From Allomuricauda sp. M10 (GTDB taxonomy: Bacteria; Bacteroidota; Bacteroidia; Flavobacteriales; Flavobacteriaceae), in contig NZ_JAJGBN010000001.1 of assembly GCF_020782875.1 (NCBI RefSeq), positions 372,001 to 436,000 of the forward strand: a stretch of DNA of 64,000 nucleotides, written 5' to 3'. The notes under the pieces are model-generated. The model searched no databases. It worked only from the letters and a program-made list of their open reading frames with translations, and had not been told where the DNA came from. The position numbers were made by a program, and so were the translations under genes. Below, piece by piece: positions 1 to 64,000 of this stretch. The first letter of the stretch is position 1, and every line of letters starts with the position of its first letter.

Positions 1-1431
1 ACCTCTTTCGCCCAGAATAGTGTCGTATTTTTTGGCAAATCCTTCAATGTTTTTGTGCACCACCGCCTGTTTGGCCACTTTCACAATTTCATCAAAAGAA
101 GCGTTTTCATTCCCGAATCGGATGTTGTTCTGAATCGTGTCCGAAAAGAGGAAAGCATCCTGTGGTACCGCTCCAATGGCACCACGCAAGCTGTCCAAAT
201 TGAGTTTCTGGACCGAAACACCATCCACTAAAACCTCGCCAGAAGTAGGATCGTACAAACGTGCCACCAAATCGAGGATGGTGGATTTACCGGCCCCGGT
301 TTTTCCCAATATGGCAATGGTTTCCCCTGCCTTTACGGTGAACGAAATATTGTTCAAGGCCGTGATATTGGTATCCTCATAGGTAAAGGTTACGTTCTTG
401 AACTCGATATCTCCTTGGATAGGAGTCGGTTTAAGTACATTATTTTGAATCGCTGGTTCTTGCTTTAAAAATTCATTGATCCTTTTTTGGGATGCTTCGG
501 CTCTTTGGATGATGGATGTTAACCAGCCTACGATGGCCACGGGCCAAGTGAGCATGTTCACATAGAGGATGAATTCCGCAATGATCCCAACGGATTCAAT
601 TTCACCGTTGATGTATTGGCTCCCCCCAATATAGATGACAAATATGTTACTGATACCGATCAACAAGATCATCAAAGGGAAAAACCATGCATTTACACGG
701 GCCAGAGCCATACTCGTATCCTTTCCGTCATTCGCCAAATCGCGCAATTCCGCATTGATCCTAGGTTCAATACTATAGGCCTTGATCACCGAAATACCTG
801 AAAATGATTCCTGGGTAAAGGTGGACAAATTGGAAAGGAACTCCTGCACCTTGGTACTTCTTTTGTGGATCACCTTGCTGATCTGATAGATCAATACCGA
901 TAGAATAGGCAAGGGCAGCAAAGTGTAGGCAGCCAATGTTGGCGCCTTGATGAACATAAGCGGAATCAAAAAGGCAAATAGCGTTAAGGTTTGGATGCCA
1001 TACATAATGGCCGGACCGGCATACATACGAACTTCGTTCACGTCTTCACTAATCCGGTTCATCAAATCCCCGATCCTGTGTTTTTTGTAAAAATTAAGGC
1101 TCAACAATTGGTAATGGTCGAATACCTCATTCTTAAGGTCGTATTCAATATAACGCGATACGTTGATGATTGTCTGGCGCATCCAGTAGGTGAAAAGTCC
1201 GGATAAAATGGCAGTACCCACAATGATCAGGATGTATTGTAACAACAATTCCTTGGCATCCGTTAGGGTAATGGTCTCAGCCAAAAAGTCTTCCACGGCC
1301 TGAATGGACTTGTTTACATACGAAGGCAGTACCAATGAAAAGATACGTGCAATGATGGTGATCAAAATACCAATCAGCAGTTTTAACCAGTATTTTTTAA
1401 AGTATTTATTGAGGTGTTTTAATTCCTTCAT
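1..1431 (-). CDS. ABC exporter, fused permease-ATPase (MsbA/multidrug type), C-terminus cut by window edge
   Basis: Reading the minus strand from ATG at 1431 gives an open frame to the window edge (477 codons). The first ~320 residues hold several membrane helices typical of an ABC exporter permease. The nucleotide-binding domain follows, with Walker A GKTGAGKST near residues 375-383 and the Q-loop PQDAFLF. The signature LSGGQ and Walker B lie outside the window. Homodimeric exporters of this type export lipids or drugs across the inner membrane; the substrate cannot be told here. It is divergent from nusB, a neighbourhood common in flavobacteria. MsbA for lipid A is possible but unproven. 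Confidence 0.93.
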   Translation of the reverse strand, partial: MKELKHLNKYFKKYWLKLLIGILITIIARIFSLVLPSYVNKSIQAVEDFLAETITLTDAKELLLQYILIIVGTAILSGLFTYWMRQTIINVSRYIEYDLKNEVFDHYQLLSLNFYKKHRIGDLMNRISEDVNEVRMYAGPAIMYGIQTLTLFAFLIPLMFIKAPTLAAYTLLPLPILSVLIYQISKVIHKRSTKVQEFLSNLSTFTQESFSGISVIKAYSIEPRINAELRDLANDGKDTSMALARVNAWFFPLMILLIGISNIFVIYIGGSQYINGEIESVGIIAEFILYVNMLTWPVAIVGWLTSIIQRAEASQKRINEFLKQEPAIQNNVLKPTPIQGDIEFKNVTFTYEDTNITALNNISFTVKAGETIAILGKTGAGKSTILDLVARLYDPTSGEVLVDGVSVQKLNLDSLRGAIGAVPQDAFLFSDTIQNNIRFGNENASFDEIVKVAKQAVVHKNIEGFAKKYDTILGERG

Positions 1432-1562
1432 AAAAGGGAAAGGCAGTTTTTTGAGTGTCTGTGTCTAAAGACAATCCAGCAAATATATGCCATTGGGCAC
1501 AAACTAAATGTTATAAAACTGATAAGAAAACAACTTTGATAGGTAAGATTGAAATATAAGAT

Positions 1563-1570
1563 TACTTTTG
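1563..1570 (+). promoter_or_regulatory. -7 promoter element of nusB
   Basis: TACTTTTG matches the Bacteroidota TAnnTTTG -7 consensus, 41 nt before the nusB start. A TTTG at 1535-1538 could be the -33 box, though the 24-nt spacer is slightly long. Confidence 0.5.
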
Positions 1571-1610
1571 CGGGGTGAAAGCCAATCAACGACTTTAAAA
1601 GTTCTTACAA

Positions 1611-2558
1611 ATGCTTACCCGCAGGCATATCAGAGTAAAAGTGATGCAGTGCATTTATGCATTGATCCAGTCCAAGGACGATTCCTTGGTGAAACAGGAA
1701 AAATTCCTAAGAGTGAGTATAGAAAACATGTATGTGCTCTATCTCCTAATGTTGAGCCTTTTGGCCGAACTCCATCGGATGGCCGAAATGCACGTCAACC
1801 ACGCCAATAAAAAATACCTCGCCACAGAAGAGGACAATTTCCCCGACCGCGAAAAGTTTGTCAAGAACCGTTTGTTGCTTCAAATCGCCAACAACGAAGC
1901 CTTGCAGAATGAACTTTCCAAAAGGAAGTTGAACAATTGGTATCTGAATGAGGAGTACATCAAAATCCTATATAAGGAGGTTACCGGTAGTGACATCTAC
2001 AAGGCATACATGACCAGTGGCAAGAGCAGTTATGAGGAAGACCGTGACGTGGTGTTGCAACTTTTCCGTGAGATCATTGCTCCAAATGATAAGGTCTACG
2101 ATTATTTCGAGGATGAAAAATTGACCTGGGTAGACGATTTTCCGATCGTGAACACTTATATCATCAAAAGATTGAAAAAGGCCAATGAAACGTCTGCGGA
2201 CCGATTCTTTCTTCCGGCCTTGCTGAAGGACCAACAGGATATGGATTATGCCAACGAACTGTTGACCAAGACTTTGTTGAACGACGCCAAGTGGGAAAAG
2301 GAAATTGAGGGCAAGACCCCCAACTGGGACAATGACCGTATCGCCGAGATTGATTCCATCATTTTGAAAATGGCCATTTGCGAGTTGCTCAACTTCCCCT
2401 CCATACCGGAAAAGGTGACCCTGAACGAGTATTTGGAGATAGCAAAGGAGTACTCCACACCCAAGAGCAGCATCTTTATCAATGGGGTTTTGGACAAGCT
2501 TGCGAAAGAGTATAAAACATCAGGAAGGTTGCAAAAAATAGGAAGAGGCCTCCAATAA
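1611..2558 (+). CDS. nusB: Transcription antitermination factor NusB, long Bacteroidota form
   Basis: NusB binds boxA RNA with NusE (S10) in rRNA antitermination complexes. The NusB fold occupies roughly residues 185-305, including RIAEIDSIILKMAICEL and SIFINGVLDKLAKEY, which correspond to the conserved family helices. The product is 315 residues, more than twice the ~140 of E. coli NusB; the extra N-terminal ~170 residues are charged and helical, as usual in this phylum. An overlapping out-of-frame start at 1568 was rejected. It is followed by the DUF1573 lipoprotein and yajC, a conserved flavobacterial order. Confidence 0.93.
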   Translation: MLTRRHIRVKVMQCIYALIQSKDDSLVKQEKFLRVSIENMYVLYLLMLSLLAELHRMAEMHVNHANKKYLATEEDNFPDREKFVKNRLLLQIANNEALQNELSKRKLNNWYLNEEYIKILYKEVTGSDIYKAYMTSGKSSYEEDRDVVLQLFREIIAPNDKVYDYFEDEKLTWVDDFPIVNTYIIKRLKKANETSADRFFLPALLKDQQDMDYANELLTKTLLNDAKWEKEIEGKTPNWDNDRIAEIDSIILKMAICELLNFPSIPEKVTLNEYLEIAKEYSTPKSSIFINGVLDKLAKEYKTSGRLQKIGRGLQ

Positions 2559-2570
2559 ACAATATTTGTT

Positions 2571-2578
2571 TAATTTTG
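2571..2578 (+). promoter_or_regulatory. -7 promoter element of the DUF1573 gene
   Basis: TAATTTTG matches TAnnTTTG, 18 nt before the ATG at 2597. This would start transcription just before the gene and argues against the upstream in-frame non-ATG start at 2576. Confidence 0.45.
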
Positions 2579-2596
2579 GGAAAACAAATTTTAATC

Positions 2597-3076
2597 ATGA
2601 AAAGAATCACAACAGTTTTTAGTTTGATTGCAGCGGTTGCTTTGATGAGCATTTCCTGCAAGGACAAAGCTTCTGAGAAAATAGTTGCCGACAATGTTGA
2701 AAGCGCTACCACCAGGGACGAAGCACAGAAGAAACTTCCAGTAATGACCTTTGAAACAGCAGAGCACGATTTCGGTACTATTCAAAGAGGTACCCCACAA
2801 GAAACCGTATTCAAGTTTACCAATACAGGTGATGCTCCTTTGATCATTACCGATGCAAAAAGCAGTTGTGGCTGTACTGTGCCAGAATATCCAAAGAACA
2901 CTCCGATCGCTCCAGGAGAAACCGGTGAGCTTTTGGTAAAGTTCAACGGATCTGGACAAAACCAGGTGACCAAGACCATCACCGTAACGGCCAATACCGC
3001 CAAAGGTTCCGAAATCTTGAGGATCAAGGCTTTTGTTAATGCCCCTGAGGCCATGCCAGCTGGCCCTGTTAATTAA
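2597..3076 (+). CDS. DUF1573 domain lipoprotein
   Basis: From the ATG at 2597 the product begins MKRITTVFSLIAAVALMSISC, a lipoprotein signal with Cys21 as the lipidation site. The mature part holds one DUF1573 (ASH/HYDIN-like immunoglobulin fold) domain with the typical start FETAEHDFGTIQRG, the FKFTNTGDAPLIITDA strand and the SSCGCTVPEYPK Cys-Gly-Cys motif. The family's function is unknown; it is abundant in Bacteroidota envelopes. It is followed 13 nt later by yajC and probably cotranscribed with it. Confidence 0.88.
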   Translation: MKRITTVFSLIAAVALMSISCKDKASEKIVADNVESATTRDEAQKKLPVMTFETAEHDFGTIQRGTPQETVFKFTNTGDAPLIITDAKSSCGCTVPEYPKNTPIAPGETGELLVKFNGSGQNQVTKTITVTANTAKGSEILRIKAFVNAPEAMPAGPVN

Positions 3077-3083
3077 GGAGGAG
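3075..3083 (+). promoter_or_regulatory. Strong Shine-Dalgarno site of yajC
   Basis: AAGGAGGAG lies 6 nt before the yajC ATG and overlaps the previous stop codon. It is noteworthy because most genes in this window have no recognisable Shine-Dalgarno sequence. Confidence 0.6.
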
Positions 3084-3089
3084 ATTTAA

Positions 3090-3380
3090 ATGGAAAACCT
3101 CGGGAATTTTTTACCTCTGATCATGATTTTTGCCGTGGCGTATTTTTTTATGATACGTCCGCAGATGAAACGTCAGAAGGATGAGAAAAAATTTACTTCA
3201 GAATTGAAAAAAGGAGATCGCATCATCACTAAAAGTGGTCTTCACGGTAAGATAGTGGAATTGAACGACAAGGATTTTTCCTGTGTCATCGAAACCATGG
3301 CCGGCCGTTTAAAGTTCGATCGTTCTGCCATTTCCATGGAGATGAGCAAAAAATTGAACACTACTGAAGAAAGTAAATAG
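3090..3380 (+). CDS. yajC: Preprotein translocase subunit YajC
   Basis: YajC is a small inner-membrane partner of SecDF that assists Sec-dependent export. The 96-residue product has one N-terminal transmembrane helix (about residues 5-21) followed by the diagnostic FMIRPQMKRQKDEKKF, then GDRIITKSGLHGKIVELND, the conserved soluble domain. It sits directly behind the DUF1573 lipoprotein gene and is closed by a strong terminator hairpin at 3401-3442. Confidence 0.95.
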   Translation: MENLGNFLPLIMIFAVAYFFMIRPQMKRQKDEKKFTSELKKGDRIITKSGLHGKIVELNDKDFSCVIETMAGRLKFDRSAISMEMSKKLNTTEESK

Positions 3381-3400
3381 TGTACAAATAGTTTTATCTA

Positions 3401-3442
3401 AAACGTCCCTTGAAACGCAATGTTCCAAGGGACGTTTTTTTT
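3401..3442 (+). terminator. Rho-independent terminator after yajC
   Basis: A 12-bp perfect stem, AAACGTCCCTTG (3401-3412) with CAAGGGACGTTT (3426-3437), has a 13-nt loop and is followed by a T run. It separates yajC from the oxidoreductase. Confidence 0.88.
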
Positions 3443-3467
3443 GTATCTTATTCCAAATTTAAAACGC

Positions 3468-4817
3468 ATGAACACACGTAGGCAATTTGTAAAAAGAAGC
3501 TCTTTGGGAATGGCTGGACTAGGCGCCAGTTTTATGTTCCCGACCGAAATGTTGGCCTCTATCCGCAGGACCATCAGTCCCAATGATAGGATCCAAGTGG
3601 GACTTATTGGTTGTAACGGGATGGGGTTTTCCGATTTGAGCTCCATGTTGCAGAACAGCGAAGTGGAAGTGGTGGCCCTTTGCGATGTGGATGAAAATGT
3701 ACTACGTGAAAAAACAGCCGAACTGGAAAAGGGAGGTATCAAAAAGCCAAAATGGTACACCGATTACCGCAAAATGTTGGAAGATAAGGATATCGACATT
3801 GCCATCATTGGAACGCCGGACCATTGGCATTGCCTGCAACTTACGGATGCCGTAGATGCCGGAAAGGATGTGTACTGCGAAAAGCCGATAGCCAATTCTG
3901 TGGCCGAAAGCGAGGCCATGTTGGCCAAGGTGAACTCCAGTGACCGAATGGTGCAAATAGGACAGTGGCAACGCAGCGAGCCCCATTTTGTGGATGCCAT
4001 CAGCTATGTGCATTCAGGGAAATTGGGACAAATACGTTTGGTAAAGGCGTGGGCCTATCAAGGGTGGATGCAATCCATTCCTGTGTTGCCCAACAGTCCT
4101 GTACCTTCCGGAGTAGATTATGCCATGTGGTTGGGCCCAGCAGAAAGCAGACCTTTCAATGCAAACCGGTTCCATTTTAACTTTAGATGGTATTGGGACT
4201 ACGCAGGCGGTTTAATGACCGATTGGGGTGTGCATATGATCGATTATGCCCTTTTTGGTATGAAAGCTTCCGACCCCAAATCGGTGATGGCCATGGGTGG
4301 TAAATTTGCGTACCCTGATGATGCGGCCGAAACACCGGATACCTTGCAGACCGTTTATGATTTTGGTGATTTTTCCCTCCTTTGGGAACATGCTACGGGC
4401 ATTGATGGCGGAAATTATGGCCGAAACCATGGTGTGGCATTTATCGGGAACAACGGTACCTTGGTGCTGGACCGTGGCGGTTGGGAAGTAATCCCCGAAC
4501 ATGACCGTCCGCATTGGAGCAAAGATTTGGGACCCAAAATAGAACCGGTTCCCCTACAAAAAGGAATTGGCCAAGGTTTGGGACTACATACCAAAAATTT
4601 CTTGGAGGCCGTTAAAACAAGAGATGCATCAATACTAAAAGCACCCATAAAAGTGGGGTATGATGCCGCAATGGTGAGCCACTTGGGCAATATTGCCTAT
4701 AAAACAGGCGAACGCTTGTTCTGGGATGCGGAAAACAAAAAGTTCAATAATCCAAAAGCCGATGCCTTACTGATGAACGAATACCATAACGGCTGGAAGT
4801 TCCCGAAGATGGGGTAA
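3468..4817 (+). CDS. Gfo/Idh/MocA-family oxidoreductase with Tat signal
   Basis: NAD(P)-dependent sugar or polyol dehydrogenase-like enzyme. The ATG at 3468 gives MNTRRQFVKRSSLGMAGLG, a twin-arginine export signal, so it probably folds with its cofactor before export to the periplasm. The Rossmann motif GLIGCNGMG follows near residues 45-53, and the family EKP motif is present in YCEKPIANSV. The C-terminal domain has GGLMTDWGVHMIDYALFG. An upstream in-frame start at 3420 lies inside the terminator hairpin and is rejected. Substrate is unknown; such secreted members often accompany glycan degradation in Bacteroidota. It stands alone between the terminator and a foreign-looking patch. Confidence 0.9.
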   Translation: MNTRRQFVKRSSLGMAGLGASFMFPTEMLASIRRTISPNDRIQVGLIGCNGMGFSDLSSMLQNSEVEVVALCDVDENVLREKTAELEKGGIKKPKWYTDYRKMLEDKDIDIAIIGTPDHWHCLQLTDAVDAGKDVYCEKPIANSVAESEAMLAKVNSSDRMVQIGQWQRSEPHFVDAISYVHSGKLGQIRLVKAWAYQGWMQSIPVLPNSPVPSGVDYAMWLGPAESRPFNANRFHFNFRWYWDYAGGLMTDWGVHMIDYALFGMKASDPKSVMAMGGKFAYPDDAAETPDTLQTVYDFGDFSLLWEHATGIDGGNYGRNHGVAFIGNNGTLVLDRGGWEVIPEHDRPHWSKDLGPKIEPVPLQKGIGQGLGLHTKNFLEAVKTRDASILKAPIKVGYDAAMVSHLGNIAYKTGERLFWDAENKKFNNPKADALLMNEYHNGWKFPKMG

Positions 4818-4825
4818 GTTTCGAC

Positions 4826-4977
4826 TTGTTATGTTTCAGGGTTATATTGCATTTATCGGTGAGTATTTGCAAATAGGCGATTGCAGGCTTCAAATCTATC
4901 AAACCGTCAAAATTTAAAGCTGGTCACAGCCCTTGATTTTACTAATGGCGCGCCAATTTTGTATATATATTGTTATG
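4826..4977 (+). repeat. Non-coding segment bounded by direct TTGTTATG repeats
   Basis: TTGTTATG occurs at 4826-4833 and again at 4970-4977, 144 bp apart, framing a non-coding stretch that contains the perfect palindrome TGGCGCGCCA. The second copy overlaps the stop codon of the serine hydrolase on the other strand. The reverse-oriented GCATAACG appears upstream of that gene at 6055-6062. The arrangement resembles cassette boundaries; identity unproven. Confidence 0.4.
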
Positions 4978-6010
4978 AGCTTTTTTTCTTTAATATTTTG
5001 ACAATTCGGCCATAAATGATTTCCGCTAAATTCCAGTCATATCCATTAAAATTAGTTGTATTATTGAACTGGATAACAACCATGTCCATGTCTTTGTAGT
5101 ATTTTGCAATGCTTTGATATCCGGGGATCAGCCCTGTATGTTCATAAACGTAAATTGAAGAATAAATTTCCCGTTCACCTTTATTAAACACCGAACCATC
5201 GTTTAACGCCCTCAAGAATATACCCACATCTTCTGCTGTAGCCAGCATTAAGCCTGTAACTTCATATTTGAAATCGGTTTCAAGGCCAACATAATAGCCG
5301 CTCATTACATCGTCGATGTTTACTTCACTAATAGAACCAAAAGTGTGTTTCAGCCCAAGTGGAGTTAATATTCTCTCCTTGATGTATTGCTGGTGAGGAT
5401 AGCCCAACGTTTTGTCAATAAGGTCCTCAATCAGCATATAATTGGTGTTTGAATAACCATAATCTTCACCTGGTTCAAAGTCGGCTGGCAAATCAAGGGC
5501 GTACTCAAGTGTTTCTAGTCTGTTTTTTGGCGGATTTATCCAATAATCAGGATGGTCAACAAAATTGGGAATGCCACTTCGATGCTGTACCATCATTCTC
5601 AAGGTTATCTTGTCTGAATATTCAATTCTTTCCGCAAGTTCTGGAAAGTATTCAGCAAGTGTTTTATCCAATGACAAACTCCCTTCATTTACTAATTTTG
5701 TGGTAGCAACAGCGATATATAACTTTGTAATACTCGCAATTTTGAATAAGGCTTGCGGGTAGGCAGGTATTTTCTTTTTTCGGTCATGCAAGCCTGAGGC
5801 ATAAAACTCTGGCGGCTTTCCCGCTTCGTCCACATAAACAATCATTCCATCAAATCCATAATTAATTCCTTCGTTGAGTTGTTCTTGAACCGTATCAGGC
5901 AGTGGCATTATCCATGCTCGTACCAAAATCCATGGCACGAAATATAAGGAGCTTATGCTAGCAATAATAAATGCGATTTTTAGTATTCGTTTTATCTGTT
6001 TTTTTTTCAT
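4973..6010 (-). CDS. Serine hydrolase, class C beta-lactamase/penicillin-binding fold
   Basis: The 345-residue product has an N-terminal membrane helix (about residues 9-32), then the beta-lactamase/transpeptidase fold. The three family motifs are visible: SITK (Ser93-Lys96, nucleophile and base), YSN (Tyr186-Asn188), and HTG (His291-Gly293, in place of KTG). Family members hydrolyse amide or ester bonds, for example D-amino peptides; the substrate is unknown and resistance activity should not be assumed. The gene is visibly AT-richer than both neighbours, stands alone, and is framed by TTGTTATG/GCATAACG motifs and a dispersed repeat, suggesting recent acquisition. Confidence 0.88.
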   Translation of the reverse strand: MKKKQIKRILKIAFIIASISSLYFVPWILVRAWIMPLPDTVQEQLNEGINYGFDGMIVYVDEAGKPPEFYASGLHDRKKKIPAYPQALFKIASITKLYIAVATTKLVNEGSLSLDKTLAEYFPELAERIEYSDKITLRMMVQHRSGIPNFVDHPDYWINPPKNRLETLEYALDLPADFEPGEDYGYSNTNYMLIEDLIDKTLGYPHQQYIKERILTPLGLKHTFGSISEVNIDDVMSGYYVGLETDFKYEVTGLMLATAEDVGIFLRALNDGSVFNKGEREIYSSIYVYEHTGLIPGYQSIAKYYKDMDMVVIQFNNTTNFNGYDWNLAEIIYGRIVKILKKKSS

Positions 6011-6088
6011 AATGTCATTCTATTTCAGTGCGATGCTTTACTTTATCAAATTGTGCATAACGTTATTAGATATGAATCGTTTTTAATA

Positions 6089-6150
6089 CTTCGTCTTCGC
6101 TCAGCACAAGTTAATTATATCGACCGATACTGAATCAAGTTCAGCACAGG
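6089..6150 (+). repeat. Dispersed intergenic repeat, degenerate copy A
   Basis: Contains TCAGCACAAG (6101-6110) and TCAGCACAGG (6141-6150), plus the small hairpin CTGAA-tcaag-TTCAG (6130-6144). The same stem and near-identical loop occur in the copy at 41441-41516. It resembles the palindromic CTCAG/TTCAG repeats scattered between flavobacterial genes. Confidence 0.5.
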
Positions 6151-6216
6151 TAAGTGAAGTTGGTTTTCTAGTTAAAATATATGGAGGAATTGCGTAACTG
6201 TTCATAATACATTGCC

Positions 6217-6807
6217 CTACCGATATCCATCATTCAAACCAACCCCTTTTTCTATCATAGGAAGGATTTTATCCAGCCTACGCAATTTGGTGGCTTCTTG
6301 TTTGGCTTCGGTAATATATTCACAGAACTCTTTCTGTTTGTAGGGGGCAAAGGCGTCAAAAGCACTTTTTAAACTTGCGTTTTCGGCTAATTTGGTTTGG
6401 AGAATTTCTGGGATTACGGCTTTTGTGGGTTTGGCAGGGGCTAGTTCAATTCCCTTTTTTTGGTTTTGGATGGCCTCTTGCATGTAAGCTGTTACACCTT
6501 TTTTATCCACCTCGTCCAACGAAAAGAATTTCCAGTGTCGCATGCCCTTCGTCTTGCCTTCTTGGGCATTTTCTAGCACTTTTTTCGGATCGCTCATTAG
6601 GGCTCCATTAAAAAACCAGACACCAAAATAGCCTTTGAATTTACTAATGCCAAAAACGTTTTTACCATTTACGGTGTACACCGGAAAACTCCATTTAAAA
6701 TCCTCCTGGCAATCCGTTTGGAGGGCCAACTCGCGCAAGAGTGCAATTCCGTCCTTAAAGGGATGTTCTTTTTCATAAAAGGCTTCTAGTTTTTCCGATC
6801 TTTCCAT
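6217..6807 (-). CDS. YdeI/OmpD-associated-family protein with DUF1801 domain
   Basis: The 196-residue soluble protein has an N-terminal DUF1801-like domain (about residues 15-115, including CQEDFKWSFPVYTVNGKNVFG and GYFGVWFFNGALM). A C-terminal YdeI/OmdA segment follows (about 130-190), with PKPTKAVIPEILQ-like and FCEYITEAKQEATKLRR stretches. Relatives are called bacteriocin-protection or iron-chaperone-like proteins, but no firm biochemical role is known. Its start lies 1 nt past the pepT stop, so pepT is expressed first on a shared minus-strand message. Confidence 0.75.
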   Translation of the reverse strand: MERSEKLEAFYEKEHPFKDGIALLRELALQTDCQEDFKWSFPVYTVNGKNVFGISKFKGYFGVWFFNGALMSDPKKVLENAQEGKTKGMRHWKFFSLDEVDKKGVTAYMQEAIQNQKKGIELAPAKPTKAVIPEILQTKLAENASLKSAFDAFAPYKQKEFCEYITEAKQEATKLRRLDKILPMIEKGVGLNDGYR

Positions 6808-6808
6808 C

Positions 6809-8038
6809 TTACTTGATTTGACTGGCGGTCAGTTCACAGATTTTCACAATGACCTCCACCGCTTTTTGCATGCTTTCCAAAGGAATATACTCATATTTTC
6901 CGTGGAAATTATGTCCGCCTGCAAAGATATTGGGGCAGGGCAGACCCATAAAACTCAATTGCGAGCCGTCGGTACCGCCCCGAATGGGTTTAATGATGGG
7001 TTCAATGCCCAATGACTTCATGGCTTCTTCGGCAATTTCCACAATATGGAAAACGGGTTCCACTTTTTCGCGCATGTTGCGGTACTGGTCCTCAATGACC
7101 AAACTGGCATAGTCCCCGTACTTTTGGTTGAGTTTGGCTACAATGTCTTGCAACAACTCTTTTCTGGCCTCAAAATGAACGGCATCATGGTCCCGGATGA
7201 TGAGCTCGATCTCGGCTTTTTCAATTTCACCCTTGATCTTGTGCACATGGAAAAAGCCTTCCATGCCTGTGGTATGTTCAGGAACTTCCCTTGGTGGGAG
7301 CAGACTTAAAAATTCATTGGCAATGCCTATGGCGTTCACCATTTTGTTCTTGGCATAACCAGGGTGTACACTTTTCCCCGTAAAGGTGAGGTTGGCCTTG
7401 GCTGCATTGAAGTTTTCGTATTCCAGTTCCCCAATTTGGCTGCCATCCATGGTATAGGCCCAATCGGCCCCAAATTTTTTCACATCAAACTTATGGGCCC
7501 CTCGGCCAATTTCTTCATCAGGGGTAAAGGCAATACGGATCTTGCCGTGTTTGATCTCGGGATGTTGCACCAAATATTCCATGGCGGTAACAATTTCTGC
7601 TACCCCTGCCTTGTCATCGGCGCCCAAAAGGGTAGTTCCATCGGTGGTGATCAAGGTTTGGCCCTTGTATTGCAAAAGGTCTTCAAAGTAATTGGGAGAC
7701 AACACAATGTTCTTTGACTTGTTCAACACAATGTCATTGCCGCCGTAGTTTTCAATGATCTGGGGCCTTACATTTTTCCCAGAAAAATCGGGTGACGTAT
7801 CCATATGCGAAATGAAACCGATGGTGGGCACTTTTTTGTCCATGTTACTGGGCAAAGTGGCCATGATATAGGCATTTTCATCAATGGAAACCTCTTGTAA
7901 ACCAATTTGATGTAACTCCATCACCAGCTTTTTGGCCAAGTTCCATTGCTTTTCGGTACTTGGGGTCGATTTGGAATAAGGGTCACTCTGGGTATCGGTC
8001 GTCACATAGTCCAGAAAACGGGGCAGTAGTTTTTCCAT
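6809..8038 (-). CDS. pepT: Peptidase T (tripeptide aminopeptidase)
   Basis: Cytoplasmic M20-family zinc aminopeptidase that removes the N-terminal residue from tripeptides. The 409-residue length is normal. Zinc ligands and catalytic residues are visible: HMD at 78-80, GADDKAG with Asp141, DEEIGRG with Glu175-Glu176, and the C-terminal [22 protein letters not shown] segment typical of PepT. The downstream partner is the YdeI-like gene. The divergent neighbour is the LTxxQ-like small secreted protein at 8136. Confidence 0.95.
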
Positions 8039-8135
8039 GTTGGGCGTTTCATCAAAAATAAGGCTTAATCGGGCACATTTTGAATTTCGAACGGATTAAA
8101 AAAGTATCTTTCCCTATCATTTAAATCAACTTACA

Positions 8136-8555
8136 TTGAAGCCAATTTGTTTGATTTCTTTCCTATTGCTGTGTATTTCGGCCAATGCCCAAATGGAATG
8201 TATGTTGGGTGTGGGTGGAAAGGACAACGAGACCATTACGAAGGTTTTTGAACTCACCGAAGAACAACAGGAAAACCTGAAAAACTGGAGTGCAGAACTT
8301 AAGGTGAGAAATGACCTGTTAAGGGAAAAGGCACAATACCTAATGAAGAAGAACGAGGAGAGTTCCCCAGAAGTTTTGGTCACCGTTTCTGTGGAATATC
8401 AGGTGATTTTGGACAGTATGAAACAGAATATTCGGATGATGGACAAACGCCTTTTGGGTACCTTCTCCGAGACACAATATGAACGTTATTCCAAATTGTG
8501 CAACCAAATGACCATGCGTCCCATCTACGTAAATAAGTCTGTTGACGAAAATTGA
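8136..8555 (+). CDS. Small secreted protein with LTxxQ-like motifs, unknown function
   Basis: The product starts at a TTG codon, the only start that yields the clean signal peptide KPICLISFLLLCISANAQ. The mature ~120 residues are largely helical. LTEEQQENL and a second Q-containing stretch, FSETQYERYSKL, recall the Spy/CpxP/heavy-metal-resistance LTxxQ fold of periplasmic chaperones, but similarity is weak. It lies between pepT (divergent) and pyrD. No specific function can be assigned. Confidence 0.72.
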   Translation: MKPICLISFLLLCISANAQMECMLGVGGKDNETITKVFELTEEQQENLKNWSAELKVRNDLLREKAQYLMKKNEESSPEVLVTVSVEYQVILDSMKQNIRMMDKRLLGTFSETQYERYSKLCNQMTMRPIYVNKSVDEN

Positions 8556-8586
8556 ACGAATTGCGATAATCTGTAGCAAGAGTTTT

Positions 8587-8594
8587 TATTTTTG
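8587..8594 (+). promoter_or_regulatory. -7 promoter element of pyrD
   Basis: TATTTTTG matches TAnnTTTG exactly. It overlaps the upstream in-frame TTG at 8592, which therefore cannot be translated from this promoter; the ATG at 8610 is the pyrD start. Confidence 0.65.
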
Positions 8595-8609
8595 CCCAAA
8601 ATCTTTTTG

Positions 8610-9650
8610 ATGTACAAAATCCTCATCCGCCCAATCCTTTTTTTGTTCGATCCAGAAACAGCACACCACTTTTCATTTTGGGCTATCAGGATTATGTCAA
8701 AATTGGGTCTGGGATTTGTTTTCCGAAAGACTTTTGTGGTGAATGATCCCAAGTTGCAAAAGGAACTTTTTGGATTGAAATTCAAGAATCCTGTAGGTCT
8801 TGCGGCCGGATTTGACAAGGATGCGAAATTGTATAATGAGTTCTCGGACTTTGGCTTCGGATTTGTGGAAATTGGGACGGTAACCCCAAAACCACAGCCG
8901 GGAAATCCCAAGAAAAGATTGTTCCGCTTAGTGCAGGACAAGGCCATCATCAACCGCATGGGCTTTAACAACAAAGGGGTTTTTGAAGCGGTGGAGCAAT
9001 TGAAGAAAAAGCATAGGGTGTTGATCGGGGGAAACATCGGGAAGAATAAGGTTACGCCCAACGCAGATGCCATCAAGGATTATCTTATTTGCTTTGAAGC
9101 CTTGTTTGAACATGTGGATTATTTTGTGGTGAATGTGAGTTCGCCCAATACCCCTGGGCTGAGGGAACTTCAGGATAAGGAACCTTTGACCAATCTGTTG
9201 AAAAAACTGAAAAGTCAGAATACCAAGCTGTCCAAAAAACTCAAACTGAAGGAGAAACCTATCTTGTTAAAGATCGCTCCGGACTTAACGGACGATCAAC
9301 TTATGGATATCATCGATATCGTTAAGGATACAATAATTGATGGGATCATTGCTACCAATACCACCATTGAACGCAAGGACTTAAAGACCCATTTGATCGT
9401 TACGGAGGAAAAGGGTGGTTTGAGTGGTAAACCCTTGACCAAAAGAAGCACGGAAGTCATTCGGTTTTTGTCCGAAAAGAGCAATAAAGCCTTCCCAATC
9501 ATAGGTGTAGGCGGAATCCATTCGGCTGAGGATGCACTAGAAAAATTGGATGCCGGAGCGGATTTGGTCCAGCTCTACACTGGGTTTATCTACGAAGGCC
9601 CGGCACTTATCAAAAAAATCAATAAAGCCATTTTGGAACGGGCGCAATAG
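8610..9650 (+). CDS. pyrD: Quinone-dependent dihydroorotate dehydrogenase (class 2)
   Basis: Fourth step of pyrimidine synthesis: oxidises dihydroorotate to orotate with FMN and passes electrons to membrane quinone. The ~346-residue product has the N-terminal membrane-associating extension [20 protein letters not shown] that marks class 2 enzymes. It also has [33 protein letters not shown] and the catalytic-serine motif [10 protein letters not shown] (Ser177-Ser178). FMN-phosphate binding [20 protein letters not shown] is near the C-terminus. It is followed after 3 nt by a LysE-family gene. Confidence 0.96.
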
Positions 9651-9653
9651 CAT

Positions 9654-10313
9654 ATGCACAGCTTGTTTTTGTACACTGAGGAAACCATACATTACCCTAT
9701 TCTGATCGGGTTTGTGGTATCTTCTTTGGCGTTGGCCCTTTCCCCTGGACCAGACAACATTTTTGTGCTTACCCAAAGTATTTCCAATGGGGTAAAATCT
9801 GGATTGGCCACAGTTTATGGACTGGTTTCAGGTTGTTTGGTACACACCACGTTGTTGGCTTTTGGCGTTTCGGAGGTCATTAAACGGAGTGATACCTTAT
9901 TCTTTGCCATCAAACTTTTTGGGGCTTTGTATCTGTTGTTCTTGGCCTATAAAGTATTTCGAAGTGATGATACCATCCTTTTGAACAAGGAAATGACCCC
10001 TTCAAAATCAGCCAAAAAATTGTTCATGACGGGTTTTACCATGAACGTGCTCAACCCGAAGGTCACCATCTTTTTCTTGGCCTTTTTTCCAGGATTTTTG
10101 TTCAGTGATACCTTAAATAATGTACTGCAATTTTATGTTTTGGGATTGCTGTTTATGCTTTGTGCCTTGATCGTATTCAGCCTTCTTGCCGTTTTGGCGG
10201 GAAGTATTTCCAAATATTTGACGACCCATAACAAGGCAGGTTTCTACTTGAAATGGGTGCAGATCGTAGTTTTTGTGGGCATCGCCATTTATCTGATCTT
10301 ATCGGATAAATAG
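9654..10313 (+). CDS. LysE/RhtB-family amino-acid exporter
   Basis: Polytopic inner-membrane protein of 219 residues with about six transmembrane helices. The family signature is near the N-terminus: ALALSPGPDNIFVLTQSI. A second repeat element, GFTMNVLNPKVTIFFLAFFPGF, follows mid-protein. LysE/RhtB proteins export amino acids or related small molecules; the substrate cannot be predicted. It starts 3 nt after pyrD and its stop lies 20 nt before the HMG-CoA lyase ATG, suggesting one transcript. Confidence 0.9.
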   Translation: MHSLFLYTEETIHYPILIGFVVSSLALALSPGPDNIFVLTQSISNGVKSGLATVYGLVSGCLVHTTLLAFGVSEVIKRSDTLFFAIKLFGALYLLFLAYKVFRSDDTILLNKEMTPSKSAKKLFMTGFTMNVLNPKVTIFFLAFFPGFLFSDTLNNVLQFYVLGLLFMLCALIVFSLLAVLAGSISKYLTTHNKAGFYLKWVQIVVFVGIAIYLILSDK

Positions 10314-10333
10314 TGCTATTTTTACCTTTGCCT

Positions 10334-11197
10334 ATGTCAAAGATCAAACTCATAGAATGTCCGCGGGACGCCATGCAGGGAATAAAGACCTTTATCCCCA
10401 CTGAGGATAAAGTCCGCTATATCCAGGCCTTGTTGGGTTGTGGTTTTGATACGATTGACTTTGGTAGTTTTGTGTCGCCCAAGGCCATCCCTCAAATGCA
10501 GGATACCGCCGAAGTTTTGGCCCAATTAGACCTATCCCGAACCAAAAGCAAACTGTTGGCCATCGTAGCCAATATTCGAGGCGCGGAAGAAGCCTGTGAG
10601 CACAAGGCCATTGATTATTTGGGCTTCCCATTTTCCATTTCGGAGAACTTTCAGATGAGGAACACCCACAAGACCATTGCCCAATCTGTGGAAACCCTGA
10701 AAGGGATTTTGGATTTGGCACATGCCCATGATAAGAAAGTGGTCACATATATTTCAATGGGTTTTGGGAACCCGTATGGTGACCCTTGGAATGTGGAGAT
10801 TGTGGGGGAGTGGACCGAAAAATTGGCCGAGATGGGCACCCATATCCTTTCGCTTTCTGATACCATTGGAACTTCTACTCCGGAAGTGATCGACTATCTT
10901 TTTTCCAATTTAATTCCCAAGTACCCTGAAATAGAGTTTGGAGCGCATTTGCACACTACGCCTACCAAATGGCATGAAAAAGTGGATGCTGCCTATAAGG
11001 CAGGTTGCCGACGGTTTGATGGTGCGGTGCAAGGTTTTGGCGGTTGTCCTATGGCCAAGGATGAACTCACGGGAAATATGCCCACCGAAAAAATGCTTTC
11101 GTATTTCACCTCCCAAAAAGCGGATACTGGTGTAAACTGGATGGTTTTTGAGGCTGCCTACAATAAAGCCACCGAATTGTTTTCCGTCTATCACTGA
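10334..11197 (+). CDS. Hydroxymethylglutaryl-CoA lyase
   Basis: Cleaves HMG-CoA to acetyl-CoA and acetoacetate in leucine degradation; HMGL/DRE-TIM barrel family. The product begins MSKIKLIECPRDAMQGIKTFIPTEDK, with the metal-binding and catalytic Arg-Asp of the PRDAMQG motif. It continues with GFDTIDFGSFVSPKAIPQM, LSLSDTIG, GAHLHTT metal-binding histidines and GFGGCPMAKDELTGN, which carries the active-site Cys loop. Start 10334 is preferred over GTG 10313, which overlaps the upstream stop. Confidence 0.93.
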   Translation: MSKIKLIECPRDAMQGIKTFIPTEDKVRYIQALLGCGFDTIDFGSFVSPKAIPQMQDTAEVLAQLDLSRTKSKLLAIVANIRGAEEACEHKAIDYLGFPFSISENFQMRNTHKTIAQSVETLKGILDLAHAHDKKVVTYISMGFGNPYGDPWNVEIVGEWTEKLAEMGTHILSLSDTIGTSTPEVIDYLFSNLIPKYPEIEFGAHLHTTPTKWHEKVDAAYKAGCRRFDGAVQGFGGCPMAKDELTGNMPTEKMLSYFTSQKADTGVNWMVFEAAYNKATELFSVYH

Positions 11198-11220
11198 TTT
11201 AGGAGATAACGATCCAATTT

Positions 11221-11240
11221 ATTTATATTGATTCTAAATT
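11221..11240 (+). promoter_or_regulatory. Fur/PerR-like palindrome in the promoter of the 11271 gene
   Basis: ATTTATATTGATTCTAAATT is an inverted repeat with TTATATT-G-ATTCTAA at its core, close to the 7-1-7 Fur/PerR family box. It sits immediately upstream of the -7 element, where a bound repressor would block RNA polymerase. A near-identical palindrome controls the convergent neighbour. Confidence 0.5.
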
Positions 11241-11242
11241 AA

Positions 11243-11250
11243 TATCTTTG
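11243..11250 (+). promoter_or_regulatory. -7 promoter element of the 11271 membrane protein gene
   Basis: TATCTTTG matches TAnnTTTG, 20 nt before the ATG. The palindrome at 11221-11240 fills the spacer in front of it. Confidence 0.6.
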
Positions 11251-11270
11251 GGACTTAAAAAGTTTCAAGG

Positions 11271-11771
11271 ATGACGTACAACGGGCTATTGACCACTTTT
11301 CCCAAAGAGATCAGACTCTTTATTGCCACTTTTGTGGTAATTCTTTCCATCGGATATTTTACCGGGTTGCTATTCATACAACATACTGAAGCCACATCAC
11401 CAAATGGTATTGAGGAAAATTACTTGGGTAATGAAGAAGATGAAGAGGCAAACGTAATGAAGTTCAAGAAAGGGGACAGGGAAATGCTCACCACAGTGCA
11501 TACCCATATTTTGTCCATGTCGTTCATTTTCTTTTTGTTGGGTGGATTGGTGTGGATGACCCACGCTCCAAAAAAATGGAAACTCTTTTTGACGATTGAG
11601 CCCTTTATTTCTGTCATCCTCACCTTTGGTGGAATTTATTTGATGTGGTCAGGAATCGGTTGGTTCAAATATGTAGTAATCGTTTCAGGAATACTGATGA
11701 CGGTTTGCTTTATGGGAGCCGCCAGTTTGGTCTTGTGGCAATGCGCCAGACCGAAAAAAGTGGGGAATTGA
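11271..11771 (+). CDS. Four-helix membrane protein, unknown function
   Basis: The 166-residue product has a predicted helix near residues 17-37, an acidic external loop (EENYLGNEEDEEANV), then three more helices (about 78-95, 105-125, 130-152). Before helix two is TTVHTHILSMS, whose closely spaced histidines could bind heme or metal. I do not recognise a named family. A Fur/PerR-like box overlaps its promoter, and the convergent gene at 11778 has the same box, so the pair may answer to iron or peroxide. The link is inferred from the operator only. Confidence 0.75.
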   Translation: MTYNGLLTTFPKEIRLFIATFVVILSIGYFTGLLFIQHTEATSPNGIEENYLGNEEDEEANVMKFKKGDREMLTTVHTHILSMSFIFFLLGGLVWMTHAPKKWKLFLTIEPFISVILTFGGIYLMWSGIGWFKYVVIVSGILMTVCFMGAASLVLWQCARPKKVGN

Positions 11772-11777
11772 TTTTTC

Positions 11778-12128
11778 TTAATTCTCAATGAATTGATAAT
11801 CGATATCCTGAAAATTCAAATAGGCAATCCCTGACTCTTCAAAGGAAAGTAATCCCAATAATTCCTGAACTTCTTCCCGGTTGACCAAAATGATAAAGTG
11901 TTTTTTGCCGACAGAAATGGGGATTTTTCTGTGGTGTGCCCAATGTTTCAAGTGGTTTTCCCAATAATTAAGATCCAATTGCCCAATATATTCCTTCAAG
12001 GCATCCAGCTCCCACTCATACAATTCAAAGCAGAGGTTATTGAATAACAGTTGGAACAGTTTGGTGTGGTTGCAAAAGGTTAAAACTCCATTTTTGGATC
12101 GGTTGAGAATGTTCAAGGATTGACACAT
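11778..12128 (-). CDS. Small cytoplasmic protein, possibly DUF6686 family
   Basis: The 116-residue soluble protein begins MCQSLNILNRSKNGVLTFCNHTKLFQLLFNN. The early Cys-x17-Cys-x2-His-like spacing (Cys2, Cys19, His21) might form a metal site. The pattern recalls small Bacteroidota proteins named DUF6686, but this is from memory. It converges on the membrane protein at 11271 with a 6-nt gap. Its promoter carries a TTAGAAT-G-ATTCTAA box at 12162-12176. Function unknown; the shared operator is the best clue. Confidence 0.72.
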   Translation of the reverse strand: MCQSLNILNRSKNGVLTFCNHTKLFQLLFNNLCFELYEWELDALKEYIGQLDLNYWENHLKHWAHHRKIPISVGKKHFIILVNREEVQELLGLLSFEESGIAYLNFQDIDYQFIEN

Positions 12129-12161
12129 AATACGGTTTTGTGCCTTAAAGATAAAAATAAA

Positions 12162-12176
12162 TTAGAATGATTCTAA
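12162..12176 (-). promoter_or_regulatory. Perfect Fur/PerR-like 7-1-7 box
   Basis: TTAGAAT-G-ATTCTAA is a perfect 15-bp palindrome. On the minus strand a near-consensus -7 (TATCTTTA, 12153-12146) follows, so the box lies in the -33/-7 spacer of the 12128-11778 gene. The palindrome also lies ~90 bp upstream of the guaB -7, too far for simple repression of guaB. Confidence 0.55.
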
Positions 12177-12254
12177 ATAAAGACTAAAAAATATGGAATC
12201 GCCCCATAGAAAATCTCTATTTGGATTGCAGGCTGATTTCAATAAAAATAGTGG

Positions 12255-12262
12255 TATATTTG
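12255..12262 (+). promoter_or_regulatory. -7 promoter element of guaB
   Basis: TATATTTG fits TAnnTTTG exactly, 23 nt before the guaB ATG. Confidence 0.65.
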
Positions 12263-12285
12263 CACGCAATTAATCCGTAATTGCA

Positions 12286-13758
12286 ATGGAAGCCCACCTA
12301 AACAAAATTGTTGGCGAAGGACTTACTTATGATGACGTTCTTCTTGTGCCCGCATATTCCGAAATTCTTCCCAGAGAAGTTAACATACAATCGAAATTTA
12401 CTAGAAACATCACTATAAACGTGCCCATTGTTTCCGCAGCGATGGATACTGTGACCGAATCCCGTATGGCCATTGCCATGGCCCAAGAAGGAGGTATCGG
12501 GGTGTTGCACAAGAATATGACCATTGAGCAACAGGCTCTAAAAGTCCGTAAGGTAAAACGTGCGGAAAGCGGTATGATCATGGATCCTGTTACCCTTCCT
12601 TTAGATTCCAAGGTAAGGGATGCCAAGGCCAGTATGAAGGAATTTAGCATTGGGGGAATCCCGATCGTGGATTGCAATAAAAAATTGGTCGGGATCGTGA
12701 CCAACCGTGATCTTCGCTTTGAAAAAGACGATGATCGCCCGATCACCGAAGTAATGACCTCTGAAAATTTGGTGACAGTTGGCGAAGGAACTTCTTTGGA
12801 ACAGGCCGAAGTCATTTTGCAAGAAAATAAGATTGAAAAACTTCCTGTGGTCAACGACAAGAATGAATTGATCGGGTTGATCACTTTCAGGGATATCACT
12901 AAACTTACCCAAAAACCTATAGCCAATAAGGACCAATATGGTAGGCTGCGTGTTGCTGCTGCCATAGGTGTAACTGCCGATGCTGTTAAAAGAGCGGGAG
13001 CTCTGGTTGAGGCGGGTGTGGATGCCATTATCATTGATACGGCCCACGGTCACACCAAAGGTGTAGTTGGTATTTTGAAAGAAGTAAAAAAAGCCTACCC
13101 TCAGTTGGAAGTAGTTGTAGGCAACATTGCCACTGCCGAAGCTGCCAAATATTTGGTAGAGGCTGGTGCTGATGCCGTTAAGGTCGGAATCGGTCCCGGT
13201 TCTATCTGTACCACACGTGTGGTGGCCGGTGTAGGTTTTCCGCAGTTTTCGGCTGTATTGGAAGTAGCCGCTGCCATTAAAGGTAGTGGTGTTCCTGTAA
13301 TTGCTGATGGCGGGATTCGCTATACGGGCGATATTCCAAAAGCGATTGCAGCTGGTGCCGATACCGTAATGTTGGGATCACTATTGGCAGGAACGAAGGA
13401 ATCCCCAGGGGAAACCATTATCTACGAAGGAAGGAAATTCAAATCCTACCGCGGGATGGGTTCCGTAGAGGCCATGAAAGAAGGAAGTAAGGATCGCTAT
13501 TTCCAAGATGTGGAAGATGATATCAAGAAATTGGTTCCTGAAGGAATCGTGGGTCGAGTGCCATACAAAGGCGATCTATATGAAAGTATGCACCAATTTA
13601 TCGGTGGACTTAGGGCTGGTATGGGTTATTGTGGAGCTAAGGATATAGCCACTTTAAAGGAAACCGGTCGATTTGTGAAAATCACTTCCAGTGGTATCCA
13701 TGAAAGCCATCCACATAATGTGACCATTACCAAGGAAAGCCCGAATTATAGTAGGTAA
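12286..13758 (+). CDS. guaB: IMP dehydrogenase
   Basis: Rate-limiting enzyme of guanine nucleotide synthesis, converting IMP to XMP with NAD+. The 490-residue product has a TIM barrel interrupted by two CBS domains (about residues 95-210) that sense adenine/guanine nucleotides. The catalytic loop [15 protein letters not shown] places the nucleophile at Cys308. [10 protein letters not shown] and the flap segment YRGMGS are also present. It has its own promoter and converges on the thioredoxin-like gene with only 12 nt between stops. Confidence 0.98.
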
Positions 13759-13770
13759 AAAAAAGGAATA

Positions 13771-14286
13771 TTATTTCCCAGCATAAGTCTGCCAGTCCTT
13801 GTCTTTGTAGATGTTTTCACCAAAGTACTTGGCAATCTGCATAAAAGGTTCCACTTTTTGGTACCCAGGCACAGGGGAAAGCATGTTCATTTCCTCATCT
13901 AAAAATACAACCGTTGGATAACTCAGCTGTCCTTGCAAAAGGGCAGCTGCCAATTCGTGGTAACCATTTCTTCCGGAAGGTACGAATTTAAAGGTCTTGC
14001 CTTTATATTCAATTGGAGCTTTGCCTTCTGCATCCAATTTCACCATGTAAAAGTTGGCCTGCATGTATTTGGATACTTCAGGGTTTTGGAACGTGTCCTT
14101 GTCCATTTTTTTGCACCATCCGCACCAGTCGGTATACACATCGACGAACATTTTCTTGGGTTTGGCATCGGTCTCGGAAAGCTTTACGGCTTTTTCCCAG
14201 CTTAACCATTTTATATCTTGGGCGTTGGCTTGAAGGCCTGCCAGCAAAAGAAAAAACAAACTGATTTGGGTAAATGTGCTGCGCAT
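13771..14286 (-). CDS. Exported thioredoxin-fold protein
   Basis: The 171-residue product has a cleavable signal (about residues 1-22, ending LQANAQ) and a thioredoxin domain with redox motif CGWC (Cys55-Cys58) in VDVYTDWCGWCKKMDKDTF. The cis-proline region is LSYPTVVFLDE. It probably works in the periplasm as a reductant or disulfide enzyme, similar to the SoxW/DUF255-like thioredoxins of Bacteroidota. No partner is adjacent. Confidence 0.88.
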   Translation of the reverse strand: MRSTFTQISLFFLLLAGLQANAQDIKWLSWEKAVKLSETDAKPKKMFVDVYTDWCGWCKKMDKDTFQNPEVSKYMQANFYMVKLDAEGKAPIEYKGKTFKFVPSGRNGYHELAAALLQGQLSYPTVVFLDEEMNMLSPVPGYQKVEPFMQIAKYFGENIYKDKDWQTYAGK

Positions 14287-14356
14287 GATCTCTTAATTAT
14301 GAACGAATTGTCGTTCTATCTGTACAAAGCTAACGAAAATTGTGCCAAAAAAGTAT

Positions 14357-14770
14357 TCAGGGCCAGAGCTCCAAAACAAAAATTAAGAGGGTCACCAATA
14401 GGGCCAACGGGGCGTAATATCGACTGTCCATTTTAGCAAATTTGGTCGACCTGTTTTTTTTGAAGAAACCCAGATAGTTGAAATCGCCAATAGCCCTTAA
14501 AAGAAAGACGATTCCAATCGCTATGGAAACAAAACGGAACTCCATTTCGGTATTGAAGTTAAGGGCTTTGTTGAGATAGACCAACGCAAAAATGCTGAGA
14601 AGCAATCCCACGATCACCGTTCCGAATTTACCCGGACGAAACAGAAAATCGCCGTTTTCTTTGGTCGGCAACACCATTGATGGGTCTTTTATGCCGAAAA
14701 GTGCCCAATAAAAATGGAGTCCTGCCAGAAAAATGAAAATAATTGAAAGTAGTAAGGCAATGGTGCCCAT
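14357..14770 (-). CDS. DUF3995 membrane protein
   Basis: The 137-residue product has four predicted transmembrane helices. The N-terminal pattern is GLHFYWALFGIKDPSMVLPT, with its His-x2-Tyr-Trp and Pro-Thr elements, typical of DUF3995. GDFNYLGFFKK precedes the last helix. Function unknown. It starts 1 nt from the lysA stop and is probably cotranscribed behind lysA. Confidence 0.82.
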   Translation of the reverse strand: MGTIALLLSIIFIFLAGLHFYWALFGIKDPSMVLPTKENGDFLFRPGKFGTVIVGLLLSIFALVYLNKALNFNTEMEFRFVSIAIGIVFLLRAIGDFNYLGFFKKNRSTKFAKMDSRYYAPLALLVTLLIFVLELWP

Positions 14771-14771
14771 A

Positions 14772-16010
14772 CTAGTTTACCGCTTCTTTCTTGGGAGCTT
14801 CAAAAAGTGATTTAACATCCACTTGGTTCCTTAAAATGTCGTCAAAGGTTTCGCGCTCGCGAATCAAATGACCTTTGCCTTTGTACCACAAAACTTCAGC
14901 AGGGCGGTACCTGGAGTTGTAATTGCTGGCCATGGTAAAACAATAGGCTCCTGCATTGTTAAAGCAAAGAATATCACCTTCTGAGATTTCGTTGATACGT
15001 CTGTTGCTGCCAAAAGTGTCCGTTTCACAGATATAGCCTACAACGGAATAATAACGTTCCCTACCATTTGGGTTGGAAATATTGATGATCTCGTGACTGG
15101 AACCGTACAACATAGGGCGGATCAAGTGGTTGAAACCGGAATCCACACTGGCGAAAACTGTTGAAGTGGTCTGTTTTACCACATTTACCTTGGCCAAGAA
15201 AGAACCTGCTTCGCTCACCAAAAACTTACCGGGTTCAAAGGCCAATGTCAAATCCCTGCCGTAATTTTTGCAGAATTCATTGAACCTTGCCGATAATTTT
15301 TTGCCCAATTCCTCAATGTTTGTCTCAATATCTCCTTGCTTGTAGGGCACTTTAAATCCGCTTCCAAAATCGATGAATTCAAGATCCTTGAAGTTTTTAG
15401 CGGTTTCAAAAAGAATTTCGGAGGCATATAGAAATACATCGATGTCCAAAATGTCACTGCCGGTATGCATGTGGATACCGTTGATGTTCATCTTGGTCAG
15501 ATCCACAATACGTAACAAATGCGGAATTTGGTGAATACTGATACCGAATTTGGAATCGATATGGCCCACGGAGATTTTGGAGTTGCCCCCTGCCATCACG
15601 TGTGGATTGATACGGATACAAACCGGAATATCAGGGTGTTTGCTACCGAACTGTTCCAAAATGGAAAGGTTATCAATATTTACTTGAACGCCCAAGGAGG
15701 CGGCAGCTTCAATTTCTTCCAAAGAAACGCCATTGGGAGTAAAGATGATGGACTCAGGCTTGAAACCGGCCAAAAGACCTAATTTCACCTCTTGGATGGA
15801 AACCGTGTCCAAACCACTGCCCAAACTGTTCATGAACCTTAGGATGCTGATGTTGGACAATGCCTTGGCCGCATAGTTCAGTCTTAGACTTGGTACTTCC
15901 TTAAAAGCATTGGTAAGCCTGTTGAACTGTGATGCAATTTTATCTGCATCGTAAACATAGAGTGGGGCACCGTATTGGTCAACTAATTTTAATAGATCCT
16001 TGGAATTCAT
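14772..16010 (-). CDS. lysA: Diaminopimelate decarboxylase
   Basis: Last step of lysine synthesis: PLP-dependent decarboxylation of meso-diaminopimelate. The 412-residue fold type III enzyme carries the PLP lysine in LNYAAKAL (Lys49), HIDSKFGI, the glycine-rich phosphate loop FIDFGSGFKVPY and the cross-dimer cysteine motif CETDTFGSNR. A conserved C-terminal Tyr is present in NNAGAYCFTMASNYNSRYRP. It pairs functionally with dapD at 34368. Confidence 0.96.
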   Translation of the reverse strand: MNSKDLLKLVDQYGAPLYVYDADKIASQFNRLTNAFKEVPSLRLNYAAKALSNISILRFMNSLGSGLDTVSIQEVKLGLLAGFKPESIIFTPNGVSLEEIEAAASLGVQVNIDNLSILEQFGSKHPDIPVCIRINPHVMAGGNSKISVGHIDSKFGISIHQIPHLLRIVDLTKMNINGIHMHTGSDILDIDVFLYASEILFETAKNFKDLEFIDFGSGFKVPYKQGDIETNIEELGKKLSARFNEFCKNYGRDLTLAFEPGKFLVSEAGSFLAKVNVVKQTTSTVFASVDSGFNHLIRPMLYGSSHEIINISNPNGRERYYSVVGYICETDTFGSNRRINEISEGDILCFNNAGAYCFTMASNYNSRYRPAEVLWYKGKGHLIRERETFDDILRNQVDVKSLFEAPKKEAVN

Positions 16011-16180
16011 GCTATAACCTTCTTTAGAAGGGCAAATCTACAGTAAGTCCGTGGGTTACACAAGACCTTTGAGCATATTTTATATATTTATAACAAAATG
16101 TTTGAATTTTAACATCAATCATTTTTAAGAACCGTTTGTGGCTTTCCTTATGACATTGTACTTTTAGGCAAACCACAACC

Positions 16181-16819
16181 ATGAAACTACCTTTATTCCC
16201 GTTACAGTCCGTATTCTACCCTGGTGAAACTGTACCCCTTCATATTTTCGAGGAACGGTACAAGCAATTGATTCAAGATTGTAGAAAGGAGGCCCTTACC
16301 TTTGGTATTCCGGTTTTTATCAATAATTCCATTTCGTATGGTACAGAGGTGCAACTGGTTGAGGTGGTCACTACCTATAATTCGGGGGAAATGGATGTGG
16401 TCTGTGTGGCCAGGCAAGTCTTCAAGATTTTGAGTTTTGAAAAGCAATTGCATGGAAAACTATACGCCGGTGGGGATGTGGAGTTTCTCGAAATGGAGAA
16501 CGACGCCAACGATGACCTTCGGAAAGAAGTGATCCAAAAGGTGGAAACCTTGTACGATCTAATGGATGTCCCCTTCACCCAAACATCGCCCAAACAGTTC
16601 AACAGCTATTCATTGGCACACAAAATGGGGCTTTCCTTTGAACAGGAATACGAACTCCTTTTGATGACCAAGGAAACGGACCGATTGCAGTTCATCAAAG
16701 CCCATTTGGAATCGACCACCAATATTCTCAGTGAGGTCAACCGCACCAAAACGGTCATCGAAATGAACGGACATTTCAAAAATTTCGACCCATTGGACTT
16801 TCAGGATTTTAAGCCTTAG
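16181..16819 (+). CDS. Lon N-terminal-domain (LON substrate-binding) protein
   Basis: The 212-residue product consists of a Lon substrate-binding domain alone, without the AAA+ or protease parts. Family hallmarks are the opening LPLFPLQSVFYPGETVPLHIFEERYKQLI and the FGIPVFIN strand. The C-terminal helical part spans about residues 120-195. Stand-alone proteins of this type are widespread, and their role (protein binding or adaptor) is unresolved. Transcribed alone, upstream of sucC. Confidence 0.9.
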   Translation: MKLPLFPLQSVFYPGETVPLHIFEERYKQLIQDCRKEALTFGIPVFINNSISYGTEVQLVEVVTTYNSGEMDVVCVARQVFKILSFEKQLHGKLYAGGDVEFLEMENDANDDLRKEVIQKVETLYDLMDVPFTQTSPKQFNSYSLAHKMGLSFEQEYELLLMTKETDRLQFIKAHLESTTNILSEVNRTKTVIEMNGHFKNFDPLDFQDFKP

Positions 16820-16903
16820 GTCCAGAAATTGCAAAAGCACTTAATTATGGTGGAATAATTGGCAATAATTCCATATTGCCTTCAATTTCTCAGTAGTGTT
16901 TTC

Positions 16904-16911
16904 TATTTTTG
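16904..16911 (+). promoter_or_regulatory. -7 promoter element of sucC
   Basis: TATTTTTG matches TAnnTTTG, 27 nt before the sucC ATG. Confidence 0.65.
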
Positions 16912-16938
16912 TCGGCGAAACAAAAGTAAAATTCACAG

Positions 16939-18132
16939 ATGAATCTTCACGAATATCAAGGAAAGGAGATTTTGGCCAGTTTTGGGGTCAGGATCCAGCG
17001 AGGTATAGTTGCCCGCAACGCCAAGGAAGCGGTAGAGGCCGCGAAACAACTTACACAAGAAACCGGTACAGGATGGCACGTGATCAAAGCTCAGGTGCAT
17101 GCTGGTGGTCGTGGTAAGGGCGGCGGTGTAAAACTTGCCAAAAACTTGAAGGAAGTGGAAGAATTGGCAGGAAGCATCATCGGGATGAACCTGATCACCC
17201 CACAAACATCTGCTGAAGGTAAAAAGGTACACCAGGTTTTGATTGCAGAGGATGTGTATTATCCTGGCGATAGCCCAACAAGCGAATTCTACATGTCCGT
17301 GTTGTTGAACAGGGGAACCGGTAGAAACATGGTGATGTACTCTACTGAGGGAGGTATGGACATTGAGGAAGTGGCCGAAAAGACCCCACATTTGATTTTC
17401 ACCGAAGAAATTGATCCAGGATTGGGATTGTTGCCTTTCCAAGCAAGAAGGATTGCCTTCAACCTAGGTTTGTCCGGAAACGCTTTCAAGGAAATGGTGA
17501 AATTTGTTTCTTCCTTGTACAAGGCATACGAGCAAAGTGATGCCAGTCTTTTTGAGATTAATCCTGTGCTAAAAACTTCGGATGACAAGATCATGGCGGT
17601 AGATGCCAAGGTAACCATCGACGATAATGCATTGTATAGAAGAAAGGCCTATGCCGAAATGCGCGACCTTAGAGAGGAAAACCCAATTGAGGTGGAAGCT
17701 AGGGAAGTAGGTCTGAACTATGTGGATTTGGATGGAAACGTAGGTTGTATGGTAAACGGTGCCGGTTTGGCCATGGCTACCATGGACTTGATCAAAATGG
17801 CAGGTGGTGAACCAGCCAACTTTTTGGATGTGGGCGGTACAGCCGATGCCAAAAGGGTAGAGGAGGCCTTCCGTATCATCTTGAAAGATCCCAATGTAAA
17901 GGCTATCTTGATCAATATCTTTGGTGGAATCGTTCGTTGTGACCGTGTTGCGCAAGGTGTTGTGGATGCCTATAAAAATATGGGTGATTCCATAAAAGTG
18001 CCGATCATTGTGCGTTTGCAAGGTACCAATGCCGAATTGGCCAAGGAAATCATCGACAACTCTGGATTGGCCGTACATTCTGCGGTACAGTTCCAAGAAG
18101 CTGCTGATAAAGTGAAGCAAGTTTTGGCGTAA
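16939..18132 (+). CDS. sucC: Succinyl-CoA synthetase subunit beta (ADP-forming)
   Basis: TCA-cycle enzyme that couples succinyl-CoA cleavage to ATP or GTP formation; the beta subunit holds the ATP-grasp domain. It begins MNLHEYQGKEILASFGV, the family start, and has VHAGGRGKGGGVKLAKN and EINPVLKT metal ligands. CMVNGAGLAMATMD and NFLDVGGTAD occur in the CoA-ligase-like C-terminal half, as does ILINIFGGIVRCD. The 397-residue length is normal. The alpha subunit gene sucD is not adjacent, as usual in this phylum; transcription ends at a strong hairpin. Confidence 0.97.
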   Translation: MNLHEYQGKEILASFGVRIQRGIVARNAKEAVEAAKQLTQETGTGWHVIKAQVHAGGRGKGGGVKLAKNLKEVEELAGSIIGMNLITPQTSAEGKKVHQVLIAEDVYYPGDSPTSEFYMSVLLNRGTGRNMVMYSTEGGMDIEEVAEKTPHLIFTEEIDPGLGLLPFQARRIAFNLGLSGNAFKEMVKFVSSLYKAYEQSDASLFEINPVLKTSDDKIMAVDAKVTIDDNALYRRKAYAEMRDLREENPIEVEAREVGLNYVDLDGNVGCMVNGAGLAMATMDLIKMAGGEPANFLDVGGTADAKRVEEAFRIILKDPNVKAILINIFGGIVRCDRVAQGVVDAYKNMGDSIKVPIIVRLQGTNAELAKEIIDNSGLAVHSAVQFQEAADKVKQVLA

Positions 18133-18152
18133 CAACCCAAAAATCGATATAG

Positions 18153-18187
18153 AAAAGGGCAACGTTAACAAAACGTTGCCCTTTTTT
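18153..18187 (+). terminator. Rho-independent terminator after sucC
   Basis: The 14-bp stem AAAAGGGCAACGTT (18153-18166) pairs with AACGTTGCCCTTTT (18172-18185) around a 5-nt loop and continues into a T run. Confidence 0.93.
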
Positions 18188-18396
18188 GTTTTTCAACTTT
18201 CCATAAGTCGCATATATCATTTTTGATTCGTTTTCAGAAAAGGTTTGCAAGGTTATTTGTCCTTTTGAAAATTGGTTGCAGACTTTTCAAGGTTGTTTGG
18301 TTTTTCTTCAAAATCCGGAATATTATTTCCGCGTTACACAAGTTAAACATAGGTTAAATCTAAAAATAGTGTAACATTTTACATTTTCCATCGTCT

Positions 18397-18433
18397 TATT
18401 TTTGTGATGTCATTAAAAAAGGGTGTCCTTTTT
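18397..18433 (+). promoter_or_regulatory. Promoter and leader hairpin of the 18478 gene
   Basis: TATTTTTG (18397-18404) is a consensus -7. The ~65-nt leader begins with a hairpin, AAAAAGG-gtgt-CCTTTTT (18416-18433), that could protect the 5' end of a highly expressed message. Confidence 0.45.
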
Positions 18434-18477
18434 GACAAAACACAAATCATTCATCAACACATCAAAAAACAAAAATC

Positions 18478-18813
18478 ATGAGAAAAATTAAAATTGCATC
18501 CGTAGCTTTTATGTTGTTCGCCACTTTGGGCGCATTCGCTAACAAAGGAAACAACGAGGTTCCAGAAAAGAGCTTGTCCACCCAAATTTATGAAATGTTG
18601 AAGCAGAACTCGTTCGAGCTTCAATATGATGAGATGACGGCCGACGTTCGTTTTACCTTCAATGAAAAAGGTGAAATGGTGGTACTTTCCGTAGCGACCA
18701 AAAATGAGGTTTTGGAAAAATTTGTAAAAAGCAGATTGAACTATCAAAAAGTAGAATCTGGAAATCCTGTAGAGGGCAAGATCTACACCGTATCAGTAAG
18801 AATTACCGCATAA
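18478..18813 (+). CDS. Small exported protein, unknown function
   Basis: The 111-residue product has a signal peptide ending ATLGAFA (residues ~1-20). The mature domain is about 90 residues with alternating strands (ELQYDEMTADVRFTFNEKGEMVVLSV) and a C-terminal helix-strand pair. It resembles the small secreted proteins common in flavobacteria, which some call TonB-like or DUF without function. It has its own promoter and terminator, so it is a single-gene unit. The signal peptide style matches the protein at 51418, but the mature parts do not align by eye. Confidence 0.8.
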   Translation: MRKIKIASVAFMLFATLGAFANKGNNEVPEKSLSTQIYEMLKQNSFELQYDEMTADVRFTFNEKGEMVVLSVATKNEVLEKFVKSRLNYQKVESGNPVEGKIYTVSVRITA

Positions 18814-18840
18814 TTGACGGAGATTGTTTGAGTTAGTTGG

Positions 18841-18868
18841 AAAGCCTTGATCACATCAAGGCTTTTTT
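18841..18868 (+). terminator. Rho-independent terminator after the 18478 gene
   Basis: AAAGCCTTGA (18841-18850) pairs with TCAAGGCTTT (18856-18865), followed by T residues. Confidence 0.88.
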
Positions 18869-18930
18869 TATGTACTAAAATTACTCTTTTTGAGTTATGT
18901 ATTTGGAAGAAAGCCCCAAAACCAAACCAA

Positions 18931-19332
18931 ATGGGTACCTACGAAGAAAAACTGAGCATCCTTTCGGAGATGATTGCCTTTGCCAGGGTGGATCATTCCA
19001 TGAAGCGTTCCGAATACGAGTTCTTGCTCAAGGTGGCTTCCAATTTGGGTGTGGACAAGGAAACCTTCGATGGGCTTTTAAAACATCGCTCCCCTAAAAT
19101 AACCCTGAAGTCACAAGCGGAACGTATCGTTCAGTTCCACAGGTTGTTGCTTTTAATGAACGTTGATCGCGAACAACACAAAAGCGAGGTCAATACGCTA
19201 TACAATATTGGACTTAAAATGGGACTGCCTCCCGTGGCCATCGGTCAGGTTTTGGAGGTCATGCATCGCTACCCTGACAATGTAGTTCCGCCAAATGTGC
19301 TAATCGATATCTTCAAGGCACACTACAATTAA
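18931..19332 (+). CDS. TerB-like helical protein
   Basis: From ATG 18931 the product is 133 residues, MGTYEEKLSILSEMIAFARVD onwards. The repeated acidic helices and EMIAFARVDHSMKRSEYEFLLKVA resemble the TerB/tellurite-resistance fold, a metal-binding helical bundle linked to stress responses. No ter operon is present, so tellurite resistance should not be inferred. An upstream in-frame start at 18847 lies inside the previous terminator and is rejected. Next downstream is the hsp20 gene. Confidence 0.78.
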   Translation: MGTYEEKLSILSEMIAFARVDHSMKRSEYEFLLKVASNLGVDKETFDGLLKHRSPKITLKSQAERIVQFHRLLLLMNVDREQHKSEVNTLYNIGLKMGLPPVAIGQVLEVMHRYPDNVVPPNVLIDIFKAHYN

Positions 19333-19347
19333 TGTCATTTTGACATT
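19331..19347 (+). promoter_or_regulatory. Perfect palindrome, candidate activator site 1 of hsp20
   Basis: AATGTCA-TTT-TGACATT is a perfect inverted repeat 42 bp upstream of the sigma-54-like -24 box, overlapping the stop of the preceding gene. It is not followed by a T run, so a terminator is unlikely. Confidence 0.5.
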
Positions 19348-19362
19348 CTATTTCTGTTAAAT

Positions 19363-19381
19363 AATGCCATAACGGCACATT
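19363..19381 (+). promoter_or_regulatory. Degenerate palindrome, candidate activator site 2 of hsp20
   Basis: AATGCCATAACGGCACATT keeps the AATG...CATT ends of the palindrome 32 bp upstream, with an inner GCC/GGC pair. It is plausibly a second, weaker site for the same regulator. Confidence 0.35.
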
Positions 19382-19388
19382 TTGGGCA

Positions 19389-19404
19389 TTGGTACACCAT
19401 TTGC
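19389..19404 (+). promoter_or_regulatory. Sigma-54 (-24/-12) type promoter of hsp20
   Basis: TTGGTACACCATTTGC fits the RpoN consensus TTGGYAYRNNNNTTGC, with exactly 10 nt between the invariant GG and GC. Transcription would begin near 19415, leaving a ~36-nt leader before the hsp20 ATG. No TAnnTTTG element is visible in this 118-bp gap. Confidence 0.6.
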
Positions 19405-19450
19405 CCAGTACTAGGTGATTTAAATGTTTAACAATTAAAATTGAATCACC

Positions 19451-19876
19451 ATGAGTATAGTAAAAAGAAACAACCTGTTTTTTCCATCCCTAATGAATGA
19501 TTTTATGGGTCCTGATTGGTTTGGTGGAACAGAGAAGTGGAATGCTTCCGTTCCCGCTGTGAACATAAAGGAGAATACTGAAAGTTTTGAATTGGAATTG
19601 GCTGTTCCAGGTATGAAAAAGGACGATTTCACCGTAGAAATCGATAACGATGTGTTGACCATTGCCAGTGAAGTTCAAACTGAAAATGAGGAAAGCAAGG
19701 AAAATTACACCAGAAAAGAGTTTTCATTCTCCTCCTTTAGAAGGGCCTTTACTTTGCCAGAAACTGTTGATGGCTCTAAAATCGATGCCAAATACGAAGA
19801 TGGAATATTGAAATTGACCTTGCCCAAAAAGCAAGAAGCATTACCAAAACCAAAACGATTGATTGAGATTGCTTAA
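19451..19876 (+). CDS. Hsp20/alpha-crystallin small heat-shock protein
   Basis: ATP-independent holdase chaperone that binds unfolding proteins and forms large oligomers. The 141-residue product has a short N-terminal arm, then the alpha-crystallin domain (about residues 35-125). Visible motifs are FELELAVPGMKKDDFTVEI, the strand LTIASEV, the FSFSSFRRAFTLPE loop and the AKYEDGILKLTLPK A-x-x-x-n-G-v-L signature. Upstream is a sigma-54-like promoter with two palindromes, which is uncommon for hsp20 genes. Confidence 0.96.
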   Translation: MSIVKRNNLFFPSLMNDFMGPDWFGGTEKWNASVPAVNIKENTESFELELAVPGMKKDDFTVEIDNDVLTIASEVQTENEESKENYTRKEFSFSSFRRAFTLPETVDGSKIDAKYEDGILKLTLPKKQEALPKPKRLIEIA

Positions 19877-19937
19877 GAAATTGAAGGCACCAACTAAAGG
19901 TGTTTCATGATGGTTGGATTAGTTGGTTAGTTTGTTG

Positions 19938-19972
19938 GCGCGCCCCTGCAGCAATGTTCGAGGCGCGCTTTC
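19938..19972 (+). terminator. Probable terminator between hsp20 and uvrB
   Basis: GCGCGCC (19938-19944) can pair with GGCGCGC (19962-19968), a short GC stem followed by TTTCGTTT. It could serve the hsp20 transcript; strength is uncertain because of the long loop. Confidence 0.45.
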
Positions 19973-19974
19973 GT

Positions 19975-21963
19975 TTATTCTTTTTCCTGGAGCATTTTGA
20001 TTTCATCACGCAACTTGGCCGCTTCCATAAAGTTCAGTTCCTTGGCCGCTTTTTCCATGGCCTTGCGTTTTTCCCGAATCAATTTTTCTTTTTGATCTCC
20101 GGTCAAATATTCCAGATCAGGTTCTGCTGCACGTAGTTCTTCCTTTTGAAAATGATAGGTGGAAACAGAATTCTTGGCCAAGGCGTTGTCCAGGTTTTTC
20201 TTCAAGGCTTTTGGGGTGATGTTATGCTCCCTGTTGTAGTTCATTTGTTTATCCCGACGGTAATTGGTCTCGTCAATAGTCATTTGCATGCTGTCCGTGA
20301 TTTTATCCGCATACATGATGGCCTTGCCGTTCAGGTTTCGGGCTGCTCGACCAACGGTCTGGGTAAGGGAGCGGTTGCTTCGGAGGAAACCTTCTTTGTC
20401 TGCATCCAAAATTGCAACCAAGGAAACTTCAGGTAAATCCAAACCTTCCCGAAGCAGGTTTACACCGATGAGCACATCAAAAATTCCTTTCCGCAGATCT
20501 TGCATGATCTCTACACGTTCCAAGGTATCCACATCGCTATGGATATATCGGCAACGAATATCGATTCTGGTCAGGTATTTAGTCAATTCTTCGGCCATTC
20601 TCTTGGTCAAAGTGGTCACCAAGGTGCGTTCGTCCAATTCTACACGTTGCTGGATTTCTTCTATCAAATCATCAATTTGATTGGCGCTGGGTCGCACCTC
20701 TATTACCGGGTCCAATAATCCCGTTGGGCGTATCACCTGCTCCACATAAACTCCTTGGCTCAACTCCAATTCATAGTCTGCAGGAGTGGCACTTACATAG
20801 ATCACTTGGTTTTGCAGGGTTTCGAACTCTTCGAACTTCAATGGACGGTTGTCCATAGCCGCGGGCAATCGGAATCCATATTCCACCAAGTTCTCCTTGC
20901 GGGAACGGTCGCCGCCGTACATGGCATGCACTTGTGGAATGGTTACGTGGCTTTCATCAATGACCATCAAATAATCATCAGGGAAATAATCCAGCAAGCA
21001 GAAAGGCCGTGTGCCGGGTTCCCTACCATCCAAGTAGCGGGAATAGTTCTCAATTCCGGAGCAATATCCCAATTCCCGGATCATTTCAAGATCAAAATTG
21101 GTGCGCTCGTCCAGTCGTTTGGCTTCCAAGGGTCTGCCTATTTCTTTGAAATAGTCCACCTGTTTCACCAAATCATCCTGAATTTGACGAATGGCATTTT
21201 GTAAGATGTCCGGTGAGGTCACGAACATGTTAGCAGGGTAAATATTGAGCGAATCGTAGATTTCGATGACGTTGTTATTGAAAGGGTCCAAAGCCTCGAT
21301 TTCTTCAATCTCATCCCCAAAAAAATGGACGCGGAACGCGTGGTCCGCATAGCCGGGGAACACATCCACCACATCGCCCTTTACCCGGAAATTTCCGTTC
21401 CTGAAATCCGCAGTGGTCCTGGAATAAAGGCTTTGTACCAATTGCTTCAGGAATTTGGTACGGGAAATTACTTGGTCACGATGGATGGTGACCACATTTT
21501 TTTGGAACTCTATCGGGTTACCGATACCATATAAACAGGATACCGATGCCACCACGATCACATCCCTTCGTCCCGAAAGAAGGGAAGAAGTGGCACTCAA
21601 ACGCAATTTCTCTATATCCTCGTTGATGGAAAGATCCTTTTCAATATAAAGTCCGCTGGTCGGAATATAGGCTTCAGGTTGGTAGTAATCGTAGTAGGAT
21701 ACAAAGTATTCCACGGCATTGTTCGGAAAAAATTGCTTGAACTCCGAATACAACTGTGCCGCCAAAGTCTTGTTGTGGGCCAATACCAAAGTAGGTTTTT
21801 GCACCGATTCCACCACATTGGCCACAGTGAAGGTTTTACCGGAACCCGTAACGCCAAGCAAGGTTTGATGGCGCACATTTCCTTCAATGCCCTCCACCAA
21901 TTGTCGTATGGCTTCGGGTTGGTCCCCAGTGGGTTTAAAATCTGAGACTACCTGAAATTTCAT
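19975..21963 (-). CDS. uvrB: Excinuclease ABC subunit B
   Basis: Central damage-verification helicase of nucleotide excision repair, loaded by UvrA and then binding UvrC. The 662-residue length is standard. Walker A is GVTGSGKTF (residues 38-46). The beta-hairpin YFVSYYDYYQPEAY inserts between DNA strands. Helicase motifs DESHVTIPQ and QTVGRAARN follow, and a C-terminal UvrC-binding helix pair occupies about residues 625-662. Single gene, convergent with hsp20. Confidence 0.98.
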   Translation of the reverse strand: MKFQVVSDFKPTGDQPEAIRQLVEGIEGNVRHQTLLGVTGSGKTFTVANVVESVQKPTLVLAHNKTLAAQLYSEFKQFFPNNAVEYFVSYYDYYQPEAYIPTSGLYIEKDLSINEDIEKLRLSATSSLLSGRRDVIVVASVSCLYGIGNPIEFQKNVVTIHRDQVISRTKFLKQLVQSLYSRTTADFRNGNFRVKGDVVDVFPGYADHAFRVHFFGDEIEEIEALDPFNNNVIEIYDSLNIYPANMFVTSPDILQNAIRQIQDDLVKQVDYFKEIGRPLEAKRLDERTNFDLEMIRELGYCSGIENYSRYLDGREPGTRPFCLLDYFPDDYLMVIDESHVTIPQVHAMYGGDRSRKENLVEYGFRLPAAMDNRPLKFEEFETLQNQVIYVSATPADYELELSQGVYVEQVIRPTGLLDPVIEVRPSANQIDDLIEEIQQRVELDERTLVTTLTKRMAEELTKYLTRIDIRCRYIHSDVDTLERVEIMQDLRKGIFDVLIGVNLLREGLDLPEVSLVAILDADKEGFLRSNRSLTQTVGRAARNLNGKAIMYADKITDSMQMTIDETNYRRDKQMNYNREHNITPKALKKNLDNALAKNSVSTYHFQKEELRAAEPDLEYLTGDQKEKLIREKRKAMEKAAKELNFMEAAKLRDEIKMLQEKE

Positions 21964-22012
21964 GTGATAAAAATAATAAAGGATAATGCGATTCCGAAGC
22001 GATTCGGTGAGA

Positions 22013-23746
22013 TTATCTTTTCAACGAAAAATGGCCCTTGATTTCCTTGTTTTCCTCATTTACGGCCACAAACCAATAGTCTCCTGAAGGTAAAGGTCTG
22101 CCAGCGATCATGCCGTCCCAACCTTGCGAATTTTGTGAAATCTGCTTTAAAAATTTCCCGTATCGGTCAAAAATCCGAATGCTCTTGAGCACAATGGTCG
22201 ATGAATTCTGTGGTTGAATAAATTGCCAATAATCGTTGATCGTATCTCCATTTGGGGTAAAGAATTTTGGAAAACCTTCAACCGTAAGGTCCTGCGTAAA
22301 CACCCTTTGGGCCACGCCACATCCATTTTTGTCCCGGACATAAAAGGTATGGTCCCCAGGTTCCACGTTGCTGAAAATGTTGTTATCGGAGTATGGTCCA
22401 TTTTCATTATCGATGGCATATTCATAGGTGCCATTCCCGGTTGCGATGACCGTAACCTGAATTGTGGTGCCCGTATTTTGAACACGAAGGTCATCAATGG
22501 ATGCCAATTCGGAAGAAAGCACCTCGAACATTTTAGTGGACGGGCATTCCAGGGTTATCCCAAATTGACTGACGGTATTATATGCCTCGTATCGGTACAT
22601 CCCATTTTCGGTAATGGAAACTTCAGAAGTAGAGGATAACAGGGTCTCATCACCAAACTGATCTACTCTATACCATCGGTAGCCTTCGGCTATGTCAGTG
22701 GAAGAAATGACCAAAGGACCTTCATTTTCACAGGTCGAAAAGGAATCGGCTATATCAATTTCAGGATTTATGGTCACGTATTCCCCCGTATCAAAATCCA
22801 GATAAGGACCGCAACCGAGCAAAGTGGTAAAACTGGTTTGCGTACAACCTTCGGCTTGTCCGGCATCGTTAAACGGGACTATGGTGATAAAAAAGGTCTT
22901 GTTCGGTTCAAAATTGACAACTGGGGTTGAATTGTTGTAAAAAGTTGAACTGTTGAGAATATCCGAGCCATCCGGGGTTGTGCCGATGGTAACAATATAG
23001 CCAGTAGCATCTGGAACCGCAACCCATTCCAAAACTGGGGACAGCGGCACATTACTTTCCCCATCGGCCGGATATACGATAGAAGTACAATCCGGAATTT
23101 CCGATTCGGCCCGTGTAGTGAATTGCTGTGAGGTACATCCTACTGCAGTGCCCAACGCATTGTAGGGTACGATTGTGACGAAAATGGTAGTTTCGGTAGG
23201 CAAGTCGACAGGTGGATTAAAACTCAAAGTATTGCCGGCGTCATAATTGGAAAGAATATCCCCACCGCCAGCAGATGTTCCGATGCTTACCGTATACCCC
23301 GATGCCCCATATTGATAACCCCACGAAATGTTGGTACTAGGGTTTACATCTATCGCCATATCCAAAGGACTGGTCATCTGGGTGCAATTGGGCACACCTG
23401 ACAATGACTCCGTGGTAAAGACAAAGCTCGGACAGGTGATATTGGGTGCGTTAAAAAAGAATAAAGTAATGGTTGCATAAATAGTCGTGTTCGGAGGCAA
23501 GCCTAATGGAGGTTTATAAGCACTACTAGGAGCATACGCAGGAGACATAATATCAATTCCGCCTGGTGTAGTTCCCAAAGCAATATTGTAACTAGGAACC
23601 CCGTCCACGGTATCCCAATCAATGGTGGCATCGAGGGGTATTCCCGTAGCCCCATTAGTGGGATATACAATGTTGGGACATTCTTGGGCATGCGCCCAAT
23701 GCCCTAACAGGATAAGCATGCCTATGTAGAAAAGCTTGTTCAGCAT
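22013..23746 (-). CDS. T9SS type-B secreted protein with three Fn3-like repeats
   Basis: Secreted or cell-surface protein of 577 residues. The signal peptide spans about residues 1-20. Three ~95-residue Fn3-like repeats follow, each opening with a Cys-x4-(Y/S)P-x-(N/D)G-like segment and containing an (I/L)GTTPGG- or IGTSAGG-type turn. After a linker and an Ig-like region, the C-terminal ~85 residues form the gliding-motility-associated (CHU_C) sorting domain. Its marks are FPKFFTPNGDTINDYW, IRIFDRYGKFLKQI, GWDG and PSGDYWFV. The type IX secretion system recognises this domain. The ligand is unknown; repeats suggest adhesion or glycan binding. Confidence 0.92.
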   Translation of the reverse strand: MLNKLFYIGMLILLGHWAHAQECPNIVYPTNGATGIPLDATIDWDTVDGVPSYNIALGTTPGGIDIMSPAYAPSSAYKPPLGLPPNTTIYATITLFFFNAPNITCPSFVFTTESLSGVPNCTQMTSPLDMAIDVNPSTNISWGYQYGASGYTVSIGTSAGGGDILSNYDAGNTLSFNPPVDLPTETTIFVTIVPYNALGTAVGCTSQQFTTRAESEIPDCTSIVYPADGESNVPLSPVLEWVAVPDATGYIVTIGTTPDGSDILNSSTFYNNSTPVVNFEPNKTFFITIVPFNDAGQAEGCTQTSFTTLLGCGPYLDFDTGEYVTINPEIDIADSFSTCENEGPLVISSTDIAEGYRWYRVDQFGDETLLSSTSEVSITENGMYRYEAYNTVSQFGITLECPSTKMFEVLSSELASIDDLRVQNTGTTIQVTVIATGNGTYEYAIDNENGPYSDNNIFSNVEPGDHTFYVRDKNGCGVAQRVFTQDLTVEGFPKFFTPNGDTINDYWQFIQPQNSSTIVLKSIRIFDRYGKFLKQISQNSQGWDGMIAGRPLPSGDYWFVAVNEENKEIKGHFSLKR

Positions 23747-23774
23747 TCACGAGATTTGTGCACCTCCCAAGATA

Positions 23775-24608
23775 CTACAAATCGCGCTTTTTCAATAGAA
23801 CATAGGACAAATAGATAAAAATAGAGGCCCAAACGATTGCAATCAGGAACTCATACCAATACGTATGGTAATCGAATTTCATGTCTTCCCCGATTTGTTG
23901 CCCAATATTTTGGACGGCTGAAAGACGGGTAAAGGGTTCCTTGATTAAATTGGACATGGATTGTAGTGGAAAAAAGTCCTTTACCAACCTTGCCGAATCC
24001 CAGCTCATTACTTTCCAACCCAAAAGTCCAAAGACCACCTGTTCCAAAATGCTCCACAGAATCAAAAAACCCAAGGCGAAGGCCGAACGTTTTACCAAAA
24101 TGCCCAAAAACAGACAGAAGGAGAAAAAGGCAACCAGTTTTACAAAAAAGGCAAACAAGAATTCCAAATCTGAAAATATGATGGACATCTCATTGTAATC
24201 CGAATAAGCTAATCCCAAAATCATGGATACCACAAATACGAATACGGTGGAAATGAGGGCAAATGAAATGACGGTCAATAATTTGGAAAGGATGAATTCT
24301 TTCTTTGAAAGCCCGTCGATCAAGTTTTGTTTGATGGTCTTGTTGCTGTATTCGTTGGACATCATGGAAACAATTACGATGGCCAGGAACAACTTAAAAA
24401 GTGCCGTGACAAAGGTGTTAAAGTGCCAGATGTACGGGAAGTTGAAGATGCCTTGGTCGGCCAAGTGGAACTGTACAGGACCTATATCGAACTTTATGGC
24501 CGCAATCAGGGCGATGGAGGTCAAAAGCACAAAATAGGAGATGATTAAGACCTTGCTGGCCCTATTGTTCCACAATTTTATGAATTCTATTTGGAGTAGA
24601 CGTAACAT
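23775..24608 (-). CDS. ABC-2 type transporter permease
   Basis: The 277-residue membrane protein has six predicted transmembrane helices. The N-terminal segment LQIEFIKLWNNRASKVLIISYF and SNEYSNKTIKQNLIDGLSKKEF are typical of NatB/ABC-2 permeases. It follows its ATPase partner by 11 nt, so the two form one transporter of unknown substrate. Ends close to the T9SS protein gene. Confidence 0.9.
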   Translation of the reverse strand: MLRLLQIEFIKLWNNRASKVLIISYFVLLTSIALIAAIKFDIGPVQFHLADQGIFNFPYIWHFNTFVTALFKLFLAIVIVSMMSNEYSNKTIKQNLIDGLSKKEFILSKLLTVISFALISTVFVFVVSMILGLAYSDYNEMSIIFSDLEFLFAFFVKLVAFFSFCLFLGILVKRSAFALGFLILWSILEQVVFGLLGWKVMSWDSARLVKDFFPLQSMSNLIKEPFTRLSAVQNIGQQIGEDMKFDYHTYWYEFLIAIVWASIFIYLSYVLLKKRDL

Positions 24609-24619
24609 TCGTTTTTTGA

Positions 24620-25516
24620 TTAGTTGTTTTTGGTCAAGGTTAAAAATTGTTCTTCAAGGCTTTCTTTTCGTTTTACCAAATGGGACAGGACGATACCTTT
24701 ATCAAACAGCATTTTGTTCAGGGATTCGGCGTCCATTTCTTCCTTCAAATAAGCGGTAAGGGTACCATTGAAACTTTCAATTTTTCCAAAACTGGCATTT
24801 TTTTCGAGCAAATCCTGTAGTTTATCCATCTGCACACATCGAAGTTCAAAAAAGCCATGGCTGGCCAACATGCTGTCCACAGGACCTGAATATAGGTTTT
24901 CACCCCTTCTCAAAATGACCACATGTGAGCACACCTTTTCCACTTCGTCCAACAAATGCGAAGCCAGTAGAATAGTGGTTCCTTGACTGGCAATGGTTTT
25001 AATGATTTCCCTAATTTGATGGATTCCTTGCGGATCCAAGCCGTTGGTAGGTTCATCCAAGATCAATATCTCAGGATCGTTCAGTAGGGCAGAGGCAATG
25101 GCCAAACGTTGCTTCATCCCCAGAGAATACGTCTTGAATTTGCTGTCCTTTCTTTCCCAAAGCCCGACCAGTTCCAATTTTTCCTGGATCTTGGTTTCGG
25201 GTACTTCCTTGATTTTACAGACCAGTTGAAGGTTTTGGATGGCAGTCATATAAGGGTAAAAGTTGGGTCGCTCAATAATGGCCCCTACTTTTTTCAATGC
25301 TTCGTGGGTGGTGGTATTGCCATCAAACCAACTGAATTCGCCGGAAGTTCGGTTGACCACGTTCAAAATAATGCCTAAAGTTGTGGACTTACCACTTCCG
25401 TTGGGCCCCAAAATGCCATACACATTTCCCTTTTCAATAGTGAAGGAAAGGTCGTTCACGGCAGTCAGGTAACCGAATTTCTTGGTGAGATGGTTAACGG
25501 TCAGAATTGTTTCCAA
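24620..25516 (-). CDS. ABC transporter ATP-binding protein (partner of 23775 permease)
   Basis: The 298-residue ATPase has Walker A GPNGSGKST (about residues 38-46), the signature YSLGMKQRLAIASALL, Walker B LILDEPTNGLD and the H-loop ASHLLDEVEKV. These mark the CcmA/NatA-like ABC-2 group. The only usable start is a TTG at 25516: an in-frame stop lies three codons upstream and no early ATG fits the family N-terminus. It is divergent from the kinase-like gene at 25595. Confidence 0.92.
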   Translation of the reverse strand: METILTVNHLTKKFGYLTAVNDLSFTIEKGNVYGILGPNGSGKSTTLGIILNVVNRTSGEFSWFDGNTTTHEALKKVGAIIERPNFYPYMTAIQNLQLVCKIKEVPETKIQEKLELVGLWERKDSKFKTYSLGMKQRLAIASALLNDPEILILDEPTNGLDPQGIHQIREIIKTIASQGTTILLASHLLDEVEKVCSHVVILRRGENLYSGPVDSMLASHGFFELRCVQMDKLQDLLEKNASFGKIESFNGTLTAYLKEEMDAESLNKMLFDKGIVLSHLVKRKESLEEQFLTLTKNN

Positions 25517-25594
25517 AGGTTGCTAACGTTTTTTGAATGGTTTATACTAACTTGACGATGTTTATCGAAATTTGTTACAAAATAGCCCATTACA

Positions 25595-26671
25595 ATGTCC
25601 GAAGAAAAATTGATGTCCAAGAAAAAACCAGCCTACCCGGTCCATAAAAAATTGGATTCATACCTGCATCGGTACAATAGGAAGATAGAGATTCCTATTT
25701 TCTATGATGACCTTCTCCGTTTTGCCGGTTCTGTTGTGGTTTATGATGCGGATGGTGAGGATACGCTTTGGATTCGGGTCTACTATTCGGATTTTGATCG
25801 AAAGGAAATCGATTTGAGTTTGAAGCAAGTATATTCCATTTTACACTCCGATGGTAGCGATCGTATTTTGGAATATTTGAATGTGGATGCAGTGGATTTC
25901 TGCACTTTTGGAAACTCCAAACCGTTTCGGATCAAGGTTAGGAACATCTTGAATGACAACTATACGTATTTCTATGTGAAAAAGACCGATGCTTCCCGCA
26001 TCTATGGTTTGGAACTGGAGCATATGCTGTCACCGTACAACCTGAATTTTTTGGTCTACAAGGACACCCTTATAGAAGAGCATATTGCCGGCATCCCCGG
26101 AGATGTTTTTATACGGGATATACTCCCCAAGTGCTCCGAATCGGAAAAGGCACAACTGGCCAAGGAGTTCGTAAAATTCAATGAGCGTTGTATGATTCGT
26201 CTATTGGGAGACATGCGTTCCTATAATTATGTGATTGTCCCGGTTCACGATTTTGATCATGTGGTGTATAAGATCAGGGCCATCGACTTTGACCAGCAGT
26301 CGTTTGAAGGGAAATTGAAGGTGTACCGCCCCCAATTTTTCAAGGAAAACTATAAAATGGTCGAATTGGTTCGGGCCAAATTGCAAAAAGATTCAGTAGA
26401 TCAATACAAAATAGAGGAACGCTCCATAGTGGCCAAACGTATTTTGAGCTCAGGAAACCGTATTCGACGATTGTTATCCGCTGTAAAACCGGACACCATT
26501 TCACTGCCCGAGAACATAGAAAAGTTGAAGCTTGAAATTTACGACCTTACCAAAGACATGGAATTTAAAAGAAGTTCCACTATGGGTGAGGTGTTGGCAC
26601 TTGCGCTGGATTTTGTGAAACGAAACTACCAAGACGTGAGCATGAAACAGATCATAGAGAAGAAGTTCTAA
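25595..26671 (+). CDS. Divergent kinase-like protein, unassigned family
   Basis: I do not recognise a named family in this 358-residue soluble protein, but the order of residues matches a protein-kinase/APH fold. A strand YFYVKK (Lys129-Lys130) could be the ATP-binding lysine strand, followed by Glu140-Glu142 in a helix and a hinge-like LIEEHIAGIPGD (residues 159-170). A catalytic-loop pattern GDMRSYN (Asp206, four residues, Asn211) comes next, then a metal-binding IDFD (Asp231, Asp233). The C-terminal ~110 residues are helical and basic. It overlaps the convergent nucleoid-protein gene by 4 nt. Kinase activity is inferred only. Confidence 0.65.
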   Translation: MSEEKLMSKKKPAYPVHKKLDSYLHRYNRKIEIPIFYDDLLRFAGSVVVYDADGEDTLWIRVYYSDFDRKEIDLSLKQVYSILHSDGSDRILEYLNVDAVDFCTFGNSKPFRIKVRNILNDNYTYFYVKKTDASRIYGLELEHMLSPYNLNFLVYKDTLIEEHIAGIPGDVFIRDILPKCSESEKAQLAKEFVKFNERCMIRLLGDMRSYNYVIVPVHDFDHVVYKIRAIDFDQQSFEGKLKVYRPQFFKENYKMVELVRAKLQKDSVDQYKIEERSIVAKRILSSGNRIRRLLSAVKPDTISLPENIEKLKLEIYDLTKDMEFKRSSTMGEVLALALDFVKRNYQDVSMKQIIEKKF

Positions 26672-27726
26672 CTCTTCTGTTCTTTGTTGAAATACACCAG
26701 GTAATAGTACATTTGGCGTTCTTCGTCCCAACCTTTTTCCACAAATTTTTCCGCAGATTCCGGGTTGATGAAATCCAGTTTAATTTGGATATTGGTATCC
26801 AAATTGATGACATTCTTGATCTTTCTTCTGGCGTCGCTCACCGCTTTATTGGCAATATCGAAGTTGGAAACATCCTCAATGCTGTATTTCGGTCCTTTTT
26901 CCACTTTGTAATGTTTGAACTCGGGGATCAATTCCGGGTTTTCCATCACGTCGTTCAAAAAGGCAGTTTCCTCAAACGCGTCGTTTTTAGCAAAATGGTT
27001 CACCGCTCGGTTCATGAACAAAACTTCCTGTTGTTTGTCCTCGGCAGGTAAAACCACATCCTTGGCAAAGTTCTGGCAGAATTTCAGGTAGTTTTTGGTG
27101 TAGAAATTCTCATCGGTCAAGGGAATCAATCCCAAAAAGTTTTCCAACCAATATTTGGCGTCGTAGCGGTTACTGTCCACTGACAACACTTTGTAACCTT
27201 CCTCTTTTTCCACATTGAAGACAATACAGCCCTTATCAAGTTTGTTGACATTGATGCCTTGTTTGATCAATATTTCCAGATTTTGTTCCGTTTCCTTGAA
27301 CTGAAGAAAATCGTGTTTCAACTCACTTTTAAAAATACCTACAGCATCTGTTTTCTTGTTGTCGATGACCACATCCGAAAAATGAACCACGTACACCTCT
27401 CCACTTTTGATATGCGGATGGTTGGATTGATCATAAAGGTATTGGGTAATCTTTTTGGAAAGTTCGTGTCCGTTGGCCGGGTTCTCGAATATGCCGGATA
27501 CAGCGGTGAACACATCGTTGAACTCCACGTCCACATCATTGGCAAATCTGTAATAGTTCTCCTCTTTTTCCCTGAACGGCCTGAAAAAATATTCTTTGAG
27601 CAAGCCCGCCATTTCATCGTTCAAAGTGAAGGGTTCCGAGGATAAAAACGCAGCTTCGTTCTTGCTTTTGTTTCCTACTCGGTGGAGTGAAAGACTTTCG
27701 ATTTGGGCAGTATATAGGTTTAGCAT
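26668..27726 (-). CDS. 37-kDa nucleoid-associated protein (NdpA/YejK-like)
   Basis: The 352-residue product is of the NdpA/YejK family, which binds the nucleoid; the exact role is unknown. Supporting features are the N-terminal IESLSLHRVGNKSKNEAAFLSSEPF, the centre SGEVYVVHFSDVVIDNKKTDAVGIFKSE and the ending INPESAEKFVEKGWDEERQMYYYLVYF. It converges on the kinase-like gene and lies downstream of the ORF-3-like gene at 27789, 62 nt away. Confidence 0.85.
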   Translation of the reverse strand: MLNLYTAQIESLSLHRVGNKSKNEAAFLSSEPFTLNDEMAGLLKEYFFRPFREKEENYYRFANDVDVEFNDVFTAVSGIFENPANGHELSKKITQYLYDQSNHPHIKSGEVYVVHFSDVVIDNKKTDAVGIFKSELKHDFLQFKETEQNLEILIKQGINVNKLDKGCIVFNVEKEEGYKVLSVDSNRYDAKYWLENFLGLIPLTDENFYTKNYLKFCQNFAKDVVLPAEDKQQEVLFMNRAVNHFAKNDAFEETAFLNDVMENPELIPEFKHYKVEKGPKYSIEDVSNFDIANKAVSDARRKIKNVINLDTNIQIKLDFINPESAEKFVEKGWDEERQMYYYLVYFNKEQKS

Positions 27727-27788
27727 TTTTTGGGTAAAGAATTAAGGGTTTATGGTGAAAGGGTTTATGGTGAAAGGTTGCGATTGAT

Positions 27789-28301
27789 TTAATTCCAATT
27801 TTCATCAAAATCCATATCATCGTAACTGTCGAGAAAGTCGTCATCTTCATCAAAGTTGTCTTCCAACTCGCCTTCCTCAGCCTCAAAATTTTTCTCAGGC
27901 GGCGAATCGGGCAATTCCCCAAAACTGAACAATAAACGTGGGTAAACAGCACCGTCTTCTTTTTCTACGATATCTGCCAACTCCACAAAAAAGGTCCACA
28001 TGCTGAAAAAATCGTACACATAGATCAATTTTGGTGTCTGTTCGGTAAGCACGTCATCCAAACCGGTCTCGTTCATCAACCGCACTTCGGAACCACTGTC
28101 GCTCATGTCAAAAAGGGCTATTTCCTCATCTTGGTTCCATTCTTCGTCACAGGTGTAAAAAGAAGCCATTTCTCCACCTTCAAAACCAAAGGCCTGGGTT
28201 ATGGCATTGTGTAATTCTTCTAAAGTATTGTTGTCCTCAATCTCGATATCCCTGAAGATATCTTCCTCAGCATCAAGTATTATCCTGATTTTATAAATCA
28301 T
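27789..28301 (-). CDS. Plasmid pRiA4b ORF-3-like protein
   Basis: The 170-residue product has the ORF-3-like beta-grasp fold: an opening strand YKIRIILD, then NTLEELHNAITQAFGFEGGEMASFY and the later YVYDFFSMWTFFVELADI. The C-terminal ~45 residues are strongly acidic (stretches such as DEDDDFLDSYDDMDFDENWN). Databases also label this family IS1096 passenger TnpR, but no transposon ends or transposase are near. Function unknown. Confidence 0.8.
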   Translation of the reverse strand: MIYKIRIILDAEEDIFRDIEIEDNNTLEELHNAITQAFGFEGGEMASFYTCDEEWNQDEEIALFDMSDSGSEVRLMNETGLDDVLTEQTPKLIYVYDFFSMWTFFVELADIVEKEDGAVYPRLLFSFGELPDSPPEKNFEAEEGELEDNFDEDDDFLDSYDDMDFDENWN

Positions 28302-28344
28302 CCAAAAATTTTTAAAGTGGGCACAAAGTTACAATAAATAGACC

Positions 28345-29358
28345 TTATTTGGTGAACCGGTGTAAGGTAAAAGTCATGGTGGCCAATAGAATAAATGCCC
28401 CGATCTGATGTGCAATTCCCAGCCACAGGGGAACGGCGTAGATCAAGGTGAGTACTCCCAATATAAATTGTACGAACACCATGGCCAAAAGTATTTTTAG
28501 TCCCTTTTCCTGCAAGAAGGTGCGCTCTATTTTGCGTGTCTTGAACCAAATTGCCAAAATGAATCCGACCACCACATAGGCCAGATACCGATGCACAAAC
28601 TGTACACCGCTTTTGCCTTCAAAAAAGTTCTTGATTACGGGTTGTTGTTCAATATAGACGGTTTCATGAATCAGTTTTCCTTCGCTCATCAACGGCCAAT
28701 GGTTGTGGATGAAACCTGCATCCAAACCGGCCACAAAAGCACCCCAAATAATTTGGGGGAGAAGCACGACCAAAGCGAAACGAATTAGGTTCCTGATCTT
28801 GGTATTGACTGCTTTTTTATCGGGATAGATCAAATCCAAAGCAACCCAAAGGCTGTAGGCAAAGGTGAGGAAGGCCGTGGTTAAATGCGCGGCCAACCTA
28901 AAGTGGGACACATCAGGACGATCCACCAATCCGCTTTTTACCATGTACCAACCCAAGAATCCTTGAAATCCGCCCATAATCAACAGGATAATCGCCTTTT
29001 TTGTTGTGGCTCTGTCCAATTTTTTGGTAACCAAAAAGAATAGGAATGGCAAAATGAAAACGATACCAATAAAGCGACCAATGAACCGATGCAGCCATTC
29101 CCAAAAATAGATGTCCTTAAAATCCTCCAGACTAAAATGACTGTTCAACTTTTGGTATTCTGGGTATTGTTGGTACAGTTCAAAAGCTTCCTTCCATTCC
29201 TGTTCGTTCATGGGAGGGAGGGTACCTTGAATCAATTTATAGTCTGAAATGGATAATCCGGAATGGGTAAGGCGGGTAATTCCCCCTACCAAAACCATGA
29301 TAAAAATGAGTACACAACCCGTTAACAACCAATACACTACGTATTTGTTCTTTTTCAT
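28345..29358 (-). CDS. ctaA: Heme A synthase, COX15/CtaA family
   Basis: Inner-membrane enzyme that oxidises the heme O methyl group to give heme A for cytochrome oxidase. The 337-residue product has about eight transmembrane helices. Family motifs are GGITRLTHSGLSISDYKLIQGTLPP near the start, WEWLHRFIGR with a heme-binding His, FVHRYLAY and the last-helix histidine GIAHQIGAF. It overlaps the upstream CCA-enzyme stop by 4 nt on the minus strand (start within stop), suggesting translational coupling. Confidence 0.93.
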   Translation of the reverse strand: MKKNKYVVYWLLTGCVLIFIMVLVGGITRLTHSGLSISDYKLIQGTLPPMNEQEWKEAFELYQQYPEYQKLNSHFSLEDFKDIYFWEWLHRFIGRFIGIVFILPFLFFLVTKKLDRATTKKAIILLIMGGFQGFLGWYMVKSGLVDRPDVSHFRLAAHLTTAFLTFAYSLWVALDLIYPDKKAVNTKIRNLIRFALVVLLPQIIWGAFVAGLDAGFIHNHWPLMSEGKLIHETVYIEQQPVIKNFFEGKSGVQFVHRYLAYVVVGFILAIWFKTRKIERTFLQEKGLKILLAMVFVQFILGVLTLIYAVPLWLGIAHQIGAFILLATMTFTLHRFTK

Positions 29359-30785
29359 TTCGAGTGGACTTTTAGGTTCAATGATTTGCCTTTTTCCAAC
29401 ATAAATTGATAGGCGGCTTCGTATTCGTTCGGGATTTCACCTTCCAAAATGGCTTCTTTGATAGCATCTTTGATGATGCCTATCTCCTTGGAAGGTTTTA
29501 GGTTGAAGGTTTCCATGATCTCTTCCCCAGAGACCGGAGGTTGAAAGTTTCGGACGTGGTCCCGCTCTTCGACCTCCACTATTTTTTGACGAACAATCTG
29601 AAAATTGTTCTTGTATTTCTTCTGTTTCTTCGGATTTTTTGTGGTGATGTCGGCTTCGCACAACGTCATCAAGTCGTCCACAAAATCTCCGGCATCAAAG
29701 ACCAATCGGCGTACTGCGGAATCCGTGACATGATCTTCGGACAGGATGATGGGCCTAGAGCTCATCAATACCATTTTTTGAACGAACTTCATTTTTTCGT
29801 TCAGCGGCATCCGAAGCCTTTTGAACAATTTGTACACCATTTTGGAACCCACAAATTCGTGACCGTGGAAAGTCCACCCGATTTTATTATGGAATTTTTT
29901 AGTGGGTGCCTTGCCAATATCATGCAGCAGAGCGGCCCAACGCAACCAAAGGTTGTCGGTAGTTTCCGAGATATTGTCCACCACTTCCAATGTGTGCCAA
30001 AAATTGTCCTTGTGTCGCTGTCCTTCCACTTCCTCAATGCCTTGCAAAGCTGTCAGTTCTGGGAGGATTAATGGAAGCAAACCCGTTTGGTGCATCAATT
30101 TAAAACCAATTGAGGGTTTGGGACTCATCAAGATTTTGTTCATCTCGTCCACAATACGTTCCTTGGAAACAATTTCTATCCGTTCCTTGTTTTCCGAGAT
30201 GGCCTGAAGCGATTTCAGTTCAATGGTAAAATGCAGTTGTGTGGCAAATCGAATGGCACGCATCATGCGCAAGGGATCATCGGAATAGGTAATCCCCGGT
30301 TCAAGTGGCGTGCGTAATATTTTTTGGTCCAGATCGGACAATCCGTTGAAGGGGTCCAACAGAGTGCCGAAGTTGTCCTTGTTCAAGGCCAGTGCCAAGG
30401 CGTTGATAGTGAAATCGCGTCGATTTTGATCGTCTTGCAAAGAGCCATCTTCCACAACAGGTTTTCTGCTGTCATGATGGTAACTTTCTTTGCGTGCGCC
30501 TACAAACTCTAACTCTAAGTCGAGATGTTTGATCATGGCCGTGCCGAAATTCTTGAACACGGAAATTTCTGGTTTTCCTTTGAGTTTGGAAGCCACTTTT
30601 TTGGCCAGTTCAATACCGCTGCCAATGGCAACAATGTCGATGTCTTTTGGAGTGCCCCGTTTCAAAAGATAATCCCTCACAAATCCACCGATCACATAGG
30701 AATCAACGCCAAGTTCGTCCGAGGCTTCGCCGATCAGTTTAAAAATGGGATGTTTTAGGGCTTCTGTGTGCAACTCCTTCGTCAT
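29355..30785 (-). CDS. CCA tRNA nucleotidyltransferase with HD domain
   Basis: Adds or repairs the 3' CCA of tRNAs, or tRNA-poly(A) polymerase family. The 476-residue product has the class II nucleotidyltransferase head SYVIGGFVRDYLLKRGTPKDIDIVAIG with its metal-binding DxD. RRDFTINALAL and the SDDPLRMMRAIRFATQL neck motif follow, then an HD phosphohydrolase domain with LLHDIGKAPTKKF (about residue 290). It sits between sua5 (upstream, adjacent) and ctaA (4-nt overlap), in one minus-strand operon. Confidence 0.93.
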   Translation of the reverse strand: MTKELHTEALKHPIFKLIGEASDELGVDSYVIGGFVRDYLLKRGTPKDIDIVAIGSGIELAKKVASKLKGKPEISVFKNFGTAMIKHLDLELEFVGARKESYHHDSRKPVVEDGSLQDDQNRRDFTINALALALNKDNFGTLLDPFNGLSDLDQKILRTPLEPGITYSDDPLRMMRAIRFATQLHFTIELKSLQAISENKERIEIVSKERIVDEMNKILMSPKPSIGFKLMHQTGLLPLILPELTALQGIEEVEGQRHKDNFWHTLEVVDNISETTDNLWLRWAALLHDIGKAPTKKFHNKIGWTFHGHEFVGSKMVYKLFKRLRMPLNEKMKFVQKMVLMSSRPIILSEDHVTDSAVRRLVFDAGDFVDDLMTLCEADITTKNPKKQKKYKNNFQIVRQKIVEVEERDHVRNFQPPVSGEEIMETFNLKPSKEIGIIKDAIKEAILEGEIPNEYEAAYQFMLEKGKSLNLKVHSK

Positions 30786-31346
30786 TTATTCGCGGATTAC
30801 CTTTACCTGGCCATCATTACTCAATTTGATGATGGAAGAGGGAACGGCATTTTTATTTACGTCCGGCAAATTTACCACATAGTCCACTCCTTTTAAAATT
30901 TCAGGGGCGATATCCTTGAATTGTTTTGGGGTGGGTTCCCCGGAGATGTTGGCCGAGGTGGAAACAATGGGTTTTCCAAATTTGTTGATCAGGTATTGGC
31001 AGAATTTATCCGATGCCACTCTGATGCCTAAGGTATTGTCTTCAGCCACGAGGTTTTCTGCAACTCCCTTGGGTTCATCAAACACGATGGTGGTGGGTTT
31101 GGTGGAAAGGTCTATAATGTCGTAGGCCACGTCAGGTACTTGCTTTACATGGCGTTCCAACATGCCTTGGTTGCCCACCAAACAAATAAGTGCCTTACTG
31201 TCTTCCCGTTTTTTTAGGGCATACACTTTTTTAACGGCTTCAGGGTCGGTGGCGTCGCAACCAATTCCCCAGACCGTGTCGGTAGGATAGAGGATGAGTC
31301 CGCCCTCCTTCAATATTTTGATACAGTTGTTTATTTCTTCAGTCAT
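30786..31346 (-). CDS. L-threonylcarbamoyladenylate synthase (Sua5/YrdC)
   Basis: First enzyme of the tRNA t6A37 pathway: makes threonylcarbamoyl-AMP from threonine, bicarbonate and ATP. The 186-residue YrdC domain shows GGLILYPTDTVWGIGCDA, VYALKKREDSK with substrate-binding Lys and Arg, and the ending PIVSTSANISGEPTP. The short form lacks the Sua5 C-terminal domain. It directly adjoins the CCA-enzyme gene, a tRNA-processing pair. Confidence 0.93.
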   Translation of the reverse strand: MTEEINNCIKILKEGGLILYPTDTVWGIGCDATDPEAVKKVYALKKREDSKALICLVGNQGMLERHVKQVPDVAYDIIDLSTKPTTIVFDEPKGVAENLVAEDNTLGIRVASDKFCQYLINKFGKPIVSTSANISGEPTPKQFKDIAPEILKGVDYVVNLPDVNKNAVPSSIIKLSNDGQVKVIRE

Positions 31347-31355
31347 GCTGTTGCG

Positions 31356-32429
31356 TTACTCTTTGTTTTCTAGGAAGTTGATATATCTGTTTTTTTGTTC
31401 CTTAAATGTCCATTTATCCGAAACGTAGTCTTTTTTGCCAATCTCCCCATTTGAAATTTTTGTAAAGATCTCTGATAATTCGTTGGCATTTTCATAAAAT
31501 AGGGAATGTGAAGCCATGTCCTGAATATGTTCAAGGCCTTGGGGAGAAATGAGGTTTATCCCGTAACCGAAAGCTAGGTTGTAGGATCCCATGATTTTGA
31601 ATTTTGCATAGTTGTCTCCAACTGAACGTAATGGAATCAATATATAATCGGAGTTTTTAAGATATCCATGAAAGGCATCGTTTTCCAAAAAATCCTCAAA
31701 AGTGATGAAACAGTTTAAAAGATTGCGTTCCTTCAGGTATTCTAAAAATTCATTGTTTTTTTGTTCTTTCAGATAGGTGCTGCCTAAAATAAGAATCTTC
31801 AAATTGTCCTTGATGGGCATGCTTTCAAGAGCTTCGGCCACCAAATAATAATCCCTCCTGCCAAAATCCAATTTTCCGGGGATGCTTATCCAAACTTCAT
31901 CTTTGGGTTTTACGGGAAGTGGATTTTCATATTCTGGAAAAAAAATTGGGTAAAAACTTTTGATTTTGATTGAGTTGTCTTGCAGTGTAACGGAATCCAT
32001 TAAAAAGTCATTCAACACAAAAAAATGCTTTATTGCCTTGTTGATCAACTTTTGGGAGAAACTGTTGTTGACCTTTTTTAAATTGTGCAAAATGCCGAAA
32101 AGTGCAACTTTCCTTTTTAACAAATGACTCAGAAGGATAACCTCCAACCTAGAACTGGCCGTGTTGAAAATGGCTGTCCGAATCCCTTTCTTTCTGAGCT
32201 TTCGATACAACCGTGCAAGGAAGACAATCCGGTTTAATAGGTTTTTTTGTGAAATTTTGGAATAGAAAATGGTGTGGTCTACCTCGGATAAATATTCAGT
32301 GGCTCTTTCGAAAATCTCTTGACTGACGACCAATGTGACTTCATATTCTGCATGTTTAAGAAACTTTATTTGAGAATATAGACATTCGTCGTGATAGGAG
32401 TTGAACTCAATTAGAGCGACTTTTTTCAT
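31356..32429 (-). CDS. GT-B-type glycosyltransferase-like protein
   Basis: The 357-residue product has two Rossmann-like halves. The N-terminal half contains KKVALIEFNSYHDECLYSQIKFLK and FGILHNLKKVN. The C-terminal half contains WISIPGKLDFGRRDYYLVAEAL, LKILILGSTYL and DYILIPLRSVGDNY, consistent with a GT4-like fold. The donor and acceptor are unknown. The gene is AT-richer than the operon before it and adjoins two other glycosyltransferases, so it may belong to a variable surface-polysaccharide patch. Confidence 0.72.
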   Translation of the reverse strand: MKKVALIEFNSYHDECLYSQIKFLKHAEYEVTLVVSQEIFERATEYLSEVDHTIFYSKISQKNLLNRIVFLARLYRKLRKKGIRTAIFNTASSRLEVILLSHLLKRKVALFGILHNLKKVNNSFSQKLINKAIKHFFVLNDFLMDSVTLQDNSIKIKSFYPIFFPEYENPLPVKPKDEVWISIPGKLDFGRRDYYLVAEALESMPIKDNLKILILGSTYLKEQKNNEFLEYLKERNLLNCFITFEDFLENDAFHGYLKNSDYILIPLRSVGDNYAKFKIMGSYNLAFGYGINLISPQGLEHIQDMASHSLFYENANELSEIFTKISNGEIGKKDYVSDKWTFKEQKNRYINFLENKE

Positions 32430-32490
32430 TTATGATGGTTAAAAAGAAAAGTACTTTTTGCAAAGTTATTCTTTAAATTACAGACTTTGC

Positions 32491-32498
32491 TATTTTTG
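32491..32498 (+). promoter_or_regulatory. -7 promoter element of the 32504 glycosyltransferase
   Basis: TATTTTTG is consensus. Because it ends 5 nt before the ATG at 32504, the message would be leaderless, or translation may begin at the in-frame ATG 32513. Confidence 0.5.
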
Positions 32499-32503
32499 CT
32501 TGA

Positions 32504-33337
32504 ATGAACCCGATGGAACAAGAAGCACCAAAAATTTCAGTGATCGTGAGTACCTACAATGCCGAGGAGTGGTTAAGGAAGGTGCTTTGGGGTTTCAATT
32601 GCCAAATTTTCAAGAATTTTGAAGTGGTGGTGGCCGATGACGGCTCCGGTCCCAAGACCAAAGCGTTGTTGGAGGAACTTTCCCAGCAGGTATTTTACCC
32701 GATCATCCATGTTTGGCAAGAGGATGATGGTTTTCAAAAATCAAGGATATTGAACAAAGCGGTAGAGGCCTGTAATGCCGATTATATTATCATGACCGAC
32801 GGGGATTGCATACCTAGGGAAGATTTTGTGGAGGTGCACTATATCAATAAAGAACCGGGTTATTTCATCTCAGGTGGATACTATATGTTGCCGATGAACA
32901 TTTCCAAATTGATTACTTTGGAAGACATTGAGAAACAGAATTGTTTCAACATTCATTGGTTAAAGGAAATGGGGATTCCACAGACCTTTAAAAACAACAA
33001 GCTTACGGCCAAAGGGTTTGTGTCCAAGTTTTTAAATACGTTCACCCCAACCAATGCCAGTTGGAACGGTCACAATTCATCAGGCTGGAAAAAGGATATC
33101 TGCAACGTGAACGGTTTTGACGAACGTATGCAATATGGCGGTCAGGATCGAGAATTGGGGGAGCGATTGTTCAACTTCGGCATCAAATCCAAACAATTGA
33201 GGTACAGTGCCGTTTGTGTTCATCTGGATCATAAGCGAGGGTACAAAACCCCGGAATCCATTGCTAAAAATCAATCGATAAGAAAAGAGACCAGGTCACA
33301 AAAGATGGTTTGGACCCACTACGGCATCACCAAGTAA
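32504..33337 (+). CDS. GT2-family glycosyltransferase
   Basis: GT-A fold transferase of 277 residues: ISVIVSTYNAEEWLRKVLWGF nucleotide-binding start, EVVVADDGSG, and the metal-binding DGDCIPR. The second half has WNGHNSSGWKKDICNVNGFDERMQYGGQDRELGERL, typical of the galactosyltransferase-like (Glyco_transf_7C) part. It probably extends an envelope or LPS glycan. It converges on the next gene with a 19-bp overlap of the coding ends. The start could be 32504 or 32513. Confidence 0.87.
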   Translation: MNPMEQEAPKISVIVSTYNAEEWLRKVLWGFNCQIFKNFEVVVADDGSGPKTKALLEELSQQVFYPIIHVWQEDDGFQKSRILNKAVEACNADYIIMTDGDCIPREDFVEVHYINKEPGYFISGGYYMLPMNISKLITLEDIEKQNCFNIHWLKEMGIPQTFKNNKLTAKGFVSKFLNTFTPTNASWNGHNSSGWKKDICNVNGFDERMQYGGQDRELGERLFNFGIKSKQLRYSAVCVHLDHKRGYKTPESIAKNQSIRKETRSQKMVWTHYGITK

Positions 33338-34122
33338 TAGGCTAGCTCGTTCTTTTTTTCCAATCTTTTGCGTTCCTTGAATCTTTCCAAAACCCCAAGG
33401 GCATTCAGATAGCAGATGGTCATACCTTTTTTTCCATCCAAAAAACCTAGGCGGATGATGTAGTGATTGAAAAACTTCCAAGCTGGTTTTACCACCATCA
33501 TAAGATAATTGAAATGCTTTTCTTTATAAAAATCCTCTTTGGCCTTTAACTGACCATATTTGAGCATTTTACTTTTGTAATCCTCGTAATCCTTGTAGCA
33601 ATAGTGGATCAGTTTTTCTTTTAGGATTCCTGATTTTCCATCGACTTCCAAGGTTTCATGTACAATTTTCTTGTCGGTAAAACAAGCCTTGCTTTTTCTG
33701 AAAAGTCTGTGGTTCTTATCGGTTTGCCAGCCACTAAAGTTGAGAGGCTGGTTTTGGAACATGAATTTTCTATAAAACCAATAGGCCTGATCGGCTTCGG
33801 GATTGTTAATGGTAGCAATGATTTCTTTTTGAAGGGCCTCGGTCACTACTTCATCGGCATCCAAAAACAAGACCCAATCGTTGGCAGCCTGTTTTAAGGT
33901 GAAGGTTTTTTGAGACGTGAAATTCTCGAAAGGATTTTGGATTATCCTCACTTTGGGATGGTTCTTTAAATATTCGTAGGTGCCATCGGTGCTGAAGGAA
34001 TCTACTACAATAATTTCATCAGCAAAGGAAACGGAATCGATACATTTTTCAATGTAACCCATTTCATTGTAAGTGATGATCAACGCTGATAATTTTTGCT
34101 TTGAGGTGCTCAATCCAGCCAT
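33319..34122 (-). CDS. GT2-family glycosyltransferase, WaaE/KdtX-like
   Basis: The 267-residue product has the GT-A start LSALIITYNEMGYIEKCIDSVSFADEIIVVDSFSTDGT, the metal motif FLDADEVV and the LPS-core-transferase feature ENFTSQKTFTLKQA. A C-terminal amphipathic region contains WKFFNHYIIRLGFLDGKKG. This pattern fits beta-1,4-glucosyltransferases that modify lipopolysaccharide core (WaaE/KdtX). It overlaps the convergent GT2 gene at 33319-33337. Confidence 0.88.
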   Translation of the reverse strand: MAGLSTSKQKLSALIITYNEMGYIEKCIDSVSFADEIIVVDSFSTDGTYEYLKNHPKVRIIQNPFENFTSQKTFTLKQAANDWVLFLDADEVVTEALQKEIIATINNPEADQAYWFYRKFMFQNQPLNFSGWQTDKNHRLFRKSKACFTDKKIVHETLEVDGKSGILKEKLIHYCYKDYEDYKSKMLKYGQLKAKEDFYKEKHFNYLMMVVKPAWKFFNHYIIRLGFLDGKKGMTICYLNALGVLERFKERKRLEKKNELAYYLVMP

Positions 34123-34294
34123 ATTTATTGGTGTAGTGTTTAGGTATTTTACAAATCTATAACAAAAAAAAGGGTCAAAAATTGTTTATTGCTTTATTTT
34201 TCTTACAACAATCAGATCTTCATTTTCCCTACCGATTTTTTGTTAAAATCCAAATTTTGGGACGATCCTTTTCTAGTAGAGGCCAAAAAAGAAA

Positions 34295-34330
34295 TAGGGT
34301 TGCTTTTCTTTTTAGAAAAAAACAACCCTA
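34295..34330 (-). terminator. Terminator after dapD
   Basis: TAGGGTTG (34295-34302) pairs with CAACCCTA (34323-34330), with an inner TTTTCT/AGAAAA match. On the minus strand the stem is followed by a T-rich stretch. It serves dapD, whose stop is at 34368. Confidence 0.8.
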
Positions 34331-34367
34331 CTATCTTCTGTTCCTTTTGGAGAAGCAATTAATATGT

Positions 34368-35183
34368 TTATACTGCTACATCATGCTCTCTTAAGGCATT
34401 GTTCAACGATGTTTTCTTATCTGTACTTTCTTTTCGTTTGCCTATGATCAAGGCACAAGGCACTTGAAATTCCCCAGCAGGGAATTTTTTGGTATAACTA
34501 CCAGGGATGACAACCGAACGTGCGGGCACCCTTCCCTTTAGTTCAATAGGTTCATCACCCGTAACATCTATAATTTTGGTAGAAGCCGTCAACACTACAT
34601 TGGCGCCCAAAACCGCTTCTTTTTCAACGCGAACACCTTCAACCACAATACAACGTGATCCAATGAAGGCATTATCTTCAATGATAACCGGAGCAGCTTG
34701 CAATGGTTCCAGAACACCTCCGATACCAACACCACCACTCAAGTGAACGTTCTTGCCAATTTGGGCGCAACTACCCACAGTGGCCCAAGTATCCACCATA
34801 GTTCCTTCATCTACATAAGCCCCAATGTTTACATAGCTGGGCATTAGAATGGTTCCTTTTGAAATGTAAGCACCGTGTCTAGCCACTGCGTGGGGAACTA
34901 CTCGAACCCCTTTTTCCTGATAACCTCTTTTAAGCGGAATTTTATCGTGGTATTCAAAAATGCCCGCTTCCAGGACCTCCATTTTTTGGATTGGGAAGTA
35001 TAGAACCACGGCCTTTTTTACCCATTCGTTGATCTGCCATCCATCCTTGGTAGGTTCCGCGCAGCGCAATTCCCCCATGTCGATGAGGTCGATCACTTCG
35101 CGTATGGCCACTTTGGTCCTTTCGTCTTCCAACAATGCTCTATTGTCCCATGCTTCTTCAATAAGCGTCCTTAAATTGGTCAT
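34368..35183 (-). CDS. dapD: Tetrahydrodipicolinate N-succinyltransferase
   Basis: Adds a succinyl group to tetrahydrodipicolinate in diaminopimelate/lysine synthesis. The 271-residue product has an N-terminal helical domain and a left-handed beta-helix of hexapeptide repeats. VVPHAVARHGAYISKGTILMPSYVNIGAYVDEGTMVDTWATVG and HLSGGVGIGGVLEP are diagnostic. It supplies substrate for lysA at 14772 and for peptidoglycan. It is divergent from ruvX and ends at its own hairpin. Confidence 0.97.
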   Translation of the reverse strand: MTNLRTLIEEAWDNRALLEDERTKVAIREVIDLIDMGELRCAEPTKDGWQINEWVKKAVVLYFPIQKMEVLEAGIFEYHDKIPLKRGYQEKGVRVVPHAVARHGAYISKGTILMPSYVNIGAYVDEGTMVDTWATVGSCAQIGKNVHLSGGVGIGGVLEPLQAAPVIIEDNAFIGSRCIVVEGVRVEKEAVLGANVVLTASTKIIDVTGDEPIELKGRVPARSVVIPGSYTKKFPAGEFQVPCALIIGKRKESTDKKTSLNNALREHDVAV

Positions 35184-35200
35184 TTTTCTTAAAATTTTCG

Positions 35201-35208
35201 CAAAGATA
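35201..35208 (-). promoter_or_regulatory. -7 promoter element of dapD
   Basis: On the minus strand TATCTTTG fits TAnnTTTG, 17 nt before the dapD ATG. Confidence 0.6.
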
Positions 35209-35262
35209 CGGCCCTCCCCAGAATAATGACCGTCATTTTTAAGGGCATAACATTTTTAGGGT

Positions 35263-35270
35263 TATTTTTG
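35263..35270 (+). promoter_or_regulatory. -7 promoter element of ruvX
   Basis: TATTTTTG, 13 nt before the TTG start, implies a leader of only a few bases and supports 35284 as the start. Confidence 0.6.
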
Positions 35271-35283
35271 CCAAAAAATTGAC

Positions 35284-35694
35284 TTGGCAAGAATTTTGGC
35301 TTTGGATTATGGTAAGGTTAGAACAGGAATTGCGGTGACCGATGAGCTGCAATTGATCGCATCTGGACTTACCACAGTGGAGACCAAGGAGCTGATTCCC
35401 TTTTTGGAGAAGTATCTCAAGGAAGAGTCAGTAGAACGTTTTGTGATCGGGGAACCCAAACAAATGGACAATACCCCATCGGAGTCCGAAGCATTGATCC
35501 AAGATTTTTTGAAGAATTTGATAGCCAGGTTCCCAGCGATACCCGTGGAACGACAAGATGAGCGGTTTACCTCCAAATTGGCGTTCCAATCCATGTTGGA
35601 TAGCGGGTTGAAAAAGAGCAAGCGAAGGGACAAGGCCTTGGTTGATGAAATAAGTGCCACGCTCATATTGCAGGCATACCTTAACAGATTTTAG
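35284..35694 (+). CDS. ruvX: Holliday-junction resolvase-like protein YqgF/RuvX
   Basis: RNase H-fold protein linked to 16S rRNA 5'-end maturation (YqgF) and possibly junction resolution. The 136-residue product begins at TTG with ARILALDYGKVRTGIAVTDE, containing the catalytic Asp and the DxGxxRxGxA motif. FVIGEPKQMDNTPS and RQDERFTSKLA follow. No in-frame ATG precedes these motifs, so the TTG is required. It is 3 nt upstream of def and cotranscribed with it. Confidence 0.93.
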   Translation: MARILALDYGKVRTGIAVTDELQLIASGLTTVETKELIPFLEKYLKEESVERFVIGEPKQMDNTPSESEALIQDFLKNLIARFPAIPVERQDERFTSKLAFQSMLDSGLKKSKRRDKALVDEISATLILQAYLNRF

Positions 35695-35697
35695 TTT

Positions 35698-36288
35698 ATG
35701 ATTTTACCCATTGTGGCGTACGGCGACCCCGTGTTACGTAAAGTGGCAAAGGATATCACACAGGAATATCCAAAACTTGAAGAATTGATCACCAACATGT
35801 GGGATACCATGTACAATGCCCATGGTGTGGGATTGGCCGCACCCCAGATTGGTCTGCCCATCCGACTTTTTGTGGTTGATACTACCCCTTTTTCTGATGA
35901 TGAAGACCTTACAAAAGAAGAGCAGGATGCATTGAACGGATTCAAAAAAGTGTTCATCAATGCCAAAATAGAGACCGAAACCGGCAAAGAATGGGATTTT
36001 AATGAAGGATGCCTAAGCATTCCCGATATCCGTGAAGAAGTGAAGCGTAAACCAGAGATCACCATTCAATACTTGGATGAAAATTTCAATCCACATTCCG
36101 AAACTTATGATGGACTTTTGGCAAGGGTGATCCAGCATGAGTATGATCATATCGAAGGAATCCTCTTTACGGACAAACTTTCATCCCTTAAAAAACGTTT
36201 GTTGAAAAATCGTCTGGATAAAATTTCCAAAGGAAAGATCGATGTGGAATACAAAATGAAGTTTCCCAATATCAAAAAAGGACGTTAA
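35698..36288 (+). CDS. def: Peptide deformylase
   Basis: Removes the N-formyl group from new polypeptides using a metal ion. The 196-residue product shows all three motifs: HGVGLAAPQIG, EGCLSIP with the metal-binding Cys, and QHEYDHIEG with the two metal-binding His and catalytic Glu. An extra acidic loop (SDDEDLTKEEQDALNG) is usual in Bacteroidota. It follows ruvX by 3 nt. Confidence 0.97.
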   Translation: MILPIVAYGDPVLRKVAKDITQEYPKLEELITNMWDTMYNAHGVGLAAPQIGLPIRLFVVDTTPFSDDEDLTKEEQDALNGFKKVFINAKIETETGKEWDFNEGCLSIPDIREEVKRKPEITIQYLDENFNPHSETYDGLLARVIQHEYDHIEGILFTDKLSSLKKRLLKNRLDKISKGKIDVEYKMKFPNIKKGR

Positions 36289-36314
36289 AAAAATCGCAGT
36301 TTGCGATAAAAACA

Positions 36315-36322
36315 TATTTTTG
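36315..36322 (+). promoter_or_regulatory. -7 promoter element of the DUF5606 gene
   Basis: TATTTTTG, 20 nt before the ATG at 36343. Confidence 0.55.
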
Positions 36323-36342
36323 CCCGCAATAAATTATACTAC

Positions 36343-36786
36343 ATGGCCCTAGACAAGATTTTATCTATAGGTGGAAAACCTGGACTTTACAAATTGCTTA
36401 CCCAAACAAGAAGTGGTTTTGTTGGGGAATCCCTTTTGGATGGTAAACGCGTTACCGTTGGCATCCGCAGCAATGTAAGTGTACTTTCAGAAATTGCCAT
36501 CTATACTTTGGAAGAAGAAGTTCCCCTAAGGGAAGTGTTCCAAAAGATAAAGGAAAAAGAAGGTGGCAAGAAAACATCTATCAGTCACAAGGCCGATAAA
36601 ATCGAGTTGGAGGAATACTTCTTCGAAATCCTTCCCAACTATGATGAGGACAGAGTGTACGCTAGCGATATCAAGAAAATCGTGCAGTGGTACAACATCC
36701 TTCTAGACAACAACATTACTGACTTTGTTGAAGAGAAGGATGTCGAGGAACCGACTGCGGTTGATGCCTCTAGCGAAGAGGAATAA
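36343..36786 (+). CDS. DUF5606 domain protein
   Basis: The 147-residue soluble protein has the DUF5606 start LDKILSIGGKPGLYKLLTQT, then LLDGKRVTVGI and DEDRVYASDIKKIVQWYNILL. The tail is acidic (EEKDVEEPTAVDASSEEE). The family is found mainly in Bacteroidota; its role is unknown. Its stop touches the stop of the convergent GH20 gene, with no space between. Confidence 0.88.
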   Translation: MALDKILSIGGKPGLYKLLTQTRSGFVGESLLDGKRVTVGIRSNVSVLSEIAIYTLEEEVPLREVFQKIKEKEGGKKTSISHKADKIELEEYFFEILPNYDEDRVYASDIKKIVQWYNILLDNNITDFVEEKDVEEPTAVDASSEEE

Positions 36787-38361
36787 TCATTCTTTTGCCC
36801 AATCCACCAATTTGGTTGGATAGTAATTAACGTCCATGGCCTTCAGGTAAGGAACCTGTTGCGCCAGGCGTACCTTGTAATCTTCCCAGCTTAAGTGCTC
36901 ACTGGTTGACCAGCCCAATTCGGCTACCCCGATGATTCTTGGGAATGCCAAGTATTCCAATTCGGACCCATTTGTTATGGTCTCGGACCAAAGCGGGGCT
37001 TCAATACCCAATATACTTTCTTTTGGGAGTCCTCCCACATAGGTTTCGGGATTCCAATTGTAACTTTCATCCACAGGAATATATGCCGCCCAGTGCAAAC
37101 CTAATTTGGTCAGGGTGTCATATTGCATATCCAAATAGACCTTAACTGCAGGGGATAGAATAATTTTGGATCCATTTTCAGCGGCTCTGATGGCATTGTG
37201 AGGTTCGTTCCAAAGTTGTGCAATGGAGGATGGATCCATTTTGGCCTGAGCGATCTCATTCCAACCAATCATGGTCTTGCCATGTTTTTGTACAATTTTT
37301 TCCACCTTTTCCACAAAGTGGATGTAATCACTTTTTTTGGTGGCATGGCTTTCGTCCCCTCCAATATGGAAGTACGGCCCAGGAGTAATCTCCGAAATTT
37401 CACGGATCACATCATCCAAAAAGGCATATACCGTATCCTTTTGAGCATCAAACGTACTGAAACCAACATGGGTGCCGGTGTAGGCCTCCAATTTTTTGCC
37501 GTTCCCGTTCAAGAAAGGATAACTGAACGAGGCCGCATTGGTATGGCCTGGCATATCAATTTCGGGAATGATGGTGATGTGTCTGTCGGCGGCATATTGC
37601 ACCAGTTCCTTGTATTCTTCTTGGGTGTAAAAACCACCTTCACCACCACCTACTTCGGTAGCACCACCGACTTCCGTGAGTTTGGGCCAAGATTTGATTT
37701 CGATTCGCCATCCTTGGTCATCCGAAAGGTGTAAGTGCAAGGTATTGAACTTGTAGTACGCTAGGATGTCCGTATATTTTTTTACTTCATCCAAGGTAAA
37801 GAAATGTCTGGCAACATCCAACATGGCACCACGGTGTGCAAATTTAGGGGCATCGATTATTTTGCCGGAAGGAATTACCCATAAAGGATGATCGGTCAAA
37901 GTGTCGTTACTTTTTTCTGGAATCAATTGACGTAAGGTTTGAATCCCTCTAAAAGCTCCGGCGGCAGTTTTGGCATTCAGTAAAATGGAATCTTTTTTAA
38001 TGTAAAGTTGGTAGGATTCAGGCGTTTCCAGATCCGTGCTATCGGATTGGTTGATGTAGATCATCCGCCCAGTGGTTCCATCAAGGGAGGAATTTACCGC
38101 TAGGTCCAACCCTGTTTTTCCCTTTATTTTTTCAGAGAGAAATTTTCCCACTTTTTCAAACTGAGGGTCAATTGTACTGGTATAAATGACCGTGGCACTA
38201 TCCAACCCAAAGGCCGAATTGGTGGCGATGGTTTTGATAGGTTTTGGAATTAGAGGGGCACTGGCCAGATCGGTAGTCGGGAAGATGATTTCCTTTTTTT
38301 CAGTTTGGCAAGCTGCCAGGCAAATTACTGCTGCGAACAGCAAAATGGTTTTTTTAATCAC
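36787..38361 (-). CDS. Beta-N-acetylhexosaminidase, GH20 lipoprotein
   Basis: Releases terminal GlcNAc/GalNAc from glycans, at the outer surface or in the periplasm. The 524-residue product has a lipoprotein signal with lipobox LAAC (Cys18), then a GH20b domain (about residues 30-165). The catalytic barrel carries the Asp336-Glu337 pair in HIGGDESHA, HLHLSDDQGWRIEI and IPEIDMPGH. The start is GTG at 38361, with an in-frame stop just upstream. It lies 12 nt after the SGNH-esterase gene, a plausible deacetylase-glycosidase pair. Confidence 0.95.
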   Translation of the reverse strand: MIKKTILLFAAVICLAACQTEKKEIIFPTTDLASAPLIPKPIKTIATNSAFGLDSATVIYTSTIDPQFEKVGKFLSEKIKGKTGLDLAVNSSLDGTTGRMIYINQSDSTDLETPESYQLYIKKDSILLNAKTAAGAFRGIQTLRQLIPEKSNDTLTDHPLWVIPSGKIIDAPKFAHRGAMLDVARHFFTLDEVKKYTDILAYYKFNTLHLHLSDDQGWRIEIKSWPKLTEVGGATEVGGGEGGFYTQEEYKELVQYAADRHITIIPEIDMPGHTNAASFSYPFLNGNGKKLEAYTGTHVGFSTFDAQKDTVYAFLDDVIREISEITPGPYFHIGGDESHATKKSDYIHFVEKVEKIVQKHGKTMIGWNEIAQAKMDPSSIAQLWNEPHNAIRAAENGSKIILSPAVKVYLDMQYDTLTKLGLHWAAYIPVDESYNWNPETYVGGLPKESILGIEAPLWSETITNGSELEYLAFPRIIGVAELGWSTSEHLSWEDYKVRLAQQVPYLKAMDVNYYPTKLVDWAKE

Positions 38362-38373
38362 GTTTGTTCAGTT

Positions 38374-39015
38374 TTAGTCTACGTAGTCTTTCAGGGTCTC
38401 GTACCAGATGTCGTATCCCTTTTTGTTCATATGCAATCCATCTTCCACAAAGATGTCCTGTTTCACTTTTCTTTTGTCCAACATGGGATACCAAACATCC
38501 ACAAAATCTACTCCCTGCATTTCATCGGCCAATTTGCTCAACTTTCGGTTCAACCTTCGGTATTTTGCGCGATAGTGCCATCGCGAAATACTGGGTTTTG
38601 CTGAAATAAGGACAATTTCCAATCCAGGATTGCTTTGCTGAAGTTTCATCAAGATGCCTTCGGCAGTTTTTAAAATGTCCTTTGTTTTTTTCTTGGCGGA
38701 AATATCGTTGTCTCCTTCATAAATGAACACCTTTACTGGATTGTAATCCAAGATCAACTCATTCAGATACAGTTCCAAATCTGAAAATTGAGATCCCCCG
38801 AAACCTGTATTCAACACTTGTTTCTGTGGAAAACGCTCTTGTACATCCTTCCAAAACCGAATGCTGGAGCTTCCTGTGAAAACAATGGTCGACTTGGCAG
38901 CATCCCAAATACTATCGTTCTTGATTTCAATGGTTTTCACCTCATTTTCAAAGGGTTTGGTCTGGGAAAATCCCAATGTGGAAACCAACAAAAATGCAAA
39001 AAGAAGTTTTTTCAT
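38374..39015 (-). CDS. SGNH/GDSL-type esterase, exported
   Basis: From ATG 39015 the product begins MKKLLFAFLLVSTLGFSQ, a clear signal peptide. The hydrolase shows block I FTGSSSIRFW with the nucleophile Ser, GGSQFSDLELY with the Gly block, and YEGDNDI with the Asn. Block V is DGLHMNKKGYDIW with catalytic Asp-x-x-His. It probably removes acetyl or other esters from glycans before GH20 acts. Together they form a two-gene minus-strand unit. Confidence 0.9.
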   Translation of the reverse strand: MKKLLFAFLLVSTLGFSQTKPFENEVKTIEIKNDSIWDAAKSTIVFTGSSSIRFWKDVQERFPQKQVLNTGFGGSQFSDLELYLNELILDYNPVKVFIYEGDNDISAKKKTKDILKTAEGILMKLQQSNPGLEIVLISAKPSISRWHYRAKYRRLNRKLSKLADEMQGVDFVDVWYPMLDKRKVKQDIFVEDGLHMNKKGYDIWYETLKDYVD

Positions 39016-39156
39016 GAATGAAATGTTTTCCCAAAAATACAATTTAAGTGATGGGACATTGACTATTCTTTGATTTCAATCGCCTCCTTTTTGAAAAGTA
39101 TTGAAAAATCATTTAAATATGCCTAAAATCCAGCATGTCCTAAAATATGGGATTTG

Positions 39157-39164
39157 TACTTTTG
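39157..39164 (+). promoter_or_regulatory. -7 promoter element of mazG
   Basis: TACTTTTG fits TAnnTTTG, 15 nt before the mazG ATG. Confidence 0.6.
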
Positions 39165-39179
39165 ACTAAAATTTTATAG

Positions 39180-39953
39180 ATGAACGCAAGATCAGAGCAG
39201 CTAAAGGCATTGGAACGACTGTTGAACATCATGGACGAGTTGCGTGAGCAGTGTCCATGGGACAGAAAACAGACCATGCAAACGCTTCGGCATTTGACCA
39301 TAGAAGAAACCTACGAACTTGGGGATGCCATATTGGACAATGACCTTGAAGAAGTGAAAAAGGAGTTGGGAGATTTGTTGCTCCACATCATCTTTTATGC
39401 TAAGATCGGTTCGGAGACGAATGATTTTGATATTGCCGATGTGGCCAACGGCATCTGTGAAAAGTTGATCAACCGTCACCCTCACATTTATGGTGATGTA
39501 AAGGTGGAGAACGAAGAGGAGGTGAAACAGAATTGGGAGAACATCAAACTAAAAGAAGGAAAAAAGAGTGTGCTGGAAGGTGTGCCCAATAGTTTGCCAG
39601 CCTTGGTGAAGGCCAACAGGATTCAGGAAAAGGTGGCCGGTGTTGGTTTTGATTGGGAACATCCTGAACAGGTTTTTGAAAAATTGAAGGAAGAATTAGG
39701 GGAGCTTCAGGAGGAAATAAAGGCCAATGATGCCGATAAAATGGAGTCCGAGTTTGGCGATGTGTTGTTTTCCATGGTCAATTATGCCCGGTTTTTAAAG
39801 ATCAACCCTGAAAACGCTCTGGAACGGACCAATAAAAAATTCATCAAGCGTTTTCAATATTTGGAAGAAAAGGCCAAAGCTACTGGCAAAAGTTTAAAGG
39901 ACATGACCCTGGCTGAAATGGATGTGTATTGGGAGCAGGCCAAAGGGCTGTGA
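39180..39953 (+). CDS. mazG: Nucleoside triphosphate pyrophosphohydrolase MazG
   Basis: House-cleaning enzyme that hydrolyses (d)NTPs to NMP and pyrophosphate. The 257-residue product has two tandem MazG domains. The first contains CPWDRKQTMQTLRHLTIEETYELGDAI, then the E-x-x-x-D metal site KKELGDLLLHIIFYA. The second has KLKEELGELQEEIK and ESEFGDVLFSMVNYARF. It is followed by a MATE transporter gene with its own promoter. Confidence 0.95.
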   Translation: MNARSEQLKALERLLNIMDELREQCPWDRKQTMQTLRHLTIEETYELGDAILDNDLEEVKKELGDLLLHIIFYAKIGSETNDFDIADVANGICEKLINRHPHIYGDVKVENEEEVKQNWENIKLKEGKKSVLEGVPNSLPALVKANRIQEKVAGVGFDWEHPEQVFEKLKEELGELQEEIKANDADKMESEFGDVLFSMVNYARFLKINPENALERTNKKFIKRFQYLEEKAKATGKSLKDMTLAEMDVYWEQAKGL

Positions 39954-40012
39954 TGTCCTAAATTTATCCTTTAGCTCATGTTGGTTTGACCCCATTGTTG
40001 TGTCAAACTAGC

Positions 40013-40020
40013 TATATTTG
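40013..40020 (+). promoter_or_regulatory. -7 promoter element of the MATE gene
   Basis: TATATTTG fits TAnnTTTG exactly. It lies 23 nt before the TTG at 40043 and downstream of the alternative start 39986, which this rules out. Confidence 0.6.
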
Positions 40021-40042
40021 CCAACTTTTCAATACTTCCGTT

Positions 40043-41410
40043 TTGTTTAAGCAGTATACCAAAGAATTTTCCTATAACCTAAAGTTGTCCTTCCCTGTTA
40101 TTTTGGGAATGTTGGGGCATACTTTCGTGGCCTTTGCTGATAATATTATGGTGGGCCAATTGGGACCTACGGAGTTGGCGGCGGTTTCTTTAGGCAACAG
40201 TTTTGTGTTCATTGCCATGTCTTTGGGAATCGGTTTTTCCACGGCTATAACACCTTTGGTGGCCGAAGCCGACGGGGCAGGGGAACAAGATTCGGGCAAG
40301 AATGCCCTAAAACATGGATTGGTACTCTGTACCTTTTTGGGACTTTCCCTATTTGGTGTCATTTTGCTTTGCAAACCCTTGTTGCACCATATGGAACAAC
40401 CACCTGAGGTTGTGGAACTGGCCGTTCCTTATTTGGAGTTGGTGGCCTTTTCATTGGTGCCTTTGATCATTTTTCAGGCGTTCAAACAGTTTTCCGAAGG
40501 ACTTTCGCAGACCAAATATCCCATGTATGCCACCATTTTGGCAAATGTGGTGAATATCACCTTAAACTATCTCTTCATTTTCGGTACTTTCGGTTTTCCC
40601 AAACTGGGTGTTGTAGGTGCGGCTATTGGTACACTGGCTTCACGGGTGATGATGGTGCTGTTCATTTGGTATGTATTGAACCGTAAGGATAAATTCAAAC
40701 CCTACGTAACGCATTTCAATTTCAAGAATATCGAAAAGAAAATGATCAACAAAATCATCAGTCTTGGTTTTCCCTCCTCTATGCAGATGTTTTTCGAGGT
40801 GGCCATATTTACGGCTGCCATTTGGTTGAGTGGGGTGTTGGGGAAAAATGCACAAGCAGCAAACCAGATTGCCCTTAACCTGAGCAGTATGACCTTTATG
40901 GTGGGTATGGGGCTCAGTGTGGCGGCCATGATCCGTGTGGGCAACCAAAAAGGCCTCCAAAATTTCAGGGAATTGAAACGCATCGCCGAATCCATATTTT
41001 TCTTGACACTTATCTTGGAAATTGTTTTCGCCACGCTCTTTTTAGTGGGTAGACATTGGTTCCCCACCATTTATTTGGATGTGGATGATTTGGTAAACCA
41101 GGCGGACAACACCGAAGTGATCATTATTGCAGCCAAATTATTGTTGGTAGCGGCATTCTTTCAAATTTCGGACGGACTGCAAGTAGCGGTTTTGGGTGCC
41201 CTTCGTGGACTTCAGGACGTAAAGGTTCCCATGTTCATCACATTTGTAGCCTATTGGCTCATTGGGTTTCCGGTTTCATTTTATTTAGGATTGTATACGG
41301 ATTTGACCAGTACCGGGATTTGGATCGGATTGCTTTTGGGACTTACGGCATCGGCCGTAATGTTGTATCTTCGGTTTAAGTATTTGACCCAAAAATTAAT
41401 AGAAATCTAA
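40043..41410 (+). CDS. MATE-family efflux transporter (NorM-like)
   Basis: Cation-coupled inner-membrane exporter of drugs and organic cations. The ~455-residue product has about 12 transmembrane helices in two repeats: FPVILGMLGHTFVAFADNIMVGQLGPTELAAVSLGNS opens the first and LGFPSSMQMFFEVAIFTAAIWLSG the second. The start is probably TTG 40043 (then FKQYTKEFSYN), since the consensus -7 at 40013 lies after the longer start. Substrate unknown. Confidence 0.9.
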   Translation: MFKQYTKEFSYNLKLSFPVILGMLGHTFVAFADNIMVGQLGPTELAAVSLGNSFVFIAMSLGIGFSTAITPLVAEADGAGEQDSGKNALKHGLVLCTFLGLSLFGVILLCKPLLHHMEQPPEVVELAVPYLELVAFSLVPLIIFQAFKQFSEGLSQTKYPMYATILANVVNITLNYLFIFGTFGFPKLGVVGAAIGTLASRVMMVLFIWYVLNRKDKFKPYVTHFNFKNIEKKMINKIISLGFPSSMQMFFEVAIFTAAIWLSGVLGKNAQAANQIALNLSSMTFMVGMGLSVAAMIRVGNQKGLQNFRELKRIAESIFFLTLILEIVFATLFLVGRHWFPTIYLDVDDLVNQADNTEVIIIAAKLLLVAAFFQISDGLQVAVLGALRGLQDVKVPMFITFVAYWLIGFPVSFYLGLYTDLTSTGIWIGLLLGLTASAVMLYLRFKYLTQKLIEI

Positions 41411-41440
41411 AAATAAATTGGTCAAATCTTCAATTTAGCC

Positions 41441-41516
41441 GTTACCCTGAGCGTGTCTCAGGGTCTCATTACAAAATGTTGATTTGAATGTGATGTTGAA
41501 ACAAGTTCAACATGAC
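41441..41516 (+). repeat. Dispersed intergenic repeat, copy B (two hairpins)
   Basis: Contains CCCTGAG-cgtgt-CTCAGGG (41445-41463) and ATGTTGAA-acaag-TTCAACAT (41493-41513). The second hairpin matches in stem and loop style the one at 6130-6144. The element sits downstream of the MATE gene and is not followed by a T run, so it looks like a flavobacterial REP-like repeat rather than a terminator. Confidence 0.6.
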
Positions 41517-41565
41517 GCATCAATAACTAATTATTTGATTAACAATATTTCAGAATTTGGAATTA

Positions 41566-41573
41566 TATTTTTG
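41566..41573 (+). promoter_or_regulatory. -7 promoter element of the 41578-44029 operon
   Basis: TATTTTTG fits TAnnTTTG and ends 4 nt before the ATG at 41578. This implies a leaderless or nearly leaderless message for the three-gene operon. Confidence 0.5.
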
Positions 41574-41577
41574 ATAC

Positions 41578-41805
41578 ATGGAACTACCTAAATTTTTATT
41601 GGCCGACAACACAGATTTTCCAGAGGCCATTTTCATCGTCCATACCGAATACCCTCGTTTTATCATCAATTTGGAAAATGATGAAGTGGAATGGCTCGAA
41701 GAATTTTCGGAAGAAGATGAAGCGGATCTGATGGAAGAAGCAGAAAGTCTGATCGAGGCGGCTACTGCTTTTTATGATCGTGAAGTGGCAAGATACGACG
41801 CATAA
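41578..41805 (+). CDS. Small acidic protein, unknown function
   Basis: The 75-residue soluble protein has the N-terminal strands PKFLLADNTDFPEAIFIVHTEYPRFIINL. A very acidic helix follows (EWLEEFSEEDEADLMEEAESLIEAATAFY). I do not recognise a named domain. It is the first gene of a tight operon with PAP2 and ArnT-like enzymes, its TAA stop overlapping the next ATG by one base. It might regulate or assist those membrane enzymes, but nothing in the sequence proves this. Confidence 0.8.
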   Translation: MELPKFLLADNTDFPEAIFIVHTEYPRFIINLENDEVEWLEEFSEEDEADLMEEAESLIEAATAFYDREVARYDA

Positions 41806-42374
41806 TGCTCGAACAAATCCTACAGTACGATAAAGACCTCTTCCTATTCCTCAATGGTTTGGGAACGGAAACTTGGGATGGTTTCTGGATGTTTATGACC
41901 ACCACCCGAAATTCCGCACCCCTTTATCTGCTGTTGCTTTATCTTACGTACAAACATTTCGGTTGGAAGAATACCATTGTTGTCTTAATATCCATAGCCT
42001 TGTTGATTACTTGCACCGATCAGCTTTCCAATTTTTTCAAGTATGGTGTGGGTCGCTTACGCCCCTGCCATAATCCTGAAGTGAGCAGCGTCATGCGCTT
42101 GGTAAAAAGTTATTGTGGTGGACAGTACGGGTATTTTTCGGCCCACGCGGCCAATTCCTTCGGACCAGCCGTTTTTTTTATTGTGATGTTCCATCAAAAG
42201 GTGAAATACATCAGTTGGGTTTTGTTGTTTTGGGCCTGTATCGTGGCGTATAGTAGGATCTATATCGGGGTGCATTATCCCTTGGATGTGATCACGGGCG
42301 CTTTCATTGGGTCGCTCTTCGGATGGTTGTTTGCCAAGTTGGCTATATTTGCATTCCAAAAAATAGGGACATGA
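41805..42374 (+). CDS. PAP2-family membrane phosphatase
   Basis: Polytopic phosphatase of 189 residues, probably acting on lipid phosphates such as undecaprenyl pyrophosphate or lipid A. The three PAP2 motifs are seen: KYGVGRLRPCHNP (C1), YFSAHAANSFG with catalytic His (C2, SAHA replacing SGH) and SRIYIGVHYPLDVITG with nucleophile His (C3). It overlaps the upstream small gene by 1 nt and the ArnT-like gene by 4 nt (ATGA), so translation is coupled. Confidence 0.92.
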   Translation: MLEQILQYDKDLFLFLNGLGTETWDGFWMFMTTTRNSAPLYLLLLYLTYKHFGWKNTIVVLISIALLITCTDQLSNFFKYGVGRLRPCHNPEVSSVMRLVKSYCGGQYGYFSAHAANSFGPAVFFIVMFHQKVKYISWVLLFWACIVAYSRIYIGVHYPLDVITGAFIGSLFGWLFAKLAIFAFQKIGT

Positions 42375-44029
42375 TTTCTACCGCCCGGTATTGGTTTTTT
42401 ATCGCCTTGATAGTACTGGTGTACCTCATCGGGATGTTCGTGACCTTATTCGAAAATGATTCCGCCCAATTTGCGGTAATGGCCATGCGAATGGTCCAAG
42501 AAAATGATTTTCTCAGTCTTTTTAAGGGCCCTGAAGAATATCTGGATAAACCCCACATGCACTATTGGTTGGCGGCCCTTTCCTATAAGATTTTTGGCAT
42601 TCACGATTGGGCATACCGAATTCCAGGTATTTTGTCCACCTTTTTGGGTGCCTATAGCTGTTGCGGTCTTGGAAAATTGCTGTATAACAAAGATGTAGGT
42701 CGATATGCCTCCTTGATCTTCATGACGGCCCAGACCATGGTTTTGGCCAATATCGATGTCAGAACCGATGCTGTCCTTACCGGTTTTGCCATCTTTTCCA
42801 TTTGGCAGTTGGTGGCCTATATTGAAAAGAATTCACTAAAAAATATTGTCTTGGGTGCGTTTGGGGCCGGTATGGCCTTTTCCACCAAAGGGCAGATTGC
42901 GCTTGTCGTTATTGGCATTTCGGTATTGTGCCATTTGGCCTATACTCGTAAATGGTTCCGATTGCTCAATTGGAAATTGCTGGTGGCCGTTTTGGTATTC
43001 GGGTTGACCATTGCCCCGATGCTGTATGCGTATTACCATCAGTTTGATCTCCATCCCGAAAAAGTGATTCGTGGAAAAGACCATCGCAGTGGCATCTTCT
43101 TTATTTTTTGGGAACAGAGTTTTGAACGCATGAGTGGTGAAGGGGTAGGGAAGAACAGTAGTGATTTCTTCTTTTTCTTCCATACTTTTTTGTGGGTGTT
43201 CCTGCCATGGACGGTTTTGGCCTTGATTGGCTACTGGAACCAATTGAAAACATTTTGGCAGGTGAAATTCGCTTACCGGCCCAATCTAGAGTTTTTGACC
43301 TTGGGCGGCATTTCGATTTTGTTTTTTGTCATCAGTTTTGCGCAGTTCAAGCTACCTCACTACATGAACATTTTAATGCCGTTATACGCAATTCTATCGG
43401 CAGCATTTCTCTTTACTTTATTTCAACAGGAAAAAGCTAAAATAGCCAAAGTGATCTTAGGCTTTCAATATTTTATATTGGGATTGGTTGTGGTGTTTGT
43501 CTTGCTGGTTAGTTTACACGTGTTCCCATTGAAACACTGGTATAGAAATGTCTTTTTAATTGCTGCTCTAGCACTGACAGGATATTTTATATGGAAGAAG
43601 GAAAATGTAGCTTCTAAAATTTTGACTGTAGCACTTTTCAGTTCGGTATTGTTGAACGGTTTGATGAATGCCCAGTTCTATCCAAGATTATTGGAATACC
43701 AAGGCGGGTCCGCCATGGCTGAAAAGGTAAAAGAGCAGCATATTCCGGTGGACAAAATCTACAAGGTTTCCGAACAACATACTTGGGCTTTGGATTTCTA
43801 TGATCAAGATCCTGTCAACATAATTTCTGTACCGGAACTAAAATCAAAAAAGGATGTTTGGGTGTATGCCACCGATGGGGAATTGGCCCAACTTACCAAT
43901 GAAGGAATTCAATGGGATGATCAGATTACGGTAGATCAGTTTCGGATTACCCGTTTACAGTTTAAGTTCCTGAATCCGAATACCCGTAAAGAAAAGCTCA
44001 ACAAAATGCATTTGGTGCATTTAAATTAG
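42371..44029 (+). CDS. ArnT-like GT39-family glycosyltransferase
   Basis: The 552-residue product has many transmembrane helices. The GT39/ArnT N-terminal pattern is FVTLFENDSAQFAVMAMRMVQENDFLSLF, with the metal-binding ENDSAQ-type acidic residue, and KPHMHYWLAALSYKIFGIHDWAYRIPG follows. Such enzymes transfer sugars from a polyprenyl carrier to lipid A or proteins. ATG 42371 overlaps the PAP2 stop as ATGA. It converges on the UPF0104 gene with a 4-nt overlap. Confidence 0.88.
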   Translation: MISTARYWFFIALIVLVYLIGMFVTLFENDSAQFAVMAMRMVQENDFLSLFKGPEEYLDKPHMHYWLAALSYKIFGIHDWAYRIPGILSTFLGAYSCCGLGKLLYNKDVGRYASLIFMTAQTMVLANIDVRTDAVLTGFAIFSIWQLVAYIEKNSLKNIVLGAFGAGMAFSTKGQIALVVIGISVLCHLAYTRKWFRLLNWKLLVAVLVFGLTIAPMLYAYYHQFDLHPEKVIRGKDHRSGIFFIFWEQSFERMSGEGVGKNSSDFFFFFHTFLWVFLPWTVLALIGYWNQLKTFWQVKFAYRPNLEFLTLGGISILFFVISFAQFKLPHYMNILMPLYAILSAAFLFTLFQQEKAKIAKVILGFQYFILGLVVVFVLLVSLHVFPLKHWYRNVFLIAALALTGYFIWKKENVASKILTVALFSSVLLNGLMNAQFYPRLLEYQGGSAMAEKVKEQHIPVDKIYKVSEQHTWALDFYDQDPVNIISVPELKSKKDVWVYATDGELAQLTNEGIQWDDQITVDQFRITRLQFKFLNPNTRKEKLNKMHLVHLN

Positions 44030-44898
44030 GCTGCCGATTCCAATTCCGGTTTTTTGAAATGGTATACAATCCCAACCAGGGAAGTGAGTGCCGTAATCAG
44101 AAAGAAAGTGAAGCTGATGCCGATGGAGGTGCTGGCATCTAAACCCAGCCATTCGGCTCCATACAAAAAAGTGACCTCCCTGCTTCCAATGCCTCCAATG
44201 GTCAATGGAATAACCGACACGATGGACGATACCAAAAACACAAAAAGATATTCGATGGATTCTGTGGAAATGGACAGTGCCTTCAAAATGAAAATTACAC
44301 AGACCAATTGCGCCAATTGCACAAGTGCGGAATACCCGAAAGATTTCCAAAAAACGGGTAGGGTTGTGGTGAAGAACAGCTTGTTCATGAACCAAAATAC
44401 CACCAAGCTCAATGGTATCAGCAAAATCAACAACCAGTCAAAGCCATTAAAAAATGGATTTTTGGATAGTGTTCCCAAAAAGCAAGCATATATAAAAAGC
44501 AGTAACATCCCGCTCAATCGGTCCAACAACAAACTGGAAACCACTTTTTTGGTCCCAGGTTGAAATGCTTTTTGCACCACATATCCCTTGTATGCATCAC
44601 CGCCAATTCCTCCGGGTAAAAAAAGATTGTAGAACATGCCCAACAAATAGAGCTTTAAATTACTGCGATGCGAGACTTTGGCCCCAATTTGATGGAAGTA
44701 TTCGTTCAACCGAAATGCAGCAATAGCCTTAGAAAGCACAAAAAACACCAAGGCCAAGAAAAGGAACAGGGGGTTGCTTTTCTTCAGGGTTTCCAAAACG
44801 TCCTTCAGATCTATTTTCGTGAAGATAAAGTAGATCAGGGCTGCACTTACAACTAGTTTTAAGGCAGTGATGAGCTTTTTACGCAGCTTTTCCGTCAC
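44026..44898 (-). CDS. UPF0104/LPG-synthase-TM-domain membrane protein
   Basis: The 290-residue product has about eight transmembrane helices and the family motifs FYNLFLPGGIGGDAYKGYVV, VSSLLLDRLSGML and IPLTIGGIGSREVTFLYGAEWLG. Relatives are lysylphosphatidylglycerol flippase-like proteins (MprF N-domain) of unclear substrate. It starts at GTG 44898 within the coding end of the GtrB-like gene (20-nt overlap), so the two are coupled and may act on the same lipid-linked sugar. Confidence 0.88.
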   Translation of the reverse strand: MTEKLRKKLITALKLVVSAALIYFIFTKIDLKDVLETLKKSNPLFLFLALVFFVLSKAIAAFRLNEYFHQIGAKVSHRSNLKLYLLGMFYNLFLPGGIGGDAYKGYVVQKAFQPGTKKVVSSLLLDRLSGMLLLFIYACFLGTLSKNPFFNGFDWLLILLIPLSLVVFWFMNKLFFTTTLPVFWKSFGYSALVQLAQLVCVIFILKALSISTESIEYLFVFLVSSIVSVIPLTIGGIGSREVTFLYGAEWLGLDASTSIGISFTFFLITALTSLVGIVYHFKKPELESAA

Positions 44899-45841
44899 CT
44901 ATCGTGATTTTTTTAATGCGATATGGGCGTTTTTGTTGGGACTCGTAGTAGGTGCGGATCAAGAGTTCCATCACAATACCGATGGTAAACAACTGTATAC
45001 CTCCCAAAATGAACATCATCCCGAAAATGAGCAAAGGCCTGCTTCCGATATCTTCCCCAAGGCCCAGTTTTACGATCAACAAGTAAATATTGATGAAAAC
45101 ACCCAATATGACTAACAATACGCCCAAAATTCCAAAAAGGTGAATGGGGCGTTGGAAATACTTTCGGATAAAGAGGAGCAACATCATATCAGCTACGACC
45201 TTGAAAACCCGCTCCAAACCATATTTGGAAACCCCGGCATGCCGTGCATGATGTTTTACAGGAACCTGTTTGATCTGGGCACCTTCCAAAAAGGCCAACA
45301 ACGTAATGAAACGGTGCATTTCACCATACAGGTTCAAGCCTTTGGCTATGTCTTTGGTGAAAACCTTTAAGGCACAACCGTTATCCTTAATATCCAGTTT
45401 GGTCACCCTTCTCACCATAAAATTGGCAATCTTGGATGGTATTTTTTTGACCAGGGAATCCTTCCTTTTTTGACGGATACCCGTGACCACATCATATTCG
45501 CCACTTACGGCATATTCCAACATGTGCGGAATGTCCGATGGGTCGTTCTGAAGGTCGCCATCCATGGTGATGATGTATTCGCCTTCGGCATAATCTAGAC
45601 CAGCGGCCAAAGCAAGACTCTGTCCATAATTCTTCTTCAACTCTATCAAATGGACCTTATCATCATCCATTTCCTTTACCTTCTGGCGGGTTCTGTCCGT
45701 AGAAAAATCATCGATATAGACAATCTGGTAATTGTAGCCCGGAAGACTTTCATGGATTTTCTGGGTCAACAGGACAACGTTGTCCTCCTCGTTGTACAAA
45801 GGAACCACTATGGATAAAAGGGAATCGGTAACGGTGCTCAT
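44879..45841 (-). CDS. Membrane glycosyltransferase, DPM1/GtrB-like GT2
   Basis: The 320-residue product has an N-terminal GT-A domain with LLSIVVPLYNEEDNVVLL, YIDDFSTDRTRQKV, ITMDGDLQNDPSDIP and KDNGCALKVF. Two C-terminal transmembrane helices follow (about residues 230-290). This architecture matches polyisoprenyl-phosphate glycosyltransferases such as GtrB or ArnC-type enzymes. It would supply a lipid-linked sugar donor for an ArnT-like transferase; one is encoded opposite (42371). Located 35 nt after meaB. Confidence 0.92.
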   Translation of the reverse strand: MSTVTDSLLSIVVPLYNEEDNVVLLTQKIHESLPGYNYQIVYIDDFSTDRTRQKVKEMDDDKVHLIELKKNYGQSLALAAGLDYAEGEYIITMDGDLQNDPSDIPHMLEYAVSGEYDVVTGIRQKRKDSLVKKIPSKIANFMVRRVTKLDIKDNGCALKVFTKDIAKGLNLYGEMHRFITLLAFLEGAQIKQVPVKHHARHAGVSKYGLERVFKVVADMMLLLFIRKYFQRPIHLFGILGVLLVILGVFINIYLLIVKLGLGEDIGSRPLLIFGMMFILGGIQLFTIGIVMELLIRTYYESQQKRPYRIKKITIGDGKAA

Positions 45842-45876
45842 TCAGTATAAAATCTGTGCAAATTTATCGCTTTTAT

Positions 45877-46920
45877 TTAAAGTTCCTTGGTTATCTGATC
45901 CAATAGGAGCTTGGCCGCATAAAACGGGGAAATTTTGTTGTCGTCAATATCTTTCAATAAGGTCATTTGTGCATTTTTGAAGGATTCCTTTTGATGAAAA
46001 AACTGTTTAATATATTCATCCACAGTTTGAAGGAACCAATTCTTGTTTTGGACCTTCCTATTTTTCTCAAAAAAACCGTTCTCCCGATTGCTCAGTACAA
46101 AATCTTCCACCACGTCCCATATTTCCTTGATGCCTGTATTTTCCGTGGCAGAACATTTCAAAACCTTTGGAACCCATCCATTTGCCTTTGGAGCATAAAG
46201 ATGCAAGGCCCTGGAAAATTCGGTGGCGGCCAATTCGGCCTTTTCCAAATTGCTGCCATCCGCTTTATTGATGGCGATGGCATCGGCCATTTCCATAATT
46301 CCCCTTTTGATGCCCTGTAGCTCATCCCCGGCACCTGATAACTTCAGCAAAAGAAAAAAGTCTACCATACTGTGCACGGCAATCTCACTTTGGCCCACCC
46401 CAACGGTTTCCACCAAGATTATATCGTATCCCGCAGCTTCACATAAAATGATACTTTCCCTTGTTTTTTGTGCCACTCCACCCAAAGAACTGCCGGAAGG
46501 AGAGGGACGGATAAACGCGTTTGGATCTTTTGAAAGTTCCTGCATACGGGTCTTGTCACCCAAAATACTACCCTTGCTCAATGAACTTGTTGGGTCCACG
46601 GCTAAAACCGCTACTTTTTTACCGTTAGCAGTTAAGTAGCTTCCCAAAGTTTCGATAAAAGAACTTTTTCCCACCCCAGGGACACCTGTTATCCCCAATC
46701 GAATACTATTATTGGGTTTGGCCAAGCATTTTTCAATTACGGCATTTGCCTTCTCATAATGGAGTGGTTGGGTACTTTCCAAAAGAGTTATTGCCTTGGC
46801 CAAAAGAGTTTGGCTACCATCAAAGATGCCCTGCGTCAAGGTGTCCACGGAAATTTCCTGTTTGCGGAGCGCCTTGATTTTGGTAATGGTATTGATTGGT
46901 GTGTTCTTTTTGTTCGCCAA
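45877..46920 (-). CDS. meaB: Methylmalonyl-CoA mutase-associated GTPase MeaB
   Basis: G3E GTPase that protects and reloads adenosylcobalamin-dependent methylmalonyl-CoA mutase. The 347-residue product has Walker A GVPGVGKSSF (about residue 80), VDPTSSLSKGSILGDKTRM, ETVGVGQSEI, and INKADG as the G4 guanine-specificity motif. The start appears to be TTG 46920: the frame is closed by a stop four codons upstream and has no early ATG. The mutase is not in this window; the PduO cobalamin adenosyltransferase at 57068 serves the same cofactor. Confidence 0.95.
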   Translation of the reverse strand: MANKKNTPINTITKIKALRKQEISVDTLTQGIFDGSQTLLAKAITLLESTQPLHYEKANAVIEKCLAKPNNSIRLGITGVPGVGKSSFIETLGSYLTANGKKVAVLAVDPTSSLSKGSILGDKTRMQELSKDPNAFIRPSPSGSSLGGVAQKTRESIILCEAAGYDIILVETVGVGQSEIAVHSMVDFFLLLKLSGAGDELQGIKRGIMEMADAIAINKADGSNLEKAELAATEFSRALHLYAPKANGWVPKVLKCSATENTGIKEIWDVVEDFVLSNRENGFFEKNRKVQNKNWFLQTVDEYIKQFFHQKESFKNAQMTLLKDIDDNKISPFYAAKLLLDQITKEL

Positions 46921-47126
46921 GGGAATTGATCAGGTATTTCACCACTAAAATAGCAAGATTTTGTGGGATGGTATCCATTTCAAATTGCATGTAGTTCTAT
47001 TGACGTCCATTTAGCATAAATTTAATAACGGGGATAGCGGAGTTCCTTCCACAAATTGCTAACTTTTCCAATTATAGACCGGAGACAATGGTCTTCCGGT
47101 GAATATGAACCCAAAAAACTTTGACA

Positions 47127-47552
47127 ATGAAGACAATTTTTGAAGCAAAGGCAACCAATACAGGAGGCAGGGCCGGACATGTAGAGAGTGAGGATGGCGT
47201 TTTGGATTTTGATATTTCCATGCCAAATTCCAAAGGAAAACCCGATCCAAAGTCCACCAATCCCGAAGAATTGTTCGCGGCAGCTTATTCCACCTGCTTT
47301 GCAGGGGCTTTGCAAGCCGTTGCAAAGGAACAAGGCATTGAAGATTTGGGCGATTTTAGTGTGACCGCCACCATAGAATTCAATAAAGAAGATGAAGGTT
47401 TTTACCTTGAGGCCACTTTAGATGCCTATTTGCCTACCGTAGATCAGGAAACAGGGGAAGATTTGATCAATGCTGCACATGAAATCTGTCCATATAGCAA
47501 AGCTACACGTGACAATATCACGGTTCACTTAAATTTATTGTTGGACGAATAA
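47127..47552 (+). CDS. OsmC/Ohr-family peroxide reductase
   Basis: Thiol peroxidase of the Ohr/OsmC family that reduces organic hydroperoxides in the cytoplasm. The 141-residue product has the two reactive cysteines in AAYSTCFAGALQAVA and HEICPYSKATRDNITV, plus the conserved EE of NPEELFAAAY. The CPYSxAxRxNI form favours the Ohr subgroup. The TTG at 47121 is an alternative start two codons earlier. It is followed by a good terminator. Confidence 0.93.
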   Translation: MKTIFEAKATNTGGRAGHVESEDGVLDFDISMPNSKGKPDPKSTNPEELFAAAYSTCFAGALQAVAKEQGIEDLGDFSVTATIEFNKEDEGFYLEATLDAYLPTVDQETGEDLINAAHEICPYSKATRDNITVHLNLLLDE

Positions 47553-47574
47553 TTGGGTTAACCCATTGATTAAG

Positions 47575-47607
47575 AATCCCGTTGAGATACCTCTTCGGGA
47601 TTTTTTT
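47575..47607 (+). terminator. Rho-independent terminator after the ohr-like gene
   Basis: AATCCCG (47575-47581) pairs with CGGGATT (47596-47602), followed by a T run. Confidence 0.85.
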
Positions 47608-47702
47608 GTTAAAAATCATTCAAAATCGTACTAATTTGCAACGAGGCCATTTTTGTCTCGTCCTTAAGATGAACAACTAAAAAACCAAACATAGAACCGA
47701 GC

Positions 47703-48239
47703 GTGTTCCATATTGAATTAGTGGAGCGGTGCAAAGCGAACGATCGCCAGGCACAGCTTAAACTGTACCATCAGTACTGTGATGGTATGTTCGGTGTGGC
47801 CATGCGGTTCCTTAAAAATACGGATGATGCGGAGGATGTGCTACAGGAATCGTTCATCAAGGCCTTCCAGCGTATCCATCAATTTAAGGGAGAGGTAACT
47901 TTTGGGGCTTGGTTGAAAAGAATAGTGGTGAACGGTAGTATCGATTTTTTGAAATCGAAACACCAACAAACGGTGGAACTCAGTGAAAACCATTTGCATG
48001 TTACGGATGATGATGTTTGGACCGTAGAGGAAGGGATTTCCTTGGAACAGGTAAAATCTGCCATTGAGGAACTTCCGGAAAAATATAGATATGTGGTACA
48101 GCTGTTTTTGGTTGAAGGGTATGACCACAGCGAGATTTCAGAAATCCTGAACATCTCGGAAACGGCCTCACGCACAAGATTGTTGAGGGGCAAGGCACAA
48201 TTGCAGGAAAAATTAAAGGATTTGGTTTATGGCACATGA
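47703..48239 (+). CDS. Sigma-70 family (ECF-type) RNA polymerase sigma factor
   Basis: The 178-residue product has sigma region 2 (LYHQYCDGMFGVAMRFLKNTDDAEDVLQESFIKAF) and region 4 (IEELPEKYRYVVQLFLVEGYDHSEISEILNISETASRTRLLRGKAQL). It directs RNA polymerase to its own regulon. The frame closes upstream at 47670, so GTG 47703 is the only usable start. It overlaps the downstream anti-sigma-like gene by 11 nt and heads a three-gene envelope-stress-like operon. Confidence 0.93.
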   Translation: MFHIELVERCKANDRQAQLKLYHQYCDGMFGVAMRFLKNTDDAEDVLQESFIKAFQRIHQFKGEVTFGAWLKRIVVNGSIDFLKSKHQQTVELSENHLHVTDDDVWTVEEGISLEQVKSAIEELPEKYRYVVQLFLVEGYDHSEISEILNISETASRTRLLRGKAQLQEKLKDLVYGT

Positions 48240-48831
48240 TCTAAGGGATTTGTTCGAGAAGGAAAGGGAGCAAAAGCACTACAACTTAAAAAAAGGGCAT
48301 GAGGCGCGGTTCTTGGCCAAGTTGGATGAGCAGTTGCCCTCATCCCCTCCCAAAAAGAAGGTGTTTACTTGGTGGTTACAGGTTGCTGCTTCGGTAGTGG
48401 TGGTTTTGGGATTGTCCGTGTATTTTTTTACTAGTTCCGACAATAAAATCGAACCAGATGAAAAGATAACCGTGGTAGATCGGGAAAACCCAACCGGGGA
48501 GACCCAAAGCATTTCCCTAGGTGATCTTTCCCCGGATCTGAAGAAAATAGAGACCTATTATACGACCAATATCAACCTCCAGCTTTCCGACCTTGAAATG
48601 GATCCGGACAACAAGGAGCTCATGGACAGTTATATGGACCGCTTGGCGGAACTTAATGACGAGTATCACAAGTTGAACGCCGAACTGAATGAATTTGGTC
48701 CGAACGACCAGACCATAGAGGCCTTGATCAAGAATCTACAGCTTAGGCTACAGTTATTGCAAAAATTAAAAACCAAGTTGAATCAATTAAAATCATCAAA
48801 AAATGAACAGGAATCGTCAAATATTGTTTAG
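48229..48831 (+). CDS. Membrane-anchored anti-sigma-factor-like protein
   Basis: The 200-residue product has a cytoplasmic N-terminus (1-44) and a single transmembrane helix (about residues 46-68, VFTWWLQVAASVVVVLGLSVYFF). A periplasmic helical region follows, ending in a leucine-rich coil (LIKNLQLRLQLLQKLKTKL). By position (11-nt overlap with the sigma gene) and topology it is a likely anti-sigma factor. It lacks an obvious zinc-binding motif, so the assignment rests on context. Confidence 0.72.
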   Translation: MAHDLRDLFEKEREQKHYNLKKGHEARFLAKLDEQLPSSPPKKKVFTWWLQVAASVVVVLGLSVYFFTSSDNKIEPDEKITVVDRENPTGETQSISLGDLSPDLKKIETYYTTNINLQLSDLEMDPDNKELMDSYMDRLAELNDEYHKLNAELNEFGPNDQTIEALIKNLQLRLQLLQKLKTKLNQLKSSKNEQESSNIV

Positions 48832-50236
48832 TGGATTACTCGCTGTGCTGGCAGGGTTTACCTGCCATGCACAGGAGAAATCGAAGACCTACAAGGAAAC
48901 CTATAATGTGGACAAGGAAACCGAACTCAACATCAATACCAGTTATGCGGATATTGAGTTTGTGACCTGGGACAAGGACCAAGTGGAAATTACTGCAACC
49001 ATTGAATTGGACGGGGTACCCGAAGAGGATGCCAAATCGTTCCTGAACAAAGATTTGGTCAAGATTATGGGCAACAGCAAGGAAATTGAAGTGAGTACCG
49101 AAGGGACTGGACCCTATGCTTATGATTTCAGAAGTATTGACGTCAACATTCCAGAAATCCCTTCCGTGGCCCATATCCTAGAAAGCATGGAGATTCCCGA
49201 AATGCCTGAGATAGCTGTATTGCCGGAACTAGCCATCATGCCTCCTATGCCTCCGATACCTAACATTGAGTTCGATTATGATGCCTATAAAAAGGATAGG
49301 GATAAATATATGAAAGAGTGGAAGGATAAGTTCGACAAAAACTTTGACAAGGATTATAAAAAGCACTTTGAGGAGTGGAGCAAGCAGATGGAGGAAATGT
49401 CCAAGGTGCGTGAAGAGCAAATGGAAGAGATGAAAAAGCAGCGTGAAGAAATGAGGGCCGATCGTGAAAGAATGCGCCAAGAAATGCGCGAAGAATTACA
49501 GGCACAGCACGAGGAACTCCGAAACCAAAGGGAAGAGGTGAGAAGGCAACAATTGGAAGAGACCAGGGCTATGCGTGTTTCGCCCAATGTGTTCTACTTT
49601 TCATCAGATGGGAAGAACAAGGAATACAAGGTGAAGAAGCATATCATCATTAAAATGCCAAAATACCTTAAACTAAACTTGAACGTGAGGCACGGCGAGG
49701 TAAAACTCGCCGCCAATACCAGGAACATCAATGCAAGCTTGTCCTATGCAAGCTTGCTTGCCTCTACCATTGATGGGGACAAGACCGAGATCAGGGCTTC
49801 CTACACTCCAGTTGTGGTGCAACGTTGGAACTATGGTACCTTAAGAACCAATTATTCCGATGATGTAAGCCTGAAAGAAGTAAAGGAGTTGAAATTGAAT
49901 TCCGTATCATCCAATGTAGTGATTGGTAAATTAACCAGCAGGGCATTGGTTACCAATAACTTTGGCAATTTGAGCATCAATTCGGTTTCGGATGGATTTA
50001 ATACCTTGGATATTTCAGTGGAGAATGGGGAGCTGGATTGTAAACTTCCTGCCGCTCCGTTTGCCATTTCTGTTAATGAGACCACTTCCGGTTTTACATA
50101 TCCGCAAGCGTTGAAACTGGAATCTACCAAAAGCAAAGGTGCCAATGTATATAAAGGGTACCACATCAACAATACCGATGGTAAATCCATCAAAATCAGT
50201 TCCAAGTACAGCGAGGTGGTTCTAAAGAATAAATAA
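48803..50236 (+). CDS. Secreted DUF4097-like protein with coiled-coil insert
   Basis: The 477-residue exported protein has a signal peptide (residues 1-24) and a first beta region resembling the DUF4097 adhesin-like domain (about 28-115). A proline/methionine-rich stretch (131-153, EMPEIAVLPELAIMPPMPPI) and a ~100-residue very charged coiled coil (160-258; EEMRADRERMRQEMREE) follow. The second beta-helix-like part is about 262-477. It overlaps the anti-sigma gene by 29 nt, so all three genes are coupled. Function unknown; it may be the signal input or an effector of the sigma system. Confidence 0.8.
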   Translation: MNRNRQILFSGLLAVLAGFTCHAQEKSKTYKETYNVDKETELNINTSYADIEFVTWDKDQVEITATIELDGVPEEDAKSFLNKDLVKIMGNSKEIEVSTEGTGPYAYDFRSIDVNIPEIPSVAHILESMEIPEMPEIAVLPELAIMPPMPPIPNIEFDYDAYKKDRDKYMKEWKDKFDKNFDKDYKKHFEEWSKQMEEMSKVREEQMEEMKKQREEMRADRERMRQEMREELQAQHEELRNQREEVRRQQLEETRAMRVSPNVFYFSSDGKNKEYKVKKHIIIKMPKYLKLNLNVRHGEVKLAANTRNINASLSYASLLASTIDGDKTEIRASYTPVVVQRWNYGTLRTNYSDDVSLKEVKELKLNSVSSNVVIGKLTSRALVTNNFGNLSINSVSDGFNTLDISVENGELDCKLPAAPFAISVNETTSGFTYPQALKLESTKSKGANVYKGYHINNTDGKSIKISSKYSEVVLKNK

Positions 50237-50335
50237 GACCTCCATTCCCCAAGAGCCACCTACTTTCGGCCTACCTCTCTACTAGGCCAATTCTACTTCA
50301 AGCGATATCCGCTTCTTCTTTCAAAAAACTTCGAC

Positions 50336-51028
50336 TTAATGCACATCTTCCTTTAGGAAGGATTTGAAATTCTTTTTAAAACGATTCAACCTAGGAATGG
50401 ACACATTTTGGATGTAGCTATTGTTCGGGTGCAGCTTTTCATAGTCTTGATGGTAGTCCTCTGCCACATAAAATTTGTCGAATTTCTTCACCTCGGTCAC
50501 AATTGGACTTCCATACACATGATCCGCTTCCAATTTGGCAATATAATCGGTAATGATTTTCTTTTGCTCTTCGTTCTTATAAAAGGCAATGGAACGGTAT
50601 TGGGCGCCTCTGTCCGGCCCTTGACGGTTTAAAGTAGTGGGATCGTGCGAACCAAAGAATACCTTAACCAATTGGGAGAAGGAAACCACCTTTGGGTCAT
50701 AATACACTTCCACGGATTCTGCATGGTGGGTTTTTCCATAGGAGACTTGTTCATAGGTAGGATTTATTTCGGTGCCGCCTGAATACCCGGAAACCACTTC
50801 CTTAACGCCTTTTACACTTTCAAAGATCGCTTCCACGCACCAAAAACATCCGCTGGCAAAATAGGCCGTTTCATATTGCTGCAATTCCGAAGGGGTCAAT
50901 TTGGGAGATTCCAAGTTTTCCATGGACTCTTTTTGGGCCATTTCGGGTTGGGAGGATTTCTCCTTGGGTCGACAACTGGTCGAAACCAAAATCAGAAGGG
51001 TAAAAAGTGTAATTCTCACGATGTTCAT
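50336..51028 (-). CDS. msrA: Peptide-methionine (S)-S-oxide reductase, lipoprotein
   Basis: Repairs methionine-S-sulfoxide in oxidised proteins. The 230-residue product has a lipoprotein signal (lipobox STSC, Cys19), implying periplasmic or outer-membrane action. The MsrA domain includes AYFASGCFWCVEAIFESV (nucleophile Cys61), EVVSGYSGG, HAESVEVYYDP and FFGSHDPTTLNRQGPDRGAQYRS. Single gene, convergent with the sigma operon. Confidence 0.96.
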   Translation of the reverse strand: MNIVRITLFTLLILVSTSCRPKEKSSQPEMAQKESMENLESPKLTPSELQQYETAYFASGCFWCVEAIFESVKGVKEVVSGYSGGTEINPTYEQVSYGKTHHAESVEVYYDPKVVSFSQLVKVFFGSHDPTTLNRQGPDRGAQYRSIAFYKNEEQKKIITDYIAKLEADHVYGSPIVTEVKKFDKFYVAEDYHQDYEKLHPNNSYIQNVSIPRLNRFKKNFKSFLKEDVH

Positions 51029-51417
51029 GTTCTTTTTTGCTTAGTTGCTTTAAGATACCAAGAATTACATGAAAGGGTGTTAAAATTTGTGAATTGACTT
51101 CGTTTCCCTCTTAGACTAAAATTTGCCCTACAACTTGAAATCTTACATTTTCCTACATGAAACAATGAAAATATAATCTTTTTCCTACAAATATATTATT
51201 CATTATCAGCAACTTACAAAGCACCCTACATTTTCATGATCGATGAAATGCACATGCCGTCGGTATGGTGTTTTTGACCCCAAAAACGTTCGTCGTCGAT
51301 AAAATGCACTTTAACCATGAAAAGTTTTTATACCGAAAATTTTGGTCCGTTAAGCGACACAAATCTGATCTAGGGTGGGTGCGGGGGTAATTTTACTTCG
51401 TAATAAAAACCCAAATC
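51029..51417. other. 389-bp intergenic regulatory region
   Basis: Between divergent msrA and the small secreted gene. Contains four CCTACA hexamers (51127, 51152, 51184, 51225) and a 13-bp direct repeat, CGATGAAATGCAC (51241-51253) and CGATAAAATGCAC (51297-51309), 56 bp apart. The second copy follows GTTCGTCGT. No ORF or RNA gene was found; the repeats look like regulator sites for the 51418 operon. Confidence 0.45.
51241..51309 (+). promoter_or_regulatory. Direct repeat upstream of the 51418 operon, candidate regulator site
   Basis: CGATGAAATGCAC and CGATAAAATGCAC differ at one base and are spaced 56 bp start to start, roughly five helical turns. They therefore lie on the same face of DNA. 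The regulator is unknown. Confidence 0.4.
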
Positions 51418-51654
51418 ATGAAAACAATTTTAACCTTCATCGCAGTAGTTTTTTTCGGAACAGTAGCCATGGCTAACCAAGGTTCCAAAGAAGTTAAGGT
51501 AAACACCATTACTGTGGGAGTTGAATTGAACATCGACCTTCATACTTCTGTTAAGAAAAACAGGGAAGTTGCCAGGTTGTACAAATTCAAAAACTCTAGG
51601 GTTAAAAAGGAGCTTTCTTTTACCACTAAAAAGAACACCGCTAAATTGGCTTAA
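51418..51654 (+). CDS. Small exported basic protein, unknown function
   Basis: The 78-residue product has a signal peptide (MKTILTFIAVVFFGTVAMA) and a ~59-residue lysine-rich mature part with alternating strands (VNTITVGVELNIDLHTSV, KFKNSRVKKELSF). No family recognised. Two nucleotides after its stop begins a 34-codon membrane ORF, and a strong hairpin ends the unit. The long upstream region with direct repeats suggests tight regulation. Confidence 0.78.
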   Translation: MKTILTFIAVVFFGTVAMANQGSKEVKVNTITVGVELNIDLHTSVKKNREVARLYKFKNSRVKKELSFTTKKNTAKLA

Positions 51655-51656
51655 TC

Positions 51657-51761
51657 ATGATCTTAGGTTTGTTGATTCCTTTTGCCTTGTTTTTAAGCTT
51701 GGCTTTCGTAATCGCTTCTATAGCTTTTTCGCTTAGGGAAAGAAAATTTCAAAGAATTTAA
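51657..51761 (+). CDS. 34-codon single-helix membrane micro-protein
   Basis: ATG at 51657, stop at 51759-51761. The peptide is one transmembrane helix (ILGLLIPFALFLSLAFVIAS) with a short basic tail (LRERKFQRI). It begins 2 nt after the stop of the small exported protein and is followed by a terminator, so it is likely translated from the same message. It could be a partner or regulator of the 51418 product. Too short for standard gene calling; supported only by position and composition. Confidence 0.5.
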   Translation: MILGLLIPFALFLSLAFVIASIAFSLRERKFQRI

Positions 51762-51792
51762 ATATAGGGTGCAGTAGTATATTTCATAACTG

Positions 51793-51827
51793 AAGAAGGC
51801 CGGTTTTAAACCGGCCTTCTTTATTTT
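51793..51827 (+). terminator. Strong terminator between the 51418 operon and the histidine kinase
   Basis: AAGAAGGCCGGTTT (51793-51806) pairs with AAACCGGCCTTCTT (51808-51821), followed by TTATTTTTT. It can serve both converging transcripts, though the T run is better on the plus strand. Confidence 0.92.
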
Positions 51828-51838
51828 TTGTGGTTAGA

Positions 51839-53056
51839 TCAATCCACGGAATTGAATTCTTCCACGATCTCTTCAAACTCTATTCGGTAATAGGTTCCTT
51901 TTTTGTCGTAGTCCCTGCTGATGGTACCCCTTAGCTGTCTTGCCAGGTTGTAGATCAATTTTAGCCCCAAGGAATTGGAAGTTTTAGGGTTGATATCTTC
52001 TGGGTATCCGATTCCGTTATCGCCTAGATACATTTCAAAACGATTGTCACCGATTTTATGTACCGCAACATGAACTTCCCCTTCGTGACCTTCGGTAATA
52101 CCATATTTAAGGGCATTGGTAATCGTTTCATTGATGATCAGTCCCAAAGGGATAACCGTATCAATACTTAGCTTGTGGTCGTCGATGTCCAAATCTACCT
52201 TAACGCTATTACTGGTGCCCTTCACGGAACGTACCAGATAGTCGCACAGTTCCTTTACGTAAGGTTTAAGTTCTATTTTAGAAAGATAGTCGTCCCTTTT
52301 GTAGAGCATTTCGTGCACCATAGCCATGGAAACTACCCGGTTTTGACTGCTTTTGATGATGTTGCTGATCTTTTCATCGGCAATGGCCCTCGATTGCAGG
52401 CTCAAAAGACTGGATACGGTCTGAAGGTTGTTCTTTACCCGGTGATGCACTTCTTTGAGAAGCGTTTCTTTTTCCTCGATACGATCTTGGATCTCGTTCC
52501 TGGATTTGTACAGTTTATGATGGGCCCTGAGCAGGTTTTTGCCAAAAACACCACCCAAAAGGTACACGGCGAACACGGCACTCAAAAATGCGAACCAGTT
52601 CCTGGATTCCTGTGGAATTGTATTTTCTGATATCTTAAAGTCACCGGTATCGTAAAGGAACAATATGGTAAGCACCGCCAAATTGATGATCAAATACAAC
52701 TGTCCAAAAACCTTGGTGGTTACATAACCTGCAAACACCACAATGGCAAGCACAAATATAAACGGGCTCTGTATGCCTCCGCTATAAATGGTAATAACGA
52801 TGGCCCCAACCATGGAAAGGATAGAGGTAAGGTTGTAGGTAAGTACCAGATTGTTATGTTGTTGGTACAATAAGGTGTTGATCAGGTTGATAAAGGCATA
52901 GGACAGAAAAACATATGGAATAACCCCTCTTATGTCCAAAAGAAAAAAGCAGATCAACCCAAAAACGGCGGCAAATATGGAAGAACTATAGTTAACCTTT
53001 AGTATCAAATCAATCTTATCTTGTAATCGATATTTATCCTCACCAGGAACTTTCAT
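51839..53056 (-). CDS. Sensor histidine kinase, HisKA_2 type with membrane domain
   Basis: The ~405-residue product has six predicted transmembrane helices (to about residue 175), then a short coiled coil (KSRNEIQDRIEEKETLLK). The HisKA_2 dimerisation domain EVHHRVKNNLQTVSSLLSLQSR carries the phosphoacceptor His near residue 205. A HATPase domain follows with NETITNALKYG (N box) and LGDNGIGYPEDI (G1). ATG 53056 is preferred over GTG 53065. No response regulator gene is adjacent, so it is an orphan kinase; the sensed signal is probably in or near the membrane. Confidence 0.92.
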   Translation of the reverse strand: MKVPGEDKYRLQDKIDLILKVNYSSSIFAAVFGLICFFLLDIRGVIPYVFLSYAFINLINTLLYQQHNNLVLTYNLTSILSMVGAIVITIYSGGIQSPFIFVLAIVVFAGYVTTKVFGQLYLIINLAVLTILFLYDTGDFKISENTIPQESRNWFAFLSAVFAVYLLGGVFGKNLLRAHHKLYKSRNEIQDRIEEKETLLKEVHHRVKNNLQTVSSLLSLQSRAIADEKISNIIKSSQNRVVSMAMVHEMLYKRDDYLSKIELKPYVKELCDYLVRSVKGTSNSVKVDLDIDDHKLSIDTVIPLGLIINETITNALKYGITEGHEGEVHVAVHKIGDNRFEMYLGDNGIGYPEDINPKTSNSLGLKLIYNLARQLRGTISRDYDKKGTYYRIEFEEIVEEFNSVD

Positions 53057-53161
53057 ATGCTGCACGAGATTGTACCCTCTACTGCCAAAAGGTTGATAAT
53101 TGGGGCAGTAAAGAAACTTAATGGGGTGTTTCAGGGTGTAAATCTAACTATGTTTTTGATA

Positions 53162-53196
53162 TAAAAAAAGTGGCAGCTATAAATAACTGCCACTCT
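53162..53196 (-). terminator. Terminator after secA
   Basis: GTGGCAG (53170-53176) pairs with CTGCCAC (53187-53193), extended by one more pair. On the minus strand it is followed by a run of seven T. Confidence 0.88.
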
Positions 53197-53219
53197 TGTT
53201 TTATTTGGATGACGGAGAT

Positions 53220-56200
53220 TTACTCTTCCACCAATACCCACTCTCCTTTGTCAAGTAAGGGCTCTGCCTGCTTAAACTTCATGGACTTGCTCTCTCCCGA
53301 CATTACATTTTTTATGGTGACCTTGTCATTACGACCAATTTTCGGTTTTTCCCTTACAATGGTTTCGGTAATATGGGGTCTTTGCCCTTGTGTTTGGCCA
53401 GCTGCCCTATTTTGGGCCGCAAGTTCATCACTATTCGGGATTTCTTCCTTGGAAGTCTGAAGGTTTTCCTTGGGTTTTCGAACTGTTCTGGCTTCTTGGA
53501 TCTGGTTGGTATTCTCAGAAGGCAATTCCCCTTTGAAAAGGAAGGAAATCACTTCTTTGTTTACCTTATCGATCATGCTTTTGAAAAGTTCAAACGCTTC
53601 GAACTTATAGATCAACAAAGGGTCTTTTTGCTCGTGCACCGCCAATTGAACGGACTGTTTCAATTCGTCCATTTTGCGCAAATGGGTTTTCCACGAATCA
53701 TCGATAATGGCCAGGGTGATGTTCTTTTCAAAATCGGTGATCAATTGTTTCCCGTCCGTTTTATAGGCCTTTTCCAAATTGGTGACCACGTTAAGGGTTT
53801 TGATGCCGTCGGTGAACGGAACCACGATGCGCTCAAACTTGTTGGAGTCGTCCTCGTATACCTTTTTGATTACTTGGAAAGCCACGGTGGCACTGCGTTC
53901 CATCTTTTGCTGATAGTGGCCATAGGTAGCCTTGTACACTGTGCTGGCAATTTCTTGGAAGCCCATTTTTTTGAATTCTTCCTCAGAAATAGGGGATGTG
54001 ATCGAAAAATATTTGATCAGTTCAAATTCGAAATTTTTGAAGTCATCCGCCATTTTGTTGGTCTCTGCCACCACTTCGCAGGTGTCATAGATCATGTTGG
54101 CAATATCCACTTTCAAACGTTCCCCTTGAAGGGCGTGTCTCCTTCTTTTGTAGACCACCTCCCTTTGGGCATTCATGACATCATCATATTCCAACAAACG
54201 TTTACGGATACCGAAGTTGTTCTCTTCAACTTTTTTCTGGGCACGTTCAATGGATTTGGTCATCATGGAGTGTTGGATCACTTCTCCTTCTTCCAATCCC
54301 ATGCGGTCCATCATCTTGGCCACACGGTCCGATCCGAACAAACGCATCAGGTTATCTTCCAACGAAACGTAAAATTGTGAACTACCTGGATCTCCCTGTC
54401 TACCGGAACGACCTCTCAACTGCCTGTCCACACGTCTGGAATCGTGACGTTCCGTACCGATAATGGCCAAACCACCCGCTTTTTTCACGTCGGGGGTCAA
54501 TTTGATGTCGGTACCCCTACCTGCCATGTTGGTGGCAATGGTCACCACGCCAGAATTACCTGCTTCGGCAACGATATCTGCTTCTTTTTTGTGCAGTTTG
54601 GCGTTCAAAACGTTATGTTGGATTTTACGAACGCTCAACAATTTGGACAGCAATTCCGAAATCTCAACGGAAGTGGTACCGATCAACACAGGTCGGCCTG
54701 CAGTGGCCAGTTGGGTCACTTCTTCAATTATGGCATTGTATTTTTCGCGCTTGGTCTTGTAGATCAAGTCATGTCTGTCATTTCTTGCGATGGGTCTGTT
54801 GGTCGGGATTTCCATCACATCCAACTTATAGATTTCCCAGAACTCCCCGGCTTCGGTAACGGCAGTACCCGTCATACCCGATAGCTTGTTGTACATTCTA
54901 AAATAGTTCTGAAGGGTGATGGTGGCAAAGGTTTGGGTCATGGCCTCGATCTTCACGCTTTCCTTCGCTTCAATGGCTTGGTGAAGACCGTCTGAATACC
55001 GTCTACCGTCCATGATACGGCCGGTTTGCTCATCCACGATCAGCACTTTGTTATCGATTACCACATACTCTACGTCTTTTTCAAAGAGGGTATAGGCTTT
55101 CAACAACTGGGTTAGGGTGTGAATCCTCTCACTTTTGATGGCAAAATCCTTGAAAAGGTCTTCCTTGAGTTCGGCTTCTTGCTCAATTTCCAAATCTTGG
55201 TTCTCGATTTTGGCAATCTCGCTACCGATATCTGGAAGTACAAAAAAGTCCTTATCCTGATCACCGGAGATGTATTCAACCCCTTTGTCGGTCAGTTCTA
55301 TCTGGTTGTTTTTTTCATCGATTACGAACAACAGTTCCTCATCCACTTTGGGCATTTCCCTGTTGTTGTCCTGCATGTAGTAGTTCTCGGTCTTTTGTAG
55401 CAACTGCTTCACACCTTCCTCACTCAAGAATTTGATGAGTGCCTTGTTCTTCGGAAGACCACGGTGTACGCGTAGCAATTGGAAACCACCTTCTTTGGTG
55501 TCCCCTTCCTTGATCAAACGTTTGGCCTCTGCCAAAACTCCGGTCAAGTATTGTCTTTGTTTTTGAACGATATCGGAAACCTTAGGTTTCAATTCGTTGA
55601 ACTCGTGTCGATCACCTTCGGGCACTGGCCCGGAAATGATCAATGGAGTTCGGGCATCATCGATCAAAACGGAATCCACCTCATCCACAATGGCGTAGTG
55701 GTGCGGGCGTTGTACCAGATCATCTGGCGTATGCGCCATGTTGTCACGCAGGTAGTCAAAACCGAACTCGTTGTTGGTTCCGTAGGTGATATCGGCATTA
55801 TAGGCGGCCCTTCTTCCATCGGAATTGGGTCTGTGCTTATCTATACAATCCACGGAAAGGCCATGGAACTCAAACAAGGGGGCCATCCAGGCACTATCCC
55901 TTTTGGCGAGGTAGTCGTTAACGGTTACCAAGTGCGCTCCCTTACCTGCCAATGCGTTCAAATAGAGTGGTAGGGTGGCCACAAGGGTTTTACCTTCACC
56001 TGTTTGCATTTCTGCAATTTTACCTTGATGCAGTGCAATACCACCGATCAACTGCACATCGTAGTGGACCATGTCCCAAGTCACCTCTTTTCCGGCAGCG
56101 TCCCATGAGTTTTGCCAAACGGCCTTGTCACCTTCTAGGCTTACGTAGTCCCTGTCCCCGGAAAGTTTTCTGTCGAATTCAGTTGCGGTGACCGATAAGG

Positions 56201-56582
56201 TTTCGTTTGCGGCGAAACGTTTTGCAGTTTCTTTCACCACTGCAAAAGCTTCGGGCAAAATGGTGTTCAGGGTGTTTTCTGAAATTTTATAGGCCTCCTC
56301 GTTCAATTTATCTATTTCGGAATAGATCTCTTCGTTTCGGTCGATATCCGTAGAGGCTTCGACTTCAGCTTCGAGGGCGGCTATTTTATCGTGGATTTCC
56401 TTGCAGTCTTCGGCAATCTTGGCCTTGAAAGCAACGGTTTTTTGTCTCAGTTCATCGTGTGACAATCCTTCCAACTGCTGCTCGAAGGATTTTATTTCTT
56501 TTACCAAAGGTTGGAGCGCTTTTACATCTTTCTCCGATTTGTCTCCTACGAAAACCTTCAGTACGGAATTAATTAAACTCAT
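53220..56582 (-). CDS. secA: Preprotein translocase ATPase SecA, long form
   Basis: Motor of Sec-dependent export across the inner membrane. The 1120-residue product is ~220 longer than E. coli SecA, with extra helical sequence at about residues 60-105 and an insert near 340-445. Walker A is EMQTGEGKTL (residues 191-200). DEVDSVLIDDARTPLIISG carries the Walker B/DEAD-like motif. GRAGRQGDPGSS-type sequence appears as GRSGRQGDPGSSQFYVSLED. The usual zinc-binding C-terminal tail (CxCxSG) is replaced by a small basic domain ending KSMKFKQAEPLLDKGEWVLV. Single-gene unit with its own terminator. Confidence 0.98.
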   Translation of the reverse strand: MSLINSVLKVFVGDKSEKDVKALQPLVKEIKSFEQQLEGLSHDELRQKTVAFKAKIAEDCKEIHDKIAALEAEVEASTDIDRNEEIYSEIDKLNEEAYKISENTLNTILPEAFAVVKETAKRFAANETLSVTATEFDRKLSGDRDYVSLEGDKAVWQNSWDAAGKEVTWDMVHYDVQLIGGIALHQGKIAEMQTGEGKTLVATLPLYLNALAGKGAHLVTVNDYLAKRDSAWMAPLFEFHGLSVDCIDKHRPNSDGRRAAYNADITYGTNNEFGFDYLRDNMAHTPDDLVQRPHHYAIVDEVDSVLIDDARTPLIISGPVPEGDRHEFNELKPKVSDIVQKQRQYLTGVLAEAKRLIKEGDTKEGGFQLLRVHRGLPKNKALIKFLSEEGVKQLLQKTENYYMQDNNREMPKVDEELLFVIDEKNNQIELTDKGVEYISGDQDKDFFVLPDIGSEIAKIENQDLEIEQEAELKEDLFKDFAIKSERIHTLTQLLKAYTLFEKDVEYVVIDNKVLIVDEQTGRIMDGRRYSDGLHQAIEAKESVKIEAMTQTFATITLQNYFRMYNKLSGMTGTAVTEAGEFWEIYKLDVMEIPTNRPIARNDRHDLIYKTKREKYNAIIEEVTQLATAGRPVLIGTTSVEISELLSKLLSVRKIQHNVLNAKLHKKEADIVAEAGNSGVVTIATNMAGRGTDIKLTPDVKKAGGLAIIGTERHDSRRVDRQLRGRSGRQGDPGSSQFYVSLEDNLMRLFGSDRVAKMMDRMGLEEGEVIQHSMMTKSIERAQKKVEENNFGIRKRLLEYDDVMNAQREVVYKRRRHALQGERLKVDIANMIYDTCEVVAETNKMADDFKNFEFELIKYFSITSPISEEEFKKMGFQEIASTVYKATYGHYQQKMERSATVAFQVIKKVYEDDSNKFERIVVPFTDGIKTLNVVTNLEKAYKTDGKQLITDFEKNITLAIIDDSWKTHLRKMDELKQSVQLAVHEQKDPLLIYKFEAFELFKSMIDKVNKEVISFLFKGELPSENTNQIQEARTVRKPKENLQTSKEEIPNSDELAAQNRAAGQTQGQRPHITETIVREKPKIGRNDKVTIKNVMSGESKSMKFKQAEPLLDKGEWVLVEE

Positions 56583-56669
56583 GGAATAATTTTTCGTTTG
56601 AATGGCAAAAGCTGTTCCAAGGATGGGATTGCGATGGAAATCTTTTGCTGGGCTGTCAAAATTACATAA

Positions 56670-56694
56670 AAAAAAGCCTCAGATGAGACTTTTT
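56670..56694 (-). terminator. Terminator after the DUF2795 gene
   Basis: A 9-bp stem, AAAAGCCTC with GAGACTTTT (one G-T pair), closes a 4-nt loop and, on the minus strand, runs into a T tract just upstream of secA. Confidence 0.7.
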
Positions 56695-56717
56695 AACGTG
56701 CTTTGTGCTTTATGAAT

Positions 56718-56942
56718 TTAATATTCATCCTCATTCCAGAGGTAATCTTCCTCGGTGGGATAATCAGGCCAGATCTCTTCGATGGATTCGTATATCTCGC
56801 CGCCCTCTTCTTCCATGGATTGCAAATTTTCAACTACTTCCAACGGTGCTCCCGTACGAATCGCATAATCTATCAGTTCGTCTTTGGTGGCTGGCCAAGG
56901 TGCATCACTTAAATATGAGGCTAGTTCTAACGTCCAGTACAT
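56718..56942 (-). CDS. DUF2795 small acidic protein
   Basis: The 74-residue soluble protein matches DUF2795: YWTLELASYLSDAPWPATKDELIDYAIRTGAPLEVVENLQSM, with the conserved WPATKDELIDYA core. The tail is acidic (EEIWPDYPTEEDYLWNEDEY). Family function is unknown, though such proteins are ubiquitous in Bacteroidota. It has its own terminator, so it is expressed independently of secA. Confidence 0.88.
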   Translation of the reverse strand: MYWTLELASYLSDAPWPATKDELIDYAIRTGAPLEVVENLQSMEEEGGEIYESIEEIWPDYPTEEDYLWNEDEY

Positions 56943-57067
56943 AGTAACGGTTTGATTTTAAATTTTTTGCAAAAATAATTTTTAAACCCAATTTGTCAAG
57001 TAAAAACTGGATTATTTAAAAATTATTTTATTGTTGATAAAACTAAAGGGTTAAAAAAGCGATTTTA

Positions 57068-57625
57068 TCAGTCCATTTTCTCTGGAACCCACTTAATTTC
57101 AGTGGCTTTCAGGTCATACGATAATTTCCTGGCCAAAACAAAAAGATAATCAGAAAGTCGGTTGATGTAGGAAAGTACTGTTTCTGGAACAGGTTCATTT
57201 TCATGTAAATAGGTAATCATGCGTTCTGCCCTGCGACAAACCGTTCTGGCAACATGACAGTATGACACGGTGGTGTGCCCTCCAGGGAGGATAAAATGTG
57301 TCATTTCAGGAAGATTTTCATTCATTTGGTCCATTTCCTTCTCCAAAAGCAATATATCATCCTCATTGATTCTTGGAATTTTGAGGCGTTGGTCCTTATC
57401 AGGTTCCGTGGCCAAAATAGATCCTACCGTAAAAAGCTTTTCTTGAATCAGCACCAACATGCTTTTGGAGTGAGTATCCATTTCCTGATCCCGAAGCAGC
57501 CCTAAGTGTGAATTGAGTTCATCGATAGTGCCATAACTCTCAATCCGAATATGGTGTTTGGGAACCCTTTTGCCCGTAAAAAGTGCCGTGGTGCCTTTAT
57601 CGCCTGTCTTGGTGTATATCTTCAT
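57068..57625 (-). CDS. Cob(I)alamin adenosyltransferase, PduO type
   Basis: Transfers the adenosyl group from ATP to reduced cobalamin, giving adenosylcobalamin. From ATG 57625 the product begins MKIYTKTGDKGTTALFTGKRV, with the ATP-binding TGDKGxT loop. IESYGTIDELNSHLG and CRRAERMITYLHE follow, the last with the conserved R-x-x-E-R. The ~185-residue length is normal. The mutase-chaperone meaB (45877) needs this cofactor. It lies last in a minus-strand group with the small membrane ORF and the methyltransferase-like gene. Confidence 0.94.
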   Translation of the reverse strand: MKIYTKTGDKGTTALFTGKRVPKHHIRIESYGTIDELNSHLGLLRDQEMDTHSKSMLVLIQEKLFTVGSILATEPDKDQRLKIPRINEDDILLLEKEMDQMNENLPEMTHFILPGGHTTVSYCHVARTVCRRAERMITYLHENEPVPETVLSYINRLSDYLFVLARKLSYDLKATEIKWVPEKMD

Positions 57626-57690
57626 GGTTTCAATTGTCAATGTTCAATAAACAATAATCAATTAATAGTTGTTGAATGATCGGTTTATGC

Positions 57691-57723
57691 ATTGTTAATT
57701 GTTCATTGTAAATTGTTAATTGT
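57691..57723. repeat. Short AT-rich direct repeat
   Basis: ATTGTTAATTGT occurs at 57691-57702 and 57712-57723, part of a ~80-bp AT-rich tract of similar words (TTGTTCATTG and the like) from about 57638. The second copy overlaps the stop codon of the 51-codon ORF. Confidence 0.55.
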
Positions 57724-57871
57724 CCCGTTCGTGTTGTCGTTTGCCATCCATGAACCGGCGTGATTTCCTGCGTTTGGTGGATCGTTTGTTTCGGGATAAA
57801 ATGATCAGATAGAGTAGGCCCAATATCCCAAGTACGTACCAAATGGTGTTATCTGTTGCAACATTTTCCAT
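57716..57871 (-). CDS. 51-codon membrane micro-protein with basic tail
   Basis: ATG at 57871, stop at 57716-57718. The peptide has an N-terminal transmembrane helix (TIWYVLGILGLLYLIIL) and a very basic C-terminal half (RNKRSTKRRKSRRF, then MDGKRQHERDN). It lies 16 nt after the methyltransferase-like gene and ~90 nt before the PduO gene, on the same strand, so it is probably cotranscribed. Single-pass proteins with a cationic cytoplasmic tail can bind nucleic acid or acidic lipids, but no function is known. Confidence 0.6.
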   Translation of the reverse strand: MENVATDNTIWYVLGILGLLYLIILSRNKRSTKRRKSRRFMDGKRQHERDN

Positions 57872-57887
57872 ACCTAAAAATACTTCA

Positions 57888-58385
57888 TTAAATCCGAATG
57901 GTGAAATGTTCCTTCACCTGCTCCCTTCGGATAAAGAGGATGCCACAATGGTACAGGTCCATGCTGACGGTGATCTCTGGAAGTGTAGCGAGGCGTTTCC
58001 ATTCCGTAAGTTTCTTTTTGTCCGTATAAATGCCATTGATGAAAAGCATACTGTTGTTATGAAGTCTTTCATCATCTAACAATAAATTGAATTCCGATAT
58101 GCCGAGGTTTTCCACAAAAAGCAAATCCAACATTTGTTGTCCGAATTGAACTTCTGGAAATTTTTCGTTTACCAGTTTTTTAATTTGCGGGTTTTGAATA
58201 GCAGTATGCTGAACATTAAAATATTCAATGCTCTTGAGCAGCACGTTCCAACTTTTGTCTGAGTGATACTTCTTCTTGTTGTAAAGGCATTTGGTTACAA
58301 AGTTGAAGACGAAGGGCGAATGCACCCCGTGTTCGTTGGTGGACTTCAAAAGAAATACAAGAAAGGAGGTGATTTTAAACCACAT
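57888..58385 (-). CDS. Shortened methyltransferase relative lacking the SAM-binding core
   Basis: The 165-residue product has the N-terminus of a Bacteroidota class I methyltransferase family (LKSTNEHGVHSPFVFNFVTKCLY) and its C-terminus (VSMDLYHCGILFIRREQVKEHFTIRI). From memory, full-length members are ~230-260 residues. Here the middle, which should hold the glycine-rich SAM motif and the aspartate that follows, is missing or unrecognisable. The frame is intact, so this is an in-frame loss rather than a frameshift. It lies 2 nt after the ABC-F gene. It may be a non-catalytic remnant with a retained binding role. Confidence 0.65.
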   Translation of the reverse strand: MWFKITSFLVFLLKSTNEHGVHSPFVFNFVTKCLYNKKKYHSDKSWNVLLKSIEYFNVQHTAIQNPQIKKLVNEKFPEVQFGQQMLDLLFVENLGISEFNLLLDDERLHNNSMLFINGIYTDKKKLTEWKRLATLPEITVSMDLYHCGILFIRREQVKEHFTIRI

Positions 58386-58387
58386 GA

Positions 58388-60259
58388 TTACCCTTCAAGA
58401 ATTGAGGAAAGCTCAAACCAGCGTTCCGTTTTGGTCTCGATGGCATCCGAAACCTCCTTAAGTTGCACCGACAATTGATTGATTTGATCGCCTGTTAAGT
58501 CAGGGTCGGTAAAGCGGTGCTGCAGCGTCTCTTTTTGTTCTTCAAGTTTTTGGATGTCCTTTTCCAATTGCTTGTACTCTTTTTGCTCGTTGTACGAAAG
58601 TTTGCCGCCACTGGTATCCCGCCAGTTTTTTTCCTGTTTCTCTACAACGGTGGACTTGTTTTCCCTTTCTTCCTCAACCTTGCTACTGTCGTAAACGCGG
58701 TAATCGGTATAGTTGCCCGGAAAATCCTCAATAATCCCATTTCCCCTGAAAACAAATAGGTGATCCACAATCTTGTCCATAAAATAGCGGTCGTGCGAAA
58801 CCACGATCAAGCAACCCGGAAAGTCCAACAGAAAGTTTTCCAGCACATTGAGGGTCACGATATCCAGATCGTTGGTGGGCTCATCCAGGATTAAAAAATT
58901 GGGGTTTTGAATGAGTACCGTACACAGATAAAGGCGTTTGCGCTCACCGCCACTCAATTTTTCAACAAAGTCGTATTGCTTTTTTCTGTCGAAGAGAAAA
59001 CGCTCCAAAAGTTGCTGTGCGGAGATCTGTCTTCCTTTTTGCAAGGGAATGTAATCCCCAAATTCTCGGATCACATCGATCACTTTTTGGCCTTCCTTAT
59101 CCGGAATCCCTTTTTGGGTGTAGTAACCAAATTTAAGCGTATCACCAACCACCACTTTTCCACCATCCACTTTTTCCTGTTGGGTGATGATGTTCAAAAA
59201 GGTAGATTTGCCGGTACCGTTTTGCCCGATAATCCCAATGCGTTCCCCTTTGGTGAAATTATAATCGAACTTGTTCAGGATCACTTTGTCCCCATACGAT
59301 TTGGAGATGTTATGGAGTTCCAAAATTTTGCTGCCCAAGCGTTCCATGTTGAGCTCCAGTTGTACCTCATGCTCCTTTCTGCGTTGATGGGCCCTTTGCT
59401 TGATCTCGTTAAAATCGTCGATCCGAGATTTGGATTTTGTCGTCCTGGCCTTAGGTTGCCTTCTGATCCATTCCAACTCCTTTTTGTAGAGCATTTTGGA
59501 CTTTTGCTGTTCCACGGCTTCCCGTTCCATACGACCCTCTTTTTCATTCAGGTAGTAGGAGTAATTGCCCTTGTAGGTATAGAGTTGGTTGTTGTCCAAT
59601 TCAATGATTTCGTTACAGACCCGGTCCAGGAAATATCGGTCGTGGGTAACCATGAAAAGTGTAATATTTTCCTTGGCAAAATAGGCTTCCAGCCACTCGA
59701 TCATTTCAAGGTCCAAGTGGTTGGTGGGCTCGTCCAAAATAAGAAGGTCGGGCTTGTTGAGAAGAGCATTTGCCAGGGCCAACCGTTTTTTCTGACCACC
59801 TGACAATGACGATACCTTGGCATCGAGTTTTGTCAATTGCAGTTTGAAGAGGATTTGCTTGTACTGCGTTTCAAAATCCCAAGCTTGATGACGTTCCATG
59901 GCCTCAAACGCTTTTTGATAGCGCTCTGCATCATCAGGATTTTCAACGGCCTTTTCGTAGGCTGCAATGATTTTTAAAATCTCGTTGTCGGTAGCGAAAA
60001 TGGTTTCTTCAACGGTGAGATTAGGGTCCAAATTGGGTTCTTGTTCCAAATAGGAAATCTTGATTCCTTTTCTAACATTCACTTGGCCCGTTTCCGAGGT
60101 GTCCTTACCGGACATAATGTTCAATATCGATGTCTTACCACTACCATTTTTGGCAATGAGCGCTATTTTTTGGTCTTTGTTGATGCCAAAAGAAATATCG
60201 GAGAACAAAACCAGTTCCCCATAGGATTTCGATATGTTTTCTACCGTCAATAAATTCAT
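58388..60259 (-). CDS. ABC-F family ATPase (Uup/EttA-like)
   Basis: Soluble twin-ATPase of 623 residues that acts on ribosomes rather than membranes. The first domain has Walker A AKNGSGKTS, signature LSGGQKKRLALANALL and LILDEPTNHLD. An interdomain linker rich in charged residues (RRQPKARTTKSKSRIDDF) follows. The second domain has GQNGTGKST, LSGGERKRLYL and LILDEPTNDLD. The C-terminal ~85 residues form a coiled coil, favouring the Uup subgroup. Upstream of the methyltransferase-like gene by 2 nt. Confidence 0.95.
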   Translation of the reverse strand: MNLLTVENISKSYGELVLFSDISFGINKDQKIALIAKNGSGKTSILNIMSGKDTSETGQVNVRKGIKISYLEQEPNLDPNLTVEETIFATDNEILKIIAAYEKAVENPDDAERYQKAFEAMERHQAWDFETQYKQILFKLQLTKLDAKVSSLSGGQKKRLALANALLNKPDLLILDEPTNHLDLEMIEWLEAYFAKENITLFMVTHDRYFLDRVCNEIIELDNNQLYTYKGNYSYYLNEKEGRMEREAVEQQKSKMLYKKELEWIRRQPKARTTKSKSRIDDFNEIKQRAHQRRKEHEVQLELNMERLGSKILELHNISKSYGDKVILNKFDYNFTKGERIGIIGQNGTGKSTFLNIITQQEKVDGGKVVVGDTLKFGYYTQKGIPDKEGQKVIDVIREFGDYIPLQKGRQISAQQLLERFLFDRKKQYDFVEKLSGGERKRLYLCTVLIQNPNFLILDEPTNDLDIVTLNVLENFLLDFPGCLIVVSHDRYFMDKIVDHLFVFRGNGIIEDFPGNYTDYRVYDSSKVEEERENKSTVVEKQEKNWRDTSGGKLSYNEQKEYKQLEKDIQKLEEQKETLQHRFTDPDLTGDQINQLSVQLKEVSDAIETKTERWFELSSILEG

Positions 60260-60282
60260 GGGATGCTATAAAATCTTCAAGC

Positions 60283-61452
60283 TTACAACTTGGAATACCT
60301 GATGAGGTACACGTATCGGATTGCCAGGGTCAAAAGTAAGGGAATAAGCACGGGTGAAAAAATCTGCAACTTGAATATCCATAGAAGTAACATCAACCCG
60401 ATCAAACCTAAAGCGGTCCAAAAAAATTTGGATGACCATTCGGGCAATTTTTCCTGAAAGGCAAATACAAAGGCTACCACCATATTCAACGGGAAGGCCC
60501 AAAGTACGTTATAATTTCTTGGTGTTGAGGTATGGTCAGTGGCCACCCAAAGGAGAAACAGAACGGTGCCTATAAGCCCGGTGATCAATAGTAAAGAAAA
60601 GTCCAGCCAACGACTTCTGGTTTGGTGGCGATAATCAAAATAGGTAATTACCCCGGTAAAAGCCAACAAAAGCATGAACCAAAACAAGGGTGTCAACGGA
60701 AAGAACGATTGGCGCATGTGTTCATCATAATCCAGTACGGTGCGTTCCCGTTTCATGATGGGTTTGCCATCCAAGGTGGTGCGCTTGATCTGTTCCATAG
60801 CGTAGTACGGCATGAACATATGTTCCTGAACGGTTGCCTTGCGATCCACTGGAGACCCAAATGCCAGGTCAATACCGAACATGGACCAAGTATTAACACT
60901 TAGGTATTGGCGTACCAACTGCCTGAAGGTATATTGTTTATCCAGATAAGAGCCATCAAATACAACTTTGTCCCCAAACTGGTCCTTTAAAATGGTACCT
61001 GTAATGCTGGAACAATTGTTCAGCAATGGATCGTACAGGTAATCCCGGTTTTGTGGGAGATAGTTGTTCTCTAAAAATTGCAGCATTTGATTGCGCTGTT
61101 CCAAAGTCAGGTCCAAAATCTGTTCCTTGATCCATCTTTTTTCCAGTTCATAGGAGTACAAAAAATTGTCAAAAGTGCTTCGGGAAAGGGAATAGATCAA
61201 GCGCCCTTTAGCAAAATTGAGATAGAAATTGGGCTTGTTGAAGTCAAAAGTTCCATAATTATAGACCACATCAATCCCCAAAACAGAATCCTGCACCCGA
61301 AATGCGCTGTGGCCAAAAGCGGTATAGACTTCATCACCGGCGGCACAGGTCAATAAACTGATCTGGGATTTTTCGGAAAGTTCTGGAACTTGGGAAAACA
61401 AGGTCTTCCCTACCAAAAGGAACAAGATCAGCAATAGGGATTTTGGTTTCAT
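60283..61452 (-). CDS. DUF4105 membrane protein, Lnb-like lipoprotein N-acyltransferase domain
   Basis: From ATG 61452 the product (~389 residues) starts with a signal peptide (MKPKSLLLILFLLVGKTLFSQ). The periplasmic DUF4105 domain follows, with LLTCAAGDEVYTAFGHSAFRV and LLNNCSSITG carrying conserved Cys and His residues. Four C-terminal transmembrane helices complete it. DUF4105 is the Lnb N-terminal domain, which in other bacteria N-acylates lipoproteins; activity here is inferred. An alternative ATG lies at 61464. It is upstream of ABC-F and divergent from pssA. Confidence 0.82.
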   Translation of the reverse strand: MKPKSLLLILFLLVGKTLFSQVPELSEKSQISLLTCAAGDEVYTAFGHSAFRVQDSVLGIDVVYNYGTFDFNKPNFYLNFAKGRLIYSLSRSTFDNFLYSYELEKRWIKEQILDLTLEQRNQMLQFLENNYLPQNRDYLYDPLLNNCSSITGTILKDQFGDKVVFDGSYLDKQYTFRQLVRQYLSVNTWSMFGIDLAFGSPVDRKATVQEHMFMPYYAMEQIKRTTLDGKPIMKRERTVLDYDEHMRQSFFPLTPLFWFMLLLAFTGVITYFDYRHQTRSRWLDFSLLLITGLIGTVLFLLWVATDHTSTPRNYNVLWAFPLNMVVAFVFAFQEKLPEWSSKFFWTALGLIGLMLLLWIFKLQIFSPVLIPLLLTLAIRYVYLIRYSKL

Positions 61453-61553
61453 TCCGAATTTCATCAGCGCAAATATCAGAATAATTACGGCTCCAAGAAA
61501 TAGGATTCCGTAACAGTTTGATTTTTCCCTTATTTTTACGGAAATCAATACAT

Positions 61554-62276
61554 ATGAAGTCCTATATTCCCAACTTTTTAACGCTTTTGAATGTTTTTAG
61601 TGGTTGCATTGCTACGGTTTTTGCGGTATTGAACCATTTGGAGTGGGCAGCGTTGTTTGTTTTTATAGGGATATTCTTTGACTTTTTTGATGGTTTAGCG
61701 GCACGAGCCCTAAATGTGCAAAGCGAAATTGGGGTGCAACTGGATTCCCTTGCTGATGTGATCACCAGTGGTTTGGTACCCGGAATTTTCATGTATCAAT
61801 TGCTGAATATGGCCGAAAGAGGAGGGTGGAACCTCGGCTTCGGTCACGATATGGAACTCTCCGTAATGCCATTTTTGGGATTTGTGATCACCTTGGCGTC
61901 TGCCTATCGTTTGGCCAAATTCAATGTGGATGAAAATCAGGTTTCGTCATTTGTGGGCTTGCCCACACCGGCCAACACACTTTTGATCATTTCGTTGCCC
62001 TTGATCTTATTGTACCACAACAATGAAGTGCTCAACGGAATCATCCTCAATCCCTGGTTTTTGATTGGGTTAACGATTTTTAGTGCCTATTTGTTGAATT
62101 CACCAATTGAACTTTTTGCCTTAAAATTCAAAAATTGGAGTTTTAAGGATAATGGAATACGCTATTTGTTCTTGATAGGGAGCTTGGTGATGTTGTTGAC
62201 CCTGAGGTTTTTGGCCATCCCCTTGATCATTGTGTTCTATATTCTGGCCTCGTTGTTGACGCCTTCCGGAAAGTAA
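61554..62276 (+). CDS. pssA: CDP-diacylglycerol-serine O-phosphatidyltransferase
   Basis: Makes phosphatidylserine, the precursor of phosphatidylethanolamine. From ATG 61554 the product (~240 residues) begins MKSYIPNFLTLLNVFSGC. It carries the CDP-alcohol phosphotransferase motif FFDGLAARALNVQSEIGVQLDSLAD (split: DG-x2-AR-x8-G-x3-D-x3-D). About seven transmembrane helices are predicted. Convergent with lptB, ending 2 nt from its stop. Confidence 0.94.
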   Translation: MKSYIPNFLTLLNVFSGCIATVFAVLNHLEWAALFVFIGIFFDFFDGLAARALNVQSEIGVQLDSLADVITSGLVPGIFMYQLLNMAERGGWNLGFGHDMELSVMPFLGFVITLASAYRLAKFNVDENQVSSFVGLPTPANTLLIISLPLILLYHNNEVLNGIILNPWFLIGLTIFSAYLLNSPIELFALKFKNWSFKDNGIRYLFLIGSLVMLLTLRFLAIPLIIVFYILASLLTPSGK

Positions 62277-62278
62277 AT

Positions 62279-63019
62279 CTAGAAATCGAGTTTCTTTTTT
62301 CTAAGCTCGAAGTTCTGACCCAAATATACCTTTCGGACCATTTCGTCCACTGCCAATTCCTCTGGAACACCTGCTTTTAGAATGCCACCTTCAAACATGA
62401 GGTAAGAACGTTCCGTAATGGCCAAGGTTTCCTGAACATTGTGGTCGGTGATCAAAATACCGATGTTCTTGTTCTTCAATTGGGCTACGATACGCTGGAT
62501 ATCCTCTACAGCAACGGGATCCACCCCGGCAAAGGGTTCATCTAACAAAATGAATTTTGGGTCAGTAGCCAAGGCCCTGGCGATTTCAGTACGTCGGCGT
62601 TCCCCTCCTGAAAGCAAGTCGCCACGGTTTTTACGGATATGTCCCAAACCAAATTCATCAATGAGCGACTCCATTTTCATGTGTTGCTCCTTTTTGCTCA
62701 AATTGGTGAGTTGTAGTACGCTCAGGATATTTTTCTCAATGCTCAGTTTTCGAAATACGGAAGCTTCTTGCGCCAAATAGCCGATTCCGTGCTGCGCCCT
62801 CTTGTACATGGGAAAAGCGGTGATGTCAGTACTATCCAGGTAAATGTTGCCGCCATTCGGCTTTATTAAGCCTACAATCATATAGAACGAAGTGGTCTTA
62901 CCGGCACCGTTAGGACCCAAAAGCCCTACGATTTCACCTTGATTCACTTCAAGGGAAATACCCCTAACAACTTTTCGGCCACGGTAGGCCTTCATGATAT
63001 TTTCTGCGCGTAGCTTCAT
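62279..63019 (-). CDS. lptB: LPS export ABC transporter ATPase LptB
   Basis: ATPase that powers extraction of lipopolysaccharide from the inner membrane with LptFG and LptC. The 246-residue product has Walker [10 protein letters not shown] (about residues 34-42), the signature [16 protein letters not shown], Walker [15 protein letters not shown] and [10 protein letters not shown]. The AGVDP variant is typical of LptB. Downstream end abuts pssA; upstream is the AhpD-like gene. Confidence 0.96.
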
Positions 63020-63076
63020 AGGAACGTGCCAAAACTAAACATATTCTTCTTCTGGGATGGTGTCTTTTGGTTTTTT

Positions 63077-63427
63077 TTAAGCATCGGTTGCTTCTAGATC
63101 TTCCCAAAATTCATAGGCCCTGCGCAAGTGTGGGACAACAATGGTACCACCCACCAAAGTGGCAATACCAAGAGTTTCCATTACTTCTTCCTTGTTGGCG
63201 CCAGCTTTTTTGGAGCTTTCCAAATGGTATTTTACACAATCGTCGCAACGCAGAACCGCAGAGGCGACCAATCCCAAAAGTTCCTTTGTCTTAACATCCA
63301 GGGCGCCGGCCATATAAGCGTTGGTGTCCAGATTAAAGATGCGTTTGATCAACTTGTTGTTGTCGGCCAACAACTTTTCGTTCATTTTGGAACGATAGGC
63401 ATTGAACTCTTCTACTTTATTTGGCAT
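63077..63427 (-). CDS. Carboxymuconolactone decarboxylase/AhpD-like protein
   Basis: The 116-residue product has the AhpD/CMD core with the redox pair in LRCDDCVKYHLESSKKAGA (Cys-x-x-Cys-x-x-x-His). GIATLVGGTIVVPHLRRAYEF follows. AhpD-type proteins are peroxide-linked disulfide reductants; the CxxC favours this over a decarboxylase role. It overlaps the tatC end by 11 nt and so is coupled to it. Confidence 0.9.
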   Translation of the reverse strand: MPNKVEEFNAYRSKMNEKLLADNNKLIKRIFNLDTNAYMAGALDVKTKELLGLVASAVLRCDDCVKYHLESSKKAGANKEEVMETLGIATLVGGTIVVPHLRRAYEFWEDLEATDA

Positions 63428-64000
63428 TTTTCTGTGCTTTTTCTTTTTTCTTCTCTCTTCTCACTACCCAGGCAGAAATGTAGATACTGATCTGGTACAA
63501 AATAAGTACTGGAATGGCCACAACGATTTGACTGGTAATATCTGGAGGGGTGATGATGGCAGATAGGATCAAAACGATCACCAATGCAATCTTTCTGTAC
63601 TTCTTCAAGAATTCTGGGGTTACCAAACCAACCTTGGTCAAGAAATAGATGACTATCGGGAGCTCGAACATGATCCCACAAGCAATGACCGAGGCCCTAA
63701 CGGTTGATACATAAGAGGCTAGGTCGATCTCGTTCAAAACTTCTTTACTGACCTGATAAGATCCCAAAAAGTTGATGGACAATGGGGCCACTACATAATA
63801 TCCGAAGAGCACACCCAAAAAGAACAAGGCGGAAGCCGTAAGGATAAATCCTCTGGAGTGCTTGCGCTCTTTTTCATAAAGTCCAGGACTGATAAATCTC
63901 CACAACTCATATAGAATATAGGGGAAGCCAATGATCACACCCGCCCAAATGGATGTCCAGATGTGGGCAGAAAATTGCCCGGCCATCAATCTACTCTGAA
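63417..64000 (-). CDS. tatC: Sec-independent protein translocase TatC, N-terminus beyond window
   Basis: The visible C-terminal ~193 residues carry the TatC pattern FSAHIWTSIWAGVIIGFPYILYELWRFISPGLYEKERK, several transmembrane helices and a basic tail (RREKKKEKAQKN). The frame runs through the window edge (codons for QSRLMAGQ), so the TTG at 63989 is an internal Leu, not a start. The missing N-terminus should be about 75 residues. TatC recognises twin-arginine signals such as that of the oxidoreductase at 3468. Confidence 0.95.
   Translation of the reverse strand, partial: QSRLMAGQFSAHIWTSIWAGVIIGFPYILYELWRFISPGLYEKERKHSRGFILTASALFFLGVLFGYYVVAPLSINFLGSYQVSKEVLNEIDLASYVSTVRASVIACGIMFELPIVIYFLTKVGLVTPEFLKKYRKIALVIVLILSAIITPPDITSQIVVAIPVLILYQISIYISAWVVRREKKKEKAQKNAK

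What the first reader, a model, noticed from the sequence alone, without database searches (positions are those of the whole stretch)
25595..26671. Divergent kinase-like fold in an unassigned 358-residue protein
The protein has the order of a protein-kinase/APH fold: lysine strand YFYVKK (Lys129-130), acidic helix Glu140-142, hinge-like EEHIAGIPGD, catalytic loop D-x4-N (Asp206-Asn211) and metal-site IDFD (Asp231-Asp233). The glycine-rich loop is not evident, and the N-terminal 100 residues and the basic C-terminal helices are novel. The gene abuts and overlaps a nucleoid-associated protein gene, suggesting a possible nucleoid or stress link.
Basis: inference. Interest (0 to 1): 0.6.

Follow-up and report, generated by a model that had tools for sequence, protein, structure and literature searches.

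The report
Unnamed bacterial kinase-fold protein family
A bacterial protein that the family libraries searched do not recognise is predicted to fold like a kinase, with its active site unchanged in every relative examined; it is probably an enzyme that transfers phosphate to a target not yet identified.

Summary
The ORF 25595-26671 (+, 358 aa) is single-copy in its genome, with matches in 99 of 395 sampled genomes of its phylum. No Pfam or NCBIfam model matches it. K129, E142, D206, N211, D231 and D233 are identical in 174 of 174 aligned rows. AlphaFold2 (pLDDT 84.6) puts them where a protein-kinase-like (PKL) fold needs them. The 50 listed Foldseek PDB matches are all kinases or pseudokinases. 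VIA-align 2 ranks PI3K/PI4K enzymes above protein kinases: Vps34 Z 11.1, core 9.2. An invariant K-x2-D-x2-R at the ATP lysine is shared with Vps34, p110-gamma and PI4K-beta, and absent from the HipA and Pkinase sets tested. No profile comparison with any kinase family is significant, so PI3K kinship is unproven. The NdpA link is unsupported: that gene is convergent and was not found in 32 of 80 loci. In a distant clade the gene follows bshA (bacillithiol synthesis) in 13 of 17 loci. Best reading: an active, vertically inherited kinase of an unnamed PKL family, substrate unknown.

The parts
25595..26671 (+). kinase-like gene, 358 aa (single copy in this genome)
25595..25855 (+). N-terminal extension, residues 1-87 (helices 18-26, 37-41, 66-84; strand 59-63), with invariant K11, Y23, L24, R29, Y80
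25856..26635 (+). kinase core, residues 88-347, the same length in all 73 rows of A2
25901..25930 (+). loop between strands 1 and 2 (residues 103-112, C-TFGNSKPF-R), in the place of the glycine-rich loop
25979..25999 (+). K129-x2-D132-x2-R135: ATP lysine at the end of strand 3 and following motif, all three invariant
26018..26020 (+). E142, on the helix after strand 3 (alpha-C position)
26075..26098 (+). hinge-like E161-E-H-I-A-G-I-P168
26210..26227 (+). catalytic loop D206-M-R-S-Y-N211
26285..26299 (+). metal site D231-F-D-Q-Q235
26300..26335 (+). segment after the metal site (residues 236-247) with invariant Y244 and near-invariant P246, Q247; mostly low confidence in the core model; candidate substrate-binding loop (inference)
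26668..27726 (-). 37-kD nucleoid-associated protein gene (NA37), convergent neighbour with a 4-base overlap; not part of the system on present evidence
24620..25516 (-). ABC-transporter ATPase gene, divergent neighbour (label from reading the sequence and recall)

Best explanation
The gene encodes an active, soluble ATP-dependent phosphotransferase of the PKL fold, from a family missing from the Pfam and NCBIfam copies searched. Mg-ATP would be held by K129 (tied to E142), the 103-112 loop, N211 and D231, with D206 as catalytic base; that assignment follows from fold position and invariance. The family has mostly been passed down vertically in Bacteroidota. Its catalytic core resembles the PI3K/PI4K type more than the classical protein-kinase type: short segment after the metal site, no APE segment apparent, K-x2-D-x2-R after the ATP lysine. 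The substrate is unknown. I think a soluble metabolite or a protein is more likely than a lipid. The only recurrent gene pairing with a named pathway, to bshA in one deep clade, points to thiol/redox metabolism. Shown by computation: predicted fold, invariant residues, distribution, bshA pairing. Inferred: catalysis, solubility, substrate class, pathway.
For: Confident model with the order b1-b2-b3-alphaC-b4-b5-hinge-alphaD-alphaE-catalytic loop-b7-b8-DFD; core alone pLDDT 82.2. The 50 listed PDB matches of each model are kinase or pseudokinase entries, best E 2.6e-4 and 2.6e-5. VIA-align 2: Vps34 Z 11.1, 277 residues, 4.9 A; core Z 9.2, 221 residues, 4.6 A, against at most 7.5 for protein kinases in the list. 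Catalytic residues invariant, 174 of 174. The gene tree mostly follows taxonomy: 20 label changes where 19 is the minimum. bshA directly upstream and co-directional in 13 of 17 loci of one clade, aligned gaps 14-149 nt; one of these bshA proteins scores 553 bits to TIGR03999.
Against: No profile comparison links it to a kinase family: hhalign E 0.086 (HipA), 0.32 (APH), 0.23 (Pkinase), 0.13 (PI3K/PI4K). Foldseek TM-scores are low (0.20-0.40) with large rmsd (9.9-20.9 A). The model rests on homologues at least 67% identical, and the core model has pLDDT under 50 at residues 203-205 and 233-246, beside the catalytic loop and at the metal site. The bshA pairing is seen in one clade only, bshA is present throughout the phylum so presence/absence gives no support, and neighbours differ elsewhere.
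Confidence: 0.78

Rival explanations
1. (Divides the substrate question inside the best explanation.) It is a bacterial branch of the PI3K/PI4K lineage and phosphorylates a lipid head group or inositol-like compound at the membrane.
For: All 50 listed VIA-align 2 rows for the whole model are PI3K/PI4K entries, and Vps34 leads for the core. K-x2-D-x2-R at the ATP lysine is shared with three PI3K/PI4K enzymes and absent at the aligned lysine in 24 HipA and 19 Pkinase rows. hhalign keeps register from the catalytic loop on for 106 columns.
Against: The hhalign score is not significant (E 0.13), and HipA scores slightly better (0.086). PF00454 finds nothing in 148 genomes of the phylum; 16 of the 20 listed there carry this gene. 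HipA and APH structures may not have been among the 1000 chains compared. No hydrophobic membrane segment is apparent on reading the sequence (no predictor run).
Confidence: 0.2
2. (Divides the substrate question inside the best explanation.) It is a small-molecule kinase of the APH/choline-kinase type acting on a metabolite, perhaps a sugar or thiol compound.
For: GD-x4-N and IDFD resemble APH motifs (recalled; the APH set here has H-x-D and IDF in its consensus). The hinge resembles APH hinges (recalled). Co-directional pairing with bshA, a sugar-malate synthase. hhalign against APH pairs the two catalytic loops.
Against: hhalign against 16 APH proteins E 0.32 over 28 columns. No Pfam match. 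APH is not among the listed structural matches, which is inconclusive.
Confidence: 0.3
3. It is a HipA-type protein kinase that has diverged beyond recognition.
For: HipA gave the lowest hhalign E of the four families tried, 0.086, with the two catalytic loops in register.
Against: Not significant. The D-x-H of the HipA catalytic loop and its Y-D metal site are D-x-R and F-D here. With the shallower core alignment the HipA match moved to an unrelated place (E 0.38).
Confidence: 0.08
4. It is a pseudokinase: it keeps the fold and binds nucleotide but works as a scaffold or sensor.
For: Atypical nucleotide loop. Strong conservation in non-catalytic places such as K190, F192, F195, Q270.
Against: The catalytic residues are invariant in 174 of 174 rows, which pseudokinases usually do not keep.
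Confidence: 0.08
5. It works with the neighbouring nucleoid-associated protein in a nucleoid or stress function.
For: Within 700 nt in 39 of 80 named loci.
Against: Convergent orientation, so not one transcript; the NdpA-like gene was not found in 32 of 80 loci that keep the kinase gene; different neighbours in other families.
Confidence: 0.04

Closest known systems
Class III PI3-kinase Vps34, PI4K-III-beta and p110 (PI3_PI4_kinase, PF00454)
   Same: Nearest solved folds among those compared (Z 11.1 and 10.9; core Z 9.2 for Vps34). K-x2-D-x2-R after the ATP lysine, D-x4-N catalytic loop (preceded by G in Vps34 and p110-gamma), IDF metal site.
   Different: No significant profile match. DRH replaced by DMR; DFG replaced by DFD; no Q-[DE] after the R; D206 to D231 is 25 residues, against 18 in Vps34. 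One 358-aa chain, against the 594-1102-aa Vps34 and p110 chains listed.
HipA kinases (PF07804)
   Same: D-x4-N catalytic loop; bacterial. Lowest hhalign E of the four families tried (0.086, not significant).
   Different: No Pfam match. Lacks the D-x-H and Y-D of the HipA set. A HipB-like partner was not searched for.
Aminoglycoside/choline phosphotransferase superfamily (APH, PF01636)
   Same: Short kinase with an IDF metal site (consensus).
   Different: No Pfam match; hhalign E 0.32.
Novel PKL families of the Legionella pan-kinome, e.g. Lani_1194 with Flavobacteriales homologues (PMC9758233, passages read)
   Same: Uncharacterised PKL families supported by structure prediction; one is reported in Flavobacteriales.
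   Different: [quoted passage not shown] here K129 is invariant. Sequences were not compared.

Membership tests
Protein-kinase-like (PKL) fold superfamily | Two-lobed fold with five-stranded N-lobe, alpha-C helix and helical C-lobe | tested here: met
   AlphaFold2 element order; kinases or pseudokinases in all 50 listed matches. A prediction, not a solved structure
Protein-kinase-like (PKL) fold superfamily | ATP lysine, alpha-C acid, catalytic Asp, metal Asn and Asp in the right places and conserved | tested here: met
   K129, E142, D206, N211, D231 invariant 174/174 at the expected elements
Protein-kinase-like (PKL) fold superfamily | Phosphotransferase activity | not testable with these tools
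   -
PI3_PI4_kinase (PF00454) | Profile match over the curated cut-off | tested here: not met
   no Pfam match to P0001; 0 of 148 genomes
PI3_PI4_kinase (PF00454) | K-x2-D-D-L-R-Q-[DE] motif at the ATP lysine | tested here: not met
   K-x2-D-x2-R present, second D, L and Q-[DE] absent; the motif is read off three solved-structure sequences
PI3_PI4_kinase (PF00454) | Closest structural neighbours | tested here: inconclusive
   best of the chains compared, but other PKL families may not have been in the compared set
HipA (PF07804) | Profile match | tested here: not met
HipA (PF07804) | Structural similarity | tested here: inconclusive
   no HipA chain listed
APH (PF01636) | Profile match | tested here: not met
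APH (PF01636) | Structural similarity | tested here: inconclusive
   no APH chain listed
Classical protein kinases (PF00069) | Profile match; GxGxxG loop; DFG | tested here: not met
   loop and DFD
CotH / Fam20 | Fold and motif match | not tested
   no Pfam match of any kind; no comparison aimed at them

The most novel reading that the evidence does not exclude
Bacteroidota carry an ancestral, normally single-copy PI3K/PI4K-type kinase, a bacterial sister of the eukaryotic lipid-kinase/PIKK lineage, that regulates bacillithiol-dependent redox metabolism; the invariant C103 beside the nucleotide loop would act as its thiol switch.
Probability: 0.08. Interest if true: 0.85.

Novelty: new variant of a known kind. 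Interest (0 to 1): 0.5.

Why it matters
A kinase family conserved across at least two classes of an abundant phylum is absent from the family libraries searched here, so its members are likely to be annotated only as hypothetical. Its active site is fully conserved, so activity is easy to test. If the PI3K-like resemblance is real, it bears on where lipid kinases and PIK-related kinases came from. The bshA pairing offers a first physiological lead. The window genome itself shows no PF00454, PF07804 or PF01636 match and only two sub-cut-off PF00069 matches on other contigs, so this may be one of its few kinase-fold enzymes; other kinase families were not searched for.

Tried and rejected
Nucleoid link: rejected on orientation and on the absence of the neighbour from 32 of 80 loci. 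Defence or mobile function: PADLOC had no match, PHROGs only one at E 0.3, plasmids and phages none by tblastn, and viral contigs no relative among 88 pattern matches. Co-occurrence with bshA: uninformative, because a TIGR03999 match is found in 395 of 395 genomes, 379 over the cut-off. Sequence kinship to HipA, APH, Pkinase and PI3K/PI4K by hhalign: none significant. HipA had the lowest E (0.086). The core alignment A6, which is shallower, gave E 0.74, 0.38 and 0.28 against PI3K/PI4K, HipA and APH, without a sensible register. HipA against PI3K/PI4K, as a control, scored about the same (E 0.15), so the method cannot separate these families here. HipA, APH, CotH and Fam20 do not appear among the listed structural matches; that absence proves nothing. 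Pfam scan of 53 relatives: weak scattered matches only, best E 0.0011 (25 of 30 families shown), no kinase family among those shown. Profile search of PDB sequences: no match at E up to 10. The viral structure library: the six matches with E up to 0.001 are Ser/Thr protein kinases, best E 3.4e-5. Eight literature searches, of which I saw listings and passages of two papers, showed no description of this family; most subscription papers and bioRxiv preprints are outside that library.

Rows dropped: A1 has 52 of the 59 thinned rows plus the query (L001, L005, L008, L029, L033, L079, L085 left out). A2 has 72 of 80 named loci, A6 67 of 80. A3 uses 24 of 30 HipA loci, A4 16 of 30 APH loci, A5 19 of 24 Pkinase loci. 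The 17 loci of the distant clade are 17 of the 28 such genomes, chosen by me. The 632-aa ORF in L079 is probably a false upstream extension, as bshA lies just there on the same strand.

Full report
THE OBSERVATION. The ORF 25595-26671 (+) encodes 358 aa. It has no listed match in Pfam or NCBIfam at E up to 10 (HMMER's filters drop most matches above about 0.1), none in PADLOC and one at E 0.3 in PHROGs. The only PDB sequence match is weak (supervillin, E 0.53). Matches are present in 25 of 39 near genomes and 99 of 395 genomes sampled from the phylum, one of the 99 being a 42-residue fragment. The gene is single-copy in the window's genome.

CONSERVATION. In 174 aligned rows (the query plus 173 loci; near-copies and some repeated genomes included, the window gene twice) 35 of 358 positions are invariant. 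They include K129, D132, R135, E142, E161, H163, G166, G205, D206, N211, D231, F232, D233 and Q234. The catalytic positions are also invariant in a thinned set of 59. Away from the kinase motifs, C103, N107, P110, R112, K190, Y244, N252, Q270 and M330 are also invariant.

STRUCTURE. AlphaFold2, on the window protein with 72 named relatives, gave mean pLDDT 84.6 and pTM 0.83. The order is strand 95-103, loop, strand 111-117, strand 122-130 with K129, helix 133-145 with E142, strands 152-155 and 158-162, hinge, helices 169-179 and 182-206, catalytic loop D206-N211, hairpin 211-219/222-230, D231-F-D233, then helices to residue 345 and a low-confidence tail. That is the PKL order. There is little room for a classical activation loop and APE segment, since a helix starts at 241. 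The core alone (residues 88-347) gave pLDDT 82.2 and pTM 0.75, with pLDDT under 50 at residues 203-205 and 233-246; the second is the likely mobile substrate loop (inference).

STRUCTURAL NEIGHBOURS. Foldseek's 50 listed PDB matches are kinases or pseudokinases for both the whole protein and the core, best E 2.6e-4 and 2.6e-5, with 13 and 261 matches at E up to 0.001. TM-scores are low (0.20-0.40) and rmsd large, so the fold is divergent. VIA-align 2 on Foldseek's top 1000 chains put PI3K/PI4K entries in all 50 listed rows for the whole model (Vps34 Z 11.1, 277 aligned, 4.9 A; PI4K-beta Z 10.9, 259 aligned, 4.6 A). For the core, five Vps34 entries scored Z 8.2-9.2 over 216-222 of 260 residues; protein kinases followed at 7.5 or less over at most 179 residues in the rows listed. 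HipA, APH and others may never have been in the compared set, so this ranks PI3K above classical kinases but not above all PKL families.

MOTIF COMPARISON. Letters of Vps34, p110-gamma and PI4K-beta were checked against solved structures and aligned. All three have K-x2-D-D-L-R-Q-[DE] at the ATP lysine; the present family has K129-x2-D132-x2-R135, invariant. None of 24 HipA or 19 Pkinase rows has D/E at +3 with R at +6 after its aligned lysine, and none of 16 APH rows contains K-x2-D-x2-R anywhere; 3 of 24 HipA rows contain it somewhere. The catalytic loop is GD-x4-N here and in Vps34 and p110-gamma (KD-x4-N in PI4K-beta). The second D and the Q after R of the PI3K motif are absent. Profile-profile comparison with these three sequences gave E 0.13, in register from the catalytic loop on for 106 columns; Vps34 alone gave 0.3. 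HipA gave 0.086, with the catalytic loops paired; APH 0.32, catalytic loops paired; Pkinase 0.23 at an unrelated place; a HipA-PI3K control 0.15. None is significant. Homology beyond the fold is therefore not shown, and by sequence HipA is no worse a candidate than PI3K.

GENE HISTORY. A tree of 59 rows mostly follows taxonomy: 20 label changes where 19 is the minimum, with a shuffled mean of 36.8. Families f1, f44, f52, f23, f19 and f24 each form one side of a branch; f22, f18 and f17 do not. The gene thus looks mostly inherited vertically and lost in many lineages. It was not found on mobile elements: no match in 72,556 plasmid or 50,697 phage records and no relative in viral contigs. One genome has two copies, one on a very long branch.

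NEIGHBOURHOOD. In the window the gene lies between a divergent ABC-transporter gene and a convergent NdpA gene. In 80 named loci an NdpA-like gene was found in 48, convergent in all 48, and within 700 nt in 39 (some loci are truncated). In the more distant clade (same phylum, other class; 17 loci taken from the 28 such genomes) bshA lies directly upstream and co-directional in 13 loci from 7 of 9 families, with aligned gaps of 14-149 nt; L070, L083, L084 and L085 lack it. None of the other 156 loci shows it, but 54 of those hold only about 1.5 kb of flank. One of these bshA proteins scores 553 bits to TIGR03999 (cut-off 273.7). A TIGR03999 match occurs in 395 of 395 genomes (379 over the cut-off), so presence/absence cannot test the link. 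In other families the neighbours differ, for example a fructose-bisphosphate aldolase (label recalled from the sequence), flavodoxin and RseC.

HOW IT LIKELY WORKS. Inference from the PKL fold: ATP sits between the lobes under the 103-112 loop. K129 holds the phosphates with help from E142. N211 and D231 bind magnesium. D206 activates the acceptor hydroxyl. The 234-247 segment with Y244-x-P246-Q247 probably shapes the acceptor site. The acceptor is unknown. The bshA pairing and the invariant C103 next to the nucleotide loop suggest, but do not show, a role in thiol/redox metabolism.

PUBLISHED WORK. Passages of the Legionella pan-kinome survey (PMC9758233) show that new PKL families are still being found with the help of structure prediction, and that one (Lani_1194) has Flavobacteriales homologues; its catalytic lysine is reported as R, unlike here. 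Passages of the SELO paper (PMC3281104) give a precedent for assigning a new PKL family by predicted fold. The searches listed under Tried and rejected showed no paper on this family.

VERDICT. The kinase-fold call is right as far as prediction can say, and the family is real, conserved and unnamed in the libraries searched. The nucleoid idea is not supported. PI3K likeness is the most interesting lead and is unproven.

Noticed in passing
L065, L068, L072, L073, L074, L076, L078, L079, L080, L082, L086, L091, L092: bshA (bacillithiol synthesis) lies directly upstream, same strand, of the kinase-like gene in 13 of 17 loci of one deep clade.
   Followed up: partly
L087 and L088 (genome G128): One genome carries two copies of the gene; the copy in L087 is on a very long branch (3.09 changes per column) yet keeps the catalytic residues.
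   Followed up: no
L089 (genome G286): Only a 42-residue stretch matches the family (43% identity, with a stop inside), perhaps a decayed remnant.
   Followed up: no
window genome G000: No HipA_C, APH or PI3_PI4_kinase match and only two sub-cut-off Pkinase matches on other contigs, so few recognisable kinase-fold proteins of these families.
   Followed up: no
window 27789-28301 (-): Gene next to the NdpA gene; a relative was found near the kinase-like gene in 65 of 80 named loci, more often than NdpA itself (48 of 80). I labelled it pRiA4-like from recall.
   Followed up: no
window 22013-23746 (-): 577-aa repeat protein with a C-terminal part like those of gliding/secretion systems (CHU_C label from recall), next to an ABC exporter pair; relatives were found near the gene in 41 of 80 loci.
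   Followed up: no
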